Shown piece by piece: positions 1-64,000 of a stretch of 64,000 nucleotides of DNA; position 1 is the stretch's first letter; every line of letters begins with the position of its first letter. Both the position numbers and the translations under genes were made by a program. The notes beneath the pieces were generated by a model. It saw only the letters and a list, made by a program, of their open reading frames with translations, had not been told where the DNA came from and did no database searches. Source of the stretch: a virus; the IMG/VR virus record IMGVR_UViG_3300021602_000003, positions 102,257 through 166,256 of that record. One strand, written 5' to 3'.

Positions 1-273
1 CTTAGTAAGATTAATCGGATCGTTGAGTACTTTAGTAAGAGGCCGCAAATCCAAGAGCGACTAACTGAGCAGATTTATCATGCACTACAATATATTCTTG
101 AAACAGATAATATCGGAGTAGTTATTCATGCTCAACATTTTTGTGTTAAGAGTCGTGGCGTGGAAGATGTGGGATCGAGTACTGTAACAAGTAAATTGGG
201 CGGGTGTTTTAAAGATGAATCGCACGTTCGTTCTGAATTTATGAGATTAGTGCCGGTAGATTCACGGAGATAA
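1..273 (+). CDS. folE: GTP cyclohydrolase I, C-terminal part (cut by window edge)
   Basis: The open frame runs from base 1 to the TAA at 271-273, giving the last 90 residues. It matches the FolE C-terminus: a conserved helix with RPQIQERLTEQI, the HFCVKSRGVED segment with the zinc-ligand cysteine and substrate residues, then the TVTSKLGGCFK strand. FolE converts GTP to 7,8-dihydroneopterin triphosphate, the first step of both folate and 7-deazaguanine synthesis. With queD at 904, queE at 50391 and dpdA at 42087 in the window, the likely role is supply of 7-deazaguanine precursors for DNA modification. The N-terminal half lies outside the window. Confidence 0.93.
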   Translation, partial: LSKINRIVEYFSKRPQIQERLTEQIYHALQYILETDNIGVVIHAQHFCVKSRGVEDVGSSTVTSKLGGCFKDESHVRSEFMRLVPVDSRR

Positions 274-284
274 GGATATCTTAT

Positions 285-752
285 ATGATCTTTAATAAAA
301 GTAAAGAACTAAAAGGTATGAAGGTAGGGATTGTTTTCTCTACCTTCGATTTACTACATGCTGGACATATAGCAATGTTGAGCGAAGCTAAAAATCATTG
401 CGACTATTTAATAGCAGGATTGCAGACAGATCCGACAATCGACAGGCCAGGAATTAAGAACAAGCCTGTCCAGAGTATTGTAGAAAGACAAATACAACTT
501 GCCACAAATAGAAATGTAGACGAAGTAGTTGTATATGAAACTGAAAAAGATCTAGAAGACTTATTGTTAATTTTACCAGTTAATGTAAGAATACTAGGTG
601 TAGAGTATAAAGATATATCCTTTACTGGAAAAGATATATGTCGTAACCGAAATATTGAAATAGTATATAACGGACGCGATCATAGTTTTAGTTCCAGTAA
701 TCTACGAAAGCGTGTGGCAGATTCTGAAAATTGTAAGGAGAAACTACTATGA
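285..752 (+). CDS. Cytidylyltransferase-like nucleotidyltransferase (TagD/HldE-C type)
   Basis: 155 residues, the size of a single-domain nucleotidyltransferase. The N-terminus carries the STFDLLHAGH signature (HxGH, about residues 19-28) and the C-terminus a SSSNLRKR segment equivalent to the ISTT-type motif. The family transfers a nucleotidyl group to glycerol-3-phosphate or a sugar phosphate. Substrate cannot be read; the sequence looks closer to TagD than to HldE. Start ATG 285 lies 11 bases after folE, and the stop overlaps the next gene (ATGA), so the genes are probably co-translated. A role in envelope sugar or polymer modification is inference. Confidence 0.8.
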   Translation: MIFNKSKELKGMKVGIVFSTFDLLHAGHIAMLSEAKNHCDYLIAGLQTDPTIDRPGIKNKPVQSIVERQIQLATNRNVDEVVVYETEKDLEDLLLILPVNVRILGVEYKDISFTGKDICRNRNIEIVYNGRDHSFSSSNLRKRVADSENCKEKLL

Positions 753-907
753 TTGCATTACTCTTAATAATACTCGCATTAAATCTGTGCATTGTTCTCA
801 GATTAGCAATAGTATATGGAAGAATCATTGAATCGAATTGTACACACGATTGTGATCAAGGCAGGAATTGTACCTGCTGTAATAAAGACGAAAAAGAGGC
901 ATTATGA
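749..907 (+). CDS. Small membrane protein with cysteine-rich tail
   Basis: 52 residues. It overlaps the upstream stop by ATGA and the downstream queD start in the same way, which supports a real translated gene. Residues 2-23 are a hydrophobic segment; the C-terminal half has five cysteines (31, 35, 41, 43, 44). Function unknown. Confidence 0.65.
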   Translation: MIALLLIILALNLCIVLRLAIVYGRIIESNCTHDCDQGRNCTCCNKDEKEAL

Positions 908-1380
908 CAAAATATATTTCAACTAAAACATATAAACAAATTGGGCCAGTAGCTTATAGACAATGGCGATCAGATTCCCATTGCAATCTTATTCATGGAT
1001 ATGCACTATCTTTTCATTTAGAATTTGAATCAGACACTCTAGATGCTCGTAATTGGGTATTTGATTTCGGCGGATTAAAACCACTTAAGGGTGTATTGGA
1101 AGATTGGTTTGATCATACATTACTTGTAGCGCAGGATGACCCGATGAAAGAAGAATTGCTTCATCTTGGTCAATTAAGATTGGCAAAGATTACTGTAGTA
1201 GAAAAAACAGGCTGCGAAGGTCTTGCCGATTTTATTTATGAGTACATAAACACAATTTTTCTGCCCAATTGCGGTTCAGCAGAGGCAGAACGAGTTTGGT
1301 GCTGTAAGGTGGAAGTAAGAGAAACAGATGCTAATATGGCTATGAGAGTAGGACACAGGGAAGACAAGGAGTTCGAATAA
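904..1380 (+). CDS. queD: 6-carboxytetrahydropterin synthase / PTPS family protein
   Basis: 158 residues of the T-fold PTPS/QueD family: catalytic-region Cys27, a C-x3-HG segment (residues 27-32), the DFGGLK motif, FDHTLL near residue 71 and a C-terminal VRET motif. QueD turns dihydroneopterin triphosphate into 6-carboxytetrahydropterin, step two of the 7-deazaguanine pathway. Two of the three usual zinc histidines look replaced: the first position reads AY rather than AH, and HGH reads HGY (Tyr33). I think this occurs in other phage members too, but could not check. It sits just after folE, consistent with a pathway cluster. Confidence 0.85.
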   Translation: MTKYISTKTYKQIGPVAYRQWRSDSHCNLIHGYALSFHLEFESDTLDARNWVFDFGGLKPLKGVLEDWFDHTLLVAQDDPMKEELLHLGQLRLAKITVVEKTGCEGLADFIYEYINTIFLPNCGSAEAERVWCCKVEVRETDANMAMRVGHREDKEFE

Positions 1381-1401
1381 TAATATATGTGATTATTTAG
1401 T

Positions 1402-1409
1402 GATAAATA
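1402..1409 (+). promoter_or_regulatory. T4-type late promoter, leaderless arrangement
   Basis: GATAAATA, four bases before the ATG at 1414, with no Shine-Dalgarno sequence between. By T4 spacing the transcript would begin at about the start codon. Confidence 0.6.
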
Positions 1410-1413
1410 TTAG

Positions 1414-2481
1414 ATGATATTTGCACTATTAACTTTATTCTCTGCTTTATCGCTTGCAGCGGTAGCTGGCTGGTTCTCTATAGTAGGTATTATGTCTATT
1501 TATGCAGGTGCGCCAATGCACGCCGCATTTGTAATGGGTGTAGTTTTAGAGTTCGCTAAATTAGTTACAGTAAGTTGGATATATAGGAATTGGCCCGAAG
1601 CTAAATGGAAATTGCGAGGCCCCCTTATATATTCCATCGCTGCACTAATGCTAATAACAAGCATTTCCGTATTTGGCTTTTTAACGAAAAGCCATTTAGA
1701 ACAAGGTGCTGCTACCATAGATAATTCTGCTAAGGTAGAAAGATTAGACCAGCAGATAGCAAGAGAAAAATCTGTTATAGCGGATGATGAAAAAGTTATC
1801 ACACAGTTAGATACAACAGTTAATTCTTATCTAGGTAAAGATAATGCAGATAGGGCGGTAGTAATACGCCGTTCACAAGCTTCGCAGCGTAAACAATTGC
1901 GCGGAGATATAGAATCTGCTCACAAAAAGATAGATGGATATAGTGACGAGAAGTTTAAATTACAATCCGAAGTTAGAGCACTTAAATTAGAAGTTGGCCC
2001 CATTAGGTATATTGCCGAGTTATTTTATAGTAGCAGTGGCGATGAAACTAAAAATATTGAAGCGGCAGTAAAATTATTTACATTACTGATTGTATCGACA
2101 TTAGATCCTTTAGCAGTTATACTATTAATTGCCGCTAACCATACCTTACTGCGACTCCAAAATGAGAAAAGTAAAAAGAAAGAAACGGATCCGGTTGATG
2201 GGCCGCAAATTACTATCCCCGATGACAAAGAGCAAGTTGAAGACTCTCCGCATATCGAAGAAAGCAGGAGCAGCGAACCCGACCAGCGTGTGGATTTTTC
2301 TGGAATACCTCTTCATGCAGTCGAAGAAGAAGCCAAGATACATGATTCAGTACCTGAAGAAATTGTGGAATTATTAGATAATAGAATAGAAAAATCAGAC
2401 GAAGTTAAACATACTCCAAAAAAGTATCCCACCGCGTTGAGTTGGTTGGCAGAATTTAGAAAGTCAAAAAATAATGGATAA
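1414..2481 (+). CDS. Membrane protein with cytoplasmic coiled coil
   Basis: 355 residues. Hydrophobic segments lie near residues 1-25, 33-52, 70-92 and 217-243. A charged, probable coiled-coil region spans about 105-195 between the third and fourth. The C-terminal 100 residues are acidic and polar. Start ATG 1414 directly follows a late-type GATAAATA element without a ribosome site. The end overlaps clpX by eight bases. Similar membrane-coil-membrane proteins occur in T4-like phages; function is unknown. Late expression suggests a role in assembly or lysis, which is inference. Confidence 0.75.
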   Translation: MIFALLTLFSALSLAAVAGWFSIVGIMSIYAGAPMHAAFVMGVVLEFAKLVTVSWIYRNWPEAKWKLRGPLIYSIAALMLITSISVFGFLTKSHLEQGAATIDNSAKVERLDQQIAREKSVIADDEKVITQLDTTVNSYLGKDNADRAVVIRRSQASQRKQLRGDIESAHKKIDGYSDEKFKLQSEVRALKLEVGPIRYIAELFYSSSGDETKNIEAAVKLFTLLIVSTLDPLAVILLIAANHTLLRLQNEKSKKKETDPVDGPQITIPDDKEQVEDSPHIEESRSSEPDQRVDFSGIPLHAVEEEAKIHDSVPEEIVELLDNRIEKSDEVKHTPKKYPTALSWLAEFRKSKNNG

Positions 2482-3709
2482 TATCGAAAATAAAATAATT
2501 AGGAAGATCGTCAATTGTTCTTATTGTGGAAAGGGGAGACACGAAGTAGAACAAATGGTAGAAGGACCGGAGTTCGGTGGAAAGATTATTTATATATGCA
2601 ACGAATGCGTAGATGTTACATATAATACAATACATACCGAAGAAGTAGATGTTATAAAGAAGAAAAAAGAAAAAATATTAATTCCTGAAGAAATTAAAAA
2701 ATTCTTGGATGAATATATTATAGGTCAAGATAATGCCAAGATTGCTATATCTGTGGCTGTCTATAATCATTATAAACGAATCAATAATAAATCTAAGACA
2801 GAATTAGAAAAATCCAATCTACTAATGATTGGTGAATCGGGATGCGGGAAGACACTTCTTGTAAAAACAGTAGCCAAATTATTCGACTTACCTTGCGTTA
2901 TAGCAGATGCCACAACATTAACCGAAGCAGGATACGTAGGTGAGGATGTTCAAAATTTAATAAGCCTCCTTATACAAAACGCCGGGGATGATGTAGACAG
3001 GGCTCGTACAGGCATTATATTCATAGACGAAATAGATAAAAAGAGTCGTAAGAGCGAATCTGCTGTAACTGGACGAGATGTATCCGGCGAAGGCGTGCAA
3101 CAGGCATTGTTAAAATTAATAGAAGGCTCAGTTATAAAGATAGAAGATGGGTATGACGAACCTATCGATTTCGATACGAAAGATATATTGTTTGTATGTA
3201 GCGGAGCATTTGTAGGGTTAGACGAAGTTGTTCGAAAGAATAGATCCAAGACAGGAATAGGTATCGGTGCAAACATAAGTACAAGATCATCTTTTTCTGA
3301 AACAATTAAAGATATACGATCCGATGACCTAATTAAATATGGCCTTATTCCTGAATTTGTAGGCAGATGTCCTGTTACTGTTGTTTTTGATGATCTTACC
3401 GCAGATATATTGGTTAAGATATTGAAAGAGCCTAAGAACAGTATAGTTGAACAATTTAAGGCGTTATTCAAATACGAAGGGGTTTCTTTAGACTTCGATG
3501 ATAAATACCTACAGAATGTAGCTGATAATTCTTTGAAGCAAAAGATAGGTGCACGTGGGTTACGAGCAATAATGGAGAAGGATCTTCAGGCTACACAATT
3601 TGTACTTCCGAAATTAGCAAAAAACGGCGTCAACAAAATATTTGTAGATGCGAATGGAACAATTAAACATGTATACAAGGCAGCAAAAAGAGCAAAAAAT
3701 GAGCAGTAA
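2474..3709 (+). CDS. clpX: ATP-dependent unfoldase ClpX
   Basis: 411 residues, close to bacterial ClpX (about 420). An N-terminal zinc-binding domain has Cys15, 18, 42 and 45. Walker A is GESGCGKT (120-127), the pore loop GYVG (153-156), Walker B IIFIDEIDK (181-189) and sensor 2 GARGLR. ClpX unfolds tagged substrates and feeds them to ClpP. The ClpP-docking loop, IGF in Escherichia coli, reads IGI (262-264). The phage has its own ClpP at 13452, so this could be a matched pair. It overlaps both neighbours (membrane protein and bS21), suggesting one operon. Confidence 0.97.
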   Translation: MDNIENKIIRKIVNCSYCGKGRHEVEQMVEGPEFGGKIIYICNECVDVTYNTIHTEEVDVIKKKKEKILIPEEIKKFLDEYIIGQDNAKIAISVAVYNHYKRINNKSKTELEKSNLLMIGESGCGKTLLVKTVAKLFDLPCVIADATTLTEAGYVGEDVQNLISLLIQNAGDDVDRARTGIIFIDEIDKKSRKSESAVTGRDVSGEGVQQALLKLIEGSVIKIEDGYDEPIDFDTKDILFVCSGAFVGLDEVVRKNRSKTGIGIGANISTRSSFSETIKDIRSDDLIKYGLIPEFVGRCPVTVVFDDLTADILVKILKEPKNSIVEQFKALFKYEGVSLDFDDKYLQNVADNSLKQKIGARGLRAIMEKDLQATQFVLPKLAKNGVNKIFVDANGTIKHVYKAAKRAKNEQ

Positions 3710-3959
3710 ATATAAAGACAGCAAGAGACACAGAGGTATGTTTGTAGAAGTTAGGAACGACGACTTTGGACGAGCATTAAGGACTTTCTCTAAGAAAGTT
3801 CAAGATTCGGGATTAATGCAAGTCCTTAAAGAAAATATGTCTTATGAAAAACCTGCGGTCTTAAGACAGCGAATGAAAAAACAAGCTCGTAAGCGTTGGG
3901 AAAGAACTGTAGAAGAAATGATAACAAACGGTCATTGGCATAAAGACAAAAACTATTAA
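3699..3959 (+). CDS. rpsU: Small ribosomal subunit protein bS21 homologue
   Basis: 86 residues; I use ATG 3699 (overlapping the clpX end) rather than an upstream in-frame codon because the family match begins just after it. The family pattern is clear: FVEVRNDDF, RALRTFSKKVQDSG, then YEKPAVLRQRMKKQARKR followed by a basic helix. Bacterial bS21 is about 70 residues and binds the 30S subunit near the anti-Shine-Dalgarno region, where it helps initiation. bS21 genes are known from some aquatic phages. The likely purpose is to swap or supplement the host protein and favour phage messages; that is inference. Confidence 0.9.
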   Translation: MSSKYKDSKRHRGMFVEVRNDDFGRALRTFSKKVQDSGLMQVLKENMSYEKPAVLRQRMKKQARKRWERTVEEMITNGHWHKDKNY

Positions 3960-3971
3960 TTAGTATATAAT
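3943..3971 (+). promoter_or_regulatory. Possible sigma70 promoter before hsp20
   Basis: AAGACA, 17-base spacer, TATAAT (3966-3971). The -35 box is weak, the -10 box perfect. It would start transcription just upstream of the structured leader of hsp20. Confidence 0.45.
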
Positions 3972-3992
3972 GTCAGTGAGGTAAATAATTTT

Positions 3993-4070
3993 GCAAGATG
4001 CCCATAATGGGGTTTTGTAAATTAGCAGTATGGTACTGCAACGTGTTTTGATATAGCACGATAAACTTGC
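3993..4070 (+). ncRNA. Structured leader RNA of hsp20 (four-helix candidate)
   Basis: The outer pairing GCAAG (3993-3997) with CTTGC (4066-4070) encloses three short hairpins: CCC/GGG at 4001-4011, a perfect GCAGTA-TGG-TACTGC at 4025-4039 and CGTG/CACG at 4042-4060. It ends shortly before the AAAGGAG ribosome site at 4074-4080. It could regulate hsp20 translation. It is not a tRNA: there is no seven-base anticodon loop or T-loop. Confidence 0.4.
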
Positions 4071-4085
4071 TTTAAAGGAGTAATT

Positions 4086-4496
4086 ATGTCAAGAAATGAT
4101 TTCACACGGCTATTCGATCAATTAGATTCTCTTACTGTTGGCTTTGGTCCAGTGTTTAGAGACTTCCAGGTTCCTACAAATAACTATCCTCCGCACAACA
4201 TTGTTAAAATTTCTGACAATGAATTTTATCTTGAATTAGCAGTAGCTGGATTTAAGAAGGATGAAATGAAGATGGAAGAACACCAGGGTCTGTTAACAAT
4301 TACTGGAGACAAGAATGTCGATCCAGATTCGGCCTACCAGTATAGAGGTATTGCAGGTCGTTCATTCTCGAAGAGCTTCCGTATCGCTGAATATTTTGAA
4401 GTAAATGCAGCATCTATGGAAGATGGCATCTTAACAGTTAACTTTGTTAAGAATGCACCAGAAGAAGCCAAACCTAAGTTGATTGCAATCAAATAA
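4086..4496 (+). CDS. hsp20: Small heat shock protein (Hsp20/IbpA family)
   Basis: 136 residues with an alpha-crystallin domain from about residue 37 to 127: FYLELAVAGFKKDEMK, LLTITGDK and the DGILTVNF strand. It holds unfolding proteins in solution without ATP. Strong ribosome site (AAAGGAG) and a structured leader upstream. Hsp20 genes are common in T4-like phages of aquatic bacteria. Here it lies between clpX/bS21 and clpS, in a protein quality-control cluster. Confidence 0.93.
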   Translation: MSRNDFTRLFDQLDSLTVGFGPVFRDFQVPTNNYPPHNIVKISDNEFYLELAVAGFKKDEMKMEEHQGLLTITGDKNVDPDSAYQYRGIAGRSFSKSFRIAEYFEVNAASMEDGILTVNFVKNAPEEAKPKLIAIK

Positions 4497-4502
4497 GATT
4501 GA

Positions 4503-4531
4503 TTGACTTATTTGCCCCGGATATGTAATAA
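4503..4531 (+). promoter_or_regulatory. Sigma70-like promoter before clpS
   Basis: TTGACT, exactly 17 bases, TAATAA. The -10 box lies inside a long inverted repeat (4515-4549), so a repressor or hairpin could act here. Confidence 0.55.
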
Positions 4532-4549
4532 TATATTACATATTTGGGG
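4515..4549 (+). promoter_or_regulatory. 16-bp hairpin covering the clpS ribosome-binding site
   Basis: CCCCGG-ATATGTAATA, loop ATA, TATTACATAT-TTGGGG. It is a 10-bp perfect inverted repeat extended by two G-U pairs and four C-G pairs. The closing GGGG (4546-4549) is the only purine-rich ribosome-site candidate for the clpS ATG at 4556. In read-through RNA from hsp20 it would be buried, which suggests translational control. Confidence 0.6.
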
Positions 4550-4555
4550 TCACAT

Positions 4556-4861
4556 ATGACAGAAACAGACGTTATTGAAAAAATCGAGGAATCTACCGAT
4601 ATAAAGATTCCTAAGATGTACAAAGTGTTATTGCATAATGACAATACCACTACGGCGGATTTTGTTGTTGCTGTCCTTCTACGTATCTTTCATAGAACGT
4701 TAGAAGATTCTATGCTTGTAACACAAGAAGTTCATGAGAATGGTATAGGTATTGCCGGCTCGCCCTACACACACGAAGTGGCTAATGAGAAGGTTGTAGA
4801 AACTACTAGTTTCTCCAGATTAAATAATTTTCCTCTAGTAACCACATTAGAAGAAATTTAA
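4556..4861 (+). CDS. clpS: N-degron adaptor ClpS
   Basis: 101 residues; start ATG 4556 preferred over the in-frame TTG at 4544, which lies in the hairpin. The ClpS core begins at residue 21 (MYKVLLHND). The alpha-amine ligands Asn28 and Asp29 and His60 (EVH) are present. ClpS delivers proteins with bulky N-terminal residues to ClpA, which is also encoded here (31763). The pocket gate residue, Met40 in Escherichia coli, aligns with Ala34. In the E. coli protein a Met-to-Ala change there is known to widen specificity to beta-branched residues, so this adaptor may accept Ile or Val. That last step is inference. Confidence 0.95.
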   Translation: MTETDVIEKIEESTDIKIPKMYKVLLHNDNTTTADFVVAVLLRIFHRTLEDSMLVTQEVHENGIGIAGSPYTHEVANEKVVETTSFSRLNNFPLVTTLEEI

Positions 4862-4887
4862 AATAAATACAATATTAGAATACATGA

Positions 4888-5925
4888 ATGTTAGACAAAT
4901 TAATTCCCGTTAAATCCTTTCTAGGTAAGTATCACCAGGAATTATTATCTCTGTCAAAACAAGACAAATATAAAAATACTGACCTAGGTAGATTCTTCGA
5001 ACAACGATTTCATATACAGAATAATAAAGTTCGAATGATCGTTGATCCGTTAATTACAGATTTAACATTAGTAATTAGTGGTAATGAAATTTATATAAGT
5101 AAGAAATTGTACGATCATCCAAATGTTATTGTTAATAACTCTTTGGAGTCTAGTCAGCAGGTAGATATAAAAGAATTATATGATTCCGAAATATTTTCTA
5201 CTATCGCCTATCTTCTATGTCAGAACCAAACTACTCTGCAGATTGTAGGAGAGATAGACGAGCCCATTTATATAACATATAAAGCCGATTACGAAACATT
5301 TTATAATTCCTTATTAGTCTTTGATATACTAGACGGTATCGAAGTAGAAGTTATTGAGGAAATAGAAAGTTTCGGTGCTCTTAATGCAGTAACGAATTAT
5401 ATTTTAAGTCCCGAATCTACTTTGAATTTAAGAAGTTTTTATAAGAATCATATATCATCACTGTCATTTTTTTATAGAAATATAATTGTGCGTGATGGCG
5501 CCGCCTTTAACCATATATTATTTGGAAAGGGATCGACCACAGTGATAGACGAAAACAGAATTCAGATCTCTCCAAAAGCCATTGTAGAATTATTCGGTAT
5601 AGTAAATTCTTTAGGTAAGAATTTTCATACTATATTGGGCGTTCAATCCGAAACAAATAATTATTCAGTTTCTGTAGATTATAAAGGCATACTATTTAAG
5701 AATTCTAATGTGTCTTTTTACCCAACTATATTGGGAGAATTACCTACAGAAGATTCAGCAACAATAGATATTTCAAATATTACAACAGATGATATTCCGT
5801 CGGACGAAGTATCGTCAAAGATATCTGAATTTATATCAGGTATAGTTAATGATGCTATTTTGGTAAGAATGAGTGGGGTTAAGAGATTCTATGATAATAA
5901 ATCTAAGTATCTCTTTTCTTTATAA
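4888..5925 (+). CDS. SufB/SufD-like beta-helix protein (remote)
   Basis: 345 residues. The central and C-terminal parts have the repeated beta-strand texture of SufB/SufD: a segment like the family's self-paired region (IEVEVIEEIESFGALNAVTN), LNLRSFYKNH, a NYSVSVDYKGILF segment matching the family's YKGI, and a terminal helical part. SufBCD is the scaffold for Fe-S cluster assembly. A HesB/IscA carrier is encoded at 14051. No clear catalytic Cys or His can be assigned. Alternative: an unrelated repeat protein. Ordinary BLAST may miss this; profile or structure search is decisive. Confidence 0.5.
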   Translation: MLDKLIPVKSFLGKYHQELLSLSKQDKYKNTDLGRFFEQRFHIQNNKVRMIVDPLITDLTLVISGNEIYISKKLYDHPNVIVNNSLESSQQVDIKELYDSEIFSTIAYLLCQNQTTLQIVGEIDEPIYITYKADYETFYNSLLVFDILDGIEVEVIEEIESFGALNAVTNYILSPESTLNLRSFYKNHISSLSFFYRNIIVRDGAAFNHILFGKGSTTVIDENRIQISPKAIVELFGIVNSLGKNFHTILGVQSETNNYSVSVDYKGILFKNSNVSFYPTILGELPTEDSATIDISNITTDDIPSDEVSSKISEFISGIVNDAILVRMSGVKRFYDNKSKYLFSL

Positions 5926-5928
5926 ATA
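5921..5928 (+). promoter_or_regulatory. T4-type late promoter
   Basis: Perfect TATAAATA overlapping the end of the SufB/D-like gene, 33 bases before the ATG at 5962, which has its own ribosome site (AGGAG). Confidence 0.65.
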
Positions 5929-5961
5929 ACAATAGTTCCTTAATAATTTTCAGGAGAAAAC

Positions 5962-6300
5962 ATGTATAAAATAACAGACATTTTATCGTTAGGTACAGAA
6001 TATACAGTAGCAGACCCAAAGGGAGATGTCATAGGTACAATACAAATTATACCTTATGATGATATCTTATCTGCTACACAAGGGTCCTATATATTCGAAT
6101 CTGAAAGCTATCAAGCATATATTGACGAATCGATTTCTATCTTATCGGGATTTGAAGAAATAGATCCTACAAAAGTATTATGGTATGCTACAACAGAAGA
6201 TGAAGTAGTAATAACAGAAATTATAGAGTATGCTTTACTGAATGGATACGACAAAATTATATTAGAACATTTAGAAGAAAAGATAGATGACAAAGTCTAA
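5962..6300 (+). CDS. Unknown acidic phage protein
   Basis: 112 residues, acidic, no recognised motif. Ribosome site CAGGAG before ATG 5962. First gene after a TATAAATA late promoter; overlaps the next gene by 14 bases. Likely a late gene. Confidence 0.7.
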   Translation: MYKITDILSLGTEYTVADPKGDVIGTIQIIPYDDILSATQGSYIFESESYQAYIDESISILSGFEEIDPTKVLWYATTEDEVVITEIIEYALLNGYDKIILEHLEEKIDDKV

Positions 6301-6478
6301 TAAAGTGGAACGCAATGTTTGTTCTTGGGTAGGAGAAGGTGAAGGATGCCGCCAACCAACAATATATGGTAAGGCATATTGTGAAACACACCTCGATAGG
6401 ATGTATACAACACTTTCTCCGGAAATAGCGGATTATATTATAGAGAAAGAATTAAAAAATGATACAAAAATCAAATAG
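6287..6478 (+). CDS. Small putative zinc-binding protein
   Basis: 63 residues. Cys12, Cys21, Cys32 and His35 (pattern C-x8-C-x10-C-x2-H) suggest one zinc site. Overlaps both neighbours. Function unknown. Confidence 0.65.
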   Translation: MTKSNKVERNVCSWVGEGEGCRQPTIYGKAYCETHLDRMYTTLSPEIADYIIEKELKNDTKIK

Positions 6479-6656
6479 AACTATGTCTACGGGGCATTGG
6501 TTAATGTTAGATGAGAATAAGACACCATCGCTCTCTGTACAAATTTTGAGTATGGTAGTTGTATGCACAGTAACCATACCCTTACTATTATTAGTTACGT
6601 TAGGTGCAGGAGCCACACAAGCCTATACTAAAATAAAACAATCAATTGACTTGTAA
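6459..6656 (+). CDS. Small single-pass membrane protein
   Basis: 65 residues with one hydrophobic segment at about 27-52, short polar N-terminus and short C-terminus. Last gene before the terminator at 6665. Could be a late membrane protein such as a lysis accessory, but nothing identifies it. Confidence 0.6.
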   Translation: MIQKSNRTMSTGHWLMLDENKTPSLSVQILSMVVVCTVTIPLLLLVTLGAGATQAYTKIKQSIDL

Positions 6657-6664
6657 TTAAATAG

Positions 6665-6687
6665 AAAGATACTTAGGTATCTTTTTT
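6665..6687 (+). terminator. Rho-independent terminator
   Basis: AAAGATAC, loop TTAG, GTATCTTT followed by TTT. Ends the operon from 5962. Confidence 0.8.
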
Positions 6688-6712
6688 AATCGCCGGAAAC
6701 TCTACCATACAT

Positions 6713-6720
6713 GATAAATA
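6713..6720 (+). promoter_or_regulatory. T4-type late promoter
   Basis: GATAAATA 28 bases before ATG 6748; heads the operon 6748-11634. Confidence 0.65.
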
Positions 6721-6747
6721 AGTATATTGAGTATAAAGGGGCCAGCA

Positions 6748-9594
6748 ATGGATCAACGAAACGAATTTTCAAAATGGATATCGGCTGTAGAGGAAGCATT
6801 AGCTGACGAAGGTAAGCCACTTGCAGAAGATAAACCTGCTTTAGATGAATGCGGTTGCGGAGAATGGTCCTGTAAGACATGTTTTCCAGATGACACCGAA
6901 GAAAAACCCAAGGCAACACAGGCACTAGGTGCAGGTAAGGGCGTTAAGATTGGAAATATTGTAACAAAAACAGAATTCGAACCAACTGGTGGGGAAGATT
7001 CCCCAATGACACACGCTGAAGATAATTTGGATGAAAATCCACTTAATTTTGATGATGAAGATGATTTCGAAGAGTATGACGATAGAGAATATCAAGATGA
7101 CGACGATCGTTCAATGTTTGCAGATCCGGGTGGCAATAGCGCATTAAGAGCAGCAACAGATGATAACCCACGTATATATCCTTGCCCATCCTGCGGAGCA
7201 GAAGATGCCCTAACATTGCAAGACAAGCGTCGTGGTTATCAATGTGACCGTTGTGCCGATGCAGCCGAGGGTGGTTATGATATTGATGAACAGCCACAAA
7301 ATACATTAGATGTAGAGCAACCACTTTTTGGTGAAGAGCAAAGTCAATTAGGCGCAAGATCCGGCAATCATAATTATTATGCCGATTTTACAAATATGAT
7401 GTTTAATACAGATCAAGATGATGCAATGGATTTGAAAAAATCAATCGAATATATGCAATCCATGGGATTGAGTAATTCCGATAAAGCATATAATGAAGAC
7501 GAATTAAATAGAATGACTCCGGAGCAATTAGAGAAGCACCATTCCGAAGTTATGGGTAATACAACAGGCGGCTCTCCAGACATGGACGAAGCAACGGGCC
7601 CGATGCCTTCGCCAAAGCCCAATAAGCCTAAGACAGATACTAAACAAGAAGATGATCCATTTTGGAATGACATGAACGATTTGTTTAATCCTAAGCCCGA
7701 TCAACCATTAGCTAATATACCCGACGAGCAAGGAAATGAACCTGTAGGTAATGAACCGACAGCATCACTCCCTGTTGCATCTAGACAATCCACACAAGAT
7801 AGATTAAGTAATATGAATCCGTCCGACGGCATGAGACGTTCGATGGACCTTATTAATCGTGCTGCAATAACACCGGATACAGAAGAGCCTGTTATTCCGC
7901 AAAATGAATTAGTTGTTAGAACAGCAAGAGATGTTCCCGCAGTGGTTAGTACAGCAATGCGCGCCGCAGGTGTCCAATCACCCGAATGGCATCATGTACG
8001 AGACTTACCGGGGATGAGTGATGCTCATATAAGAGGCATGGGTAAAGATATATTTGGTATGTTTACATCCACCCCTGTTGGACAAATACAAACAATTGCC
8101 AACGTAGAAGGACAAGGTCCAAATACAGATGCAGAACTAAGAGCAGTCGCCGGATGGTTACGAGACAATGCAGACGATTTAGGTCGAGTAGAAGTAAGTC
8201 ACGGTATAGTAGTGCCCGGATATGAAGTTGATGTAAAAGAATATAAAGCAAATGGTATTAGATTCCATGTGGTAAGAGATGATCACGGACAATACATATA
8301 TGCTTACCCCGATAATACAGCAAGAATACAAGGACCAGCAGCCAGAGACCCAGGCACAAGATTAGGTGGCGGAAATACGCCAAGATTACGTGAATCTAAC
8401 AAAGGAAAAGACATGTCGTTATCACTATTTGAAGAATTAGAATTAGATCAGGCAATTAAGTCTGCGTTGAAACAGCTAATAATTACAGAATCTGAAGAGA
8501 TCGAGGAAAGTACACTAAGCAAGGAGATTGCGTGGAAACCGGGATCTCCAGGAAAGCAAGAAAAGAACCAGGGCGGTTGGAATTTATTGCAATTATTACA
8601 TAGAAATCATAAATTAAGTAATGAAGCAGATATGGAACCATTGCCATTTAATAGAGACGTTCTATACGGTTATTTCAAGAATCATCCGGATCACTTTATT
8701 ATTGTTAAAGGTACACACGGAGTAGCAGCTATTCGTCCGTCCGAAGAATATTTTGCACATGAAAGAAATAAACCGTCGACAAGAAAACGTCCTAATCCAA
8801 AAGGATTTGCATCGGATCCAAATCAGGATTTGAATGCACCATATCTACAATATCAAGTTATTGCTTTCCAAAATGACGGTAAGCAATTAGATTCATCTTT
8901 ATTCAAGGATGTTGAAGCAAAAGATAAAGAAGACGACGATGAGGATAAGTTTACAACGACGGATCCTACAGTGCAAAGACTTAGAATGGGATTATTTCAT
9001 GGTAAAGATACCCAGTCACAGTATAATGTATTTAAATTATTGTCTGATGAAATCGGTAGATTAACAACCATGTATATGAGTGGATTCCATGCGCTCAGAA
9101 AAGGCCAGTTAGGTGACCAGAAGGGTGCAGAAGCAGAAATACAGCCACATAAGGGATCGGTTGAGAGAGAAAAGATAAAAGCCAGATCGGATCTTAAGAA
9201 TCCTGCACCAGCATTAAGTGTATCGGAAGCTAAGACAAGAATATTTGATAGAATTCGGCCTATCCTGCAGCCAATAATTTCTAAAGCATATAGTAAAGTA
9301 TCTTTAGCATTGCAAGATGCTGTACGTGATGATCACCAGGGCGATTTAGAAAGACTGACATCTGTACGTAAAGCGATAAATGAAATTAAGGTCGCAGTTG
9401 ATACAAAGGGTCCGGTTGCTCTATCAGGTACATTGAATAATATCCTGACAAAGGCAATTGAGAAGGCAACAGGCGCTAATTCCTATGATAAGAATTATCA
9501 AACAGCCGTATCGAATTTAGCAAAAGGTCCAGCAATGAAATTAGAACCGCTTATTCAATCTCTAAGAAAGATATTAATCGGGGCTATAAGATGA
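6748..9594 (+). CDS. Large acidic late protein with two Cys clusters (probable virion-associated)
   Basis: 948 residues from ATG 6748, which has AAAGGGG seven bases upstream; the in-frame TTG at 6727 has no ribosome site. Two putative zinc sites: Cys35, 37, 42, 45 and a CPSCG...CDRC ribbon at about 143-169. The first 400 residues are acidic, low-complexity and rich in D, E, P and N. The rest is more ordered, with helical segments. No enzyme motif seen. Late promoter and size suggest an internal head or structural protein. The downstream gene overlaps by four bases. Confidence 0.75.
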   Translation: MDQRNEFSKWISAVEEALADEGKPLAEDKPALDECGCGEWSCKTCFPDDTEEKPKATQALGAGKGVKIGNIVTKTEFEPTGGEDSPMTHAEDNLDENPLNFDDEDDFEEYDDREYQDDDDRSMFADPGGNSALRAATDDNPRIYPCPSCGAEDALTLQDKRRGYQCDRCADAAEGGYDIDEQPQNTLDVEQPLFGEEQSQLGARSGNHNYYADFTNMMFNTDQDDAMDLKKSIEYMQSMGLSNSDKAYNEDELNRMTPEQLEKHHSEVMGNTTGGSPDMDEATGPMPSPKPNKPKTDTKQEDDPFWNDMNDLFNPKPDQPLANIPDEQGNEPVGNEPTASLPVASRQSTQDRLSNMNPSDGMRRSMDLINRAAITPDTEEPVIPQNELVVRTARDVPAVVSTAMRAAGVQSPEWHHVRDLPGMSDAHIRGMGKDIFGMFTSTPVGQIQTIANVEGQGPNTDAELRAVAGWLRDNADDLGRVEVSHGIVVPGYEVDVKEYKANGIRFHVVRDDHGQYIYAYPDNTARIQGPAARDPGTRLGGGNTPRLRESNKGKDMSLSLFEELELDQAIKSALKQLIITESEEIEESTLSKEIAWKPGSPGKQEKNQGGWNLLQLLHRNHKLSNEADMEPLPFNRDVLYGYFKNHPDHFIIVKGTHGVAAIRPSEEYFAHERNKPSTRKRPNPKGFASDPNQDLNAPYLQYQVIAFQNDGKQLDSSLFKDVEAKDKEDDDEDKFTTTDPTVQRLRMGLFHGKDTQSQYNVFKLLSDEIGRLTTMYMSGFHALRKGQLGDQKGAEAEIQPHKGSVEREKIKARSDLKNPAPALSVSEAKTRIFDRIRPILQPIISKAYSKVSLALQDAVRDDHQGDLERLTSVRKAINEIKVAVDTKGPVALSGTLNNILTKAIEKATGANSYDKNYQTAVSNLAKGPAMKLEPLIQSLRKILIGAIR

Positions 9595-11369
9595 CATTTG
9601 CAAATTATTTGCCAGAAGCATTTCTATTAGAGGACGTTGCACTGACTAAAGGTAGTCAGCGTGTTATGAGCGATAAGACTTTAGTAAGCGGCCTGGCAGC
9701 AAGAGTGAGAAGAGATGCGGATTTTAATCCGTCTGTCTTTCCACCTAATGCAGATAGGAAATTTGAAAAGGCATCCGACGAAGATGTTGCAAAGTGGTTT
9801 CTTGAAAATATCGATAAGATAGAAAAAGAAGGGTATGAAGGTACTATATATTCTAGAGACGGAATGTATAGCGACTGGATTGTTAGACGATATATTGCAG
9901 GTAGTCACAACTGGGAAGATTTGAAGGGTGTGATGAATATGAATCTTAGGGATTGGACAATTCTTAAGAATCGTAACGAATTAGACCCCGCTCACAAAGA
10001 AGTTTCCAAATTTAAGAGTGTGCGCGAAATCGGTGCATACATGGTTCATCACTATCAAGATAAGTTAGAGGATGTTCGCAATGCTGCAAAATTTGCCGCC
10101 AGGGATAAAATGGCTCGGGCTATTCCGCTTATTAATAATGCAGATTATAAAATTACAGTTGCTTTAAACAGAGCAGCAGCATGTAAATTAGGATCCGGAA
10201 CACAGTGGTGTACTGCAAATTCTACATATGGAGATATGTTTAAGAGATATGCTGGTGAGGCAATGTTATATCAGATGTATCCTGCTGTGCCGGAAACAAT
10301 CAGTAAGAAAAGTAGTATGACAGGTAAAGAAATAACAGGTAAAGAAAAATATCAGTTTGGTCCGGATTCAGGATTATCTTTTAAAGATATAGCAGACGAA
10401 AATGTTAAGCCTGAGGATATAAGAACAAAATTTCCTTACTTGTATACAGATCTTGTTGCTGCATTAAAACAGAATAAGGCCAAAATTGTAGAATTAGAAA
10501 AGACATTTTCAGAAGACCCCGCATTGCAAGATCCCGATATGAGTAAGATTAGGACATATAATGTAGATGAAGAAATTACAAAATTAAAGAAGTTTATAAC
10601 TGCCGGATATATGACAGACGAAGTTCGTCCTAAAGAGCACGTAGAGAAGGATGATGCCGGGCAAGAACAACCGCAACTATCACCGCCGGTTGAGACGCTG
10701 CCACAAGCTGCACCTATGGAAAGTATCACAGAATTTGCTCGAAGAATGTTAGAAGGTAAAACTAATAAAGACGAGTTAGACGAAGAAGATTTAGAAGACA
10801 CAGATTCAGATTTAGGATCAATGGGCGCCGGCGCTGGCCCAACGGGAGGCGGAAAATTTCCGCCAGGTACAGCACCAACAATGCCGGAATCATTTAATAA
10901 TAAAGGAACAGAGATCATGGAAAATGTAGATAAAGATGTAGCAGCAATGCTTAAGAATTTAAAGAAATATGACAGGTTGGTAGAATCGTGTGCACCAGTG
11001 TTAATGGCTCGTCCAAAACCATATATAGCAGAGAAGGAAGAGGTTGAGGAAGAAGATATCGAAGAAGGGTGGGACGAAGATCAGGCTAAGAAAGAAAAGC
11101 TTAAGGCTCCTCCAGAAGAAGTAAATCTCGAAGAAGGCAAGCCGTGGGAAGCAGACAAGGAAGAAGATAAGAAAGAAGCCAAGACAGGCGATAAGACTAA
11201 GACACATAAGGGTGGCGAAGTTACTAAGACAAAAGATGGCCTGACCCATAAAGGAACTTATGGTTCTGATAAGGCTAAGGACAAAGTCGACGAAGGCGCT
11301 GATCCAGAGGTGCTAGAATGGATGAGTCGTTTCTCTAAACTCGGTAACATGAAAGGCTACGGTCGTTAA
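9591..11369 (+). CDS. Phage protein with GxGTxWCTA domain, acidic tail
   Basis: 592 residues. A domain seen in many large phages is present: AACKLGSGTQWCTANS at about 193-208, followed by a KEKYQFG segment at about 248. Residues 375-592 are highly charged (E/K/D rich) and probably disordered. The N-terminus reads FANYLPEAFLLED; the LLE could be a head-protease site, but this is weak. Co-transcribed with the 948-residue gene from a late promoter. Function unknown; virion or injected protein is the best guess. Confidence 0.75.
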   Translation: MTFANYLPEAFLLEDVALTKGSQRVMSDKTLVSGLAARVRRDADFNPSVFPPNADRKFEKASDEDVAKWFLENIDKIEKEGYEGTIYSRDGMYSDWIVRRYIAGSHNWEDLKGVMNMNLRDWTILKNRNELDPAHKEVSKFKSVREIGAYMVHHYQDKLEDVRNAAKFAARDKMARAIPLINNADYKITVALNRAAACKLGSGTQWCTANSTYGDMFKRYAGEAMLYQMYPAVPETISKKSSMTGKEITGKEKYQFGPDSGLSFKDIADENVKPEDIRTKFPYLYTDLVAALKQNKAKIVELEKTFSEDPALQDPDMSKIRTYNVDEEITKLKKFITAGYMTDEVRPKEHVEKDDAGQEQPQLSPPVETLPQAAPMESITEFARRMLEGKTNKDELDEEDLEDTDSDLGSMGAGAGPTGGGKFPPGTAPTMPESFNNKGTEIMENVDKDVAAMLKNLKKYDRLVESCAPVLMARPKPYIAEKEEVEEEDIEEGWDEDQAKKEKLKAPPEEVNLEEGKPWEADKEEDKKEAKTGDKTKTHKGGEVTKTKDGLTHKGTYGSDKAKDKVDEGADPEVLEWMSRFSKLGNMKGYGR

Positions 11370-11370
11370 T

Positions 11371-11634
11371 ATGAACTTAGATGAATTCTCGAGCGGTAAG
11401 AAAAAACCGATACCAGAAGCAACGGGCGATGCCAAGTTTGACAGTATGCTTGGAAAAATTGCCGGCAATACGGAACCGCAAGGATTCGATAGTGCCAGAG
11501 CAGAAAGAGTTAAGGCTGGATCGGAAAATCCTACAGCCGAAACAATTGATGCGTTAAATGAAATGATGTTCAATATGCATAAATCTATGCAGACTGCTAA
11601 CGCACTATTACAAAAATTGACTCAAGGTAAATAA
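11371..11634 (+). CDS. Small late protein, unknown
   Basis: 87 residues, charged N-terminus and a probable C-terminal helix (IDALNEMMFNMHKSMQTANA). It starts one base after the upstream stop and is the last gene before the terminator at 11646. Confidence 0.65.
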   Translation: MNLDEFSSGKKKPIPEATGDAKFDSMLGKIAGNTEPQGFDSARAERVKAGSENPTAETIDALNEMMFNMHKSMQTANALLQKLTQGK

Positions 11635-11645
11635 TATCTCCCCTT

Positions 11646-11671
11646 AATGGCACTTCTGTGCCATTATTCTT
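11646..11671 (+). terminator. Rho-independent terminator
   Basis: AATGGCAC, loop TTCT, GTGCCATT, then a partly T-rich tail (ATTCTT). Separates the late operon from the promoter at 11682. Confidence 0.65.
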
Positions 11672-11681
11672 GGGTGAGTTA

Positions 11682-11710
11682 TTGACTTTCGAGTAAGTAA
11701 GTATTATACT
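11682..11710 (+). promoter_or_regulatory. Sigma70-like promoter
   Basis: TTGACT, 17-base spacer, TATACT. Drives the exonuclease gene at 11733. Confidence 0.75.
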
Positions 11711-11732
11711 TATGTTTACTGGAGAGAACTGA

Positions 11733-12509
11733 ATGTCGCAAAAAGAAGATTTTTTACAATCCTGCCTAATCGTAGATACTGAAACCACGAGTAATAATTT
11801 CAATACAGCACAGATTATTGAGCTAGGATTTGTTATTAGGGAAGATGATAGTTGGACTATTTTCCAAGACTTACATAAGCCCGTTACCGGAATTATACCG
11901 CCAAAGATTGAATCCATCTGTTATATAACTAACAAGATGGTTGAAGATAAAACTACATTTGCAGAATCTTCCGAAGTATTCCAGTCAGTAGTAGACGGAT
12001 ATGTAAATGGGTATATGGTTGCACATAATCATTTATATGATATGCGTGTTTTAAACAAACACGGTATTGATACATCTAAACATAATTGGCTATGCACCTT
12101 TAAATTATCTAAAAAGATATTTAATGAGATGCCAGAGATTGAAGAAATGAATCTACCCTACTTAAGATTTGCACTCGAGTTAGATGTGCCCATCGAAATG
12201 CATTGCCATCGTGCAGGCAATGATTGTTTTATGACAGGCAGATTGTTAGAAGCACTTGTCGATTTTATGGAATCTATGAACGTATTAGATTTAGATAAAC
12301 CTTACGGTCCACAGATTCTTAAATGGATGGCCGAACCAACACTTTATAAATTTATGCCTTTTGGAAAACATAAAGGCGTACCAATGAACGAAATTCCTTC
12401 CAGCTACTGGAAGTGGGCGATAGAAAAAACAGACTGGTTCGACGATACGGCAGATAACTATGATGCAGACCTTGCAGCAAGTATTAATGCTGTATTAGAA
12501 AGAGAATAA
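11733..12509 (+). CDS. DnaQ-like 3'-5' exonuclease (DEDDh family)
   Basis: 258 residues. Exo I has Asp15 and Glu17 (VDTET), the middle motif MVAHNHLYDMRVL has the second acidic site, and the last reads HRAGNDC (H-x4-D), so the DEDDh residues are present. After residue 200 a KFMPFGKHKGVPMNEIP segment follows, a small module also found next to such exonucleases. The enzyme would degrade single-stranded DNA or RNA 3' to 5'. Good ribosome site GGAG before ATG 11733. Confidence 0.88.
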   Translation: MSQKEDFLQSCLIVDTETTSNNFNTAQIIELGFVIREDDSWTIFQDLHKPVTGIIPPKIESICYITNKMVEDKTTFAESSEVFQSVVDGYVNGYMVAHNHLYDMRVLNKHGIDTSKHNWLCTFKLSKKIFNEMPEIEEMNLPYLRFALELDVPIEMHCHRAGNDCFMTGRLLEALVDFMESMNVLDLDKPYGPQILKWMAEPTLYKFMPFGKHKGVPMNEIPSSYWKWAIEKTDWFDDTADNYDADLAASINAVLERE

Positions 12510-12570
12510 GACTTACAATTTAGTCGGTGTATAAGACACTAAAAATTGAAACACATAATAAGGAAATTGT

Positions 12571-12756
12571 ATGACAACATTGGATCAAATTAGAGAGGCT
12601 ATGGTAGCCTTGGAAAAAGAAGATGCTAAATTTGTGGGTGGAAATGCTTCTGCAGGAACTCGCGCACGTAAGGCATTGGGCGATCTGGCTAAGTTAGCTA
12701 AGACACGCCGCGCTGAAATTACAGACGAAAAGAACGCTCGTAAAGAAGCTAAGTAA
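12571..12756 (+). CDS. Histone-H1-like DNA-binding protein
   Basis: 61 residues, basic, with the pattern of short bacterial histone-H1-like (Hc1-type) proteins: one acidic helix, GGNASAGTRARKALGDLAKL at 18-37, and a terminal KNARKEAK. Such proteins bind or compact DNA. The preceding bases carry AAGGAAATTGT as the ribosome site. It could compact phage DNA or remodel the host nucleoid; that is inference. Confidence 0.75.
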   Translation: MTTLDQIREAMVALEKEDAKFVGGNASAGTRARKALGDLAKLAKTRRAEITDEKNARKEAK

Positions 12757-12757
12757 T

Positions 12758-13147
12758 TTATTGCCCGTTATTGTTACGGGCAGCATCCATCGTTTGTGCT
12801 GTAAGCATCTTAGATGGATTAGGTTCATATCTTTGAACCTTATGATTATAAGGCAAACCTGCAGCAGCAAGAGCATATTGCAATCCGCGGTAACCCGGGG
12901 ATTGTAGTTTGCTTTCTTTAGGCACGTTTGTATATTCGGGCTGTGATTTAGTTACAGGTTTCATGAATACAGGAACAACACCTTCGCTGAACCATTCTTT
13001 GAAGTACTCGTCGTAATATTTGGCATTCTTTTTCTGATATTTGACTACTTCGGGATTGTAGAATTTTTCGTAATCTTTACCAGCTTCTTTATAAAAACGG
13101 GCAACAACATCGGTAGGTGATTCTAAGAGTAAGTCTTTAAATTTCAT
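12758..13147 (-). CDS. Putative internal head protein with capsid-targeting N-terminus
   Basis: 129 residues from the ATG at 13147. The N-terminus MKFKDLLLES resembles the T4 capsid-targeting peptide (MKTYQEFIAE type), with an L-x-E cleavage site for a gp21-like protease after Glu9. GATAAATA lies five bases upstream on the minus strand, with no ribosome site, so the message is probably leaderless. The body is basic and aromatic (Y/K rich), with no known domain. Two other minus-strand genes (54132 and 55849) share this N-terminus and promoter layout. Confidence 0.7.
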   Translation of the reverse strand: MKFKDLLLESPTDVVARFYKEAGKDYEKFYNPEVVKYQKKNAKYYDEYFKEWFSEGVVPVFMKPVTKSQPEYTNVPKESKLQSPGYRGLQYALAAAGLPYNHKVQRYEPNPSKMLTAQTMDAARNNNGQ

Positions 13148-13152
13148 ATTAC

Positions 13153-13160
13153 TATTTATC
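13153..13160 (-). promoter_or_regulatory. T4-type late promoter (minus strand), leaderless arrangement
   Basis: GATAAATA on the minus strand, five bases before the start codon at 13147. It lies in the 20-base gap between divergent genes. Confidence 0.65.
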
Positions 13161-13167
13161 AAATAAG

Positions 13168-13386
13168 ATGACACTATACGATGTGCCCATCAATTATACA
13201 GGGATAGTAGACCAACTTGTAGAAACTGGCTACCATCATATCATTCATCGTCTTGGCGAGTTAGGATTCATTACAGGCGAGCCCGTAATGGTTGTCGCTC
13301 GAAATAAAGGCGCTATAGCAGTTCGCATAGGAGATTCTATGTTTGCATTGAATAAAATAGAAGCAAGTTGCATTCGAGTATCTTGA
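13168..13386 (+). CDS. FeoA-like SH3-fold protein
   Basis: 72 residues, the length of a stand-alone FeoA. The family pattern is present: a helix with HRLGELGFITGEPVMVVAR, then an IGDSMFALNKIEASCIRV ending. FeoA is the small cytosolic partner of the FeoB ferrous-iron transporter; FeoA-like domains also occur in metal-dependent regulators. No FeoB is seen. A role in modulating host iron uptake is inference. Confidence 0.75.
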   Translation: MTLYDVPINYTGIVDQLVETGYHHIIHRLGELGFITGEPVMVVARNKGAIAVRIGDSMFALNKIEASCIRVS

Positions 13387-13411
13387 CTTATATAGTTAAG
13401 TTTTATATACT
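13383..13411 (+). promoter_or_regulatory. Sigma70-like promoter before clpP
   Basis: TTGACT, 17 bases, TATACT, overlapping the stop region of the FeoA-like gene. Confidence 0.75.
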
Positions 13412-13451
13412 ACTATACAGATTTATCTAATTACATAAAGGAAAACAAATT

Positions 13452-14042
13452 ATGGCACATTTTTGGCCGACAGTCGTTGAAACATCATCTAAGGGTGAAA
13501 GAGCATATGATCTAGCAAGCAGATTAATGCGAGAACGAGTTATTTTCCTTAACGGAGAAGTGACAGATCAAATGTCTGAGATAGCAGTAGCGCAATTGTT
13601 ATTCTTGGAGGCAGAAAACCCGGAGCAAGATATTCATGTATATATCAATAGCCCCGGAGGAAGTGTTACAGCAGGTTTAGCAATTACGGACCTATTTGAA
13701 TATGTAAAACCTGATATTTGTACCTATGTGACAGGTCAGGCAGCAAGCATGGGTTCTTTGTTTCTTGCAGCCGGCGCCAAAGGTAAACGATACTCATTAC
13801 CTAATGCTACTATTATGATTCATCAAGTATTATCGGGATATAGTGGTCAAGCTTCAGATATCGAACTTCATACAAACGAAACACTGTATCTAAAGCGCAA
13901 ACTCAACAAGATGTTATCAGATTTTACTTACGGTAAAACGGATTATGATACAATGGTTACGTTGACAGATCGAGATAATTTCTTAAGGCCGGAGAAGGCA
14001 TTAGAAATCGGTCTTATCGATCATATTATTTCCAAAAGGTAA
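13452..14042 (+). CDS. clpP: ATP-dependent Clp protease proteolytic subunit ClpP
   Basis: 196 residues, standard ClpP length. The catalytic triad is complete: Ser99 (GQAASMGS), His124 (MIHQ) and Asp175 (DRDNF). The oxyanion INSPGGSV segment is at 65-72. ClpP forms a barrel of two heptamers and degrades proteins threaded in by ClpX or ClpA, both encoded in this window. Ribosome site AAAGGA, own promoter at 13383. The N-terminus has a short propeptide-like segment ([18 protein letters not shown]), as in bacterial ClpP. Confidence 0.97.
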
Positions 14043-14050
14043 ATATAGTA

Positions 14051-14368
14051 ATGAAAATTACAGACGCAGCAAGATTAAAAATGATTGATGTTTTACGTGG
14101 CGAAACTACACCACTATTACGATTCGGACTTCAGGGTGGAGGATGTGCTGGCATGAACTACTATTTTGCGGTAGAAACCACTAAAGAAGAAGATGACCTC
14201 GAATATATCTTGCAGGATGAATATAAACTTTTGGTAGACGCAGCCAGCAGCATGTATTTAGAAGAAGCAGAGATAGATTACAAAAAGGACCTTATGGGAG
14301 AATCCTTCGTGTTCAACAACCCCACGGTAAAATCCAGTTGTGGATGTGGTCAAAGTGTCTTATTTTGA
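14051..14368 (+). CDS. Fe-S cluster carrier, HesB/IscA/ErpA family
   Basis: 105 residues with the three conserved cysteines of A-type carriers: Cys32 (GGGCAGM) and Cys97/Cys99 (SSCGCG). The whole family fold is covered, including the FVFNNP strand. It would receive clusters and pass them to target enzymes such as the radical-SAM protein QueE encoded at 50391. Starts eight bases after clpP, same transcript. HesB-like genes are known from T4-like aquatic phages. Confidence 0.92.
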   Translation: MKITDAARLKMIDVLRGETTPLLRFGLQGGGCAGMNYYFAVETTKEEDDLEYILQDEYKLLVDAASSMYLEEAEIDYKKDLMGESFVFNNPTVKSSCGCGQSVLF

Positions 14369-14371
14369 TAG

Positions 14372-14635
14372 GGATCAAAAAATCTAAATAATTCAGGTTG
14401 GATTAGACAGCATATTTTTGTAATACAAGAAGAATTAGGACATATTATACCTGATGGTTATGTAGTTCATCATATAGATGGTGATAAAAGAAACAATAAG
14501 CGGGAAAATTTAGCTCTTCTTACAGTACAAGAACACAATAATGCACATGCTAAATCAGAATTATTAATTTTTGAATTAGTAAAGAAGGGTATTATTAAAT
14601 TTGATACCTTGACAAAACTATATGATTTCCTATAA
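14372..14635 (+). pseudogene. HNH homing endonuclease remnant lacking a start codon
   Basis: The frame is open from just after the IscA-family stop to a TAA at 14633 (87 codons) and has no ATG, GTG or TTG start. It encodes a clear HNH core, GYVVHHIDGDKRNNKRENL, then LLTVQEHNNAHAK. It is therefore the 3' part of an endonuclease gene that lost its 5' end, or a decaying insertion. Its stop overlaps the TATAAATA promoter of the next gene. Confidence 0.75.
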
Positions 14636-14638
14636 ATA
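14631..14638 (+). promoter_or_regulatory. T4-type late promoter
   Basis: Perfect TATAAATA, 20 bases before ATG 14659, which has an AAAGG ribosome site. Confidence 0.65.
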
Positions 14639-14658
14639 CGTTATTATAAAGGTAACGT

Positions 14659-15381
14659 ATGGCACCATCTAAGGCATTATTGAGTGTAGAGGTATTGAGG
14701 GCAATTTACGAATATGGGTTGGGGTGGTTATTAAATGTACCCCTCCAATTTATTTCGCCCAAAGGTGATAATCACCCTGTAATAATTATACCCGGTCTTG
14801 GCACATCAGATGGTTCGACACACTTTATCAGACATTTTTTAACAAGTTTAGGTTACGACACTCATCCTTGGGGACTAGGTAGAAATCTGGGACCTAAGGA
14901 TGGTATGGATGTACTTCTAGACAAACTAGTTGAAAGAACCGAGTATGTATCAAAGGCATCCGATGGGCAACAAGTCAGTATAATAGGATGGAGTTTGGGT
15001 GGTATATACGCACGAGAGATAGCGAAAGTAATTCCCGATACAGTAAGACAAGTGATCACGCTAGGGACACCGTTCAAAGGTACCGACAGTACAAATGCTA
15101 CCTTGCTATATGAATTGCTGAGCAAAGACACGAGCCACAAAGATCCCGATATATTAAGGAAAATAGCAGAACCGCCACCTGTGCCGTTTACCTCTATATA
15201 TAGCAGAACAGACGGTGTAGTTCATTGGGAATCTTCTATCGAAATATCCGGCGCACAGTACGAAAATATCGAAGTGCCCGGTGCATGCCATCTAGGATTA
15301 GGTCATAATCCCATATCTATGTTTATTATTGCAAATAGATTATCACAGACAAAAGATAACTGGGCGCCATATAAAATCTAG
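14659..15381 (+). CDS. Alpha/beta hydrolase, lipase/esterase-like
   Basis: 240 residues. Nucleophile elbow GWSLGG with Ser112, strand VIIIPGLGTSDGSTHF (oxyanion region), acid near Asp185 (SRTDGVVHW) and His near 212-217 (CHLGLGHNP) complete a lipase-type triad. There is no signal peptide. It may cleave an ester or lipid. The late promoter suggests action at the end of infection, perhaps on the envelope, or packaging in the virion; both are inference. Confidence 0.85.
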   Translation: MAPSKALLSVEVLRAIYEYGLGWLLNVPLQFISPKGDNHPVIIIPGLGTSDGSTHFIRHFLTSLGYDTHPWGLGRNLGPKDGMDVLLDKLVERTEYVSKASDGQQVSIIGWSLGGIYAREIAKVIPDTVRQVITLGTPFKGTDSTNATLLYELLSKDTSHKDPDILRKIAEPPPVPFTSIYSRTDGVVHWESSIEISGAQYENIEVPGACHLGLGHNPISMFIIANRLSQTKDNWAPYKI

Positions 15382-15396
15382 TCCTGTGTCATTAGA

Positions 15397-15425
15397 TTGA
15401 CAAAACTTACAACTGTTGCTATAAT
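15397..15425 (+). promoter_or_regulatory. Sigma70 promoter (near consensus)
   Basis: TTGACA, 17 bases, TATAAT: a perfect consensus promoter, the strongest in the window. Confidence 0.85.
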
Positions 15426-15449
15426 ACTACATTAACTAGATAGGATAGC

Positions 15450-15680
15450 ATGGAAAAAGATATGTATGTACCCATGAATGAGATGAACCTACATAAAGAT
15501 ATTGTTTGGACTTGTACACATCTGAATATTCCTTATTATGAAATTGCCAGAAGAGGCATTGTTATGTGGTGCGTTGATAATTTAGAAGCACACTGGACTA
15601 TGTTGGGTGGTAATAAATTTGGATTTGAAGATAGTACAGATGCATTAATGTTTAAGATACAATTCGGTTTAGGAAGTTAA
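15450..15680 (+). CDS. Unknown small phage protein
   Basis: 76 residues, aromatic-rich, with no recognised motif. First gene after the consensus promoter at 15397, with an AGGA ribosome site, so it is probably strongly expressed early. Confidence 0.7.
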   Translation: MEKDMYVPMNEMNLHKDIVWTCTHLNIPYYEIARRGIVMWCVDNLEAHWTMLGGNKFGFEDSTDALMFKIQFGLGS

Positions 15681-15686
15681 TTCATA

Positions 15687-16853
15687 ATGATAAATGTTGC
15701 AAAGACTATTTATTTCGGATGTGATCCGACAAGTCAGTCACACGAGCTACCAGAAGCAGAAGTAATTCCGTACGGCGATTCTAACGCTGAAAGAAAGAAA
15801 CTCGAAGTAATCAGTAATCGATATTCAGATATCAAAGAATATGAAAATATACCTCTGCCGGGTTTTACACTACATAAAACTAAAAATAAGAATTATTCGA
15901 CTAGTACAAAATGGTTAGTTATTGATCCACGTGGAATATTAGTTAGCATAACTACTCAGAACCTAGAAGAGATATTACATGTAACAGGTATCATCGAAGG
16001 ACTAATACAGCAAAAGTGTGTATGGGCAAGAGAAGATTCTGATACAAAGATGAAATTGGTACCTATAAATTCCGATACATATCTTGAAGCAATTAAAAAT
16101 ACAGAACTACTAGATAGTAAAGTAAATATACAAGACGTATCTATCGGCGATACTGTTCTTTTACAGAATGGTTTACAAGGCAGATATATGGGTGTAGCAT
16201 CGTTATATGGCACACTGAATAATTACACAACACCTGCCGACTATAAAACACAAACATATTTACGTAGGCAGATCCTAGAAGTAGGGCCGGATAAATTTTA
16301 TTATAATGCAGATCTGAAAATACTGAAAATTATTGAAAAAGATACGACAGGAATGACAAGAGCTCAAGCTATAAAACAATTGAACGAATCTATTCAAAGA
16401 AAGAATTCGTATTTTGGTAGCTCATATCAAATGACACTGAATCATGCACATTATTTTTCTGGAGACGGCTTAATTAAATATGTATCTGATATTTCTGTGC
16501 CTAAGGTAGATATAACTCTAGAAGAAATAGATATCGTTGAAGCAGCAGAATTGTTTGCTAGTGCAAGAACATGCGAAGATATAGGTGTGCTAATATTGGA
16601 GAAAACAAATAAAACTAGATATATAATAGATCTGCCATATATCTGGGGATCTGCTGTTCTTCCTTCGGGAAAATTTAAAATATGTAATATAGTAGCTAAT
16701 AAAAATGCAGAAGATATTCATAAGATTACATTAGGGAAGCCTAGACGATCTATATTTGCATCCGCCAAACAAACAAATGATGAATACAGTTTGGCAGATT
16801 TCAAGAAGTTCTATAAAATGATTAAGTACGTAAGAAAAGAAACATACATTTAA
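15687..16853 (+). CDS. Unknown conserved phage protein
   Basis: 388 residues, mixed alpha/beta composition, no catalytic motif recognised. A segment at about 150-170 (VSIGDTVLLQNGLQGRYMG) looks like a small beta-barrel (KOW/SH3-like). Ends eight bases before the MazG-like gene; probably transcribed from 15397. Confidence 0.7.
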   Translation: MINVAKTIYFGCDPTSQSHELPEAEVIPYGDSNAERKKLEVISNRYSDIKEYENIPLPGFTLHKTKNKNYSTSTKWLVIDPRGILVSITTQNLEEILHVTGIIEGLIQQKCVWAREDSDTKMKLVPINSDTYLEAIKNTELLDSKVNIQDVSIGDTVLLQNGLQGRYMGVASLYGTLNNYTTPADYKTQTYLRRQILEVGPDKFYYNADLKILKIIEKDTTGMTRAQAIKQLNESIQRKNSYFGSSYQMTLNHAHYFSGDGLIKYVSDISVPKVDITLEEIDIVEAAELFASARTCEDIGVLILEKTNKTRYIIDLPYIWGSAVLPSGKFKICNIVANKNAEDIHKITLGKPRRSIFASAKQTNDEYSLADFKKFYKMIKYVRKETYI

Positions 16854-16861
16854 GGAAAATA

Positions 16862-17326
16862 ATGACAAAGAAAATTACAAATACAGTAGATTTGAATCTA
16901 TATACCAACTTCGTGGAAGCAATAACTAGTAAGGAGAGTGAAGATCTAACAACTTTTATGAATAGTTTGGATAGACTGGATGCTAACTTCGAAGTGTTTG
17001 AAGGTGGCGCCACTGCTAAACACGGGCCCGATGTAAATGTTTCGTTATTGATTACTGGAGCTATGGGTATGTGCGGTGAATCGGGGGAATTTAGCGAGAT
17101 TGTAAAAAAACTTATATTTCATTCCAAACCGCTAACACCTGAAGTTCACCAACATTTACAGAAAGAATTGGGTGATATTATTTTTTATTGGACGAATACT
17201 TGCCGCAGTCTGGGTGTAGACCCAAATACTATTATCCAGATGAATGTTGATAAATTGTCTTCGAGATACCCCGGCGGAGTATTTTCGGTAGAAAGATCGG
17301 AAAACCGCGAAGCGGGAGATATCTAA
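16862..17326 (+). CDS. MazG-like nucleotide pyrophosphohydrolase
   Basis: 154 residues. The MazG helix pattern is present: GESGEFSEIVKK (about 75-86), KELGDIIFYWTN (about 101-112), then NVDKLSSRYPGG. These enzymes hydrolyse (d)NTPs or related signals such as ppGpp. Phage MazG proteins are thought to alter nucleotide pools or the stringent response. Ribosome site TAAGGA. A second, different MazG-like gene lies at 49855. Confidence 0.85.
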   Translation: MTKKITNTVDLNLYTNFVEAITSKESEDLTTFMNSLDRLDANFEVFEGGATAKHGPDVNVSLLITGAMGMCGESGEFSEIVKKLIFHSKPLTPEVHQHLQKELGDIIFYWTNTCRSLGVDPNTIIQMNVDKLSSRYPGGVFSVERSENREAGDI

Positions 17327-17356
17327 CATATAATATCACCTATTTCTTTTATTTAT

Positions 17357-17364
17357 GATAAATA
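17357..17364 (+). promoter_or_regulatory. T4-type late promoter
   Basis: GATAAATA 15 bases before ATG 17380, with AGGAGG between: a late promoter dedicated to the endonuclease gene. Confidence 0.6.
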
Positions 17365-17379
17365 AGTAGGAGGCATATT

Positions 17380-18288
17380 ATGAACAAGACATCTAAATTT
17401 TTAGAAATGATAGCAAGAGTTAGGTTGGACAGGGCAACCGTATATAATTATGACAATGTGAATTATGTAAATAATTCTACTAAAATTAAAATCGGGTGTC
17501 CTGTGCACGGTGAATTCGAACAGCGACCAGCAGATCACAGATCTAATTCCGGTTGTCCCGAGTGTGGAAGACTTAAGGCTATAGAAACTAATTTAATAAA
17601 ATATGGAACAACAAATCCAGCATCATCTAAAATCATTAAAGATAAGATCCGGGCAATATTTATAAAGAAATATGATGGAATAGATAATCCTTCTAAAGTA
17701 GCGTCAGTTAAATTACAGAAAGAAGATACTTGTTTAAAGAACTACGGTGTTAAACACCCGTGGCAGTCATCGGAGATACAGGATCGTAAGAAATTAACAA
17801 ATATCAACAGATATGGGTTTGAAAGCCCGATGAAGAATAAAGATATTTCTGCCAAGGCTGTTGCGACTAAAATTGCCAATGGCGGATTTGACCGATCGAA
17901 TTCGAGTAAAGAAGCAACCGAATATATCAGAAATTATATACGGGAGAAATCTTATATTATAGATCAGTGCGCGTATGCTGATTTCGAAGCCGGTCTATAT
18001 GAATGGGGGATTTATAAGAATGGTAGATGGATATTATACGACCTTGTTGTATTCGAACCAGGATACAGGGGCGATAAGACAAAAATTGTCGAAATACTTG
18101 AATATCACGGCCCATTCCATTATAATACAGAGGAAGTCGAGGTCCGAGGGGAAGATAATGCTTATCCTTGGAAAACAAACAGGACGACAATTAAAGAGAG
18201 TTATGATAGAGATGTCGAAAAAGAAACAATAGGCAGAACAATGACATCAAATTATAATATAGTATGGTCTAAAGAAGGAGATATTTAA
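17380..18288 (+). CDS. Homing endonuclease-like protein (Zn ribbon, KYG repeats, nuclease tail)
   Basis: 302 residues. An N-terminal zinc ribbon (CPVHGEFEQ...CPECG, about 39-63) is followed by three repeats of the type KYGTTNP / NYGVKHP / RYGFESP, a likely DNA-binding array. A C-terminal domain carries LYEWGIY...WILYDLVVFE and IVEILEYHGPFHY. The same architecture and C-terminal domain recur on the minus strand at 54746. I take the C-terminus as the nuclease domain; catalytic residues are not proven. Own late promoter and ribosome site mark it as an inserted cassette. Confidence 0.75.
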   Translation: MNKTSKFLEMIARVRLDRATVYNYDNVNYVNNSTKIKIGCPVHGEFEQRPADHRSNSGCPECGRLKAIETNLIKYGTTNPASSKIIKDKIRAIFIKKYDGIDNPSKVASVKLQKEDTCLKNYGVKHPWQSSEIQDRKKLTNINRYGFESPMKNKDISAKAVATKIANGGFDRSNSSKEATEYIRNYIREKSYIIDQCAYADFEAGLYEWGIYKNGRWILYDLVVFEPGYRGDKTKIVEILEYHGPFHYNTEEVEVRGEDNAYPWKTNRTTIKESYDRDVEKETIGRTMTSNYNIVWSKEGDI

Positions 18289-18593
18289 TGAGTTTTAAAA
18301 AACTGTGTAGGAAATTGCTTAACTGGATACACTCCGATGAGGCAAATTTGATAGGATCGGACCCGCGGCCATTAAGAAAACACAACGCAATGCTTTCAAA
18401 CGGTGAATTCGAAGATTCATCTGGTTTGTCGTTTGTTGTATATTCGGCAAAGGGCGGCGGCAAGATAATTCAAACAGTAAGTTATGATCGATTAATGGAT
18501 ACAAGAAAGACAGGCCTGTACATTATTGCTAACGATGATGATTTCGGGGAAGAACTTTCGCAAATTATCACAAGAGAGATGTTGTCAAGATAA
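18288..18593 (+). CDS. Unknown conserved phage protein
   Basis: 101 residues, no recognised motif; middle segment SGLSFVVYSAKGGGKIIQ. Overlaps the endonuclease by one base and the deaminase by one base, yet has its own GGAG site. Confidence 0.65.
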   Translation: MSFKKLCRKLLNWIHSDEANLIGSDPRPLRKHNAMLSNGEFEDSSGLSFVVYSAKGGGKIIQTVSYDRLMDTRKTGLYIIANDDDFGEELSQIITREMLSR

Positions 18594-19054
18594 TGGATGT
18601 ACTAAACCCAAAATGGGCCAGCCGCCTATTAGGAATGGCTAAAGATGTGTCGACTTGGTCCAAAGACGAATCGACCAAAGTAGGTGCAGTTATTACTACA
18701 TTAGATGGTTCTCCAGTTTCTTGGGGGTTTAATGGTATGGCTAAAGGTATAGATGATACTGTAGAGGAACGTAAAGAAAGACCCCTTAAGTATAAATGGA
18801 TGTGCCATGCCGAACGCAATGCTATGGATTTATCTCCACGTGCTGACTTAACTGACTGTGTTATGTTTGTTACATTCTCACCGTGTACTAATTGCGCCCA
18901 GTCTATTATTCAACGTGGCATTAAGACAGTTGTTATTGATGCACAATTCACGGCCGAGAAGTCTCCCGAAAGATGGCAAGAAGATATGCTTGTTGCTTTG
19001 GAAATGATGAAAGAATCCGGAGTAAAAGTTTTTGCATATCCGTCCGAAGGTTGA
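18593..19054 (+). CDS. Deoxycytidylate (dCMP) deaminase
   Basis: 153 residues of the cytidine/dCMP deaminase family. Zinc and catalytic residues are His72 and Glu74 (CHAE) and Cys98/Cys101 (PCTNC). It converts dCMP to dUMP for dTMP synthesis. The promoter for the following genes overlaps its stop codon. Confidence 0.92.
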   Translation: MDVLNPKWASRLLGMAKDVSTWSKDESTKVGAVITTLDGSPVSWGFNGMAKGIDDTVEERKERPLKYKWMCHAERNAMDLSPRADLTDCVMFVTFSPCTNCAQSIIQRGIKTVVIDAQFTAEKSPERWQEDMLVALEMMKESGVKVFAYPSEG

Positions 19055-19079
19055 CCCATCAGTGTATATATAGTAAAAT
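19051..19079 (+). promoter_or_regulatory. Sigma70-like promoter
   Basis: TTGACC, 17 bases, TAAAAT, overlapping the deaminase stop. Heads a run of small genes from 19106. Confidence 0.65.
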
Positions 19080-19105
19080 AAACACTTATTTATAGAAAGC
19101 GTAAT

Positions 19106-19372
19106 ATGATCAAGCAAATCACAAAGTTAGAAACAGCTAACCTTAAAGAAAAAAATGCAATTCATTCCTTCCGCGTAACCATCCGTGACCGCGAACATTT
19201 TTATAAAATCGTAAACTGGTTGAATACAAATGTTGGGAAAGGTTCGGATAAGTGGACTATGGAAGGCCGTGTATTGAAAACCATCTCTACAGGCAAGACT
19301 GTTAGTCCGAAAATTTATATTTTCCAAGAAGATTTTGACACAGGATCGGCACTGTATCTTAGTTTAATCTGA
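19106..19372 (+). CDS. Unknown small conserved phage protein
   Basis: 88 residues, basic N-terminal half, single domain; no motif recognised. First gene of the small-gene run; overlaps the next by one base. Confidence 0.7.
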   Translation: MIKQITKLETANLKEKNAIHSFRVTIRDREHFYKIVNWLNTNVGKGSDKWTMEGRVLKTISTGKTVSPKIYIFQEDFDTGSALYLSLI

Positions 19373-19668
19373 TGGCATTATATACACCGGGTTTCGTCGT
19401 ATCCGACGGCATCATTATAGGTATACCTTTTATCGAAAGTATTGATCTTCGCATTGAAGAAGGCGAAGAAATAATTGATAAATTAAAAGGTGATGTCAAG
19501 TTTAATATAAGAACAACATCTGGAAAAGAATATACGTTGTCGATGTCACAACATTTGGTCACATTGAAAGATTATTCTATTCCTGCCAATGAAAAAGTAT
19601 TGGGTCAGTCTATTTTAGAAAAATGGTGTCATGTTATGGAGAATAAATGTGGTAACCTTACCCGCTGA
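19372..19668 (+). CDS. Unknown small phage protein
   Basis: 98 residues, beta-rich (IIIGIPFIESIDLRIEEG), no motif recognised. Overlaps the next gene by 20 bases. Confidence 0.65.
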   Translation: MALYTPGFVVSDGIIIGIPFIESIDLRIEEGEEIIDKLKGDVKFNIRTTSGKEYTLSMSQHLVTLKDYSIPANEKVLGQSILEKWCHVMENKCGNLTR

Positions 19669-19897
19669 TTTTGTTGCAACCAAATATACGGGATATTTCT
19701 GGAATTTAAAAGAACAGAAGCTCTACTCTATTAAGGTAGATGGCATTCTTAAGCCAATAAAGAAATATCCGCCCAATCAATGGAATCATTTTGTGGATGC
19801 ATACAGGGTGTCTGTTAAAGGACATCGGCGTGCATTAATGATAGATTATCTAAAGAAACTCGTACCATCGAATTCAGTTATACCATTGGAGAAGTAA
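19649..19897 (+). CDS. Unknown small phage protein (GTG start)
   Basis: 82 residues. I choose GTG 19649 because GGAG lies seven bases upstream; the earlier ATG at 19631 has no ribosome site and lies deeper in the previous gene. Basic, with KEQKLYSIKVDGILKPIK and YRVSVKGHRRA segments. Function unknown. Confidence 0.65.
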   Translation: MVTLPADFVATKYTGYFWNLKEQKLYSIKVDGILKPIKKYPPNQWNHFVDAYRVSVKGHRRALMIDYLKKLVPSNSVIPLEK

Positions 19898-20140
19898 ATG
19901 AAGCAAGAAGGCAAATGCATTGTCGGTGACCCAATATCTGTTGATAGCTACACAGCAGATTGGATATCAGTAAAATTACATCCTACCATGTTTTACCGCC
20001 GGCTAAATGAAATCCAAAAAGGATTCAAATCGGTAAAGGGGCTTTATGCCGAACTCGACATGGGACAATATGTTGTCCTACGTTTTTCTGAAAAGGATGA
20101 TGTTACAGCATTCTATAAGCGACATCATATGTATGTATAA
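19898..20140 (+). CDS. Unknown small phage protein
   Basis: 80 residues, no recognised motif. Directly abuts both neighbours; GGAG in the end of the upstream gene is the ribosome site. Confidence 0.65.
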   Translation: MKQEGKCIVGDPISVDSYTADWISVKLHPTMFYRRLNEIQKGFKSVKGLYAELDMGQYVVLRFSEKDDVTAFYKRHHMYV

Positions 20141-20748
20141 TGGACAAATCTCTATACACAGACGAATTTAGGACATTTAAATTCTTACAGTTTTCGCCTA
20201 GTGCTGTAGACTATTATAAGAAAACGACAAAAATATTAAATAGTATGCGACCGGAAGATCAGGAAGATAATCCCGATTTTGTATGGAAGTGTCGTGTCGA
20301 GTTTGTAGAGCAATTAATGGATTTTAGAGATAGCTCGCTGCATATAGTCGAGCAACCGAGTCCAAGTAGTAGTCAGGTAACATTTAAGAACGAACTTATA
20401 CTACAATACGAGGATGCACGCATATACACGTTAGATAATCCCGTAATCTTCTATGGCCATCCTTTGATGCCTGCCACAAGAAGATTAGCAGAAGGCAGTG
20501 ATATATCCGAGATAGAGGATGAAGACAGAATACCTAAATATTATTTATGTTCCGAAGAATATATGATTTCTGTCAATTTATTAGATAGTAGGATCTTCCC
20601 AATTTATCACCCTGGGTTGATAAGATCGGCAACAATAGAAAATTCTTTATTTACTGCTATATTTTATGATAAGGAATGGGCTTCTAAGTTTCAGAGAGCC
20701 ATAACGAAATATTTTAAAAAGGATTCTTCTACAAAATCAGCATTATAG
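20140..20748 (+). CDS. Unknown phage protein
   Basis: 202 residues, mixed composition, acidic middle (SDISEIEDEDR). No recognised domain. Last gene before a late-type promoter. Confidence 0.7.
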   Translation: MDKSLYTDEFRTFKFLQFSPSAVDYYKKTTKILNSMRPEDQEDNPDFVWKCRVEFVEQLMDFRDSSLHIVEQPSPSSSQVTFKNELILQYEDARIYTLDNPVIFYGHPLMPATRRLAEGSDISEIEDEDRIPKYYLCSEEYMISVNLLDSRIFPIYHPGLIRSATIENSLFTAIFYDKEWASKFQRAITKYFKKDSSTKSAL

Positions 20749-20766
20749 GGGTTGCAGTAATCTTAA

Positions 20767-20774
20767 CATAAATA
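20767..20774 (+). promoter_or_regulatory. T4-type late promoter (variant)
   Basis: CATAAATA 17 bases before ATG 20792, with AAGGAG between. The first base differs from the usual G or T. Confidence 0.5.
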
Positions 20775-20791
20775 CATCAATAAGGAGTATC

Positions 20792-21040
20792 ATGCACCCT
20801 TTTCTAGATGCAAGTAAATTAACGGACGAAGAAATAATTGAACGATTAGGTCGAGCATATACATATATGAACGCTCAAGTAATGTTAGGACATAATCCTA
20901 CTGTTCATAGTATCAAAGAAGTAATACAGACATTAGAGGATGCTCGTTTAGAGAGGCAACAAAAGAGTTCAGAAGATGAATTTAATAAGAAGTATCCTGA
21001 TAAAAATAAGCCACTCGAATTAGGAAAATTAGATGATTAA
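20792..21040 (+). CDS. Small conserved T4-like phage protein
   Basis: 82 residues, helical. The segment LTDEEIIERLGRAYTYMNAQ and the SIKEVIQTLEDARLER helix look like a conserved small protein of T4-like phages, but I know no function. Strong ribosome site (AAGGAG). Confidence 0.75.
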   Translation: MHPFLDASKLTDEEIIERLGRAYTYMNAQVMLGHNPTVHSIKEVIQTLEDARLERQQKSSEDEFNKKYPDKNKPLELGKLDD

Positions 21041-21746
21041 AAAAGGACGCCATCTTATCAAAAGTCATATGACGTTGGAATATGACTTTACAGGTATTAG
21101 GATACGAGATAGTGATCTAATACCTGTAGACTGGAAATTAACTATTGATCTTGTTGCTACCGGAAAAAAAGGTAAGGCAAAAGAACTCGTAGAATATGAC
21201 GCAAGCATAACGTATCAAAAGATTTATTTTTGGTTAGATACGAATTTACCAAATATTGTAGTAGTGAATGTAAATAATGAAGACGATCTGTATATTGCTA
21301 ATTTATCGAGCAATATAATGATGTATTGCCCAGATATACCTAACGACGATATGCTTATACAGTTGTTACATTCTAAGATATCGGCATTAGCATTTCCTAA
21401 TTTAATGGTGGGAGAGATACATTTAAAAGCAAGTGATACAGCACTCCAATATACATACGATTGCACAGACGGTAATTATATACTTCCTATGACAACATCT
21501 GAATACTATGCAGAAGGCACTACACGCGATAAGATGCCATGGTGGATAAGAGATGACGGGTTTTGTTTTGAATTCGTAAGACCGTTAGATAATAAATTAA
21601 CAGACGAAGAACTATTCAAGGATATAGTTGATCCAATGAGCGAGTTTCATCGTATTGTGACAGAAGTAGCAGAAATACCTATGAGCATACTAAATGAGCC
21701 TGCTAGAATTGTACAGATAGAAAAATGGAAACCAAAGAAAGTTTAA
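21033..21746 (+). CDS. Unknown conserved phage protein
   Basis: 237 residues, alpha/beta, no motif recognised. Overlaps the neighbours by 8 and 22 bases, so expression is coupled to the 20792 gene and the DnaE-like fragment. Confidence 0.7.
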   Translation: MIKKGRHLIKSHMTLEYDFTGIRIRDSDLIPVDWKLTIDLVATGKKGKAKELVEYDASITYQKIYFWLDTNLPNIVVVNVNNEDDLYIANLSSNIMMYCPDIPNDDMLIQLLHSKISALAFPNLMVGEIHLKASDTALQYTYDCTDGNYILPMTTSEYYAEGTTRDKMPWWIRDDGFCFEFVRPLDNKLTDEELFKDIVDPMSEFHRIVTEVAEIPMSILNEPARIVQIEKWKPKKV

Positions 21747-22258
21747 GAACTAATCTATACGGACAAGCCATACTCTCTGATACTGACCTCAGAGAGTTGC
21801 TACTCCAGGGAAAGAATATAAGTCATTTAAATGTTATATTCAATGAAGAGATAGATTTATTCAAACAGTATCAATCAATGTTACTGCCCGAAACTATTAC
21901 ATTTTTAGATGCCCCTGAGGAGAAGTTAACATTTGATGAGTTCCATCACAAATGTGCAGACGAATGGATATTTCCAATTATCTATCAGCAAATAGATGTA
22001 CGTGCGTGGTTATATGATAAATGTACGACACAAGAAGAAATAAATAGAGTAGACGAAGAGTATCTACTTTACGAGGAACGAGAATTGATTATGCTATTAA
22101 GACTATTCATCTTTCTCATTGATTATATGAGAAAGAATAAATTTGTTTGGGGTGTTGGCAGAGGTAGTTCTACTAGTTCTTATATATTATATTTGATAGG
22201 TACACATCGTATTAATTCGATAAAATATAATTTAGATATAAGAGATTTTTTAAAATAG
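21725..22258 (+). CDS. DNA polymerase III alpha-like fragment
   Basis: 177 residues. The last 40 residues (about 138-177) read VWGVGRGSSTSSYILYLIG...NLDIRDFLK. This mirrors the bacterial DnaE/PolC segment GxxRGSAAGSLVAY...FERFLN, part of the polymerase palm. The rest of a DnaE (about 1,100 residues) is absent, and the phage has its own family B polymerase. So this is not a polymerase; it may be a nucleotide- or DNA-binding module. Similar fragments seem to occur in other T4-like phages. Confidence 0.65.
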   Translation: METKESLRTNLYGQAILSDTDLRELLLQGKNISHLNVIFNEEIDLFKQYQSMLLPETITFLDAPEEKLTFDEFHHKCADEWIFPIIYQQIDVRAWLYDKCTTQEEINRVDEEYLLYEERELIMLLRLFIFLIDYMRKNKFVWGVGRGSSTSSYILYLIGTHRINSIKYNLDIRDFLK

Positions 22259-22276
22259 TTTTTATAAGGAAAAGAT

Positions 22277-22621
22277 ATGGCTCGACATGTATCATACAGA
22301 GGTGCGACAATAGATATGGAATCTCTAAGTCGCGAAAATGAGAAGATTCCTGCAATTGGTAATATGAAGGTCAATGCAAGAGGCGACCAAATTAACCGTG
22401 GTGTAATAACAAAAACAGCAGATCAAATAGCCAGAGATAATCACCGGGTTCAAACTGTTATTACAAATACGGGGTTAAAAGGTAAGCAGCCTATTGTACC
22501 CGATATCCAAATGGAAGCACCTAAGGCGCCTAAAGCAGTTAAAGCACCCAAAGTAGTGCCTAAAGAAACCGAGTTACCTTCTGGTGATATTATTGTTGAA
22601 GGGGATAACGATGGAAAATAA
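22277..22621 (+). CDS. Conserved T4-like phage protein with K/P-rich tail
   Basis: 114 residues. The N-terminal 70 residues contain the NMKVNARGDQINRG segment I associate with a conserved T4-like phage family; the C-terminal part is a Lys/Pro/Ala-rich linker. Function unknown. Ribosome site AAGGAAA. Overlaps the next gene. Confidence 0.75.
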   Translation: MARHVSYRGATIDMESLSRENEKIPAIGNMKVNARGDQINRGVITKTADQIARDNHRVQTVITNTGLKGKQPIVPDIQMEAPKAPKAVKAPKVVPKETELPSGDIIVEGDNDGK

Positions 22622-22805
22622 TATCACAAAAGTGTGGGAAAAAGACGGAAAACTATATGGCAGGACCGCACCAGGTAGGCCCTTTCAAATTTATAATCTT
22701 CAGTGTACACTTGAATCTATTTTAGAGTATGATTTCAGCAATGTGGTAGAAGGTCGTGAATTAGTTAAACAATATATCAAGTCAGAGGATACAAATGCGA
22801 ATTAA
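22611..22805 (+). CDS. Unknown small phage protein
   Basis: 64 residues from ATG 22611, with GGGG six bases upstream; an earlier in-frame start at 22584 lies deep in the previous gene. No motif. Overlaps the co-chaperonin by 11 bases. Confidence 0.65.
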   Translation: MENNITKVWEKDGKLYGRTAPGRPFQIYNLQCTLESILEYDFSNVVEGRELVKQYIKSEDTNAN

Positions 22806-23139
22806 AGCATTAAAAGGTAAAGTACTGGTAACAGATTTAGAACGCGGTTCTAGACTTATAAATGGAATTATTATTCCTGATGATAATGGTAAGAGCGAAG
22901 GCATTCGCCCTCGCTGGGGCCGAGTATATTCGATTGGTGAAGGTATCGATGAAATTTCTGTTGGACAATGGATATTGGTCGAGAATGGTCGCTGGACTCG
23001 CATGTTAAAGATAAGAGAAGACGATGGCACTTATATACAGGTATGGGGTGTAGAATGGCCTAAATCTGTTATGCTTGTATCGGACGAAGATCCTGATATG
23101 AATATATTTTCTGAATTTACTACATCACACGCATTTTAG
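22795..23139 (+). CDS. GroES-like co-chaperonin (gp31-type)
   Basis: 114 residues, near the size of T4 gp31 (111). The fold pattern fits a Cpn10: IKALKGKVLVTD at the start, a mobile-loop region ending in NGIIIPDD (GroES has GGIVL), RWGRVYSIGEGIDEISVGQWILVENG, and a MLVSDED ending. T4 gp31 replaces GroES so that host GroEL can fold the major capsid protein. That role is likely here. It overlaps the preceding gene and is followed by a terminator-like hairpin. Confidence 0.82.
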   Translation: MRIKALKGKVLVTDLERGSRLINGIIIPDDNGKSEGIRPRWGRVYSIGEGIDEISVGQWILVENGRWTRMLKIREDDGTYIQVWGVEWPKSVMLVSDEDPDMNIFSEFTTSHAF

Positions 23140-23161
23140 GCCTGCATTAGCCGAAAGTCTT

Positions 23162-23190
23162 GCATAGCATGTCTTGCTATGCTATTATTT
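23162..23190 (+). terminator. Terminator-like hairpin
   Basis: GCATAGCA, loop TGTCT, TGCTATGC, then TATTATTT. Perfect 8-bp stem but an imperfect T-tract; lies between the co-chaperonin and gp44. Confidence 0.5.
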
Positions 23191-23209
23191 GTCAATTAAG
23201 AAAGAACAT

Positions 23210-24148
23210 ATGAAGAATCTGTGGACAGAAGTATATAGACCCAAGACGATAGGAGACTATGTCTTCAAAGATCAAAAACAAAAGAAGCAAATAGAGAAGT
23301 GGATAGAGAGTGGTGCACTTCCACATATCTTGTTGTCAGGGTCTCCGGGTACGGGTAAATCAACCTTAGTGAAAGTTCTGTTAAATGAACTAGGCGTAGA
23401 TCCTTTTGATGTATTAGAAGTAAACGCATCTAGGGATAACGGTGTAGATTTTATTAGAGATACTATTACTCGATTTTCTGAAACAATGGGTGTGGGAGAT
23501 ATAAAGTATATATTTCTAGATGAAGCAGACGGTCTTTCGGCACCAGCACAGGGTATTTTGAGAGGCACATTAGAAAAGTATGCAGGGTCTGTAAGATTCT
23601 TACTTACATGTAATCATCCACACAAGATTATAGATGCGATTAAATCCAGATGTGAAATTGGTCGTATGCATATAGAGAAATTAGATACAAGCGAATTTTA
23701 TATGCGATTGGTTAATGTGCTGGATAAAGAAAACGTCGAAATTGACCCAGATGCATTAGAAGCTATAGTACAGAAGACATATCCCGACCTACGCCGCGGG
23801 ATTAGCATGATTCAGGCTAATTCCTTCAATGGAAAGCTAAATTCTCCCGACGCAGACTCTGAGGTTGTATCCGATTACAAGACTGATATGGTAGTGTTAT
23901 TCAAGGCAGGTAGATATACAGATGCTCGTAAGCTGATATGCGAAAAAATCAGTAAAGACGAATATGATGATGTATATACATTCATGTATAAGAATTTAGA
24001 AATTTGGAGTGAAAATGATATAGAACAGAGTAGACTGATTATTGCAATTAGAAATGGATTAATCAATCATACTATGTGTTCTGATATTGAATTAAATCTT
24101 AGTGCAACTTTATGTGAACTTGAAATGATTTCGAAAGGTATTTTATGA
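23210..24148 (+). CDS. gp44: Sliding-clamp loader large subunit (gp44)
   Basis: 312 residues from ATG 23210; an upstream in-frame start at 23174 lies in the hairpin. AAA+ ATPase: Walker A GSPGTGKST (44-52), Walker B IFLDEAD, sensor 1 LLTCNHP, and the SRC motif with the arginine finger. It loads the gp45 clamp (41328) onto primer ends. The small subunit gp62 was not recognised nearby. Confidence 0.93.
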   Translation: MKNLWTEVYRPKTIGDYVFKDQKQKKQIEKWIESGALPHILLSGSPGTGKSTLVKVLLNELGVDPFDVLEVNASRDNGVDFIRDTITRFSETMGVGDIKYIFLDEADGLSAPAQGILRGTLEKYAGSVRFLLTCNHPHKIIDAIKSRCEIGRMHIEKLDTSEFYMRLVNVLDKENVEIDPDALEAIVQKTYPDLRRGISMIQANSFNGKLNSPDADSEVVSDYKTDMVVLFKAGRYTDARKLICEKISKDEYDDVYTFMYKNLEIWSENDIEQSRLIIAIRNGLINHTMCSDIELNLSATLCELEMISKGIL

Positions 24149-24498
24149 GTAAAGAAAAAGTTTTTATTGTGTTGTCGCACAAGCACAGCCTGAAAAAGGG
24201 GTCCAAAACAGAATGGGAAGTCGCTGAATCAGCTGAATTTGTAAATCAACTAAGAAACAGACACATTACTATGTCTAGTGCAATCGGCGATTATCTTAAT
24301 AGGAAGATGATAAGCGGAGAAAGTAAAGGCATGGGCGAATACGCAAGGTTTGAAGAATACGTGTGGAAAAAATATCCAGAGCAAATGAAGTCGCTCGAAG
24401 AGGCATACTTTGATTTGCGTATATCTGCACCAGCGGAAATCCCGTTAGTTACAGATACTTTCGGAAATATACGGCCACGCACAGTGTTTGATGTATGA
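24145..24498 (+). CDS. Conserved T4-like phage protein
   Basis: 117 residues, overlapping gp44 by four bases. Begins KEKVFIVLSHKHSLKKG; a family I associate with T4-like phages of aquatic bacteria, function unknown. Its position after gp44 matches that of gp62 in T4, but I see no gp62 similarity. Confidence 0.7.
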   Translation: MSKEKVFIVLSHKHSLKKGSKTEWEVAESAEFVNQLRNRHITMSSAIGDYLNRKMISGESKGMGEYARFEEYVWKKYPEQMKSLEEAYFDLRISAPAEIPLVTDTFGNIRPRTVFDV

Positions 24499-25221
24499 TT
24501 AGTTTAGTCTCCAACCGTGATAGCTCTTTTCCGAATATGCGGGATCTATAATTTTTAATAACTCCGAAACTTTTAATTTTTGATCGGGAAAAGTATCTCT
24601 TAACTGTGATCTAGTTCCTTCGAAATACCCGAATATAGTATGAATCCAAGAAAATATATCGATATCAGATTTTCTAAACTTATTTAGTCCGGCAATTGAG
24701 AGATTCTCTTTATGTATTTTAGATTTGGGTGCTGTACTAAATGAACCGGGTCTATCGATTCTTCTCTGTTTTTGAGATTTAGACATTTTGGATTTAGATT
24801 CTTCAGTCCACACCCTTTCTGAATTAGATTTTATTATAGCAGCACTTTGTTTGATTGTTGGTTTTCGTCCAAGCTTATTTGGATTATTATCTTTCATCCT
24901 GAGTGATACAGTAAGAGAATGATTTAACCTAATATATTCATAAATTCTAGAGGATTTTATTTTTATTTTATCAGTATTTGTACATCGATGTAATGCATAA
25001 AACATTTTCTGCCTTGCATCGTTAGTTGTAAATTTTGTAAGTAATAAATGGCAGATATAGTGTTCTCTAATTGTCAAATCTGCTAAATTGTTTCTATCAT
25101 TATTGCCGCCGAGACATTTAGGGAGTATATGGTGAGTCTCGTGTGGTATGGGCGAAAGCCTTGACTTCGCTCTATCTATTATACTATAATAGATTTTGCT
25201 ATATTTGTTTTCTATAAACAT
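24499..25221 (-). CDS. HNH homing endonuclease
   Basis: 240 residues from the ATG at 25221, which has AAAAGGA upstream on the minus strand and a late promoter at 25241; a longer frame upstream is not needed. HNH core HETHHILPKCLGGNNDRNNL near residues 30-50, followed by REHYICHLLL, typical of phage HNH endonucleases. The C-terminus is basic with a probable DNA-binding motif. It abuts the 24145 gene tail to tail; a mobile cassette. Confidence 0.88.
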   Translation of the reverse strand: MFIENKYSKIYYSIIDRAKSRLSPIPHETHHILPKCLGGNNDRNNLADLTIREHYICHLLLTKFTTNDARQKMFYALHRCTNTDKIKIKSSRIYEYIRLNHSLTVSLRMKDNNPNKLGRKPTIKQSAAIIKSNSERVWTEESKSKMSKSQKQRRIDRPGSFSTAPKSKIHKENLSIAGLNKFRKSDIDIFSWIHTIFGYFEGTRSQLRDTFPDQKLKVSELLKIIDPAYSEKSYHGWRLN

Positions 25222-25240
25222 TGTTATCCTTTTAATAATG

Positions 25241-25250
25241 TATTTATCAT
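25241..25250 (-). promoter_or_regulatory. T4-type late promoter (minus strand)
   Basis: ATGATAAATA on the minus strand, about 20 bases before the HNH gene start, with a normal ribosome site between. Confidence 0.6.
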
Positions 25251-25264
25251 GGAGTGCTAGTAAA

Positions 25265-25870
25265 ATGGGGAAAGAAAGAATTATATTAACTGATGCAGAT
25301 GGCGTCCTCGTTAATTGGAACGACGGTTTTAATAAGTTCATGGATGGTAAGGGTATGCCACAATTACCCAATACTGATGATCAATATCTGTTATCGAAAA
25401 GGCACAATATTACTTCTACATATGCTACAGAACTCGTCAGGGAATTTAATGAGGGCCCGAGTATTGCTGATTTGGAACCATTTGCTGATTCCGTAGAATA
25501 TGTAGCCCGACTCTCAGATAAAGGTTTTAGATTTATTGTTGTCACAAGTCTTAGTGATGCGCCACATGCCCATTATTATAGATCAAAGAATCTGCACGGT
25601 ATTTTCGGTGGTCATGTATTTAAAGAAATCAATTGTATTGAAATGGGTGCAAGCAAAGCGCATATTTTAAAAAATTGGCAAGATACGGGATATTTCTGGA
25701 TTGAAGATCACATGCGACAGGCAGAGGCTGGATATGAAGCCGGTCTACAAACAGTATTAATTAGGCACCCATATAACGCACATTACACAACTGATTTATT
25801 TCCAACAGTAAGTTACGAAAGACCGTGGGAAGAGATATATAACATGATATGTAAGGAGTATAAAATATAA
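25265..25870 (+). CDS. HAD-family phosphatase
   Basis: 201 residues from ATG 25265 (GGAG upstream). HAD motif I DADGVL at about 9-14, motif II VVTSLSD, motif III Lys, then IEDHMRQAEAGYEAG as motif IV. It looks like a small nucleotidase or sugar phosphatase. Stop overlaps the kinase-transferase gene, so the two may work together in nucleotide or NAD metabolism; substrate unknown. Confidence 0.8.
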   Translation: MGKERIILTDADGVLVNWNDGFNKFMDGKGMPQLPNTDDQYLLSKRHNITSTYATELVREFNEGPSIADLEPFADSVEYVARLSDKGFRFIVVTSLSDAPHAHYYRSKNLHGIFGGHVFKEINCIEMGASKAHILKNWQDTGYFWIEDHMRQAEAGYEAGLQTVLIRHPYNAHYTTDLFPTVSYERPWEEIYNMICKEYKI

Positions 25871-26721
25871 TGTCAAAAATTTTAATTATGGGACTGCCAG
25901 GTTCGGGTAAAACATTCCTGGCAACAGCACTTAAAAAGTATCTGGAAGAGAATGGCACAGCAAACAACATGTCGTTGTCTAATGCAATGGTGACCGATTT
26001 TCAATTAGGTGATTATAGAGTATCGGTAGATTGGTTCAACGCCGACGAGATACGCAAACGTTTCAACGACTGGGATTTCAGTCACGATGGCCGAATTCGT
26101 CAATCTTTGCGTATGGCCGAATTTGCATTTAAATCATCAGGTGATTTTGTTATTGCTGACTTCGTTGCACCACTTCCCGAGATGCGTCACAACTTTAAAG
26201 CAGATTGGACAATATGGGTCGACACTATTGATCAAGGTCGATTTGCAGATACAAACAAGGCGTTTATTCCACCAGAACAGTATGATTTCCGTGTGACAGA
26301 ACAAAACGCAGATAAGTGGGCAGAATTTATCGGCAATCATATCTTAGAAAATCGTCGTCGCCCAGTATTTAATTGGCAGAAAGAAACAGTGCAGATGTTA
26401 GGCCGCTGGCAACCGTTTCATGCAGGGCATAAGGCATTATTTGAGAGGCTAATACAAAAAACAGGGCAGGTAGTAATTCAAATTAGAGATTGTCAGGGGT
26501 GGCAAGATTCTAATCCTTTTGAGTTAAAACAGGTTGAAAACTTTATTCGGAGAGAATTAGACCCTCTCTATCAAGGTCAATATGAAATTCAGGCAGTGCC
26601 TAACATTGTTCATATAGGGTATGGTCGGGGTGTGGGTTATACTATTGCACAAGAAACATTTGACGATGTAACACATGAAATCTCTGCTACAAAGATTCGT
26701 AAAGAGTTGGGCCTTAAATAA
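25870..26721 (+). CDS. Kinase-nucleotidyltransferase fusion (NMN adenylyltransferase-like)
   Basis: 283 residues. The N-terminal P-loop kinase (GLPGSGKT, 8-15) resembles adenylylsulfate kinase. From about residue 175 a nucleotidyltransferase domain begins with LGRWQPFHAGH (HxGH motif) and ends with EISATKIRKELG, as in NadM-type NMN adenylyltransferases. NadR has the two activities in the opposite order. It may make NAD from nicotinamide riboside, or act on APS; the first is favoured by the GRWQPFH motif. Neighbours are a HAD phosphatase and a DUF2061-like protein. Confidence 0.8.
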   Translation: MSKILIMGLPGSGKTFLATALKKYLEENGTANNMSLSNAMVTDFQLGDYRVSVDWFNADEIRKRFNDWDFSHDGRIRQSLRMAEFAFKSSGDFVIADFVAPLPEMRHNFKADWTIWVDTIDQGRFADTNKAFIPPEQYDFRVTEQNADKWAEFIGNHILENRRRPVFNWQKETVQMLGRWQPFHAGHKALFERLIQKTGQVVIQIRDCQGWQDSNPFELKQVENFIRRELDPLYQGQYEIQAVPNIVHIGYGRGVGYTIAQETFDDVTHEISATKIRKELGLK

Positions 26722-26929
26722 AGGTGAGTCAGGTCTCCGTAGTCTGGTAAAGGCATATAGCTACCGGATGTGCGGTACCTTAACGACTATAACAATTTCG
26801 TATATGATAACAGGTGTAATTACTGTATCATTGGCAATCGGAGCAACCGAAATTATTATCAAGCCATTTATATATTGGTGTCACGAACGGGTATGGAATA
26901 AGATTAAGTGGGGAAAACAATCCCAATAA
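26675..26929 (+). CDS. DUF2061-like membrane protein
   Basis: 84 residues. The pattern RSLVKAYSYRMCGTLTTITI, ITGVITVSLAIGATEIIIKPF and HERVWNKIKWG matches the two-helix DUF2061 family. That family is often seen beside or fused to adenylylsulfate kinase-type genes, which fits the upstream fusion gene. ATG 26675 overlaps that gene by 47 bases; no better start codon is in frame. Confidence 0.8.
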   Translation: MKSLLQRFVKSWALNKGESGLRSLVKAYSYRMCGTLTTITISYMITGVITVSLAIGATEIIIKPFIYWCHERVWNKIKWGKQSQ

Positions 26930-26931
26930 TG

Positions 26932-26939
26932 GATAAATA
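26932..26939 (+). promoter_or_regulatory. T4-type late promoter
   Basis: GATAAATA 22 bases before ATG 26962. Directly followed by a hairpin. Confidence 0.6.
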
Positions 26940-26961
26940 GTATGTTATCGGAGAACATACT
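26939..26961 (+). promoter_or_regulatory. Hairpin presenting the ribosome site in its loop
   Basis: AGTATGTT, loop ATCGGAG, AACATACT, ending one base before ATG 26962. The GGAG ribosome site is in the loop. Confidence 0.55.
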
Positions 26962-27321
26962 ATGCCAACAGTAGAAACAGTTAAAAACAATATACTAAAA
27001 GTAGCATTCGGATCTATCGGTTCTATTATTGCTATAGTAGCAGCATTATTTGCAGTGGATGAAAGATATGCTCATGCTGCTGATGTCGGGAAAGATAAAC
27101 TTCAAACACAAGATTTAATTCAAGATACTTCTCAAACATTGCGTAGACAATTATTAGAAGATAAACTGTTTGAGTTAGACGTAAAGAAAGCACAGGCTAA
27201 AGATCAAAAGTTACCTCCAATTGATGCAGCACTAAGAGAAAGATATCAGCGTCAATTAGATAATGTTAATAGATTGCAAACTAAGAGTAGGAACTTAAAT
27301 AGAGCACTACCGAGAGACTAG
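26962..27321 (+). CDS. Single-pass membrane protein with coiled coil
   Basis: 119 residues. One hydrophobic segment at about 12-31, then a charged helix-forming region to the end (QTSQTLRRQLLEDKLFELDVKKA). The layout (anchor plus periplasmic or cytoplasmic coil) resembles small late envelope proteins such as spanins, but there is no proof. Its own late promoter and terminator make it a single-gene late unit. Confidence 0.7.
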   Translation: MPTVETVKNNILKVAFGSIGSIIAIVAALFAVDERYAHAADVGKDKLQTQDLIQDTSQTLRRQLLEDKLFELDVKKAQAKDQKLPPIDAALRERYQRQLDNVNRLQTKSRNLNRALPRD

Positions 27322-27324
27322 TCG

Positions 27325-27350
27325 TAAAAAGCCCCGAAAGGGGCTTTTTA
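27325..27350 (+). terminator. Strong rho-independent terminator
   Basis: TAAAAAGCCCC, loop GAAA, GGGGCTTTTTA: perfect 11-bp stem with T-tract. Confidence 0.92.
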
Positions 27351-27398
27351 CTTTTTCGAATTTAGCATCGGCATCTTTAGTTTGATCACTGACATTTT

Positions 27399-27406
27399 GA
27401 TAAATA
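27399..27406 (+). promoter_or_regulatory. T4-type late promoter
   Basis: GATAAATA 20 bases before ATG 27427, with AAGGAG between. Confidence 0.6.
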
Positions 27407-27426
27407 CATTAAGGAGTAAATCAAAA

Positions 27427-28329
27427 ATGCCAACAAGAATCAAATTAGAAAATTTACCTATATCCGAAATAAAAGATCATTTTTACAACGGAATGTCACA
27501 AAAGAATTTAGCAATTAAATATTTTGTTTCTGTTCCGACAATGAGGAACATAATTAAAGAGTTGGGGCTGACAAGGCTCGGCCGCATCCCTCAGAGGAAG
27601 ATTGACGTTGTGTTATTAAACAAGAATTATCATATTGCTAAAATATCGAGGATGTCCGGTTTAGATTCGGCCACTGTATCGAGAATATTACAAATTAATA
27701 ATATACTACCTGCAAAGAGGGATATTAAATCTCCACCTTCGAAAGAGAAAATAAAATCGCGATATGAACAATTTAAAAGTCAGTTTTCTGAGGAGTATGT
27801 ATCACTCCTATTATCGAAATCATTATACCATGCCTGTATATCTACTGGATATAGCGAAATTATATTAAAAAGATACGCACAGGAATATAATATTTCTTTT
27901 AAGAAAGCGTTCACAACAATTCACGATATATCGTCTATTGATATTGAAAAAATAAAAAATCTATATAAAGAAAATTTATACACAAATAAAGAAATACAAG
28001 AAATGTATTCGATAGGAGCAAGAACATTTAAAAAAATAACAAGAGATATAGAAAAAGAATCCGATATTGTAAATACAGAATTTGAGGAATATAAGAAAGT
28101 TACTCGTCGATTAACTACTGTGGTCAAAAATTTATATAACATAAATCCTCCATCGAAGTTTCATATTGACCATAAAATATCGGTTTATGACGGATTTAAA
28201 CTCGGAATACCACCCTATCTTATTGCATCAAAAGAAAATTTAGAAATAATACCATCATTGGATAATCTTAAAAAAGGAAGCTCATCTTCTATTACAAAAG
28301 ACGAGCTTTATAGTTTATTGAAACTTTAA
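27427..28329 (+). CDS. Homing endonuclease-like protein with helix-turn-helix repeats
   Basis: 300 residues from ATG 27427 (AAGGAG upstream). Several helix-turn-helix-like segments (QKNLAIKYFVSVPTMRNIIKEL, then HIAKISRMSGLDSATVSRIL) are followed by a C-terminal HNH-like module: FHIDHKISVYDGFKLGIPP, ASKENLEIIPSLDNLKKG. This is the layout of free-standing phage endonucleases. Ends tail to tail with phoH. Confidence 0.8.
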   Translation: MPTRIKLENLPISEIKDHFYNGMSQKNLAIKYFVSVPTMRNIIKELGLTRLGRIPQRKIDVVLLNKNYHIAKISRMSGLDSATVSRILQINNILPAKRDIKSPPSKEKIKSRYEQFKSQFSEEYVSLLLSKSLYHACISTGYSEIILKRYAQEYNISFKKAFTTIHDISSIDIEKIKNLYKENLYTNKEIQEMYSIGARTFKKITRDIEKESDIVNTEFEEYKKVTRRLTTVVKNLYNINPPSKFHIDHKISVYDGFKLGIPPYLIASKENLEIIPSLDNLKKGSSSSITKDELYSLLKL

Positions 28330-29168
28330 TCTTGGCCGTAAATCCCTAATACCTTAGATACTAACGGATCTCGTTCGACATGGCATCTTTCGAACTTACA
28401 AATAGCTATATCACTATCAGATTTAGGAAATCTTTTTAGGAAATCTTTTAATCCGTTTTCTTCATACCCCCTATCATGCTGATTTAAGTCCCCTGTCACG
28501 ATTATAGAACTTCCTTCGCCCAAGCGTGTCAACACCATGGTCATCTGGTTTGGTGTGCAATTTTGGGCTTCGTCTAAAATGACATATGCATGTTTGAATG
28601 TACGACCACGCATAAATCCAAGTGGGGCCACTTCAATAATGCCCTCTTCTAACATTCTCTTTGTTTCTTGTAGACCATAGTATTCCTCAAATACATCAAA
28701 TATGGGGCGAGTCCAAGGCTCCATTTTTGCATTTAAATCTCCCGGTAAGAATCCATGTTTTTCGTCAACGCTAACTGCCGGACGAGTTAATATAATTCTT
28801 GTTACTTCTTTCTCTCGTAGTGCTTTAATGGCTCTTAGTACAGCGAGCAATGTTTTACCTGTACCAGCGGGGCCGACAGCAAATACCATTCGTTTTTCAA
28901 GAAGGGCTTCTACATAAGTTTCCTGGGCAGTATTACGCGGTAGCATTTCTACCTTTCTATAATTCCTGTTGCCTAGTTTAACTACATTGGCAATTTGTGG
29001 TTCATTATGTTGATATGCTGTACGAGATTGCGGCACCGACTTAGGTGCCAATTTGCGATTTTTGCTCAAAGTGATTTCTCCTGTAAGGGATTTATGTGAG
29101 TTAAAGGAATTTACTGGCTCTAGAACAGAACCAATATTACGAGATGCATCTTTTAAGAGTGATGTCAT
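28326..29168 (-). CDS. phoH: PhoH-like ATPase
   Basis: 280 residues. Walker A GPAGTGKT (99-106) and Walker B VILDEAQN within the PhoH domain (TRPAVSVDEKHGFLPGDLNAKM is diagnostic; last segment VTGDLNQ). PhoH is common in aquatic phages and is linked to phosphate stress or RNA metabolism; the true role is unclear. It starts six bases after a minus-strand TATAAATA with no ribosome site, suggesting a leaderless late message. The first 60 residues are an extra polar tail. Confidence 0.94.
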   Translation of the reverse strand: MTSLLKDASRNIGSVLEPVNSFNSHKSLTGEITLSKNRKLAPKSVPQSRTAYQHNEPQIANVVKLGNRNYRKVEMLPRNTAQETYVEALLEKRMVFAVGPAGTGKTLLAVLRAIKALREKEVTRIILTRPAVSVDEKHGFLPGDLNAKMEPWTRPIFDVFEEYYGLQETKRMLEEGIIEVAPLGFMRGRTFKHAYVILDEAQNCTPNQMTMVLTRLGEGSSIIVTGDLNQHDRGYEENGLKDFLKRFPKSDSDIAICKFERCHVERDPLVSKVLGIYGQD

Positions 29169-29174
29169 GTACTA

Positions 29175-29182
29175 TATTTATA
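29175..29182 (-). promoter_or_regulatory. T4-type late promoter (minus strand) for phoH
   Basis: Perfect TATAAATA on the minus strand, six bases before the phoH start codon. Confidence 0.65.
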
Positions 29183-29236
29183 CATCTTTGAAAATCAGGG
29201 GACATATTCGATACTTTATCATTCGACAATAATTAT

Positions 29237-29244
29237 GATAAATA
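29237..29244 (+). promoter_or_regulatory. T4-type late promoter
   Basis: GATAAATA before the virion-protein genes at 29277 and 29837. An ATG at 29251, six bases downstream, opens a nine-codon frame. Confidence 0.65.
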
Positions 29245-29276
29245 CTCAATATGAACATTAGGGGCTTAGGCAACAT

Positions 29277-29840
29277 ATGACTGATCTTGACTCGATAAAG
29301 AAAACACTTGTAAACATTTCTAAAGGTAATGATATCTTAGACATGCTTATAGAATTCGAACGCACGCTCGATAATGCGGAAATATTTGCCTATAAAAACT
29401 GGATATTAGGTGAATTAGTTGAAGGACCTATTATAAGCCGTTACTGGTTTAAGGTAGTCCTGATGTACCCTTACGCGATGATGCCCGACCCAAATGCTGG
29501 CCTAAGATTAACAAAATTGGGTGCCAAGGTTAATTTTAGAGAAGGTGTATTTAAGAAGCCTGTTAAAGTCACTGGTCCGAAAGATTGGGTAGATCCAGAA
29601 ACAAAACGAGCCAAGATGGCCGAGCATGAGATTTGGTTAGTAACTATTGAATTACCTATAAAGTATATTAATCGAGGGTTAGAGCAGGGCGACGAAATTA
29701 TACAAAAAGATATCGAAGATACAAATGCAGAATTAGCAGATGCATTTGGCGACGAACCAGAAGAAGCGATGCCGACCGAACCTACAGATGCAACCGCTGG
29801 CGGGCAACCGGAAGACATAACTCCAGAGGGGCAGATATGA
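29277..29840 (+). CDS. Probable virion structural protein
   Basis: 187 residues. The region FERTLDNAEIFAYKNWILGELVEGP and YWFKVVLMYPYAMMPDP resembles a conserved structural protein of large myoviruses; the last 50 residues are an acidic P/E-rich tail. Late promoter. The next gene overlaps (ATGA). Exact place in the particle unknown. Confidence 0.65.
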   Translation: MTDLDSIKKTLVNISKGNDILDMLIEFERTLDNAEIFAYKNWILGELVEGPIISRYWFKVVLMYPYAMMPDPNAGLRLTKLGAKVNFREGVFKKPVKVTGPKDWVDPETKRAKMAEHEIWLVTIELPIKYINRGLEQGDEIIQKDIEDTNAELADAFGDEPEEAMPTEPTDATAGGQPEDITPEGQI

Positions 29841-30589
29841 GTTTAAAGAGCGGAGATTTGAGAGGTACTATATTACCCGATGTATCTGTCGACGAATTCG
29901 AACCAAAAGCAGGTAAAGATATAGATGTCATTGTTGTTGCATTCTATCTAAATGATGAAGCACCAGCGGCAGACCTTAATACATTTATACAACGAGGATT
30001 TATAGATACACTAGATGTTGAAGTAAGTCCTAGTACAGACGAAGAAGGCAGATATTTAGTATTTGTAGAAATGTCTCGTGATGATACTTTCCCTAATAAA
30101 TTTCAAGCATTACTGAAGGATGTCGGTAATTTGGTTGGCGACACCGAATGGAGTGTTAAGACATATTTCTCAGATGGAAAATCATTTGCATATAATGACC
30201 CCGAACTATATAAGTATGTCATCATAGAACCGTCCGACTATGTACCTAAGGATAAATTTAATATGAAGAAAATGGAAGAAGCTATAAATGAATTTTTCAG
30301 TGCATCCTTAATCACAGGCTTGACAATAGACGGGAATACTGTTATACTAACAGGGAACAGTAGAAAAATAGTTGCTGAAGTTGTAGACGTCGGCGACTAC
30401 GATACTGTTATTGGAAGAAACTTCTTAAGTGAATCTGCTTTTAGAATAGAAGATCGTTCTTACGAGGCTAAAACTTTAGTAAGCATCTTAGGAAATTGTA
30501 ATGTTATTCCAATTGAAAATTACCTTTGCATTAATTATGATGATAGGGTAATGTTGTTAAAAGATACACAGATAAAGTACGGGAATTAA
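29837..30589 (+). CDS. Probable virion structural protein
   Basis: 250 residues, beta-rich. Begins with an LRGTILPDVSVDEFEPK segment followed by a domain of about 120 residues; I associate this family with the preceding gene in T4-like phages. No enzymatic motif. Same late transcript. Confidence 0.65.
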   Translation: MSLKSGDLRGTILPDVSVDEFEPKAGKDIDVIVVAFYLNDEAPAADLNTFIQRGFIDTLDVEVSPSTDEEGRYLVFVEMSRDDTFPNKFQALLKDVGNLVGDTEWSVKTYFSDGKSFAYNDPELYKYVIIEPSDYVPKDKFNMKKMEEAINEFFSASLITGLTIDGNTVILTGNSRKIVAEVVDVGDYDTVIGRNFLSESAFRIEDRSYEAKTLVSILGNCNVIPIENYLCINYDDRVMLLKDTQIKYGN

Positions 30590-30593
30590 TAAA

Positions 30594-30815
30594 TTGGCTA
30601 AAGATAGAGACGACATGATTGTCACAAAAGGGCGTATTACAGATGCATCTCCTGGTGCACGATTTAAAGTAACACTAGAAAACGGGCATACACTAAATGC
30701 CGTTATTAGTGGAAAAATTCGTAAGAATAATATTCAAATTTTGTTAGACGATCTTGTAGAAGTCCAAATGTCTCCATATGATTTAAATCTGGGTCGAATT
30801 ACGTATAGATTTTAA
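30594..30815 (+). CDS. infA: Translation initiation factor IF-1 homologue
   Basis: 73 residues, one more than bacterial IF-1. The start is TTG 30594, giving MAKDRDDM like the canonical MAKEDNIEM; an ATG at 30615 would cut off the first strand. The OB-fold signature is nearly complete: KVTLENGHTLNAVISGKIRKN, then DLVEVQMSPYDLNLGRITYR. IF-1 blocks the ribosomal A site and works with IF-2 and IF-3. With bS21 at 3699 the phage carries two factors of the initiating 30S subunit. It sits between virion genes and dnaJ, in a dense operon. Confidence 0.93.
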   Translation: MAKDRDDMIVTKGRITDASPGARFKVTLENGHTLNAVISGKIRKNNIQILLDDLVEVQMSPYDLNLGRITYRF

Positions 30816-30934
30816 TGAAACTATTCTTAGAAATAGTTGCGGTAATATTTTTACCTGTAGAGATAGTTTATTCCTGGATAGAGCACTTTACTTTAAAGAT
30901 CTTCTCTAGAAAAAATAAGAAATATTTAAGATGA
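30815..30934 (+). CDS. Very small hydrophobic protein
   Basis: 39 residues. Its ATG overlaps the IF-1 stop (TAATG) and its TGA overlaps the dnaJ start (ATGA), which argues for translation. Hydrophobic residues 3-20, basic C-terminus (KIFSRKNKKYLR). Probably membrane-associated; function unknown. Confidence 0.6.
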   Translation: MKLFLEIVAVIFLPVEIVYSWIEHFTLKIFSRKNKKYLR

Positions 30935-31755
30935 GTAAAAGGGATTATTATACAGTCCTAGGGGTCGAGCGTTCTGCAACACCCGAAGATTTAAAAACAA
31001 AATACAGGCAACTGGCAAGTAAGTATCATCCCGATAAAATTACTGGTGCCGATGGTTCGCCCGAAAAACTGACTGCCGAAGCTAACTTCAAGGAAGTTAA
31101 AGAGGCATACGAAATTCTTGCCGATGTCGAGAAGCGTCGACAGTACGATATACACGGTCACGAAGGTCTGTCTGGTGGAAATGCACAGCAATGGGCGCAT
31201 GGCGCAACTAACCACCAAAATGTCGAAGACATGCTCAAATCATTCTTCGGTACTGGTGCATCGTTCGACCCCTATAGTGGTACTCAGCGCCGCCAACAAA
31301 TAACTGTTATAAATATTTCATTAGCAGATGCTTACTCGGGTAAGGTAATTAGGGTTGATTCGTCAGTTACTTTGACTATTCCTAGAGGAGTACGATCCGG
31401 TACACGATTCTTTGCCGATAATAAATTATACCGTATTGATGTTCAGCCTCATTATAAATTTAAGAGGGCGAACGACGACTTATTAGTCGACGTAAATATT
31501 AATTCTGCTGAAGCTGCACTGGGCGTGGCGGCTATACTCGACCACATAGACGGTGCTAAACTACAGTTTACAATACCTGCAGGTATTCAGCCCGGACAAA
31601 TAGTTAAATTAGCAGGTAAGGGTATGAATAATCCAGAGATAGATAGACAGGGCGATATCTTGGTTAGGATCAGTATTAATATTCCTAAAAATTTAAGTGA
31701 TGCAGAGAAGGACATTATGAAGTCTTTGAATCACAGAGAATCTATAAATATTTAA
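30931..31755 (+). CDS. DnaJ/CbpA-type J-domain co-chaperone
   Basis: 274 residues. J domain at 1-70 with HPD at 33-35 and the DYYTVLGVERSA start. A G-rich linker follows; there is no Cys-rich zinc domain, so it is a CbpA-like type B protein. C-terminal substrate-binding domains have TLTIPRGVRSGTRF and FTIPAGIQPGQIVKLAGKG. It would stimulate host DnaK. It lies directly before clpA, in one operon with IF-1. Confidence 0.95.
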   Translation: MSKRDYYTVLGVERSATPEDLKTKYRQLASKYHPDKITGADGSPEKLTAEANFKEVKEAYEILADVEKRRQYDIHGHEGLSGGNAQQWAHGATNHQNVEDMLKSFFGTGASFDPYSGTQRRQQITVINISLADAYSGKVIRVDSSVTLTIPRGVRSGTRFFADNKLYRIDVQPHYKFKRANDDLLVDVNINSAEAALGVAAILDHIDGAKLQFTIPAGIQPGQIVKLAGKGMNNPEIDRQGDILVRISINIPKNLSDAEKDIMKSLNHRESINI

Positions 31756-31762
31756 GGTAAAC

Positions 31763-33979
31763 ATGACTAAAAAAGTAGAAAAGATGATCGAGAGAGCAGT
31801 GACTCTCGCTAATGACAATAATCACGAATATGTAACCTTAGAACATATGCTATTATCTCTGTTGCATGAGAAAGAAGTCAACGAACTTATACTTGCAGTA
31901 GGCGGACAACCGGCTAAGATTAAGGCCGAAACTGTCCAATTTTTGGGTGATCCTGCACTAAAGAAACCTGATGCACTCAAAGATGTGCCGGCAAAGCGTA
32001 CATCAGTATTAAATCGCACGTTTCAACGTGCATTAACTCAAGTAATATTTTCGGGTCGCAGAGAGTTGACCAACGAAGGTATTCTACTAAGTATCCTTAG
32101 TGAGGAAACTAGTCATGCATTCTATTACTTAGGTAAACACGGTGTTACCAGAGAAAAGATTATGGGACAACTGCGTAAGTCGGAAGAAAAGCAAGGACCT
32201 AATGAGACTTTCTTAGATCAATATGCACGTAATCTGAATAAGGAAGCTACTGACGGATCTATCGATCCTGTAATCGGTAGAGAAAAAGAAGTTATGGATA
32301 CTATCGAAATTCTTGCTAGACGCAGAAAGAATAACGTAGTTTATGTGGGCGAACCCGGTGTTGGAAAGACAGCACTTGCTGAAGGACTTGCATTAAAAAT
32401 TGTTAATAAAGAAGTGCCTAAAGCATTACAGAACAAAGTAGTATATAGTTTAGATGTTGGCGCATTGATCGCTGGCACAAAATTCCGTGGAGACTTTGAA
32501 GAACGTCTTAAAGGTGTTTTAGAGCAAGTTAAGAAAATGGGCAACTGCATTATGTTCATTGATGAAATTCATATGATCTTAGGTGCGGGCGCCGCAGGTG
32601 GTGGTCAAATGGATGCAGGCAATTTGTTGAAACCTATGCTTGCCAAAGGACAATTAACTTGTGTAGGTGCGACTACGTACGACGAGTTCCATCAACACTT
32701 TGAGAAAGACAAAGCATTGCTTCGTCGCTTCCAAAAATATGATATTGAACAACCGTCCGCACTAGAGACTAAATTAATTCTTAAAGGCATTGCTTACCAA
32801 TACGAAAAGTTCCATGGCGTTACTTTCGAGGAAGGTGCTACAGATATGTGTGTAGATTTAGCTGACCGATATCTGAAGTCGAAGTTCTTTCCTGACAAGG
32901 CAATCGATATTATGGATTCGGCTGGCGCGATAACTAAACTGATGGATCAAACAGTCGTTACCATCGATACCATTGTGCAGCAGGCGGCAAAGATTGCACA
33001 TATGCCTGTTGATATGATTGATATGAAAGAGAATACTTCACTCGAGAATCTTGCTCCACGTATGAAGGACAAGGTATATGAACAAGATGAAGCAATTGAT
33101 AAATTAGTCGAAGCTATTTTTATGTCTAAGGCAGGATTACGAAATCCATCTAAGCCCATCGGTAGTTTCTTGTTTACTGGCCCAACAGGAACTGGTAAGA
33201 CTTATACGGCCAGTAAACTTGCCGAAACATTGGGTGTACATTTTGCTAGATTTGATATGTCCGAGTATATGGAAAAGCATACTGTATCTAAATTTATTGG
33301 AGCGCCTCCCGGGTACGTAGGACACGGCGAAGGTAAGATGGGTGAGGGACAACTAATCCAGACGATTGATACACATCCTAACTGTGTATTACTGTTAGAT
33401 GAAATTGAGAAGGCTAATCCGGACGTTCTTAGTGTATTATTACAAGTTATGGATGCCGGGCGGCTTACTTCGTCTAAAGGTAAGACAATTGATTTTTCAA
33501 ATGTGATAATTATTATGTCGGCCAACCTGGGCGCTGCTGAAGCTGAAAGGCTAAAGATAGGGTTTGGAAGTCAGGACAACGAAGGTGCAGTGGACTCGGA
33601 GATTAAAAAGTTCTTTGCTCCAGAGTTTAGAAACAGACTGGATGCTATTGTAAAGTTTAACAAACTGACCATGGCTGGTATGAACTTGATTGTTAATGCA
33701 GAAGTAGAAAAGGTGGATGCAATGCTCTCCCCTAAAAACATCAGCATTAATGTAACACAACAAGCTCGCGACTGGTTAGCTAAAAATGGATATGATCCTA
33801 AATTTGGTGCAAGACCATTCGAAAGACTGTTCGAAGAGAAAGTTAAGAAACCACTTTCTAAGGAAATATTGTTTGGCAAACTTAAAAACGGTGGCCGAGC
33901 AAATATTGATTATAATATTATTTCCGATGTATTAATTATAGATGTTACATCATCTGTAATGGAAGAAATATTAAACTAA
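31763..33979 (+). CDS. clpA: ATP-dependent unfoldase ClpA
   Basis: 738 residues (E. coli ClpA 758). An N-domain (1-145) is followed by two AAA+ modules: D1 with GEPGVGKT (196-203) and D2 with GPTGTGKT (about 473-480), plus GYVG pore loops. The ClpP-docking tripeptide is IGF at 599-601 (IGL in E. coli). There is no long middle domain, so it is ClpA rather than ClpB. The ClpS adaptor (4556) and ClpP (13452) are in the window. It is the last gene of its operon, followed by a terminator. Confidence 0.96.
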
Positions 33980-33994
33980 TATTGCCTATCTAAG

Positions 33995-34019
33995 AAGCCG
34001 CCCCGGAGGCGGCTTTTTT
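33995..34019 (+). terminator. Rho-independent terminator after clpA
   Basis: AAGCCGCC, loop CCGGA, GGCGGCTT and TTTT. GC-rich 8-bp stem. Confidence 0.92.
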
Positions 34020-34044
34020 ACGGCCGATACTTCTTATCTATTAT

Positions 34045-34052
34045 GATAAATA
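34045..34052 (+). promoter_or_regulatory. T4-type late promoter
   Basis: GATAAATA 23 bases before ATG 34076; AAGGA ribosome site between. Confidence 0.65.
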
Positions 34053-34075
34053 ATAGAGAACAAGAAGGAACAAGA

Positions 34076-34507
34076 ATGGCTATCAGAAAAAGTATAATGA
34101 TGCTATCTAATACAGGCACAAATTGGAATGTTATCGGGGAACCTATTCGCGGAAATGCCTATTACGGGTACGACAACGGAGTATGCACAGTTCAAGTAAT
34201 ATATCAAAATCTTGTAGGTGGATTTGGCATACAAGGAACTCTTGCCATAAATCCGCAACCTGAAGATTGGTTTTGGATTAAGTTAAATCCAAACGGTGAC
34301 GTTAATACCCCCTTCATTCCATATCCACTCTATGCACCTACAGGAAATAATGGTGGAGATACCGGGTCTATGGCAGTCACATTTATTGGAAATTTTGTAT
34401 TTCTGAGAGCAGTATTAACTCGCGATTATTTACAACCTGTAGTTGTCAATCCACAATGGAGTACATGGCAATATGGACAAATTGATTGTGTTCTGTTGAG
34501 TTTATAA
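34076..34507 (+). CDS. Putative virion protein
   Basis: 143 residues from ATG 34076; an earlier in-frame ATG (34043) overlaps the promoter. Beta-rich, Gly/Asn/aromatic-rich composition (YYGYDNGVCTVQVIYQN), as in tail, neck or decoration proteins. Directly before a tail-fibre-like gene. No specific family recognised. Confidence 0.6.
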   Translation: MAIRKSIMMLSNTGTNWNVIGEPIRGNAYYGYDNGVCTVQVIYQNLVGGFGIQGTLAINPQPEDWFWIKLNPNGDVNTPFIPYPLYAPTGNNGGDTGSMAVTFIGNFVFLRAVLTRDYLQPVVVNPQWSTWQYGQIDCVLLSL

Positions 34508-34519
34508 AGGATAATATCG

Positions 34520-35485
34520 ATGTCAATTGTAGGACAAAACACCTTACTAAATCAGTATGTACCGACATTCTTCATAAAGAATATACAACAAGGACAAACA
34601 CTTGTATATGATTCGGTAAGTAAGGCATTTATTAATGCCGAACAAAATAGCAATACGACTATACTTGATGTACCGTCGGGAGGTACTGGAAACGATTATT
34701 TCGAACCTAACCAAATTCTTTTTGGCAAAGGTACGTTACCTTTACAAACCGATCCTGCATTAGCATTTATACCGGATGGACTAAATGGTACATTATTCAT
34801 AGGCGGGATAAATGGCGCAAGGCTTGCAACAGATTCGCTTGGTGTAACACTATCATCTATTGCACCTAATTATAGTATAACACTTATACCGAACGGAAAT
34901 GGGTCGGTTATAATAGGCACAACAGGCGGCGGTACATTAGCATCGGCTGCTGCGGAATCCTTAGAAGTAGTCGGTAATACTACACTAACTTTAACTTCTA
35001 TACTCGGCTCACTGTATCTATCATTGCCGGCAGGAATTACTAATAAATTGTCTATTATAGGGCCTACAGCAGTCGACTATGCAACAGGGCTTGCAGAAAA
35101 CGATTTAACAAATAAACTTTATGTAGATAATGCAATAACAACAGGTGCCGCTGCCGGTGCTGTGAAATCTTTACAGACAGAAGTACCATTAAATGTCGAT
35201 GGCACAACTGTGATAGGAACCTTTATTCCTACAAATTCAACTCTTCTATCAGTTAAGGTATTAGTAGATGTACCCGACACTACGGCCACACTTTGCGTAG
35301 GATCTGTTACAGATGGTATAGATGCATTTATGTTAACAACGGAGAATGATTTACAAACTGCAGGTATATATGAGGCAGATATATTCTTCACAATAGGGGC
35401 CTCCGAGCAAGTTATAGCAACTGTTGCAGGATCTTCGGGCAGCGGTTTGTGCCATATTATATACTCTTATCAGGTTCCGCAATAA
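34520..35485 (+). CDS. Tail fibre-like structural protein
   Basis: 321 residues, rich in Gly, Thr and Ser, with repetitive beta-strand texture (GGTGNDYFEPNQILFGKG; NGNGSVIIGTTGGGT). The GGTG...GxGxxPL type segments are common in phage fibre and baseplate proteins. The C-terminal 100 residues look like a compact knob. Same late transcript as the 34076 gene. Confidence 0.7.
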   Translation: MSIVGQNTLLNQYVPTFFIKNIQQGQTLVYDSVSKAFINAEQNSNTTILDVPSGGTGNDYFEPNQILFGKGTLPLQTDPALAFIPDGLNGTLFIGGINGARLATDSLGVTLSSIAPNYSITLIPNGNGSVIIGTTGGGTLASAAAESLEVVGNTTLTLTSILGSLYLSLPAGITNKLSIIGPTAVDYATGLAENDLTNKLYVDNAITTGAAAGAVKSLQTEVPLNVDGTTVIGTFIPTNSTLLSVKVLVDVPDTTATLCVGSVTDGIDAFMLTTENDLQTAGIYEADIFFTIGASEQVIATVAGSSGSGLCHIIYSYQVPQ

Positions 35486-35497
35486 TAGGAGGTAAAA

Positions 35498-35731
35498 ATG
35501 AATAGAATGATTAAAGATTTACTCACAGGTCCGGACGGCGAGACGCATGATCCGGCAAGATGGTTATGGATCGTTGGTGTAGTTTGTTTCTTAGGATTTT
35601 CAGGATTCCAGATATACAAGAGCGGTGCTTTTGATATGGTAAATTTCGGCCTAGCATACGGATCACTCTTAGGCGCGGGCAGTGCTGGTGTTAAGATTAA
35701 AGAATCAACAGAGCCAAAACCGACATTATAA
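35498..35731 (+). CDS. Small membrane protein, holin-like
   Basis: 77 residues with two hydrophobic segments (about 21-40 and 48-65) separated by a short loop, charged ends. The GETHDPARWLW start and KIKESTEPKP end resemble small membrane proteins found near lysis or structural genes. Holin function is possible, unproven. Ribosome site AGGAGG. Confidence 0.6.
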   Translation: MNRMIKDLLTGPDGETHDPARWLWIVGVVCFLGFSGFQIYKSGAFDMVNFGLAYGSLLGAGSAGVKIKESTEPKPTL

Positions 35732-35751
35732 ACCGATATTATACAGAATTG

Positions 35752-35780
35752 TTGCGACCGCACATAAATACTGTTACACT
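35752..35780 (+). promoter_or_regulatory. Sigma70-like promoter with an embedded late element
   Basis: TTGCGA, 17 bases, TACACT. The spacer contains CATAAATA (35763-35770), so early and late transcription could both start here. Confidence 0.5.
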
Positions 35781-35792
35781 ACAAGAACTGTG

Positions 35793-35836
35793 CTCATGGT
35801 GAGGCAGTAAATTGCAATAGTGGCCAATTATGGCAC
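35793..35836 (+). ncRNA. Structured leader with three tandem hairpins
   Basis: CTCA-TGG-TGAG (35793-35803), GCA/TGC (35804-35815) and a bulged GTGGCCA/TGGCAC stem (35820-35836), before the AAGGA site of the gene at 35855. Reminiscent of the hsp20 leader. Confidence 0.4.
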
Positions 35837-35854
35837 TTTATAAGGAAATTAAAA

Positions 35855-36220
35855 ATGTTCACATCTATCAAAACCCCCCAAGCCTTCATCAAGTCTATGA
35901 CAGACATGTTTGAATCTATCCCTAAGACACCTCAGGCAGCAAAAGTTGTATTTGAAAAAGTACAATCTGTTATTACTACAGAAGTTACCAATGCTCAAGA
36001 GATGACACGTGTCTATCAAAAAGCTATGTTGGGTGATGCAACACCAAAAGAACTTGCCGCTGCTAACACAAATGCTAAAGAATTAATGAAGGCAACTTCG
36101 TTCGCGGCACTTGTGGCTGTGCCAGGTGCTATTTTCGCTCTTCCTACAATCATTGGAAAAGCTAAGGAATATAGTATCGATTTAGTTCCTAAGTCTGTTG
36201 CTACAGAATTCAATATCTAA
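35855..36220 (+). CDS. Unknown membrane-associated protein (phasin-like start, LETM1-like end)
   Basis: 121 residues. The first half looks like an amphipathic helix array (phasin-like). The second half reads GDATPKELAAANTNAKEL...VPGAIFALPTIIGKAKEYSIDLVP, resembling the end of LETM1-like sequences. It is a stand-alone gene with its own promoter, leader and terminator, so it is probably abundant or tightly controlled. Function unknown. Confidence 0.6.
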   Translation: MFTSIKTPQAFIKSMTDMFESIPKTPQAAKVVFEKVQSVITTEVTNAQEMTRVYQKAMLGDATPKELAAANTNAKELMKATSFAALVAVPGAIFALPTIIGKAKEYSIDLVPKSVATEFNI

Positions 36221-36235
36221 TATTGATAATGTCTG

Positions 36236-36260
36236 AAAGGGGCTCGTGCCCCTTTTCTTT
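36236..36260 (+). terminator. Rho-independent terminator
   Basis: AAAGGGGC, loop TCGT, GCCCCTTT followed by TC and T-rich bases. Confidence 0.88.
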
Positions 36261-36278
36261 TGACTACGCAATAAATAA

Positions 36279-36286
36279 GATAAATA
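36279..36286 (+). promoter_or_regulatory. T4-type late promoter, leaderless arrangement
   Basis: GATAAATA four bases before ATG 36291, no ribosome site. Confidence 0.65.
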
Positions 36287-36290
36287 CAAT

Positions 36291-37214
36291 ATGAGAATTT
36301 TAGAAATCCTACTACCCAAAGGCACTTCCGATAAGAGCCTATCTCCTCAAAAAATCAAAAAAATCGATGCCCTGCAGCAACGTATGACAGGGTATGTAGA
36401 TAAAATTTGTGACCCAAATACATCTAAGACGAAGAAGGAATTTCTACAAGCACATCTGAAGAAGGACTATGATACATTCAAGGCAGCTATTAACGAAATT
36501 GCTGTAGTATCTGAAGCAAGTCTGGGGCATAGTTTACAATGGCCCGAGCTTGTTAATAAACTAAGTAGCGTAATGAGGGCGACCGGGTGGAAGTCGAGCA
36601 GGCACGGCGATAACGGTTACATGTTTAGTATAAAAGGACAAGAAAGTGACGATCAATACTATGCAGTTATAGTAGAATACAATGGCGATGCTAGTTTTAC
36701 ATATGCATTGGGTACTGTCGAAGATGGTCGTCCATACATAGATGATTCTTTTAGGGGTGTATTACCGCTTACTGAAGCAAGCCTTAGCGAATTAATAAAC
36801 ACGATACGCGAGGGATATGGGTTATCAGAAAGTCTATGTCTTCGTTCGCCTAAATTAAATGAAGCAGTTCATAAACTACCATTATCAGATAAAGATTTCG
36901 AAGTAGTTAAGCGAATAATGGAAAATCCTATTCCAGCAGCAGTAGCATCTATCTATCTAATAGAAATTATAGATGATGACGAGTTGAATGACCAAATAAG
37001 AACACTAGAGGATACCGAGCCTAATCGAGATATCCGTCCATTCGTGGTTTCTTGGTTAGATAGAGTAATGCCGGATCAGATGCATCGTTTCGGTCAACCT
37101 AGAGCAGGCGAAAACGAACGCAAAGGACTCTTTTCTCCTATACATGGGTACGATCCCAAAATGTACAAAGGTTCTAACGAATCATTGACTGGCAACGCAT
37201 TTGGTAGATTCTAA
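36291..37214 (+). CDS. Unknown late protein
   Basis: 307 residues. The N-terminus MRILEILLPK resembles the capsid-targeting type genes but lacks Glu9. A middle domain (about 85-185) looks globular; the C-terminus has RFGQPRAGENERKG and YDPKMYKGSNES, polar. The start is fixed by a late promoter four bases upstream; probably leaderless. Virion-associated role is inference. Confidence 0.65.
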   Translation: MRILEILLPKGTSDKSLSPQKIKKIDALQQRMTGYVDKICDPNTSKTKKEFLQAHLKKDYDTFKAAINEIAVVSEASLGHSLQWPELVNKLSSVMRATGWKSSRHGDNGYMFSIKGQESDDQYYAVIVEYNGDASFTYALGTVEDGRPYIDDSFRGVLPLTEASLSELINTIREGYGLSESLCLRSPKLNEAVHKLPLSDKDFEVVKRIMENPIPAAVASIYLIEIIDDDELNDQIRTLEDTEPNRDIRPFVVSWLDRVMPDQMHRFGQPRAGENERKGLFSPIHGYDPKMYKGSNESLTGNAFGRF

Positions 37215-37239
37215 ATTTACTGCCTGTTTATATTTATTT

Positions 37240-37247
37240 GATAAATA
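37240..37247 (+). promoter_or_regulatory. T4-type late promoter
   Basis: GATAAATA 18 bases before ATG 37266, with AGGAGG between. Confidence 0.6.
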
Positions 37248-37265
37248 TTTACAGGAGGCAATGTT

Positions 37266-38015
37266 ATGTGCGTATGCATTATTTGTAAGAATCAGTTCCA
37301 ACCTAAAAATCCAAAAAGACCGTCCAAAACATGTTCTAAAGATTGCAAGAATCATTTGGCACACGAGATAACAACTAAACAATTTTCCGATTCGGAAGCA
37401 AGAGATATCCATCGTCAGAAAAGTTTAGAGCAAAAGAAATCCCCCGAATACATTAAAAGAAGTGAAGAAGGAATTAAACGCAGGACCGCTCGTTGGAAGA
37501 CTACCGGTTATCCTCGTGTAGGTATGCAGCACAGTATAGAATCTAAGAATGCTATCGGAAGGGCGAATACAGGCAGGTTTAAAGGAAAGACATGGGTAGA
37601 AATATATGGTCCAGAAGTGGCGGAAATACGGCGTAAACAAAACTCGTTGTCAATGAGTAAAAAGAATGAAGTATTGTTAAAAGATAGAAGAAGTAGTTTA
37701 GAAACTAAATTATTGCCATATCTCACAGATTATGAAAACAATATACAAGTAAGCTACTATACCGTTGACTTTATAAATAAGTCAACTAATCATATCATTG
37801 AAATTTACGGGGATTATTGGCATTGTAATCCTAAAATATATAAAGAGGACTACATACATCCATATCTGAAAATATCCGCACAAGAGAAGCAAAAATTAGA
37901 TAGCGAAAGAATTAAATATTTAGAACAGAAAGGATATAGTGTGACTATAGTATGGGAATCCGATTTAGACGAATTCATAAATGAATATTCACTAAGAAAC
38001 TCTATACTTTCGTAA
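37266..38015 (+). CDS. Homing endonuclease, Vsr-like nuclease domain
   Basis: 249 residues. N-terminal zinc ribbon (CIICKNQF...CSKDC), then basic repeats. The C-terminal domain has YTVDFINKSTNHIIEIYGDYWHCNP and KYLEQKGYSVTIVWESDL, the pattern of very-short-patch-repair-like (PD-(D/E)xK-related) endonucleases. Between two late-type genes and dsbA; inserted cassette with its own late promoter. Confidence 0.85.
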   Translation: MCVCIICKNQFQPKNPKRPSKTCSKDCKNHLAHEITTKQFSDSEARDIHRQKSLEQKKSPEYIKRSEEGIKRRTARWKTTGYPRVGMQHSIESKNAIGRANTGRFKGKTWVEIYGPEVAEIRRKQNSLSMSKKNEVLLKDRRSSLETKLLPYLTDYENNIQVSYYTVDFINKSTNHIIEIYGDYWHCNPKIYKEDYIHPYLKISAQEKQKLDSERIKYLEQKGYSVTIVWESDLDEFINEYSLRNSILS

Positions 38016-38072
38016 AGATCAGTGTTACACTAGCTTAAATGCTAAGTAAAACACTAAGATTCAAGGAGTAAC

Positions 38073-38324
38073 ATGGCGAAACTATCACCAGAAAATATTG
38101 CACGATTGAAACAATTGGTTGCAGACGGAGTTCAGGTATTACAGGAATGTGAGGACTTGAAGGAAGGTTTAAGCGACACGGTTAAAGCAATAGCAGAAGA
38201 GTTAGAAGTAAAACCTGCACAACTAAACAAGTTGATAAAGGCTGTACAAAAAGGCACTATGAATGATCAGCGCGAAGCATTCGACGAGCTAGAAGAACTG
38301 TATAAAGCCGGAGGCTTAGGTTAA
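38073..38324 (+). CDS. dsbA: DsbA-like double-stranded DNA-binding protein
   Basis: 83 residues, helical: LQECEDLKEGLSDTVKAIAEELEVKPAQLNKLIKAVQKG. It fits the small T4 DsbA family, which binds DNA and helps late transcription. The ribosome site is AAGGAG. Directly upstream of DNA polymerase. Confidence 0.72.
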   Translation: MAKLSPENIARLKQLVADGVQVLQECEDLKEGLSDTVKAIAEELEVKPAQLNKLIKAVQKGTMNDQREAFDELEELYKAGGLG

Positions 38325-41273
38325 GTGTATATTGATGCCTCCTTCAAGAGATCGGGCGAAGAAGAAACAATCAGGATAGTAGAAAGAATAAACGGGGCTC
38401 GTGTTTATAAAGAGTACCAACCTGATTTCCATTTCTTTGTCACTGATCCGCGTGGTTCACACAAAAGTATTTTTGGCGACGCAGTCAAAAAGGTAACGCC
38501 GCGCTCATTTGGCGAAAAACAAAAACTTGTTAAAACATTATCCAGTAATGTCAAGAGTTGGGAATCTGACGTAGATCCTGTCTTTCGATGTCTCGAACAT
38601 AATTATCACAGTGGCGAAGCACCTAAATTAAACGTAGCATTTTTCGATATAGAAACTAGTTTCGATAAAGAACGTGGTTGGTCTGATCCAGCCGATGCAG
38701 ATAATTACATAACAGCTATATCAGTACACTTACAGTGGCAGGATGAAATTATTTGTTTGGCTATTCCACCAGATACACATACCTGGGAAGAAGCAAATGA
38801 AATTGCTAATCAGGTAGGTAATACTGTATTATTCAAAGATGAAGGCGAGATGTTAAATGCCTTCATGGACATTGTAGAAGATGCCGATGTATTATCTGGA
38901 TGGAATTCGGAAGTATATGATATTCCGTATGTAGTTAATCGTATAAAGAAAGTTTTAGGAAAACAAGCGGCCCGAAAGCTATGTCTCTGGGAACAAATGC
39001 CTAAAGAAAGAAAATACGACAGAGGCGGAAAAGAAGCATTTACATACGATCTGATCGGTAGAATATCTATCGACTATATGCAAATTTATAAGAAGTTCAA
39101 CTATGAAGAACGGCATAGTTATGCGCTTAATGCAATTGCAGAAATTGAACTAGGCGAAACTAAAGTACAATATGAAGGTACTCTGGATGAATTATACAAT
39201 GACGATTTTAAGAAGTTTTTAGAGTATAACATACAAGATACACGACTGCTGGATCAGCTTGATAGAAAATTACAGTTTATTGATTTGGCTAATTCTATTG
39301 CACATTCGAGTTGTGTGTTAATTCAGACAATTATGGGTGTTGTGGCAGTTACTGATCAAAACATTCTTATAGAAGCGCATAATCGTAATATGGTGTGCCC
39401 GGATAAGAAGCACGGCGAAGATAGAGAAACTAGAGCAGCAGGCGGATGGGTAGCAACACCTAAGAAGGGTTTACATAGATGGATCGCTTCTACCGACATG
39501 AAGTCTCTGTATCCATCTGTTATTAGAACTCTTAATATGAGCCCTGAAATGATTATTGGGCAGATTAGATTGGATCGTACTAATCAAGCAATTGCTGACT
39601 GGGAAAAGAAAGGCGCAAAATATACATTTGCATCTTGGTGGAACGACAGATTTAATGTGCTAGAGATGGAAGATTTCTATAATCAAGATATCGGCACATC
39701 TATGATATTAGATATGGAAGATGGTTCCGAATTTGAAGTCACTGGTAAAGAACTTCATGACTTAATATTTGAGAGTGGACAGCCTTGGTGCATTAGCGCA
39801 AATGGCACAATATTCAAAACTGATACAGACGGTGTTATTCCTAGTCTATTAACTCGTTGGTATAACGAGCGTAAGATACTTCAAGGTCTCATGGTAAATT
39901 ATCAGGATATAGAAGATAATGCTAAGATCGACGGCGTAAAGGTTTCTGCAGATTTGTTTACGAACGATGACATAAGTGATGTAGAATCAAAGGCAGATCC
40001 TTTCCTGGATTCCGAAGCATATAAACCAAAGAAACTGAAAGAAATTATTTCCGAAGGTCATAAGAAGCGTGTTGTTCAATATATGAACCAACATAACTTA
40101 ATGGTAAAAGATGGTAAAGCAATTCATCGTGACCAGAAGTCACTGAAATCTATAATTGGTTTCTGGGATAAGAGACAGTTAGTTAAGAAAATTAACCTGA
40201 ACTCCGCATACGGCGCTTTGTTAAATGCTGGAAGCAGATTCTTTGATCAACGCCTCGGACAATCTACTACATTAACTGGCAGAACAATTACTAAACATAT
40301 GGCTGCTAAGACTAATGAGATGATAACAAATGAATATGATCATTATGGTAAGTGCATCGTATATGGCGATACTGACTCGTGTTATTTCTCCGCATATCCT
40401 ATTCTTAAAGAAGAGATTGATAGAGGTGAGATAGAGTGGACAAAGGAAAGCATTGTAGATTTGTACAATTCCTTAGCCAAGGCAGTATCTGCAACATTCC
40501 CGGAGTTCTTATTAGGAAGACTAAATGTGCCCATTAAGCGATCCACTGGTGTAATTGCTAGTTCTCGTGAAACAGTGTCCGAAACAGGATTATGGATTGT
40601 TAAGAAACGTTATGCTTGTCTTATGTATGATAAGGACGGAATTCGACTTGATGCCAGTGGCAAAGTAGGTAAAGTAAAGGCCATGGGTTTGGATTTAAAG
40701 AGGGCTGATACGCCTAAGTTTGTTCAAAAATTCTTATCAGAAATATTAATGGACACATTAACTGGTAAGGGAGAAAATGCTGTCATAGAAAAAATTAAGC
40801 TATTCAAGGAAACATTTGAAAGCATGAAGCCGTGGCAACAAGGTACTCCTCGCGCAGTTAATAGATTAACGCATTATAGAGAAAAGATCGAAGATGCCGG
40901 TGTTAAAAAGTTAAAGGGTATAGAATCCGGGAACTTGCATGTACCGGGTCATGTATCTGCTAGTCTTGCATGGAACAAGCTAAAGGAAATTAATCAAGAC
41001 CAACATGCAATGCGTATCGTCGACGGCCAAAAGATTATTGTTTGTAAGTTAAAAGAAACAACCGAAAATAGATTGTCTAGTATTGCATATCCTGTAGACG
41101 AAACACATTTACCGGAATGGTTCTTAAGTTTGCCATTCGACAGTGACGATATGATGGCAGGCATTGTCGATAAGAAGGTCGAAAATTTATTAGGTGTGCT
41201 TAAATGGGATCTTAGCAGAACCAACAAAGAACATGCACATCTGGAAATGTTGTTTGACTTCAGCAATTGCTGA
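38325..41273 (+). CDS. gp43: DNA polymerase, family B (gp43)
   Basis: 982 residues, GTG start immediately after the DsbA-like stop, with GGAGG about 12 bases upstream. Exonuclease motifs: FFDIETSF (about 107), GWNSEVYDIPYV, and YNIQDTRLLDQ. Polymerase motifs: DMKSLYPSV (about 391), KKINLNSAYGALLN, and YGDTDSCYF (about 680). Replicates phage DNA with 3'-5' proofreading, tethered by gp45. Confidence 0.97.
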   Translation: MYIDASFKRSGEEETIRIVERINGARVYKEYQPDFHFFVTDPRGSHKSIFGDAVKKVTPRSFGEKQKLVKTLSSNVKSWESDVDPVFRCLEHNYHSGEAPKLNVAFFDIETSFDKERGWSDPADADNYITAISVHLQWQDEIICLAIPPDTHTWEEANEIANQVGNTVLFKDEGEMLNAFMDIVEDADVLSGWNSEVYDIPYVVNRIKKVLGKQAARKLCLWEQMPKERKYDRGGKEAFTYDLIGRISIDYMQIYKKFNYEERHSYALNAIAEIELGETKVQYEGTLDELYNDDFKKFLEYNIQDTRLLDQLDRKLQFIDLANSIAHSSCVLIQTIMGVVAVTDQNILIEAHNRNMVCPDKKHGEDRETRAAGGWVATPKKGLHRWIASTDMKSLYPSVIRTLNMSPEMIIGQIRLDRTNQAIADWEKKGAKYTFASWWNDRFNVLEMEDFYNQDIGTSMILDMEDGSEFEVTGKELHDLIFESGQPWCISANGTIFKTDTDGVIPSLLTRWYNERKILQGLMVNYQDIEDNAKIDGVKVSADLFTNDDISDVESKADPFLDSEAYKPKKLKEIISEGHKKRVVQYMNQHNLMVKDGKAIHRDQKSLKSIIGFWDKRQLVKKINLNSAYGALLNAGSRFFDQRLGQSTTLTGRTITKHMAAKTNEMITNEYDHYGKCIVYGDTDSCYFSAYPILKEEIDRGEIEWTKESIVDLYNSLAKAVSATFPEFLLGRLNVPIKRSTGVIASSRETVSETGLWIVKKRYACLMYDKDGIRLDASGKVGKVKAMGLDLKRADTPKFVQKFLSEILMDTLTGKGENAVIEKIKLFKETFESMKPWQQGTPRAVNRLTHYREKIEDAGVKKLKGIESGNLHVPGHVSASLAWNKLKEINQDQHAMRIVDGQKIIVCKLKETTENRLSSIAYPVDETHLPEWFLSLPFDSDDMMAGIVDKKVENLLGVLKWDLSRTNKEHAHLEMLFDFSNC

Positions 41274-41278
41274 AACGT

Positions 41279-41307
41279 TTGACAACAGTCATGAAAAGTT
41301 ATACACT
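41279..41307 (+). promoter_or_regulatory. Sigma70-like promoter before gp45
   Basis: TTGACA, 17 bases, TACACT, just after the gp43 stop. Confidence 0.75.
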
Positions 41308-41327
41308 AAACAAAAGGGAGATCTCAC

Positions 41328-42074
41328 ATGTTATTAGATTCATTTAAGGATATCATTAAGCACACAAATTCGTTAGGCTTTATTGATATGGTAAAAATTG
41401 TAGGTACAGCAACAGATGCAAAGATTGAAGCACTAGATGCAGATAAGACTGTTGTTATTTTTGGAACTATGTATCAGCCTATCGCAGGCATTGATTCTGT
41501 TGTGGGATTATCTCGCATTCCAGTGTTAAAGAGCTTCATCGACTTTCCTCCGTTCTCGGATCCTAAAGCTAAGACAGACATAGTTACGGAATCCCGACCA
41601 GGCGGTGCTACTGTTCCTTCAGGTATTGAATTCGACAGTGGTAAATCTACTGCAAATTATCGTTTCATGGGTGAGGCGATGGTTAACGAACAAATCAAAG
41701 TTCCGCCGTTCAAGGGTGCGACATGGAATGTAGTTATTACGCCGGAAAAGAAGAAGATTACAGAACTGTCTTATATGCAAGGTGCTTTGGGTTCCTTGGA
41801 AAAGAGATTTACAGTTAGTGTTGATAGCAAGAACACACTAGTATTTGCTGTGGGTTCTGGTCCTGCGGATAAGATGGATATTTCTTTCGCTGACAATGTA
41901 ACGGGTACATTGAAGCATCAGTGGTCGTGGCCTTTGTCGCAAGTTCTTAGTATCTTGAAATTAACAGAGACAGCTACAGCAACAATGAGCTTTTCCGATA
42001 TGGGTGTGATGAAGATTGACGTTGACAGCGGTATAGGAAAATATACATATCTTCTGCCAGCTGGTAAGGCTTAA
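41328..42074 (+). CDS. gp45: Sliding clamp (gp45)
   Basis: 248 residues, slightly longer than T4 gp45 (228). The weakly conserved clamp pattern is there: a start of the type LLDSFKDIIKHTNSLGFID, a beta-rich body, and KYTYLLPAGKA at the end. Context (after gp43, with gp44 in the window) supports it. In T4 the clamp also activates late transcription, which fits the many late-type promoters here. Confidence 0.85.
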   Translation: MLLDSFKDIIKHTNSLGFIDMVKIVGTATDAKIEALDADKTVVIFGTMYQPIAGIDSVVGLSRIPVLKSFIDFPPFSDPKAKTDIVTESRPGGATVPSGIEFDSGKSTANYRFMGEAMVNEQIKVPPFKGATWNVVITPEKKKITELSYMQGALGSLEKRFTVSVDSKNTLVFAVGSGPADKMDISFADNVTGTLKHQWSWPLSQVLSILKLTETATATMSFSDMGVMKIDVDSGIGKYTYLLPAGKA

Positions 42075-42086
42075 GGTCTGCACTAT

Positions 42087-43691
42087 ATGGCAAACAGGAT
42101 AAATTTTACAGAACGTCAAGAAGCAGGTGGCTGGGCAAAATTCTTGCCAGCTATCAGCGGTTTCTATACAACACATTTGGGTAAGGACCTATCGGACGAA
42201 ACCTTTGTTCCTGTAGAACGTCTACCGAAGGGGTTTGAATTTGGGTTGCAAGGTCTTAATTTCTTTGATCCGGATTACAGTTATTTTAACTATAAGTATG
42301 GATTATTTTCCGCAGGCCATGCTGAACGTAAGTTAGATAGGTGCGATGATAGAGAGCCTATGATTCACAGACGTCAGCGTGATAAAACGATTCTGGTAGG
42401 AGATTCGGGCGGTTTTCAGGTTGCTAAGGGTGTTATTAAGCTTGACTGGGCAACTGTGAAGGGTCCGGAAGGGGATAAATTAAGAGAAGAAATTCTTCGA
42501 TATTTAGAACATACATCCGACTGGAGTATGACACTCGATGTACCTGCGTTTGCTGCAACAGAGCCGTTCAGCGCAAAGACAGGACTTACTAAATTTGAAG
42601 ACACATTAGACGTCTCGATACACAATCTTCACTATTTTATTAAAAACAGGGTAATAGGCGCCACAAAATTCCTTAATGTGCTTTCCGGAAGCGATTCGGA
42701 TACATCTAAGAAGTGGTACGAGGGTGTAAAGGCATTTAGCGACAAACATAAAGTAGAACATGATCTGGGATATGATCCTGCAAGGACCTTCGAAGGATAT
42801 GCTTTTGCTGGTGTCAATATGCGTAATATGCAATGCACACTGGAGCGCCTTCTTAATCTTCGTGACGAGGGGTTATTAGAAGGTAAAGATTGGATTCACT
42901 TTCTTGGTGTGGGTAGATTAGATTGGGCATGTTATCTGACATCAATCGAACGGCAGCTTAAGAAACACATTAATCCCAATGTAAATATTAGTTTTGATGC
43001 TGCATCCCCGTTTGTTGCAGCCGGCGGATATGCATTATCATATACTTATAATCACCATACAACTAATAGATTAACTTATTCTATGGATAAGGGATTAGAC
43101 GATAAGCGACTTAAAGGGTCTAAAATGGCAATGCCGTTTGGTGGTCCCATTATGGAGAGAATAACAGCCGGTGATATATGCGTTATGGGTCCCGATGATG
43201 AGAACAAACATGGTAAGATAGGTAAAACGAGCTGGGATACTACTTCATATGCAATTATCATGGCGCACAATGTTCATAATCATCTAGAGGCTGTTCAGGA
43301 AGTCAACCGATTAGCAGATATGGAATATGCGAGAATGAAGCCGGTAGTTAAGAAAATTACTCCGTTGGGAGAATGTAGCTTATTTGATCACGATGCTATA
43401 GATGAAGCCGAATGGGAAAGATTCGATTATAGAAATTGGTACATGTATTTAAACAAGAATACCAAATTAAGCGAGTACATACCGAATTCAATATTATTGT
43501 TCAATGATTTTGCCGAGAAACTGTTTGATCCCGAAACAAAAGACCCATATAAGATGCTCAAAGACTATACGCTATTTCTTAAAGATATTAGTTTTGGAAG
43601 AGATGCAGATAATAATATGAATCTAGAAACTATGGATCCTCCGGAGATGTATCCAGACTACGATAAAGATGCAGCATCTGAAAATGAATGA
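42087..43691 (+). CDS. dpdA: DNA 7-deazaguanine transglycosylase-like protein (DpdA family)
   Basis: 534 residues. TGT-like barrel: GDSGGFQ (105-111; Asp106 equals the base-exchange aspartate region), then WSMTLDVPAFA. It is much longer than tRNA-guanine transglycosylases and has extra regions typical of phage DpdA. DpdA swaps guanine in DNA for a 7-deazaguanine such as preQ0. With folE, queD and queE it forms the phage modification pathway. queC was not found, so the inserted base could be 7-carboxy-7-deazaguanine or use host QueC; this is open. Confidence 0.85.
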   Translation: MANRINFTERQEAGGWAKFLPAISGFYTTHLGKDLSDETFVPVERLPKGFEFGLQGLNFFDPDYSYFNYKYGLFSAGHAERKLDRCDDREPMIHRRQRDKTILVGDSGGFQVAKGVIKLDWATVKGPEGDKLREEILRYLEHTSDWSMTLDVPAFAATEPFSAKTGLTKFEDTLDVSIHNLHYFIKNRVIGATKFLNVLSGSDSDTSKKWYEGVKAFSDKHKVEHDLGYDPARTFEGYAFAGVNMRNMQCTLERLLNLRDEGLLEGKDWIHFLGVGRLDWACYLTSIERQLKKHINPNVNISFDAASPFVAAGGYALSYTYNHHTTNRLTYSMDKGLDDKRLKGSKMAMPFGGPIMERITAGDICVMGPDDENKHGKIGKTSWDTTSYAIIMAHNVHNHLEAVQEVNRLADMEYARMKPVVKKITPLGECSLFDHDAIDEAEWERFDYRNWYMYLNKNTKLSEYIPNSILLFNDFAEKLFDPETKDPYKMLKDYTLFLKDISFGRDADNNMNLETMDPPEMYPDYDKDAASENE

Positions 43692-43923
43692 ACGATTACA
43701 AAAGGATCTTAGTTCTTTAGAGAACTTGATTGGCATACAAAGTGATTGCGTAATTGCGGGCGACCCTAGTGTACAATACATGCACGGAATGTTGAATGGG
43801 CTTATATGTGCCCATGCAATATTTTCAGACACTGATCCGGACTACCATGACAGGGGGTGTCGGCCTAAGCGCATTAAAATACGGCACAAAAGTAACGGAC
43901 TAAGATTAAGAAGGTTAGGATGA
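43684..43923 (+). CDS. Unknown small phage protein
   Basis: 79 residues from ATG 43684, overlapping dpdA by eight bases. Helical, no recognised motif. Confidence 0.6.
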   Translation: MNERLQKDLSSLENLIGIQSDCVIAGDPSVQYMHGMLNGLICAHAIFSDTDPDYHDRGCRPKRIKIRHKSNGLRLRRLG

Positions 43924-43927
43924 AAAT

Positions 43928-44224
43928 ATGAAAAAGAAACTATACATTGTGGATACAATCTCTACATTTAGATGCCGTTATGTTATTGAAGCAAACGAGC
44001 TCGAACATGCCTATGACGAAGTAACAATGATTGATTCTGGTAATGAAGCGGATGTGTTTACAGAAGTAACACAACGTCACTTAGGCGAAACTATTATCGA
44101 TGGTAGAGAAATTACTAAGAAAGAATTCGACAATATGCTCAAAGACTTAGCAAAAGATGATAATGAAAATTGTTCTCATTGGATGGGTGATAAGTTGATT
44201 CGTGTTATCGACTATGACAGATAA
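43928..44224 (+). CDS. Unknown small phage protein
   Basis: 98 residues, alpha/beta (CRYVIEANELEHAYDEV), no motif. Overlaps the next gene by a few bases. Confidence 0.65.
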   Translation: MKKKLYIVDTISTFRCRYVIEANELEHAYDEVTMIDSGNEADVFTEVTQRHLGETIIDGREITKKEFDNMLKDLAKDDNENCSHWMGDKLIRVIDYDR

Positions 44225-44498
44225 GATAAAGCCTATCGGTATATCCGAAAGTATATCGATTAATTACATCCAGGATATCCGTCCTCGGGAGTATTTTAAG
44301 AACGTCAAAGATATGACTGAAGACGAGCGGGCAGACGAGATTGTTCGCCGTCTAAGCCAACCTTATAAAACACTCGACGAGCGTTTAGAAGATGAGATCT
44401 TGGCTGTTATGTCAGCAGAGATAACCAAAGAAATAGATAACGAAATAATAAAACAGATGCAAACAATGTATGGCGGCAAAAAGCATAGTTCATACTGA
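44214..44498 (+). CDS. Unknown small phage protein
   Basis: 94 residues, mostly helical and acidic. Start ATG 44214 (a GTG at 44202 is in frame; neither has a clear ribosome site). Overlaps the next gene. Confidence 0.55.
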   Translation: MTDKIKPIGISESISINYIQDIRPREYFKNVKDMTEDERADEIVRRLSQPYKTLDERLEDEILAVMSAEITKEIDNEIIKQMQTMYGGKKHSSY

Positions 44499-44715
44499 TT
44501 TATTAGACAATGCGATTTCAGTAGGAAATCACGTCGCCTTTTGTAGAAATAATAATTTAGTATTGGGTGCGGTTATTAAAATAACACCTAAACTAATACG
44601 TGTTATATCTATATCGTCGTATGGTAAAAAGTCTTATCTTATATATCCAAAGCAAGCAATATTATTACAAGAATCAGATATGATAGTATATCTATTAAAA
44701 CATTCGGGAGATTAA
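44470..44715 (+). CDS. Unknown small beta-barrel-like protein
   Basis: 81 residues, KOW/SH3-like composition (SVGNHVAFCRNNNLVLGAVIKITPKLIRVIS). One base before the oxidoreductase. Function unknown. Confidence 0.6.
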   Translation: MAAKSIVHTDLLDNAISVGNHVAFCRNNNLVLGAVIKITPKLIRVISISSYGKKSYLIYPKQAILLQESDMIVYLLKHSGD

Positions 44716-45576
44716 ATGAAAGCATTATTGGCAGGGTTCGGCGGAATAGGCGCTAACGTCTATTGGCCCGAATTACAGAAGTTAGGTTACGATGTAGATG
44801 TATTAGATGCAAGAACAGATAATGCTACATATAGAGATGCATCGGAAATTAATAAAGCATACGATATAGCAGTAATCTGCACACCCAATTTTACGCATGG
44901 GCCTATCGCAGAACGATTGGCAGAGACAGGTACAAAACAAATCTTTGTAGAGAAACCGGGCCTTGTAGATTCGTGGGCATGGAGTCAACTTAAATATAAG
45001 TATGCCAACACAACATTCCATTTAGTAAAAAATAACTTGTATAGAGATAGTTATGGCGATATATTTGAATTAGTACGAAGCAAGAAAGTAATTGGTATCG
45101 ATATTAATTGGATAAACGATAATCGTATTCCTAACCCCGGTAGCTGGTTCACTGATAAGGATTCTTCCTTTGGCGGGATCTCGCGTGATTTAATGCCACA
45201 CCTGTATTGTTTTGCTGTAAAATTATTTGGTGAAGATATTATAAAGAAAACATCATTCAAACAATCCAGTTACCAGAGATGGAATCTTTCGTCAATTTCT
45301 TCCACAGATTACGGGACAGTTTATCCTAACGGTGTATATGATGTAGATGATACAGCATTTGCAATAACAACAATAAATGGCATTTCTGTAAAACTATATG
45401 CAGCCTGGAAAGAGGGATACGATAAACAATCTATCACTTTGTACTTTAAAGATGGCACAACATATGAATGGGTGTTTGGATTATGCCCCGCAGAAGCATA
45501 CGGTAAAATGTTAACAAATACATCCGATAGCTATTCACTGGATTTAGAAATTCATAGATTTTTGGAGAGATTTTAA
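44716..45576 (+). CDS. Gfo/Idh/MocA-family oxidoreductase
   Basis: 286 residues. N-terminal Rossmann fold (AGFGGIGANVYWPEL, 7-21), ICTPNFTHGPIA and the family's EKP motif near residue 79. These enzymes oxidise sugar rings using NAD(P), often in nucleotide-sugar pathways. Starts a compact cassette with the next three genes; likely acts on envelope sugars. Confidence 0.88.
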   Translation: MKALLAGFGGIGANVYWPELQKLGYDVDVLDARTDNATYRDASEINKAYDIAVICTPNFTHGPIAERLAETGTKQIFVEKPGLVDSWAWSQLKYKYANTTFHLVKNNLYRDSYGDIFELVRSKKVIGIDINWINDNRIPNPGSWFTDKDSSFGGISRDLMPHLYCFAVKLFGEDIIKKTSFKQSSYQRWNLSSISSTDYGTVYPNGVYDVDDTAFAITTINGISVKLYAAWKEGYDKQSITLYFKDGTTYEWVFGLCPAEAYGKMLTNTSDSYSLDLEIHRFLERF

Positions 45577-46478
45577 TGAAGACAAGACTTTTTTATACAA
45601 CCGGTAAACAAGACATCGTAGAAGAGGAATGGGATAAACCCGAACCTAAATCGAATGAAATCGAAGTAAAGTCTGTCTATACTGGTGTTTGTCGTTCCGA
45701 CATCGATATGTATTGTGGTACATTTCAGATGCTACCCAAGACTATACAAGGACACGAAAGTCTGGGTGTAGTTACTAAGGTAGGTAAAGATATAACAACC
45801 GTTAAGGAAGGTGACTATGTTGGCACTCGTGGAGAGCCAGCATTTGCAGATTATTATAACTGCCCGGATAAGATGTTTGTTAAGGTCCCCGATTGTAATC
45901 CTAGATTTATTTTAGAACCTATCGCTTGCGGCATTAACATTGCAAAGAGTATAGTGCCGACTACAAATACAGATATTTTATTGTTAGGTACGGGATTTTT
46001 AGCAACAGTTGTTTATACAATACTCGACAGATATTGGGAAAATAAAGTAGTTGTAGTCGGCGAAGCCAACAAAGATTTCTGGTCAAAACAGAATAATGCA
46101 GAAGTGAAACAATTAAAAGATGTCCAGAATAAAGGCTTCGAATATATCATAGACTTATCTGATAAACCAGAGTATCTGAACTTGAATGTTTATAAGGAAC
46201 GTGCTATAATTGTACTTGCTGCAGAAAAGCATCCGCCAGCAGTAACATCGTTCTCACAGTTCCTCTGGAACGCAGTAGATGTGAAGTTTCCAAGTCCGAG
46301 AAACGAATCATTCTACAGTGCAATGGTATTGGCAGAAGAACTGCTAAGATATGGTGATTTGGATGTAAGCGGATTATGGACAAAGTCGTATGATAGGGAG
46401 ACGCAAGTTAAACTAGCATTCGAAGAAGGGCTTAACCGGCCGCAGAATTATTCCAGAGGATATATAGAATGGAAGTAA
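45576..46478 (+). CDS. Zinc-type dehydrogenase of the MDR superfamily
   Basis: 300 residues. GHE (QGHESLGVV), CRSDIDMYCGTF and LEPIACGIN fit medium-chain dehydrogenases such as sorbitol or threonine dehydrogenase. The usual structural zinc loop of four cysteines is reduced. Overlaps both neighbours by a few bases. Substrate unknown, probably a sugar or sugar acid. Confidence 0.85.
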   Translation: MKTRLFYTTGKQDIVEEEWDKPEPKSNEIEVKSVYTGVCRSDIDMYCGTFQMLPKTIQGHESLGVVTKVGKDITTVKEGDYVGTRGEPAFADYYNCPDKMFVKVPDCNPRFILEPIACGINIAKSIVPTTNTDILLLGTGFLATVVYTILDRYWENKVVVVGEANKDFWSKQNNAEVKQLKDVQNKGFEYIIDLSDKPEYLNLNVYKERAIIVLAAEKHPPAVTSFSQFLWNAVDVKFPSPRNESFYSAMVLAEELLRYGDLDVSGLWTKSYDRETQVKLAFEEGLNRPQNYSRGYIEWK

Positions 46479-47587
46479 AACCGACAATTTGGATTTTTAG
46501 TATAGAGCCTATAGAGACTAGATATACGGGGCAATGGCATAGTCATGTCCCTGCTATGTTAGAAGAACAATGCGGACATAAATTCAACATAGTTCAAGTA
46601 GATGGAATTCAAAAAAATACACAAGTCACTCCGGGTGCGTTTTTAAACTTCTCGGATACTAATTATTGGAAAAGTTCACAGTTGTGTAACTGGACAGAAT
46701 TCTATAATAGCGGTAAGGTAACACCCGACGATCATTTCTTATTCACAGATGCGTGGAATCCCACAGTTGTTCAACTAAGATACATGAATGACTTGTTGGG
46801 GCATAATTGGACATTTCACGGACTATGGCATGCAGGCAGTTACGATCCCCATGACTTTCTGGGACGCCTTGTAGGTGATAAGCCTTGGGTTAGATACGCT
46901 GAAAAGAGTTTCTATCACGCTTTTGATCACAACTACTTTGCTACTAAATTTCACATCGACATGTTTGTGGACAATTTGTTAGAAAACGGATTAGCTGAGA
47001 ATCCATGGCACGAAGAAGATAAGTTAGGCATGATCGCAGATAAGAAAATCGTACGTACAGGTTGGCCAATGGAATATATGCCCAACCTGTTTAATGGGTA
47101 CGATTTTAGCGAAAAAGAAGATATCATTATATTCCCACATAGACTCGCACCAGAAAAGCAAGTAGAAATATTTAGGGATCTGGCAGCATCACTTCCAGAA
47201 TATAAATTTATTGTGTGCCAGGATAATAAGCTAACTAAGCACGAATATCATAAATTATTAGCTAAGTCGAAAATTATGTGGTCGGCCAATTTACAAGAGA
47301 CATTAGGGATAAGTCCCCTCGAAGGTGCATTATTAGGTGTTATACCAATGTTACCAGATAGATTAAGTTATTCAGAGATGTATGACAAAAGATACTTATA
47401 TCCGGATGAGTGGACAAGTAGCATGGAAGACTATTATAAACATAAAGACGATATTGTGACATTGATAAAGAACACAATGGGACAATACGACATTATTAGC
47501 AAAGATACAAGGGACAGATTAGCCCCCGAATTACTGAAGGAATACTTCACAGCAACCGGTTTAATAAACCAATTATTAAGGATATGA
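46469..47587 (+). CDS. Glycosyltransferase (GT-B type, GT4-like)
   Basis: 372 residues. The C-terminal half has the GT-B pattern FPHRLAPEKQVEIFRDL and SANLQETLGISPLEGALLG with an E-x7-E-like motif. N-terminal half has conserved tryptophans and histidines. Probably transfers a sugar onto DNA, LPS or a phage protein. Cassette partner of the two oxidoreductases and GalE-like epimerase. Confidence 0.85.
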   Translation: MEVKPTIWIFSIEPIETRYTGQWHSHVPAMLEEQCGHKFNIVQVDGIQKNTQVTPGAFLNFSDTNYWKSSQLCNWTEFYNSGKVTPDDHFLFTDAWNPTVVQLRYMNDLLGHNWTFHGLWHAGSYDPHDFLGRLVGDKPWVRYAEKSFYHAFDHNYFATKFHIDMFVDNLLENGLAENPWHEEDKLGMIADKKIVRTGWPMEYMPNLFNGYDFSEKEDIIIFPHRLAPEKQVEIFRDLAASLPEYKFIVCQDNKLTKHEYHKLLAKSKIMWSANLQETLGISPLEGALLGVIPMLPDRLSYSEMYDKRYLYPDEWTSSMEDYYKHKDDIVTLIKNTMGQYDIISKDTRDRLAPELLKEYFTATGLINQLLRI

Positions 47588-47588
47588 T

Positions 47589-48377
47589 ATGAGCGAATTT
47601 GTAAGAAAAGGTCATGAAGGCGTAACATTTTTTGTAGGCCCCGAAATTGAGCAGACACCGGCATTTAACAAGAAGACATTATTTGTAGTAGGATTACAGG
47701 ATACGCAAACTATCTTGGATCACGCTAAGAAATATGGCGTCAAGCACATCTTCCTTAGTGCTAACAGGTCGTTCGATTCTGTCGACATGGTAAACGGAAA
47801 GTATATGGTCGGTAACACACTAGCTTCTGACTGGGATAAACAAATCTTGTTCTTGCTTAATGCAGGATTCATGGTATCTTTAGATTATCCAGCGCATAAA
47901 CATGGTATGGTACTCAATATCTTAAATCAGGATGTATGGCAATCTAGGAACTTTGTGCCAGTTCTAAGTGTTGCAATTCCTCATGTAAATACATCCAACA
48001 TTAATTTAACAATTAAGATTGATGACATTAATTTTGGTGCAACAAATCCCGGTGTATGGTGTATGAATCATCACGAAGTAACAGATAGCAATCGCTTCAC
48101 AAGTTGGAGTGAATATGTAGATGATGTTATTATTACAACAGAGCAGCCCAAACAGGCGCTAAATAAGCCATTGAGCGATGTAAAGAATCAAGCAGAGTTA
48201 GGACTTGATCCAGACGCTAAATCACAACTGAAACCGGAAGATGAAGAAACGCAAATCCAGACCGTCAAAACGAGTACTATTCAGACTACTAATGATGCAG
48301 TTGAAGCATATACGGCTGGTACTACGAAAGACCCGCTATCTGCGAAAGAACCGAAAACAGTAAAGGCTAAGAAATGA
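47589..48377 (+). CDS. Unknown conserved phage protein
   Basis: 262 residues. The first 190 form a domain with KTLFVVGLQDTQTILDHAKK and NHHEVTDSNRFTSW; the last 60 are a disordered K/E/T tail. It follows the glycosyltransferase, a pairing I think recurs in T4-like aquatic phages. Function unknown. Confidence 0.65.
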   Translation: MSEFVRKGHEGVTFFVGPEIEQTPAFNKKTLFVVGLQDTQTILDHAKKYGVKHIFLSANRSFDSVDMVNGKYMVGNTLASDWDKQILFLLNAGFMVSLDYPAHKHGMVLNILNQDVWQSRNFVPVLSVAIPHVNTSNINLTIKIDDINFGATNPGVWCMNHHEVTDSNRFTSWSEYVDDVIITTEQPKQALNKPLSDVKNQAELGLDPDAKSQLKPEDEETQIQTVKTSTIQTTNDAVEAYTAGTTKDPLSAKEPKTVKAKK

Positions 48378-48532
48378 GACAGCCAGACCCAAAATTACAT
48401 CAACGAGTTAGTTTCGTTAAGAGTGCATTACGTATTATCGCAGGGTGCAGCCTTGCTGTAGGGAATCTATTCTTTGCAGGTACAATGATTGTAGTTGCAG
48501 AGATATTGGGTATTATCGAAGAGATTGTATGA
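48374..48532 (+). CDS. Small membrane protein
   Basis: 52 residues, with ATG overlapping the preceding stop (ATGA) and TGA overlapping the next start. One hydrophobic segment at about 19-46. Function unknown. Confidence 0.65.
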   Translation: MRQPDPKLHQRVSFVKSALRIIAGCSLAVGNLFFAGTMIVVAEILGIIEEIV

Positions 48533-48903
48533 TTAAGAGATATATAAACGTAAAGTTTACTAAAGAAGGTACACATAGGTATCCGGAAGCATTAACAGAT
48601 CCTACCTTAAAGACGGGTAATTGGGATGATGTATCTTTCTTAGGACACGAACACTTCCACTATTTTTACTTTGTTGTAACTGTTGAAGTATTCCAGAACA
48701 ATCGTGATATAGAATTCATTCAGTTTAGACGATGGCTGGAATCCTTATATCTGGAAGAACTAAAAATGGACTATATGAGCTGTGAGATGTTAGCAGAACA
48801 GCTTATCGATAAAATTCGATACAGATATGAAGGTAGATACATTAAGGTAGAGATTTACGAAGATAACATTAATGGCGGAATATTAGAATATTTTCCTAAC
48901 TAA
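48529..48903 (+). CDS. Divergent QueD/PTPS-like T-fold protein (tentative)
   Basis: 124 residues from ATG 48529. The order of elements follows a T-fold: HEHFHYFYFVVTVEVF strand, an IEFIQFRRWLESLY helix (DF..L in PTPS), CEMLAEQLIDKIRYRY helix, and IKVEIYEDNINGGILEY strand (VRVYET in QueD). The H-x-H-x2-H is where PTPS has its zinc histidines. It could be a second, divergent QueD or an unrelated T-fold. It overlaps galE. Confidence 0.5.
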   Translation: MIKRYINVKFTKEGTHRYPEALTDPTLKTGNWDDVSFLGHEHFHYFYFVVTVEVFQNNRDIEFIQFRRWLESLYLEELKMDYMSCEMLAEQLIDKIRYRYEGRYIKVEIYEDNINGGILEYFPN

Positions 48904-49871
48904 TGAAAAGACATAACATTCTGGTTACCGGAGGCTGTGGATTTATAGGCACGCAAGTAGTATATAAGTTACATGAAGAAGGCCACAAAATTACTATTGT
49001 GGATAAGAATACGCAGAACTGGAATGGTCCGGGCGAAGTTATCGAATCAGATTATTGTGACTTCATTAAAACAAATACAACTAAATTTGATACAATAGTA
49101 CATCTAGCAGCGGAGCATATTGTACCGCAAAGCCTGTCAGAGCCGGCTAAATATTACACGAATAATGTGGTAAAAATGCAGGTTATGCTCGATCATATGG
49201 TCGCTATAGGCATAAAAAATATCATCTTTAGTTCTACCGGAAATTTATATGGCCGGCAAGGCAGAGCGCTATATCTAAAAGAAGATATGTATTATGATCC
49301 AGAGAATTCCTATGCATCGTCTAAGACAGCAGGCGAATTAATGATCAGGGATTATGCAAGAGCATATGGCATCAAGTATATAACATTTAGATACTTTAAT
49401 GCCGCCGGGGCCGATCCGGAATGTCGATTCGGATATACACAGCGACCTGCTACTCATGTTATCCCAGTTATATGTAATAAAATAATGAATAACGAAGTGT
49501 TTCAAATATTTGGTAACAACTATGCTACTAAAGACGGAACTTGTGTTAGGGACTACATTCATGTAGCTGACTTAGCAGATGGTCATGTACAGGCGATAGA
49601 ATTCCTTAATGCTGGATATAGTAATGAAATATTTAACTTAGGTGGCGGTACTGGAGGTATAAGTTTAATAGAACTAGTGAAATATGCAAGCGAAGTAGTT
49701 GGCAAAAAGCCCATATATGAATACGCAGGACCTCGTGAAGGAGACCCTGCAATATTAACGGCATGTATAGATAAAGCTAAGAACATATTACACTGGAAAC
49801 CTCAATATAATATAAGAGATATTATTTCACATGCATGGAATTGGGAGAAAAAGTTTGAAACAAGTAAATGA
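48903..49871 (+). CDS. UDP-glucose 4-epimerase-like (GalE family)
   Basis: 322 residues, normal SDR epimerase length. NAD motif GGCGFIG (10-16), STGNLYG, active site Tyr137-x3-Lys141 (YASSK) and RYFNAAGADP. Substrate binding (VIPVI...FQIFG, CVRDYIHVAD) matches GalE. It would interconvert UDP-sugars for the glycosyltransferase. Confidence 0.92.
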   Translation: MKRHNILVTGGCGFIGTQVVYKLHEEGHKITIVDKNTQNWNGPGEVIESDYCDFIKTNTTKFDTIVHLAAEHIVPQSLSEPAKYYTNNVVKMQVMLDHMVAIGIKNIIFSSTGNLYGRQGRALYLKEDMYYDPENSYASSKTAGELMIRDYARAYGIKYITFRYFNAAGADPECRFGYTQRPATHVIPVICNKIMNNEVFQIFGNNYATKDGTCVRDYIHVADLADGHVQAIEFLNAGYSNEIFNLGGGTGGISLIELVKYASEVVGKKPIYEYAGPREGDPAILTACIDKAKNILHWKPQYNIRDIISHAWNWEKKFETSK

Positions 49872-50154
49872 TCATCAGGAAGAATGTCTTAATATTCTTC
49901 AGGAAGAATGTGCTGAAGTAATTCAGGCAGCATCTAAAATTAAACGATTTGGTGTAGTAGGTAAGAATCCAGCTTCTACAACAACCAATCTTGAAAATTT
50001 AGAAATGGAATTAGGCGATGTATTAGCGTTGGTAGATATGGTTACTAACGCGAATCTCGGTGTTACCGCTTCTGGAATAGAAAAAGCCCGTGTTAATAAG
50101 ATGATAAGACTATCTAAATATATGCATACGTGGGGCGACTCATCTGGTGTATAA
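49855..50154 (+). CDS. MazG-like pyrophosphohydrolase (TTG start)
   Basis: 99 residues. TTG 49855 chosen: GGGAG lies seven bases upstream, whereas the ATG at 49831 has no site. The helical pattern LQEECAEVIQAASKIKRFG and NLEMELGDVLALVDM matches the all-alpha NTP pyrophosphatases. Different from the 16862 copy. Overlaps galE by 17 bases. Confidence 0.8.
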   Translation: MKQVNDHQEECLNILQEECAEVIQAASKIKRFGVVGKNPASTTTNLENLEMELGDVLALVDMVTNANLGVTASGIEKARVNKMIRLSKYMHTWGDSSGV

Positions 50155-50167
50155 TCCGATGGGTGAC

Positions 50168-50196
50168 TTGACTTACATGTCGAAAATCACTATAAT
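50168..50196 (+). promoter_or_regulatory. Sigma70-like promoter
   Basis: TTGACT, 17 bases, TATAAT. Drives the 50215 gene and queE. Confidence 0.8.
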
Positions 50197-50214
50197 ATCA
50201 GATAAGGACTATAT

Positions 50215-50391
50215 ATGAAAAGATACATATTCGAATTTGTGATAGAAGAAACAGATGACGAATTTTGGTCTGATATTAATGCTCGTGGTGTCACTGGCTG
50301 TGAAGAAGTTTCAGGATTTGTATATGATGCATTTAATAATGAATTCGAAGGTGTTAAAGTTAAACTTGTTAAATTCGAGGATAAAGAATAA
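50215..50391 (+). CDS. Unknown small acidic protein
   Basis: 58 residues, acidic. Starts 18 bases after the TATAAT promoter; overlaps the queE start by one base, so it is translationally coupled to queE. No motif. May be a leader gene of queE. Confidence 0.7.
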   Translation: MKRYIFEFVIEETDDEFWSDINARGVTGCEEVSGFVYDAFNNEFEGVKVKLVKFEDKE

Positions 50392-51290
50392 TGTTTGGTA
50401 CTAATACTATAATCGGTAAGAAATTTTTTGATAAAGCACCTAAAGATAGCTTGTATGTTACAAGTATGTTCTTTACGTTGCAAGGTGAAGGACCTTATGC
50501 GGGGTTACCTGCACTATTCATCAGACTATCAAAATGTAATTTAGCATGTTCTTTTTGCGATACATTCTTCGATGATGGCACATGGATGACCTATCAAGAA
50601 ATAAATGCTAAAGTTTATCAAACTATTATGAACTATTGGGTTGCCACACGAAAAGAATGTGCACCGCAATGGGTTATACCGTCAACTAAAGACACACTTC
50701 CTGGGATGATGTATCCTAATGTAATCTTGGTAATTACGGGCGGTGAACCTATGCTACAATCTAACCTATTAGGGTTTATGGATAAGGCATTAGAGCGATT
50801 CAAAGCAGTTCAGATTGAAACTAATGGCACCATTAGTAGTCCGTATATTGCTAGTAAGGTAACAGTGGTATGTTCTCCCAAATGTTCGGAAAAGAATGGT
50901 GTTGCAACAAAATATCTGGAACCAACTGATATGATTCTTAAGCGGGCAGATTGCCTTAAGTTTGTTATGAGTGCAGATCCAGCAAGCCCATATAGCACCG
51001 TTCCAGAATGGGCACACGAGTGGAAGAGATTGAATCCGGAAAAGGAAATCTATTGTTCGCCCATGAATGTATATAATGACTTCCCGCAAAAGATTAAACT
51101 CCTCAGAGCAGAGAAAGGCGAGATCACAATGGCAGAACGATCTACGGTAGACGAGGTGATTTCTTTCTGGGAACCCGGGTTATTGAACTTGGCAGAAAAT
51201 CAGCGCAATCACGAATACACAGGTAAATACTGTCTTGATCACGGATTCAGACTGAACCTGCAACAGCATTTATATGTAAGCATGGCATAA
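50391..51290 (+). CDS. queE: 7-carboxy-7-deazaguanine synthase (radical SAM)
   Basis: 299 residues. QGEGPYAGLPALFIRLSKC is the QueE start; the Fe-S ligands are Cys49, Cys53 and Cys56 (CNLACSFC). VITGGEP, VQIETNG and CSPK are further family motifs. An insertion of about 40 residues after residue 62 makes it longer than bacterial QueE (about 220). It forms 7-carboxy-7-deazaguanine from 6-carboxytetrahydropterin. It needs a [4Fe-4S] cluster, which links it to the HesB-type carrier. Confidence 0.93.
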   Translation: MFGTNTIIGKKFFDKAPKDSLYVTSMFFTLQGEGPYAGLPALFIRLSKCNLACSFCDTFFDDGTWMTYQEINAKVYQTIMNYWVATRKECAPQWVIPSTKDTLPGMMYPNVILVITGGEPMLQSNLLGFMDKALERFKAVQIETNGTISSPYIASKVTVVCSPKCSEKNGVATKYLEPTDMILKRADCLKFVMSADPASPYSTVPEWAHEWKRLNPEKEIYCSPMNVYNDFPQKIKLLRAEKGEITMAERSTVDEVISFWEPGLLNLAENQRNHEYTGKYCLDHGFRLNLQQHLYVSMA

Positions 51291-51303
51291 TGGAATATCA
51301 AAG

Positions 51304-51386
51304 TCAGATTTACATTTCAGATTTGGATTTTAAAATATCATTCTCAGATTAAAATCTGAACCTAGAAAATTTACGTAAATTTTCTA
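51304..51386 (+). promoter_or_regulatory. AT-rich palindrome cluster after queE
   Basis: A perfect 24-bp palindrome, centre ACGT (51363-51386), a second one TCAGATTAAAATCTGA (51344-51359), a 10-bp ATTTTAAAAT, and three copies of TCAGATT. Could be an operator, terminator or binding site for a dimer. Confidence 0.55.
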
Positions 51387-51405
51387 CCTATACACAGGAA
51401 TAACG

Positions 51406-52056
51406 ATGTCAAAAAAATTAATACCCTTTTCACTATTGCCATTTACATGGGGAATGGCCGGAAAAACAAGAGAGCGAGCCAGAGCTGAGTATGAATTATC
51501 GGGGTTCGAATTAGAGCGGAAATTACTCGAGTTATCCAAAGACGAGCTCGACGAGGATACTTATTTTAAACGATTTAATGATCTGGAATTAAGAAGAGGC
51601 GTTATAGACAAGGACGAATATGATCACTTACTTCTAACACTCATTAAAGACGACGGGGAAAGAAAACAAGCATTGTTGAACCTTAAAAAGGAACAAGGAA
51701 AGATTACCGAACTCGAACACGGCAAACAAACTGCCACATTAAAAGGTGAGCCATGGGTAACTGTATTAAGCATGGACTTTGGTGGAAAGAAATCGTTAGA
51801 AGGTAGCTTCGAATTAGACTGGAATGAGTTGTTTGTAGAGAATCTTAAGAAAGAAGGTTATGAAGGCCCAACTCCCGATAGCATTGTTAATCAGTGGTTT
51901 ATGGAAGTATGCAGAAATGTAGCATTAGAAGAATTCGATGGTACGGGTGATTTCACTGCAGATTCAGATGCCAACATGGAAGCAATGAGACGCTGGAATG
52001 CAAACGATAATTCGACCCCTAAGGCGTTTGGTGAAGGTAGACGTGGGTACAAATAA
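51406..52056 (+). CDS. Unknown conserved phage protein
   Basis: 216 residues. N-terminal helical, with two short repeats (ELSKDELDEDTYFKRFND / RRGVIDKDEYDHLLLTL). C-terminal domain with a Trp-containing segment (LDWNELFVENLKKEGYEG). Ribosome site AGGAA. Overlaps the next gene by one base. Function unknown. Confidence 0.65.
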   Translation: MSKKLIPFSLLPFTWGMAGKTRERARAEYELSGFELERKLLELSKDELDEDTYFKRFNDLELRRGVIDKDEYDHLLLTLIKDDGERKQALLNLKKEQGKITELEHGKQTATLKGEPWVTVLSMDFGGKKSLEGSFELDWNELFVENLKKEGYEGPTPDSIVNQWFMEVCRNVALEEFDGTGDFTADSDANMEAMRRWNANDNSTPKAFGEGRRGYK

Positions 52057-52328
52057 TGCACTTAAGGACCTACTATGCTATGAAGGCCAGATTAGGTGGC
52101 GAGAAAATGACAAAACATCAGAAACTCTGCTGGAAATATTATCCAGTCCCCGGGTGTCTTCAGCATGAAATCCATCCGAAACGCCAAGAAATCCTATTCG
52201 ATCATTACGTCGAACGCCCCCAGAAATCCTGCGTAGTATATTGGCGTTCACACCCAGCAGAATACCAGGCGCTTCTTGAACGGATCAATGTTGTTAAGCG
52301 TCGACCTAGTGTAAGCGACTCGTTGTAA
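52056..52328 (+). CDS. Unknown small basic protein
   Basis: 90 residues, basic and aromatic, with two cysteines. No motif. Ends just before the promoter of the exonuclease. Confidence 0.6.
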   Translation: MHLRTYYAMKARLGGEKMTKHQKLCWKYYPVPGCLQHEIHPKRQEILFDHYVERPQKSCVVYWRSHPAEYQALLERINVVKRRPSVSDSL

Positions 52329-52345
52329 GTTTACAATCTAGCCAG

Positions 52346-52374
52346 TAGACAGTCACCCTTAAATATAGTATAAT
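52346..52374 (+). promoter_or_regulatory. Sigma70-like promoter, leaderless arrangement
   Basis: TAGACA, 17 bases, TATAAT (52369-52374). The -10 box ends five bases before ATG 52380, so transcription would start at or within the start codon. Confidence 0.75.
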
Positions 52375-52379
52375 CAGAC

Positions 52380-53417
52380 ATGCACACATTTATCCATACA
52401 GACGGCGCAAATCTATTTCACCGCCAAATTAAAATGACCAATCCTGCATTGGGCATCGATAGTATGATAGGGATGGCATTGCACCTTATTCTTAGCAGTA
52501 TGAAAAAAGAGTACAATAAATTTAATGGTACTCATACTGTATTCTTTATAGAAGGCCACTCGTGGAGAAAACACGTCTACCCCGATTACAAGGGTAATCG
52601 TACAGCGGCCAGAGCATTGCTAACACAAAAAGAACAAGAAGATCATGCCATTCTTACAGAAGCATTCGATGATCTTGTAGAGTACTTAGACACCAAGACT
52701 AATGTAACTGTATTACAGAATAAACATGCAGAAGCAGACGACATGATTGCAATGTTTATCGAGGCACACCCCGACGATAAACACATAGTAATCAGCTCAG
52801 ACTCAGATTTCTTTCAGTTATTAAGATATCCCGGTGTTATGTTGTATGATCCTGTCAAGGACATCCAGATAAAACAAGATGGAGTTTACGACGATAACGG
52901 GAAGAGACTCGAATTCATCTTGTCATCCGATGCTAAGATTAAGCCCGGTAAACGAAATCCCACCTTTGTGTGTGAAGATAAGTGGTATGAATATGCTTTG
53001 TTCTTAAAATGCGTCCGTGGGGATAAGACAGACAATATTTTTAGTGCCTATCCCGGTGTTCGGGAAAAAGGCACAAAGTCGAGTGTGGGTATCCGCGAAG
53101 CATTCGGCGATCAGACAGCCAAAGGATTTAGCTGGCATAATTTTATGTTGCAGAAATGGGTAGACCATAACCAACAAGAACAAATCGTTAGAGAGCGTTA
53201 TGAATTTAATCGTATGCTGATAGACTTAACACAGATACCGGACGATATCAAGATAGAATGTCTACAAATCATTGCAGAGGAGACTGGAAGAAAAGCAGTT
53301 CCAGCAATTGAGATCGGACACCATTTCATGAAATTTTGTGGTAGATGGGAATTAAAGAAGATAGGCGATAACTCTGTAGATTTTATGCCTATGCTTCGTG
53401 CTAAATACATTTCTTAA
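52380..53417 (+). CDS. rnh: 5'-3' exonuclease / RNase H (FEN-1 family)
   Basis: 345 residues, a little longer than T4 RNase H (305). N-terminal IHTDGANLFHR, KHVYPDYKGNR, HAEADDMIAMFIEAH and ISSDSDFFQLL carry the acidic metal ligands of the FEN/PIN-like family. Removes RNA primers from lagging strands. The start lies at the expected transcription start, so the message appears leaderless. Confidence 0.9.
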   Translation: MHTFIHTDGANLFHRQIKMTNPALGIDSMIGMALHLILSSMKKEYNKFNGTHTVFFIEGHSWRKHVYPDYKGNRTAARALLTQKEQEDHAILTEAFDDLVEYLDTKTNVTVLQNKHAEADDMIAMFIEAHPDDKHIVISSDSDFFQLLRYPGVMLYDPVKDIQIKQDGVYDDNGKRLEFILSSDAKIKPGKRNPTFVCEDKWYEYALFLKCVRGDKTDNIFSAYPGVREKGTKSSVGIREAFGDQTAKGFSWHNFMLQKWVDHNQQEQIVRERYEFNRMLIDLTQIPDDIKIECLQIIAEETGRKAVPAIEIGHHFMKFCGRWELKKIGDNSVDFMPMLRAKYIS

Positions 53418-53428
53418 AAGGAAAAAGA

Positions 53429-53935
53429 ATGTCCGTAAAATTAAAACCTATCACGGAAACCAGCTGGCTGGTGATTAGTGATACAGAAGATAACCGTGTA
53501 GGATTATTAACTGAAATTCGTAACCAGTATGTGTTAATGGTTAAAGGCGTGAAACAACAATTTGTAGATAGAAAAGAAGTCAATAAATTTTTCAACGAAG
53601 ATGTATTTGAAAATGTGGTTGACAAGACAGAGAAAGAATGTATTACCAATTATTTCATAAATGGCTACCCTGTAGATTTCGATAGCCCTACCGAGGTATT
53701 AATAAAAGGCAATAAACTGCCGCTCTTTAGTAAAAAAGCGACCAGCAATGTGTATTATAGTGCAGGTTATTATTGCTTGCATTTTCCTAAGAACTGGATG
53801 CCCGCATTTTGTCCTAAATTTTCTACCTTAGAAACGTATGAATATGCAGGCCCTTTCAAGACAGAATTAGAGATGAGAAGTGCCTTAACAAAGAATCGCA
53901 AACAAAAGAATTCAGACAATGTTGGAAATAAATAA
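53429..53935 (+). CDS. Conserved T4-like phage protein
   Basis: 168 residues. Segments WLVISDTEDNRVGLLTE and KEVNKFFNEDVFENVV belong to a family I associate with T4-like aquatic phages; function unknown. Ribosome site AAAGGAAAAAG. Confidence 0.7.
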   Translation: MSVKLKPITETSWLVISDTEDNRVGLLTEIRNQYVLMVKGVKQQFVDRKEVNKFFNEDVFENVVDKTEKECITNYFINGYPVDFDSPTEVLIKGNKLPLFSKKATSNVYYSAGYYCLHFPKNWMPAFCPKFSTLETYEYAGPFKTELEMRSALTKNRKQKNSDNVGNK

Positions 53936-54116
53936 ACTCAGATTACGTTTACAGAACGTTAAGAAAGATGTTGTAGAATACAGGATGTCTATAACACAAG
54001 CAAATAGACTGTTGAAAGAAATCGACGATATATTAGTACAAAAAGAAAAACCACTCGAAGTGGTTATCAATGCACCCGCCGAAACAACTCGAATAATAGA
54101 CGGCGGGCACCTATAG
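53919..54116 (+). CDS. Small coiled-coil protein
   Basis: 65 residues, helical N-terminal 45 (LRLRLQNVKKDVVEYRMS). Overlaps the previous gene by 17 bases. Function unknown. Confidence 0.55.
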   Translation: MLEINKLRLRLQNVKKDVVEYRMSITQANRLLKEIDDILVQKEKPLEVVINAPAETTRIIDGGHL

Positions 54117-54140
54117 TAAGACCTTCGGGTCTTACCTTTT
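54115..54140 (+). terminator. Bidirectional terminator between convergent genes
   Basis: GTAAGACC, loop TTCG, GGTCTTAC, then CTTTT on the plus strand. It overlaps the last codons of the minus-strand gene at 54132. Confidence 0.8.
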
Positions 54141-54374
54141 ATACGGTATAATATCCACTCTAAGACGTGGATTCTTATTATGCAGAGAGGTTGCAGATTT
54201 CAGTGCAGCTTCTTCTGATTCAAAATCTTTCCAGTGTTTACCATTTATAAAGACTGAATAAGTAGGTATCATTTTGGGACGGCTAGGTTCCCACTGACCG
54301 TTAGCCTTGTCGAATTCGGCATTATATCGGGTCTGCTCTAATCTGTTTTCTCGGATTAATTCTTGTAATTTCAT
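54132..54374 (-). CDS. Putative internal head protein with capsid-targeting N-terminus
   Basis: 80 residues. MKLQELIREN at the start fits the T4 capsid-targeting peptide, with I-x-E before Asn10. The rest (YSVFINGKHWKDFESEEAALKS...LRVDIIPYKR) is a small beta/alpha domain. The late element AGATAAATA lies seven bases upstream on the minus strand. No ribosome site. See 12758 and 55849 for the same layout. Confidence 0.7.
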   Translation of the reverse strand: MKLQELIRENRLEQTRYNAEFDKANGQWEPSRPKMIPTYSVFINGKHWKDFESEEAALKSATSLHNKNPRLRVDIIPYKR

Positions 54375-54381
54375 AATCTAT

Positions 54382-54389
54382 TATTTATC
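54382..54389 (-). promoter_or_regulatory. T4-type late promoter (minus strand)
   Basis: GATAAATA on the minus strand, seven bases before the start codon at 54374. Confidence 0.6.
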
Positions 54390-54424
54390 TGATATTTTAG
54401 AAACTCATTAAAAGTGTATTTTTT

Positions 54425-54432
54425 GATAAATA
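54425..54432 (+). promoter_or_regulatory. T4-type late promoter
   Basis: GATAAATA 26 bases before ATG 54459, divergent from the one at 54382. Confidence 0.6.
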
Positions 54433-54458
54433 TATACATATTATTGGAGAATACTCAC

Positions 54459-54749
54459 ATGGCGAGACCAAAACCCACCGTACTTTTAGAGAACGTTAAC
54501 AAACAATATAAGGCAGAGCAAGTACTTGAAGCCGAAGCAATCTACGCTGTATTCTACCAAGAAAAGCCCATAAACTTAAGAACACTTAGCCATCTCATAT
54601 CCTATCCTGGTCCAAAATATAAAAAGTGTGCATTTTCCAACAAGGGACATTGTTTCAATCTTGCTGAAAGATTAAATAAGATGTTTAAGACTTCTGATTT
54701 TAGTGTGGTTGCTCTCACACAAGGCACAATTATTACCGAAAATGATTAA
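54459..54749 (+). CDS. Small conserved T4-like phage protein
   Basis: 96 residues from ATG 54459 (GGAG upstream). The MARPKPTVLLENVNKQ start and YPGPKYKKCAFSNKGHCFNLAERLNK segment mark a conserved T4-like phage family of unknown function. Tail to tail with the minus-strand endonuclease. Confidence 0.75.
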   Translation: MARPKPTVLLENVNKQYKAEQVLEAEAIYAVFYQEKPINLRTLSHLISYPGPKYKKCAFSNKGHCFNLAERLNKMFKTSDFSVVALTQGTIITEND

Positions 54750-55795
54750 GCTCTCCCAGCCCAATACTTTTCTGGTTTAATTTCATTCAATAGAATATTT
54801 CGTTCTTTAAGAAAGTTTCGTTTAGATTCGTCTATTTCGAAACTTTCTTTTATTGTCACCTTACAATTTTTCCAAGGAGTAGAAGGGCGATTTCCTTTTT
54901 CTAATACTTCTTTTTCTGTATAGTGAAACGGGCCATGATATTCCAATACTTCGATGATATGATTTATGTCACCACGAAAGCCTGTCTCGAATACAGTTAA
55001 GTCAAACATATTCCACCTACCATCAAAGTATGTCCCCCATTCATATAGATTTATTTCTTTATCTGTATATGCTACTTGACCGACATTATAATTTTTATCT
55101 TTAATATATTGACGAATATAGAGTGTTGCTTCCATACTACTATTTTTAAATGTTCTATTACCACCTTCTTTAATTCGGGTTGCAACACCTCGTGCTGCAA
55201 CTTCTGGAAGTTGCATCGCATACTCAACACCATATTTTTTCATATTTGTATCTTTCCTACGAATTTCGATGCCTGGTATATTCCACACCTTATCGACACC
55301 ATATGTGGCCTGCAATGTATCTTTCCTCTTCTTTAGAATAACAGCTTGGTCATTCTTTTTGTATGTGGCTAAGGATCTGGCCCTTAGTTCTGTATTCTGT
55401 AAAGGAAATTCAGATCCATATCTTTCTATCATAGTGATTCGTCTCTTATCACGAATTTTTATATTCCCAAGAGTATTTTCGCACCCATATTTTTCTAAAT
55501 TAGTTCCTTTTCTCTTAACTGTTCCGCATCCGTTTTTCACGTAACATTTATGAGAACAATATTCACCGTATCCTGCGGTTCTGTCTGTATATTTTAATTC
55601 TTTAGTGCAGCATTTACAGGCGGGACGGATATCTAATTGGTGTAACAACAAATATAATGCCTCGGCGTAACTATATTTAGACTCTGATAATTGTTTATCA
55701 ATTTCAGGAAACTGATTCTTGATGTGTTTCCTATATGCCATATAGGATGTATTTTCTTCTAATATTTTGTTAATTGATAAAATAATATTCTGCAT
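54746..55795 (-). CDS. Homing endonuclease-like protein (paralogue of the 17380 gene)
   Basis: 349 residues. N-terminal helical part, a Cys-rich zinc site (CKCCTKEL...CSHKC, about 60-83), repeats of the KYGCENT / RYGSEFP / TYGVDKV type, then the same C-terminal domain as the 17380 protein (LYEWGTY...MFDLTVFE, EVLEYHGPFHY). Start ATG 55795 lies four bases after a minus-strand GATAAATA without ribosome site, so this one is probably leaderless too. Confidence 0.78.
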   Translation of the reverse strand: MQNIILSINKILEENTSYMAYRKHIKNQFPEIDKQLSESKYSYAEALYLLLHQLDIRPACKCCTKELKYTDRTAGYGEYCSHKCYVKNGCGTVKRKGTNLEKYGCENTLGNIKIRDKRRITMIERYGSEFPLQNTELRARSLATYKKNDQAVILKKRKDTLQATYGVDKVWNIPGIEIRRKDTNMKKYGVEYAMQLPEVAARGVATRIKEGGNRTFKNSSMEATLYIRQYIKDKNYNVGQVAYTDKEINLYEWGTYFDGRWNMFDLTVFETGFRGDINHIIEVLEYHGPFHYTEKEVLEKGNRPSTPWKNCKVTIKESFEIDESKRNFLKERNILLNEIKPEKYWAGRA

Positions 55796-55799
55796 ATAC

Positions 55800-55807
55800 T
55801 ATTTATC
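55800..55807 (-). promoter_or_regulatory. T4-type late promoter (minus strand), leaderless arrangement
   Basis: GATAAATA on the minus strand, four bases before the endonuclease start at 55795. Confidence 0.65.
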
Positions 55808-55848
55808 ATAGATAACAAATAACCTTTAATAATCACGGGCATATAATA

Positions 55849-56223
55849 TTAAGGGATAGAACTCATAAAGCAGTCGGGGTATTTTTCTGCGAATTTACGC
55901 ATAATTATCCCGGCAAGTGCATTAGCTTCATTTTCTACATCGCTACCGTCTTCGCCATCCATCTCGTCACCTGCTAACTGTTGTTTCCAATGTGTTAGTT
56001 CATGAGCAAGTGTTCGCATGACATCCAATGGGTGTCTACCTTTTGTAATTACCTTAACATGGTTTCCATTGAACTCACCGAAAGATTTCTTATCTCCAGA
56101 TTCAATAAAGGATTGATTACTTATGAGATGGATGTGTGGCAATTCATTTATACCTAATTCCTCTTTACAAAGCTGAATTAAGTGAGATATTGCAGGTTCT
56201 AATATAGCTTCTTTAATCTTCAT
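55849..56223 (-). CDS. Zinc metallopeptidase with capsid-targeting-like N-terminus
   Basis: 124 residues from ATG 56223. HELTH at 74-78 is a gluzincin-type HExxH, followed by an acidic stretch (DEMDGEDGSDVENEANALAG) that could supply the third ligand. The N-terminus MKIKEAILEP matches the T4 capsid-targeting type with I-x-E at 7-9; Pro10 after the site may slow cleavage. If real, the peptidase is packaged in the head and injected with DNA. Leaderless late promoter at 56229. Confidence 0.78.
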   Translation of the reverse strand: MKIKEAILEPAISHLIQLCKEELGINELPHIHLISNQSFIESGDKKSFGEFNGNHVKVITKGRHPLDVMRTLAHELTHWKQQLAGDEMDGEDGSDVENEANALAGIIMRKFAEKYPDCFMSSIP

Positions 56224-56224
56224 A

Positions 56225-56253
56225 TTGCTATTTATCTTATCTTGTGTTATAAT
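56225..56253 (+). promoter_or_regulatory. Sigma70-like promoter, leaderless arrangement
   Basis: TTGCTA, 17 bases, TATAAT, ending five bases before ATG 56259. It overlaps the divergent late promoter, so early and late transcription would exclude each other. Confidence 0.6.
56229..56236 (-). promoter_or_regulatory. T4-type late promoter (minus strand), leaderless arrangement
   Basis: GATAAATA on the minus strand, five bases before the peptidase start. It overlaps the spacer of the plus-strand sigma70 promoter at 56225. Confidence 0.65.
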
Positions 56254-56258
56254 GTAAT

Positions 56259-56483
56259 ATGAAATCATTTTTAGATCACACATCATTTTGGGGAGCGGTC
56301 GCAGGCTCGATGCTCATGGCACTGAAAATCTCTGTGTCAGGTTGGGCATTCCTGTTATTTCTTTTATCTAACATAGCAACAATTTATTTATTAAAAGATT
56401 CGGATGCTTCTAAATCTATAATATATCAGAGTTATTTCTTTGTTGTTATAAATCTTGTAGGTATTGTTCGTTGGTTATTATAA
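56259..56483 (+). CDS. Small membrane protein
   Basis: 74 residues with about three hydrophobic segments (residues 10-25, 27-45, 55-73), short loops. Unknown function. The message is probably leaderless. Confidence 0.65.
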   Translation: MKSFLDHTSFWGAVAGSMLMALKISVSGWAFLLFLLSNIATIYLLKDSDASKSIIYQSYFFVVINLVGIVRWLL

Positions 56484-56486
56484 ATA
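56479..56486 (+). promoter_or_regulatory. T4-type late promoter, leaderless arrangement
   Basis: Perfect TATAAATA overlapping the previous stop, four bases before ATG 56491. Confidence 0.65.
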
Positions 56487-56490
56487 GTTT

Positions 56491-56835
56491 ATGTTACCAC
56501 TTAAAGCGGCTATATTTACCGAAGTTAGAAGTAAGTATGAGACGGCAGCATCGTTAGACGATAACCAACTCAACAAACTCTTATTCCATCATCCCGATGG
56601 TGTGAGATTGTCACTGACTGGTTTTATCATTGTTAAGTCTATCTTTACTGTTTATTCATTTGAGCTACCCGATACCATTAAGTCCAGACATCAACGGGCG
56701 ATGTCTAAGATAGATTATCCTTATTTTGTTACAAAAAAGAGATTGATATTATTTTCAGAGAGCGATGCTATTACAATAAAATTATGTGGCGATGTCGAAA
56801 GGTTCTTGGAGACATACTCTACCTTTGACAGATAG
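56491..56835 (+). CDS. Conserved phage protein, unknown
   Basis: 114 residues, alpha/beta, with HHPDGVRLSLTGFIIVKSIF and PYFVTKKRLILFSESDAI. No motif recognised; start fixed by a TATAAATA element four bases upstream. Confidence 0.65.
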   Translation: MLPLKAAIFTEVRSKYETAASLDDNQLNKLLFHHPDGVRLSLTGFIIVKSIFTVYSFELPDTIKSRHQRAMSKIDYPYFVTKKRLILFSESDAITIKLCGDVERFLETYSTFDR

Positions 56836-56851
56836 TGTAAAATACAATAAT

Positions 56852-57331
56852 ATGACTAAGCACGACGATAGAGAAGGTGATCGGCTAATTGAAGCTCTTA
56901 CCATCGATAAAGAATTTATGAACCCTGTTAGACCGCATTATTATGTGCGTGGTAAGCTGTGGGAAGACTGGTGGGGATCTGGCACAGGTGCCATGGATGT
57001 TATATATCGTAAATCGAGTAGTCCACAACCCGAATCGGCCTTCGCAGAAAAGAAGGTACTTCATAGACTCTTTGGTCCATCACATATTAGTAGAAAGTAT
57101 GATTTCGAAGGTTGGTATAAAGACGGTGAACTTCATCGTGAAGACGGCCCCGCATATAGACATAAGCAGAGTAGGTTTTGGTTTGTAGATGGAAAATTGC
57201 ATCGTCTGGATGGGCCGGCAGTTGATGCTACAGGACATCCAAAAGAATATTGGATCAACGGGCAGCAATGGTCTCCGAAAGAATATAAGAAAGAAATTGA
57301 ACGCAGAAAGCGCAAAGGACTGATAGAATGA
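56852..57331 (+). CDS. Protein with W-x-DGxLHRxDGPA repeats
   Basis: 159 residues from ATG 56852. Repeats of the type WYKDGELHREDGPA and WFVDGKLHRLDGPA at about 90-140, MORN-like in texture, then a basic tail. Such repeats occur in many phage proteins; function unknown. Confidence 0.7.
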   Translation: MTKHDDREGDRLIEALTIDKEFMNPVRPHYYVRGKLWEDWWGSGTGAMDVIYRKSSSPQPESAFAEKKVLHRLFGPSHISRKYDFEGWYKDGELHREDGPAYRHKQSRFWFVDGKLHRLDGPAVDATGHPKEYWINGQQWSPKEYKKEIERRKRKGLIE

Positions 57332-57519
57332 ATGATTCGAAGGACGAAAGGATATATGAATTACAACAGGAAAATAGCCATCTGCGTGGACAGATAACAT
57401 ATTTGCAGGAACAACTATCTAGCCTCGAGGACGAAAAGGATAAAGTAGTTGAGAGACTGGAAGATAAAATCAGCGAGCTCGAGCAAAGTTTGGGCGATGC
57501 TTTTTTCTGGGACAATTAA
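57328..57519 (+). CDS. Small coiled-coil protein
   Basis: 63 residues, almost entirely heptad-repeat helix (LQQENSHLRGQITYLQEQL), leucine-zipper-like. Overlaps the neighbours at both ends. Confidence 0.65.
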   Translation: MNDSKDERIYELQQENSHLRGQITYLQEQLSSLEDEKDKVVERLEDKISELEQSLGDAFFWDN

Positions 57520-57845
57520 TGCCAAATTATACAGAACCCACCGAAAAAGCCAGCGATATGATGTGGGATGCCGGGCTGGGTGGTGGTGGCTCATGTGTGC
57601 ATTGTAGCTGTGGTAAAGATCATAGCGTTCCAGAAGACAGCAATGATTCTTTCGGTTATATTGAGCTTGGCGGTATGTTATTTGTTTATGAATGTGAAGG
57701 GTGTGCTAAAAGTTTGTTAAAATACGAAAAGTTTATTTGGAGCAATCGCAGACACATACGCGAGTATCTGAAGATTAGAGTTGATCAAGAAAAAGCTTGG
57801 GCAGATCAAGAAAAAGTATTAAATGTATTAGCAGGTATAAAATGA
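57519..57845 (+). CDS. Small zinc-binding protein
   Basis: 108 residues. CVHCSCG and CEGC may bind one zinc. C-terminal helix contains a short duplication (DQEKAWADQEKV) coded by a direct repeat near 57782 and 57804. Function unknown. Confidence 0.65.
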   Translation: MPNYTEPTEKASDMMWDAGLGGGGSCVHCSCGKDHSVPEDSNDSFGYIELGGMLFVYECEGCAKSLLKYEKFIWSNRRHIREYLKIRVDQEKAWADQEKVLNVLAGIK

Positions 57846-58054
57846 ATGAACGAATTAAAGAACTATTGATTGAATCTAAATTTCCTTTATACGAATTATA
57901 TGGACGAGAAATGGATAAGTTTGCTGAACTCATTGTCCGCGAATGTTTAGATGTTGTTGCTCTTCGCCTATATCTTGGGACGGAAGAAATTTGCCGACAA
58001 GAATGCAAGGCGTTAGCATCAGACATAAAAGAATATTTCGGAGTTGAAGAATGA
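57842..58054 (+). CDS. Small repeated-family protein, copy 1
   Basis: 70 residues from ATG 57842 (ATGA overlap). Pattern MNERIKELLIES...DKFAELIVRECLDVV recurs at 61116 and 63083. Helical; function unknown, common in phages. Confidence 0.7.
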   Translation: MNERIKELLIESKFPLYELYGREMDKFAELIVRECLDVVALRLYLGTEEICRQECKALASDIKEYFGVEE

Positions 58055-58320
58055 CAAAAATAAAAGAGGAATTTTGTATAATATGCAATGCTCCCACTGT
58101 ATGGATTCGTTCAACTCAGTTTGCGGGCGATCATCCATTTTGCGATAAGTGTGCAAGACAAGAGGAAGATTTCGGTAAAAACGATTCTTACGAATTTTGG
58201 TATGAGATTAGACCGATTCCCGTACTAACACAGGAAGAGGAAGATTTTTTAACTCGCATTACAACGAGTGGTGCATTTACATTAGAAGCTACAAAGAAGG
58301 TATGGGGAATTAAAGAATGA
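58051..58320 (+). CDS. Small zinc-ribbon-like protein
   Basis: 89 residues. CIIC near 10-13 and CDKC near 32-35 form a likely zinc site. ATGA overlaps on both sides. Confidence 0.65.
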   Translation: MTKIKEEFCIICNAPTVWIRSTQFAGDHPFCDKCARQEEDFGKNDSYEFWYEIRPIPVLTQEEEDFLTRITTSGAFTLEATKKVWGIKE

Positions 58321-59243
58321 AGGATGCATTAAAGACATTAGAGACGAATTTATTAGGTCGCGATTTCGTGATCGGAGACCTCCACGGCTGCTACGATGTG
58401 CTTCAGAATTTGCTAAAGAATATTAATTTCGATACTACTATCGACCGTATGATTTCCGTTGGTGACTTGGTCGACCGAGGTCCCGACCATCTCAAATGTT
58501 TGGAACTAATTAGAGAGCCTTGGTTTCATGCTGTGTTAGGTAATCATGAACAGATGATGCTTGAAAAATTCCACTGGCCGCACGGGACTGATAGTATGTG
58601 GTTTAATAATGGTGGACAATGGGGAATAGAAGCAATAAACGATAAAAAGAATCCGGCTCTGATACCTTCCGATCATAGTGTTGCCCTGTTTGATCTACTG
58701 CCACTTGTAGAGGAATTGCCTTACCTTATTACAGTAGATGTAAAGAATGGTAAAAAGTTTCATATCATTCACGCAGAATTCCCGGAGGTCCGGGTACCTC
58801 TTTCGGATGAAATTTTATCTGACCCGGATGACGTAAGAAAAATAGCAACTGTTCCATGTTATGAAGGCGACTCACTTACTTGGCACAGGTGCATATACTA
58901 CGAATTGTATGAACGCGATTTAAGTAATAGAGATAAGATACTTAGAGTAATTAAATATAATGACATGACGGGCATGTTTAATGACGAATTATCTCACATT
59001 ATTTGTGGCCACACTACATTACATCGCCCAATTACTATTGTGGGCCAAACGTGTATCGATACAGGTGCATGGCAATGCCGCTGGTCGATTACAGGCGGAT
59101 ATTCGCAGCATGGTGTGGCGCCGAAGAAATGGGCTGGATTAACTTGTGTCGAATTAAATGAATGGAAATTCTACCAGGCCACTGAAACCGAGTTTAAGGA
59201 AATAGAGCCTTTTGTTGTTAACAAGGTAGATCTAAAAGATTGA
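58317..59243 (+). CDS. Serine/threonine protein phosphatase-like (calcineurin family)
   Basis: 308 residues. Metal-binding motifs GDLHG (20-24), GDLVDRG (49-55), GNHEQM (75-80) and later HIICGHTTL. Similar to lambda phosphatase and PrpE but longer (about 220 usual), with an extra C-terminal part. May remove phosphates from host proteins or nucleotides. Confidence 0.9.
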   Translation: MKDALKTLETNLLGRDFVIGDLHGCYDVLQNLLKNINFDTTIDRMISVGDLVDRGPDHLKCLELIREPWFHAVLGNHEQMMLEKFHWPHGTDSMWFNNGGQWGIEAINDKKNPALIPSDHSVALFDLLPLVEELPYLITVDVKNGKKFHIIHAEFPEVRVPLSDEILSDPDDVRKIATVPCYEGDSLTWHRCIYYELYERDLSNRDKILRVIKYNDMTGMFNDELSHIICGHTTLHRPITIVGQTCIDTGAWQCRWSITGGYSQHGVAPKKWAGLTCVELNEWKFYQATETEFKEIEPFVVNKVDLKD

Positions 59244-59268
59244 CTAGTTTTAGACTTTGTACTATAAT
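59240..59268 (+). promoter_or_regulatory. Sigma70-like promoter
   Basis: TTGACT, 17 bases, TATAAT, overlapping the phosphatase stop; heads the genes from 59286. Confidence 0.8.
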
Positions 59269-59285
59269 AGGACAAAGGATCGGAT

Positions 59286-59669
59286 ATGACAACAAATTTT
59301 GAAAAACTTATAGACCACTTGGAAAGTATTAGCATATGGAAGCCCGCCGATGTAACACAGGAACCAAATACAAAATTAACACAATGGAGAATCTATCGTG
59401 CTAAGGCCGATTTTCACGGAACAGGTGATACTATACATTTCGTAGGATATGCAGGCTATGAAGGTCGTGTCAGTTCTGCAATTCAAACATTTGATGCTAA
59501 ATCTCTTAAAGGTGTGTCAGGCAGTGGCCGAATTTACCAATTAACGGGAGACTCGGGATTCAATGGAGATGCAATGTATGTATGGGGTCGTTGGGTAACT
59601 ATGAATGGTAATCCCGAAGTAGAAGATATAACCGAAACATACTCTGGCAATGAAAACAATATTCTATAA
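59286..59669 (+). CDS. Unknown phage protein
   Basis: 127 residues, beta-rich with many Gly (VGYAGYEGRVSSAIQTFD). First gene after the promoter at 59240, overlapping the next by 20 bases. Function unknown. Confidence 0.65.
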   Translation: MTTNFEKLIDHLESISIWKPADVTQEPNTKLTQWRIYRAKADFHGTGDTIHFVGYAGYEGRVSSAIQTFDAKSLKGVSGSGRIYQLTGDSGFNGDAMYVWGRWVTMNGNPEVEDITETYSGNENNIL

Positions 59670-60117
59670 GAAGGAAGGTCGTAAATATATCCCTGTTAGG
59701 GAATATGACGATAGGACCAAGTTCTATAATGCTATGCCGTATGGTAATCACTTAGTGATGAAATATAAGAACGGCGAGCAACGGAATTACGACATTGATC
59801 CTGCATTTGCACCGATGATTGCAGCTGGTAGATATTGCAAAGATGCTATCTCTCGTGTTATAATGCGTGAGTCAGATTTAAGAGCAGCCAAAGGAAATAC
59901 TCTATTGACTGAGGAACAACGGATTGCATGGGATGCATTGGCAGCATCGTTTGGTGAAGAAACACATGCACTTCAGTGGCCATCTGCACAAGAAGCAGCC
60001 GATGCCGCTGTAAAAGCGATGCAGGAGGAAGCTGATAAACTGTTAAATAACCAGGCAGTGAGAAATGCCTATGATGATTTTATGCTAATTTGTAAATTAA
60101 CTAAGGACCCAAAATGA
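59650..60117 (+). CDS. Unknown phage protein
   Basis: 155 residues. The N-terminal half is a small alpha/beta domain (IPVREYDDRTKFYNAMPYG); the C-terminal half is helical and alanine-rich (QEAADAAVKAMQEEAD). Overlaps the next gene by ATGA. Confidence 0.65.
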   Translation: MKTIFYKKEGRKYIPVREYDDRTKFYNAMPYGNHLVMKYKNGEQRNYDIDPAFAPMIAAGRYCKDAISRVIMRESDLRAAKGNTLLTEEQRIAWDALAASFGEETHALQWPSAQEAADAAVKAMQEEADKLLNNQAVRNAYDDFMLICKLTKDPK

Positions 60118-60638
60118 CTATTACTCTTAAAGATTTTATGGAATGCACTCAGTATAAAATTACTGAAGGTAGTACCTACGGCTGGGCATGTTATGGTTCG
60201 GATGCCTATAACATGGATTTCTGGAACCAGAAACATGACGACACAGGCTGCTCAATCAGTATCATCTTTGATACAAAGACGCAAGTGGTATATGAAATGC
60301 AAGCGTGGGACTATGCTAACCATCGCGAATATCGTTGGATTCATCCAGACTATCTGGAAGCACACAGGGCTGAGGCAGATCTACGCGGTGTAGATTTCGA
60401 AGCATCGCTGGACGATAGTAAGTTCATCGATCTAGATGTCGAAGAAGATATCTTGAAGAAGGCTACTGCCATTGCTGCTGGTAAAGAATATGATACACGC
60501 ATAACGATAACATTAAATTTGGATGATGAAACCAAATTGTTATTGATGACGCAAGCTCACGAAGCTGATATGACGCTCAACCACTATGTTGAACATATTC
60601 TTAGAGAAGCAATAGCAAAATTTTCAATCGAGAAATAA
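60114..60638 (+). CDS. Unknown protein with a ribbon-helix-helix-like tail
   Basis: 174 residues. N-terminal 120 residues unknown. The last 50 read RITITLNLDDETKLLLMTQAHEAD and NHYVEHILREAI, the shape of an Arc/MetJ-type ribbon-helix-helix, so it may bind DNA as a dimer. Confidence 0.65.
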   Translation: MTITLKDFMECTQYKITEGSTYGWACYGSDAYNMDFWNQKHDDTGCSISIIFDTKTQVVYEMQAWDYANHREYRWIHPDYLEAHRAEADLRGVDFEASLDDSKFIDLDVEEDILKKATAIAAGKEYDTRITITLNLDDETKLLLMTQAHEADMTLNHYVEHILREAIAKFSIEK

Positions 60639-60639
60639 T

Positions 60640-60864
60640 ATGACAAGCAAATATACTCTTATATATGAGGATGACGAAGTTACATCCTTTGGCCCGGGTC
60701 GTGAAATAAAGCATACTATCACAGGTGAACAGACTTGGCCGGACTTGCTTAATCATATCCAGGATTGGCTCAAAGGCATTGGCTACAATTTCGACGGCAC
60801 GCTCGAAATTATGAATGGCGATGAAAATGAAGCGAATAAACTACATGATAAATCTACAACTTAG
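60640..60864 (+). CDS. Unknown small phage protein
   Basis: 74 residues, aromatic-rich, no motif. Starts one base after the previous stop and overlaps the next gene by 20 bases. Confidence 0.6.
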   Translation: MTSKYTLIYEDDEVTSFGPGREIKHTITGEQTWPDLLNHIQDWLKGIGYNFDGTLEIMNGDENEANKLHDKSTT

Positions 60865-61123
60865 TATTACCAATCCGTGGTACACGGAAAACTTCCAAAA
60901 CTTGTTTTGCCGTTCCGGTAAGATTACCGAGCACAAAGCTTGGGAATTTGAAATTTGTCGCTATTCGTATGATATCGCCAAAATATATTTCCAATGGTCT
61001 GTTAAGTCTGATCATGCTGGCCCGTCGTTAGAGTTATGCTTATTCGGCTACGGCGTAGAAGTGAAGATTTATGATACACGGCACTGGGATTACGACAACA
61101 ACTGTTGGACAGTATATGATTGA
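60845..61123 (+). CDS. Unknown small phage protein
   Basis: 92 residues from ATG 60845, with many tryptophans and aromatic residues; beta-rich. No motif recognised. Confidence 0.6.
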   Translation: MINLQLSITNPWYTENFQNLFCRSGKITEHKAWEFEICRYSYDIAKIYFQWSVKSDHAGPSLELCLFGYGVEVKIYDTRHWDYDNNCWTVYD

Positions 61124-61364
61124 TATTACGAGAGACCTAGCAAGAAAAGCTGGACTGATTGCCCCTTATGGAAGTGATCACGAAGGTTTGCGTGATTTCG
61201 ATTACAAAAAGTTTGCGGAATTAATCATTCGTGAAAGTATTAGTCAAATCGAAGAAGTAAGAGCGATCAAAGTTAGCACCGGTGACCAAGTGTATAATCA
61301 GGCATTCGACGATGGGTTACTTGTTGCGATAAGAACACTCGAAGGTCATTTTGGAGTTGAATGA
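61116..61364 (+). CDS. Small repeated-family protein, copy 2
   Basis: 82 residues from ATG 61116. Pattern ITRDLARKAG...YKKFAELIIRES relates it to copies at 57842 and 63083. Helical; unknown. Confidence 0.65.
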   Translation: MIDITRDLARKAGLIAPYGSDHEGLRDFDYKKFAELIIRESISQIEEVRAIKVSTGDQVYNQAFDDGLLVAIRTLEGHFGVE

Positions 61365-61558
61365 TGGGAACTATTTATTTATTAACAGTATTACTTTCGT
61401 TTGTGTGTATTTTCTACGGCACTCGAAAGCAGCGAGGCTCTATCACTATTGTCGATATTTGCATCATCGCAGTAGTCTCGTTGGTGCCCATGATTAATTT
61501 GGTTATGGCTTTTTATGTACTTTTGGAAGCTAAGGTATTCAGAAAGAAAATACACTGA
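61361..61558 (+). CDS. Small two-helix membrane protein
   Basis: 65 residues, hydrophobic segments at about 3-20 and 32-56. A second ATG at 61364 is equally possible. Function unknown. Confidence 0.6.
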   Translation: MMGTIYLLTVLLSFVCIFYGTRKQRGSITIVDICIIAVVSLVPMINLVMAFYVLLEAKVFRKKIH

Positions 61559-61615
61559 AGTCAAATAACGTGCTAATATTTCATTTTTTAGCGGCAGATA
61601 ATAAATATCATTATC

Positions 61616-62059
61616 ATGATACATTACATAAAAGACACCCTAAATTCCTTTCTATCCTTTATCAAAGACGATCCTGTCCGCCCGGAAATTCCGACTGAGT
61701 TCCGAGTAAGTGACGGTCGTATAGTTATTGTACTGTCCAACGATTTATCGAATAGTACGCCCGACGCTATGGTATGTGTCAGCTTCCACTCTGCGATTCC
61801 TGAGAACGTTGCTGAACTATCGACTAACACCGATAATCCAACTATGGCGGTGTTTTATACGATATGGAGTTACAGACCGGGTGCAGGCGCTGAACTGTTA
61901 CTAAAGGCTGTCGATAGTATTCGCATACAATATCCAACAGTAACACGATTTGTCACACTAAGTCCTAAAACGCCTATGGCTCGCCGATTCCATTTAAAGA
62001 ATGGTGCTGCGATTTTTAGGGAAAACACGGATACCGTTAATTACGAGTATTCGATCTAA
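61616..62059 (+). CDS. GNAT-like acetyltransferase
   Basis: 147 residues. VFYTIWSYRPGAGAELLLKA is the acetyl-CoA-binding helix and loop pattern (a Q/RxxGxG/A variant), followed by RFVTLSPKTPMARRFHLKNGA, as in phage GNAT proteins. Acceptor unknown. An AATAAATA at 61600 may be a weak late element. Confidence 0.72.
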   Translation: MIHYIKDTLNSFLSFIKDDPVRPEIPTEFRVSDGRIVIVLSNDLSNSTPDAMVCVSFHSAIPENVAELSTNTDNPTMAVFYTIWSYRPGAGAELLLKAVDSIRIQYPTVTRFVTLSPKTPMARRFHLKNGAAIFRENTDTVNYEYSI

Positions 62060-62076
62060 TTAATATTCGGAGTTAA

Positions 62077-62271
62077 ATGATGTACATACACAGAGATGAT
62101 TTAAAGAAGATGGTAGAGATTATGGATAAATTTCCTAATATCGAAACCTTCTTAATTGAACAGGATAATTCGAGCGGCATAGGTTCAACCACTTCTATGA
62201 CAATACGGACCACAATCGAAGGTGAAGAGGGCGAATTTAAGATTGAAGTATCCGGCGTAGAAGGTTGGTAA
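62077..62271 (+). CDS. Unknown small phage protein
   Basis: 64 residues, no motif; beta-rich C-terminal half (TSMTIRTTIEGEEGEFKIEV). ATG 62080 is an alternative start. Confidence 0.6.
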   Translation: MMYIHRDDLKKMVEIMDKFPNIETFLIEQDNSSGIGSTTSMTIRTTIEGEEGEFKIEVSGVEGW

Positions 62272-62297
62272 TATGAGACTAGATGGATAATTAAAAA

Positions 62298-63083
62298 ATG
62301 AATATTTTACTGACCGGCTATAAAGGATTTATAGGAGGCCACATGTTGACTGCGCTAGAATCCGCAGGACATTCTGTGTCAACTTATGAATGGGGCGAAA
62401 GTAATCTCCCTAGTGTCATGGAACAAGACTGGGTTATACATATTGGTGCAATCAGTAGCACAATCGAAAGAGATATAGAAAAGGTAATGCGACAAAATTT
62501 TGATTTTAGTCGTCAATTGTATAATGCTTGTAAAACATACGGTGTTAATTTTCAATATTCGAGTAGCGCAAGCGTTTATGGCCTAAACAGCACATTCAAA
62601 GAAGATGCCCAATTGGATCCTCGCACCCCGTATGCATGGAGTAAATACTTATTTGAACGATATGTACGCAATCATCCCGGCGGCAATATTATTCAGGGAT
62701 TTAGATATTTTAATGTCTATGGCCCCGAAGGGGAAGAACATAAAGGCGATCAAGCAAGTCCTCATTTTAAATTTACAAAGCAGGCTAAGGAAACTGGCGT
62801 AATTAAGTTATTTAAAAATAGTGAAAATTTTATGAGAGATTTTATTCAAGTTCAGAAAGTAATAAAAACTCATCTAGATTTTTTGAATATTAATAAGAGT
62901 GGATTATGGAATCTGGGAACGGGGCAGGCATCGTCTTTTGAGTTGGTTGCTCGTACAATTGCAGAGAAGTATAATGCAAGAGTCGAGTACATCGATATGC
63001 CGGATATTTTAAAAGATTCCTATCAAGCATATACATGCGCCGATATGCAAAATTTAAACAATACTTGTAATATAAAGATATGA
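62298..63083 (+). CDS. NAD-dependent sugar epimerase, HldD-like
   Basis: 261 residues. GYKGFIG (7-13), SSSASVYG, active-site Tyr112-x3-Lys116 (YAWSK), and HIGAISSTIERD, which resembles the HldD (ADP-heptose epimerase) region HEGACSST. Slightly shorter than HldD (about 310). Heptose is an LPS core sugar, so it could modify host LPS or feed phage glycosylation. Stop overlaps the next start. Confidence 0.82.
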   Translation: MNILLTGYKGFIGGHMLTALESAGHSVSTYEWGESNLPSVMEQDWVIHIGAISSTIERDIEKVMRQNFDFSRQLYNACKTYGVNFQYSSSASVYGLNSTFKEDAQLDPRTPYAWSKYLFERYVRNHPGGNIIQGFRYFNVYGPEGEEHKGDQASPHFKFTKQAKETGVIKLFKNSENFMRDFIQVQKVIKTHLDFLNINKSGLWNLGTGQASSFELVARTIAEKYNARVEYIDMPDILKDSYQAYTCADMQNLNNTCNIKI

Positions 63084-63319
63084 TGAACGAACGAATCAAA
63101 GAACTTGCCGAACAGGCCGGTATACCGTTCGCCCGAGTAATATCCGGGTCGGCACCGCCCTATGTGATTTGCCCCGAGGAAGCATTAGAAGAATTTGCTA
63201 GATTAATTGTTAAAGAATGCTCCGATGTTATTATGACCAAAGACCGATATCGTCGAGAATATTTTGCTTCTGTAGTAAACAACCATTTCAAAAGTAACCT
63301 TAATCCACTAGACAATTAA
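63083..63319 (+). CDS. Small repeated-family protein, copy 3
   Basis: 78 residues from ATG 63083. MNERIKELAEQAG and EEFARLIVKECSDVI match copies at 57842 and 61116. Function unknown. Confidence 0.68.
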   Translation: MNERIKELAEQAGIPFARVISGSAPPYVICPEEALEEFARLIVKECSDVIMTKDRYRREYFASVVNNHFKSNLNPLDN

Positions 63320-63337
63320 TAATCAATTACATATAAT
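63309..63337 (+). promoter_or_regulatory. Sigma70-like promoter
   Basis: TAGACA, 17 bases, TATAAT. Same -35 variant as at 52346. Overlaps the end of the preceding gene. Confidence 0.7.
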
Positions 63338-63360
63338 ACACTACACACAAAGGAGTTTAT

Positions 63361-63520
63361 ATGATCTTTTTAGAATTAGTTAGCAGGGTGGGCCGAAAAT
63401 AAACGTTCTAAAAGAAGATATAAATATAAACCAGACGGTTTTATAAAAAATGCTTATAATAGTTGGAATAAAAAATTCTGTGTTAAGATTAATTTTGTAG
63501 AATCTAAGGGCAAGGTATGA
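63361..63520 (+). pseudogene. Frameshifted small gene
   Basis: ATG 63361 has AAAGGAG and a promoter, but stops after 13 codons (MIFLELVSRVGRK). The frame reached by a +1 shift near the GGGTGGG run is open for about 44 codons, reads WAENKRSKRRYKYKPDG onward, and ends with a stop that overlaps the next ATG (ATGA). A natural +1 shift or a recent frameshift or sequencing error is likely. Confidence 0.45.
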
Positions 63521-63693
63521 AACTAACAGAAGAAGAAAAGCAACTGGTTCAAGATCACCGCGATAAAGTCGCAATGCGCCGAGAAAAAGAAGCACAACAG
63601 GCAGCATGTGAACACAACTGGCAATATTTTGCTCACGGACACAATGATGATGCGTATCAATGTACCAGATGCGGGTTTATGAAATGGGAATGA
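63517..63693 (+). CDS. Small zinc-binding protein
   Basis: 58 residues. CEHNW and CTRCGF suggest a C-x2-H...C-x2-C-like zinc site; charged helix at the start. ATGA overlap with both neighbours. Confidence 0.7.
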   Translation: MKLTEEEKQLVQDHRDKVAMRREKEAQQAACEHNWQYFAHGHNDDAYQCTRCGFMKWE

Positions 63694-63896
63694 AAGACGA
63701 AGCGGAAAGAAAGCGGCTTATAGCCCTGGGGTATTCGGCCGCAGCAATTGCTATGTTTGAAGGGAATCCTGCAGGTACATTAGGCTACTATGAAGTGCTG
63801 AGAGAGATTGAAGGACCACGCCCGATGGGTTGCCCAAAATGCGGTTGCCCCGGTCCTATTATGGGCACCGGTGATTGTAACTGCGGAGAAGATTGA
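63690..63896 (+). CDS. Small zinc-binding protein
   Basis: 68 residues from ATG 63690. N-terminal helical part, C-terminal cysteine cluster (GCPKCGCPGP...CNCG, five Cys). Function unknown. Confidence 0.65.
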   Translation: MKDEAERKRLIALGYSAAAIAMFEGNPAGTLGYYEVLREIEGPRPMGCPKCGCPGPIMGTGDCNCGED

Positions 63897-63985
63897 TGAA
63901 ACTAAGAACTTTTATTACTATGATCGGTGGTATGATTGCCCTGATATTTTTGGTGTTGGTGATAACCTCTTTGATTGTAGGTTAA
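63896..63985 (+). CDS. Very small membrane peptide
   Basis: 29 residues, hydrophobic (MIALIFLVLVITSLIVG at the end). The ATG overlaps the previous stop. Possible single-pass membrane peptide; low support because of its size. Confidence 0.4.
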   Translation: MKLRTFITMIGGMIALIFLVLVITSLIVG

Positions 63986-63986
63986 C

Positions 63987-64000
63987 ATGAAACTCTGTCC
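63987..64000 (+). CDS. Possible start of a further gene (cut by window edge)
   Basis: An ATG one base after the previous stop begins MKLC; the window ends after 14 bases. Only the start is visible. Confidence 0.25.

Follow-up and report, generated by a model that had tools for sequence, protein, structure and literature searches.

The window, i.e. the whole stretch of 64,000 nucleotides that was analyzed, comprises bases 102257-166256 of a 166,256-base IMG/VR virus record, which is a fragment and comes from a T4-like freshwater phage. T4-type genes distinguished within the record encode terminase (identified with a profile) as well as sheath-like and tube-like proteins (recognized by reading). 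Genes for gp21 and a full gp23 are absent from this incomplete record. A gp21-family prohead protease is encoded by Synechococcus phages B23 and S-SRM01 and by the relative G001 (210 kb), where an S77 (gp21-family) protease is accompanied by a full gp23.

The gene under study encodes a protein of 124 aa, the translation of which includes the segments MKIKEAILEPAISHLIQLCKEELG...RTLAHELTHWKQ...GSDVENEANALAGIIMRKF... (Table 1). An alternative start in the same open frame would give 145 aa, but the shorter form is favoured, because the late-promoter box and the start are conserved in relatives. Removal of the nine-residue N-terminal peptide MKIKEAILE would leave exactly 115 residues, beginning with Pro10. 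The coordinates, the HELTH motif and the 115-residue domain given in the first-pass annotation are all correct; the strand (minus) had been omitted.

Table 1. Features distinguished in the window (coordinates refer to the window; ↓, candidate cleavage position)
Feature	Position	Strand	Remarks
Predicted metallopeptidase ORF	55849..56223	-	124 aa; ATG at 56223, stop ends at 55849
GATAAATA, T4-type late-promoter box	56229..56236	-	first base 13 nt upstream of ATG
N-terminal capsid-targeting-like peptide MKIKEAILE	56197..56223	-	residues 1-9; candidate prohead-protease sites IKE5↓A, ILE9↓P
HELTH motif, predicted zinc-binding/catalytic	55990..56004	-	residues 74-78
E97 (ENEAN), predicted third zinc ligand	55933..55935	-	following helix; invariant in 64 members
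DUF7487 protein	54746-55795	-	349 aa; own late promoter
Neighbouring late gene	54132..54374	-	similar N-terminus MKLQELIREN; homologue close to metallopeptidase gene in G001
Late gene	12758..13147	-	129 aa; CTS-like N-terminus MKFKDLLLES
Candidate head cargo, late gene	36291	+	307 aa; targeting-like N-terminus MRILEILLPKG
ClpX-like AAA + ClpX zinc finger (Pfam)	2474-3709		
Hsp20 (Pfam)	4086-4496		
ClpS (Pfam)	4544-4861		1.7e-20
ClpP (Pfam)	13452-14042		3.1e-67
Cpn10-like (Pfam)	22795-23139		
DnaJ (Pfam)	30931-31755		
ClpA-like (Pfam)	31763-33979		Clp_N + two AAA regions

The adjacent gene for a DUF7487 protein looks like an inserted gene, separating the metallopeptidase gene from a neighbour pair that sits closer in G001 (L038). 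The window also carries an unusually full set of protein-quality genes. In the same phage, the region L014:14377-15816 matched PHROG 850 ("RNA-binding protein") over its full length (E 2e-152).

The T4 late box is TATAAATA, and GATAAATA is a variant of it. This variant occurs 52 times in the record, and 39 of the 52 copies sit 8-60 nt upstream of an ATG-initiated ORF, compared with 22.7% for other permutations of its letters (p=3e-15). The sheath-like and tube-like genes are preceded by the box, which is also kept at the same place before the metallopeptidase starts in loci L001-L005 and L040-L044. Examples of such sites in the window are 56236(-), 13160(-), 55807(-), 36279(+) and 1402(+). For about a dozen genes the spacing between GATAAATA and the ATG clusters at 12-16 nt which, given the T4 late start-site geometry, would mean near-leaderless late mRNAs.

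In gluzincins the HExxH helix is followed by a Glu on the next helix. HExxH as the sole evidence for a peptidase was rejected, since the motif is present in 6 of the 246 ORFs of the 166-kb record. The ORF stands above such chance occurrences because of its invariant H74, E75, H78 and E97, purifying selection and a confident zincin-type model. In an alignment of 64 members, R63, D67, R70 and R109 are likewise invariant, and comparison with a 94%-identical copy gave dN 0.037 versus dS 0.184 (dN/dS about 0.2). The AlphaFold (AF2) model (pLDDT 84.5, pTM 0.81) places HExxH in helix 65-83 and E97 in helix 95-114, the arrangement seen in gluzincins. A Foldseek search against the PDB returned zero matches below E=0.001; the best match (prob 1.00) was the minigluzincin zymogen abylysin (4jiu), with the lowest E value of 7.9e-3 and TM 0.49-0.56, followed by SPRTN and jannalysin (4jix). 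The minigluzincins and SPRTN resemble the model of the window protein in having a minimal zincin fold of ~105-124 aa with an HExxH helix and a following helix, but they show 12-18% identity and no significant sequence match, and they are archaeal or eukaryotic rather than viral.

Profile matches obtained with the single sequence were sub-threshold (Tox-MPTase3, E 0.0078; M78, E 0.015). PHROG 87 ("metallo-protease") was matched by 35 of the 64 members (best 1.3e-6), Peptidase_M78 weakly by 22 of the 64 at E<0.01 (best 8.9e-5), and the top BFVD matches carry the name IrrE-like. The HExxH...ExEAN-like layout is shared with Peptidase_M78 (ImmA/IrrE), but the window protein falls under the curated Pfam cut-off (15.6 vs 22 bits) and the M78/IrrE assignment was rejected, as were Tox-MPTase3 and the Hvo_1808 family (E 0.0066), also under their cut-offs. 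Matches to large clostridial toxins (PDB sequences, E 0.03-1.4) are confined to residues 18-62, a segment that does not include the active site; they were attributed to chance. On the strength of its predicted fold and invariant residues, the window protein is very probably a zinc metallopeptidase.

An alignment-based scan revealed at least 569 relatives in viral contigs, whereas 84,980 bacterial and archaeal genomes yielded 3 matches, two of them partial; the family is thus essentially viral. Cultured carriers found are Synechococcus phages B23 (gp332, starting MNYKQFLRES) and S-SRM01, and Flavobacterium phage immuto, in which the homologue (28% identity) lies within a 907-aa protein.

The packaging of T4 internal proteins is directed by their first ten residues, with the targeting information mainly in residues 4 and 7; processing needs residues 8 and 10, and Asp10 stops cutting but not targeting (PMC9026906). 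The capsid-targeting-like peptide proposed in the first-pass annotation also exceeds chance expectation: a strict CTS motif, defined as an M[KR]x2-4[FILA][ILVQ]xE start, was found at 5 of 39 late-promoter starts and 1 of 285 other starts of this phage (Fisher p=1e-4). A looser N-terminal motif is present in 49 of 87 stand-alone members, compared with 141 of the 711 remaining ORFs in these loci (p=3e-12); this p-value, like the others for the family and the junctions, was calculated with loci filtered at 60-70% identity and then counted as independent. The targeting-like N-terminus is absent from the S-SRM01-type clade. Further candidates for head cargo, encoded by late genes with such N-termini, are located at L014:17541 (+; MKLFELLLEK, 76 aa), L015:11223 (+; MKISEIITEG, with HTH-like repeats) and L014:12330 (+; MRLSEIQLTES, with a CxxCxGxG zinc-finger-like motif). 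The peptide RMKQLAGI lies near [ILV]xE-like sites in two otherwise unlike proteins (L016:1051-2649 and L017:2820-3461) and might serve as a further signal for targeting or processing.

A caveat raised earlier, the Pro following the cleavage site, holds for the clade of the window protein, which has Glu-Pro at the second site (EP is also found in L001-L004 and L040), while in the close relatives L043/L044 the Glu at this site is replaced by D/Q. Across the family P1' is mostly Ser/Gly (33/53), and the alternative upstream site IKE↓A conforms to the prohead-protease rule. The prohead-protease cut may instead fall at IKE↓A, or not happen; by T4 precedent, targeting without cutting could still work.

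In some relatives the metallopeptidase domain is fused to other domains: CTP_transf_like (NMNAT-like), a common partner, PolyA_pol, HD, NT5C, DUF5661, DUF6321 and PGDYG (multidomain relatives include L059, L071 and L195). Of 38 non-redundant members whose N-terminal extension is long, 25 contain [ILV]xE↓[SGAN] ~60-86 residues before HExxH (background windows, 12.9%; p=5e-14); among 35 with C-terminal extensions, 19 contain it after the domain, versus 10.5% (p=2e-10). The maximum reached in shuffles was 12 on the N side and 10 on the C side, and the peak was absent from the N-side fusions when Lys, Asp or Gln was swapped for Glu. The motif is not one inherited column, since its distance to the domain varies. 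A conserved NPxIFE end supplies part of the C-side signal; 14 of the 35 remain without it. In L059, LHE187↓S188 lies in a low-confidence linker of the model, joining the NMNAT-like and metallopeptidase domains, and the candidate maturation site of G001 gp23, YLAE↓SATAG, has the same form. We regard these putative junction sites as the strongest evidence for head targeting.

NMNAT-like proteins were detected in virions of S-CBWM1, S-SZBM1, S-SCSM1 and S-CREM2, with the authors' caveat that co-purification of highly expressed proteins is possible (PMC10665884, PMC9602691). The record of the S-SCSM1 NMNAT labels it a "virion protein", and the protein has the N-terminus MKSFLQFLKEA; its homologues in P-SSM2 and S-SM2 start with MKSFSQFLTE and MKSFFQFLSE, respectively. 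Virion proteins of this NMNAT/cytidylyltransferase type (S-SCSM1 ORF91, S-CREM2 ORF154) are a different enzyme from the window protein and the S-SCSM1 one is devoid of a metallopeptidase domain, although its N-terminal peptide is of the same class. In S-SRM01, the metallopeptidase gene is immediately upstream of the NMNAT gene. Comparison of the strict motif with the MS data of S-SCSM1 (1/48 vs 1/234, p=0.31) had no power, because the NMNAT is the only clear strict-motif protein there; a distant IrrE-like protein of this phage is without the virion-protein flag. The partnership with NMNAT associates the metallopeptidase with a packaged-protein class, but is not proof of packaging.

T4 internal proteins IPI-IPIII and Alt carry, like the window protein, a short N-terminal peptide ending at a gp21-type [IL]xE site, and they share late expression and presumed ejection with DNA, as proposed for the window protein. 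Of these, IPI counters restriction, and Alt is an enzyme that modifies the host (PMC9026906). The window protein differs from them in its payload, a predicted zinc protease, in the P1' Pro of its clade, and in that its packaging is putative. The zincins of polyvalent proteins (Iyer et al. 2017, PMC5512222) have the same HExxH and next-helix Glu as this family, and are joined to diverse effector domains in presumably packaged phage proteins, which resembles the family fusions. Unlike them, members of the family often stand alone with a CTS-like peptide, in T4-like phages, and their fusion junctions resemble prohead-protease sites rather than sites of autoprocessing; the window protein, being single-domain, is not itself a polyvalent protein. 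By analogy, its mode of action is most likely that of a T4 internal protein with a metallopeptidase of the polyvalent type as its payload.

The first-pass proposal of a head-packaged zinc metallopeptidase is partly borne out: fold and invariant residues support the peptidase well, and comparison does the same for packaging (late promoter, N-terminus, fusion sites and partners). The attack on host defence or envelope proteins that it envisaged is speculative, and the analysis lent no support to an envelope target. We consider packaging probable, but the protein might instead be a late cytosolic zinc protease whose N-terminal likeness is incidental to its first helix. The helical N-terminus of the model, the S-SRM01 clade devoid of the motif and the Pro at P1' are compatible with that; however, the motif is found repeatedly, both at N-termini and, at varying distance from the domain, at the two junctions of fusions, and the same N-terminus is found on other late genes of the phage that lack a metallopeptidase domain, so we judge a purely cytosolic role to be a minor possibility. 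It is also rather unlikely that the enzyme is packaged but acts within the prohead or the virion itself, either as an accessory protease of maturation that cuts other internal proteins or in self-processing of its own polyproteins. Late expression and the targeting-like N-terminus would fit such a role, and polyvalent-protein metallopeptidases were proposed to process their own carrier proteins (PMC5512222), but many members are stand-alone, with no partner for processing, and the junctions conform to the prohead-protease rule, as does the candidate gp23 site of the relative, and therefore another protease already explains the cuts.

The small internal proteins of T4 are without known enzymatic activity and IPI is an inhibitor (PMC9026906), which would agree with a packaged but inactive zincin fold that binds DNA or fills the core, or that acts as a binder or inhibitor. 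Invariance of all the predicted zinc ligands and the catalytic Glu in 64 diverged members would be unexpected for a pseudoenzyme, which makes this improbable. An early ImmA/IrrE-like protease, expressed from the phage genome and cleaving a repressor, could account for the weak Peptidase_M78 matches and the IrrE-like BFVD names, but the missed Pfam cut-off and the late promoter argue against it and we find it very hard to credit.

On balance, we lean towards a late, minigluzincin-type zinc endopeptidase that is carried in the head and directed at the host. The gene would be transcribed late in infection from the GATAAATA promoter, and the N-terminal peptide would draw the protein into the core of the prohead, in the manner of T4 internal proteins. 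A gp21-type prohead protease may then trim it after IKE5 or ILE9, or the peptide may stay uncut. We infer that the ~13-kDa enzyme would leave the head with the DNA and, as an active peptidase, would cut a small number of host proteins, perhaps just one, within the first few minutes; a regulator or a defence protein is the most plausible target. Phages other than this one would make the domain within larger proteins, often together with an NMNAT-like domain, from which the prohead protease would then free it.

We know of no T4-type capsid-targeted protease described before, and of few phage internal head proteins with known activity. The family described here is common among uncultured phages from aquatic habitats, and bacterial genomes almost entirely lack it. 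We tentatively suggest that T4-like aquatic phages might possess a modular cargo system, in which a targeting N-terminus or bracketing sites lead to head loading and excision, and that the minigluzincin could be a common module of it, often delivered along with an NAD-metabolism (NMNAT-like) one, which would disarm the host early. Bracketing by prohead-protease-type sites may provide a sequence rule with which the cargo injected by T4-like phages could be catalogued.
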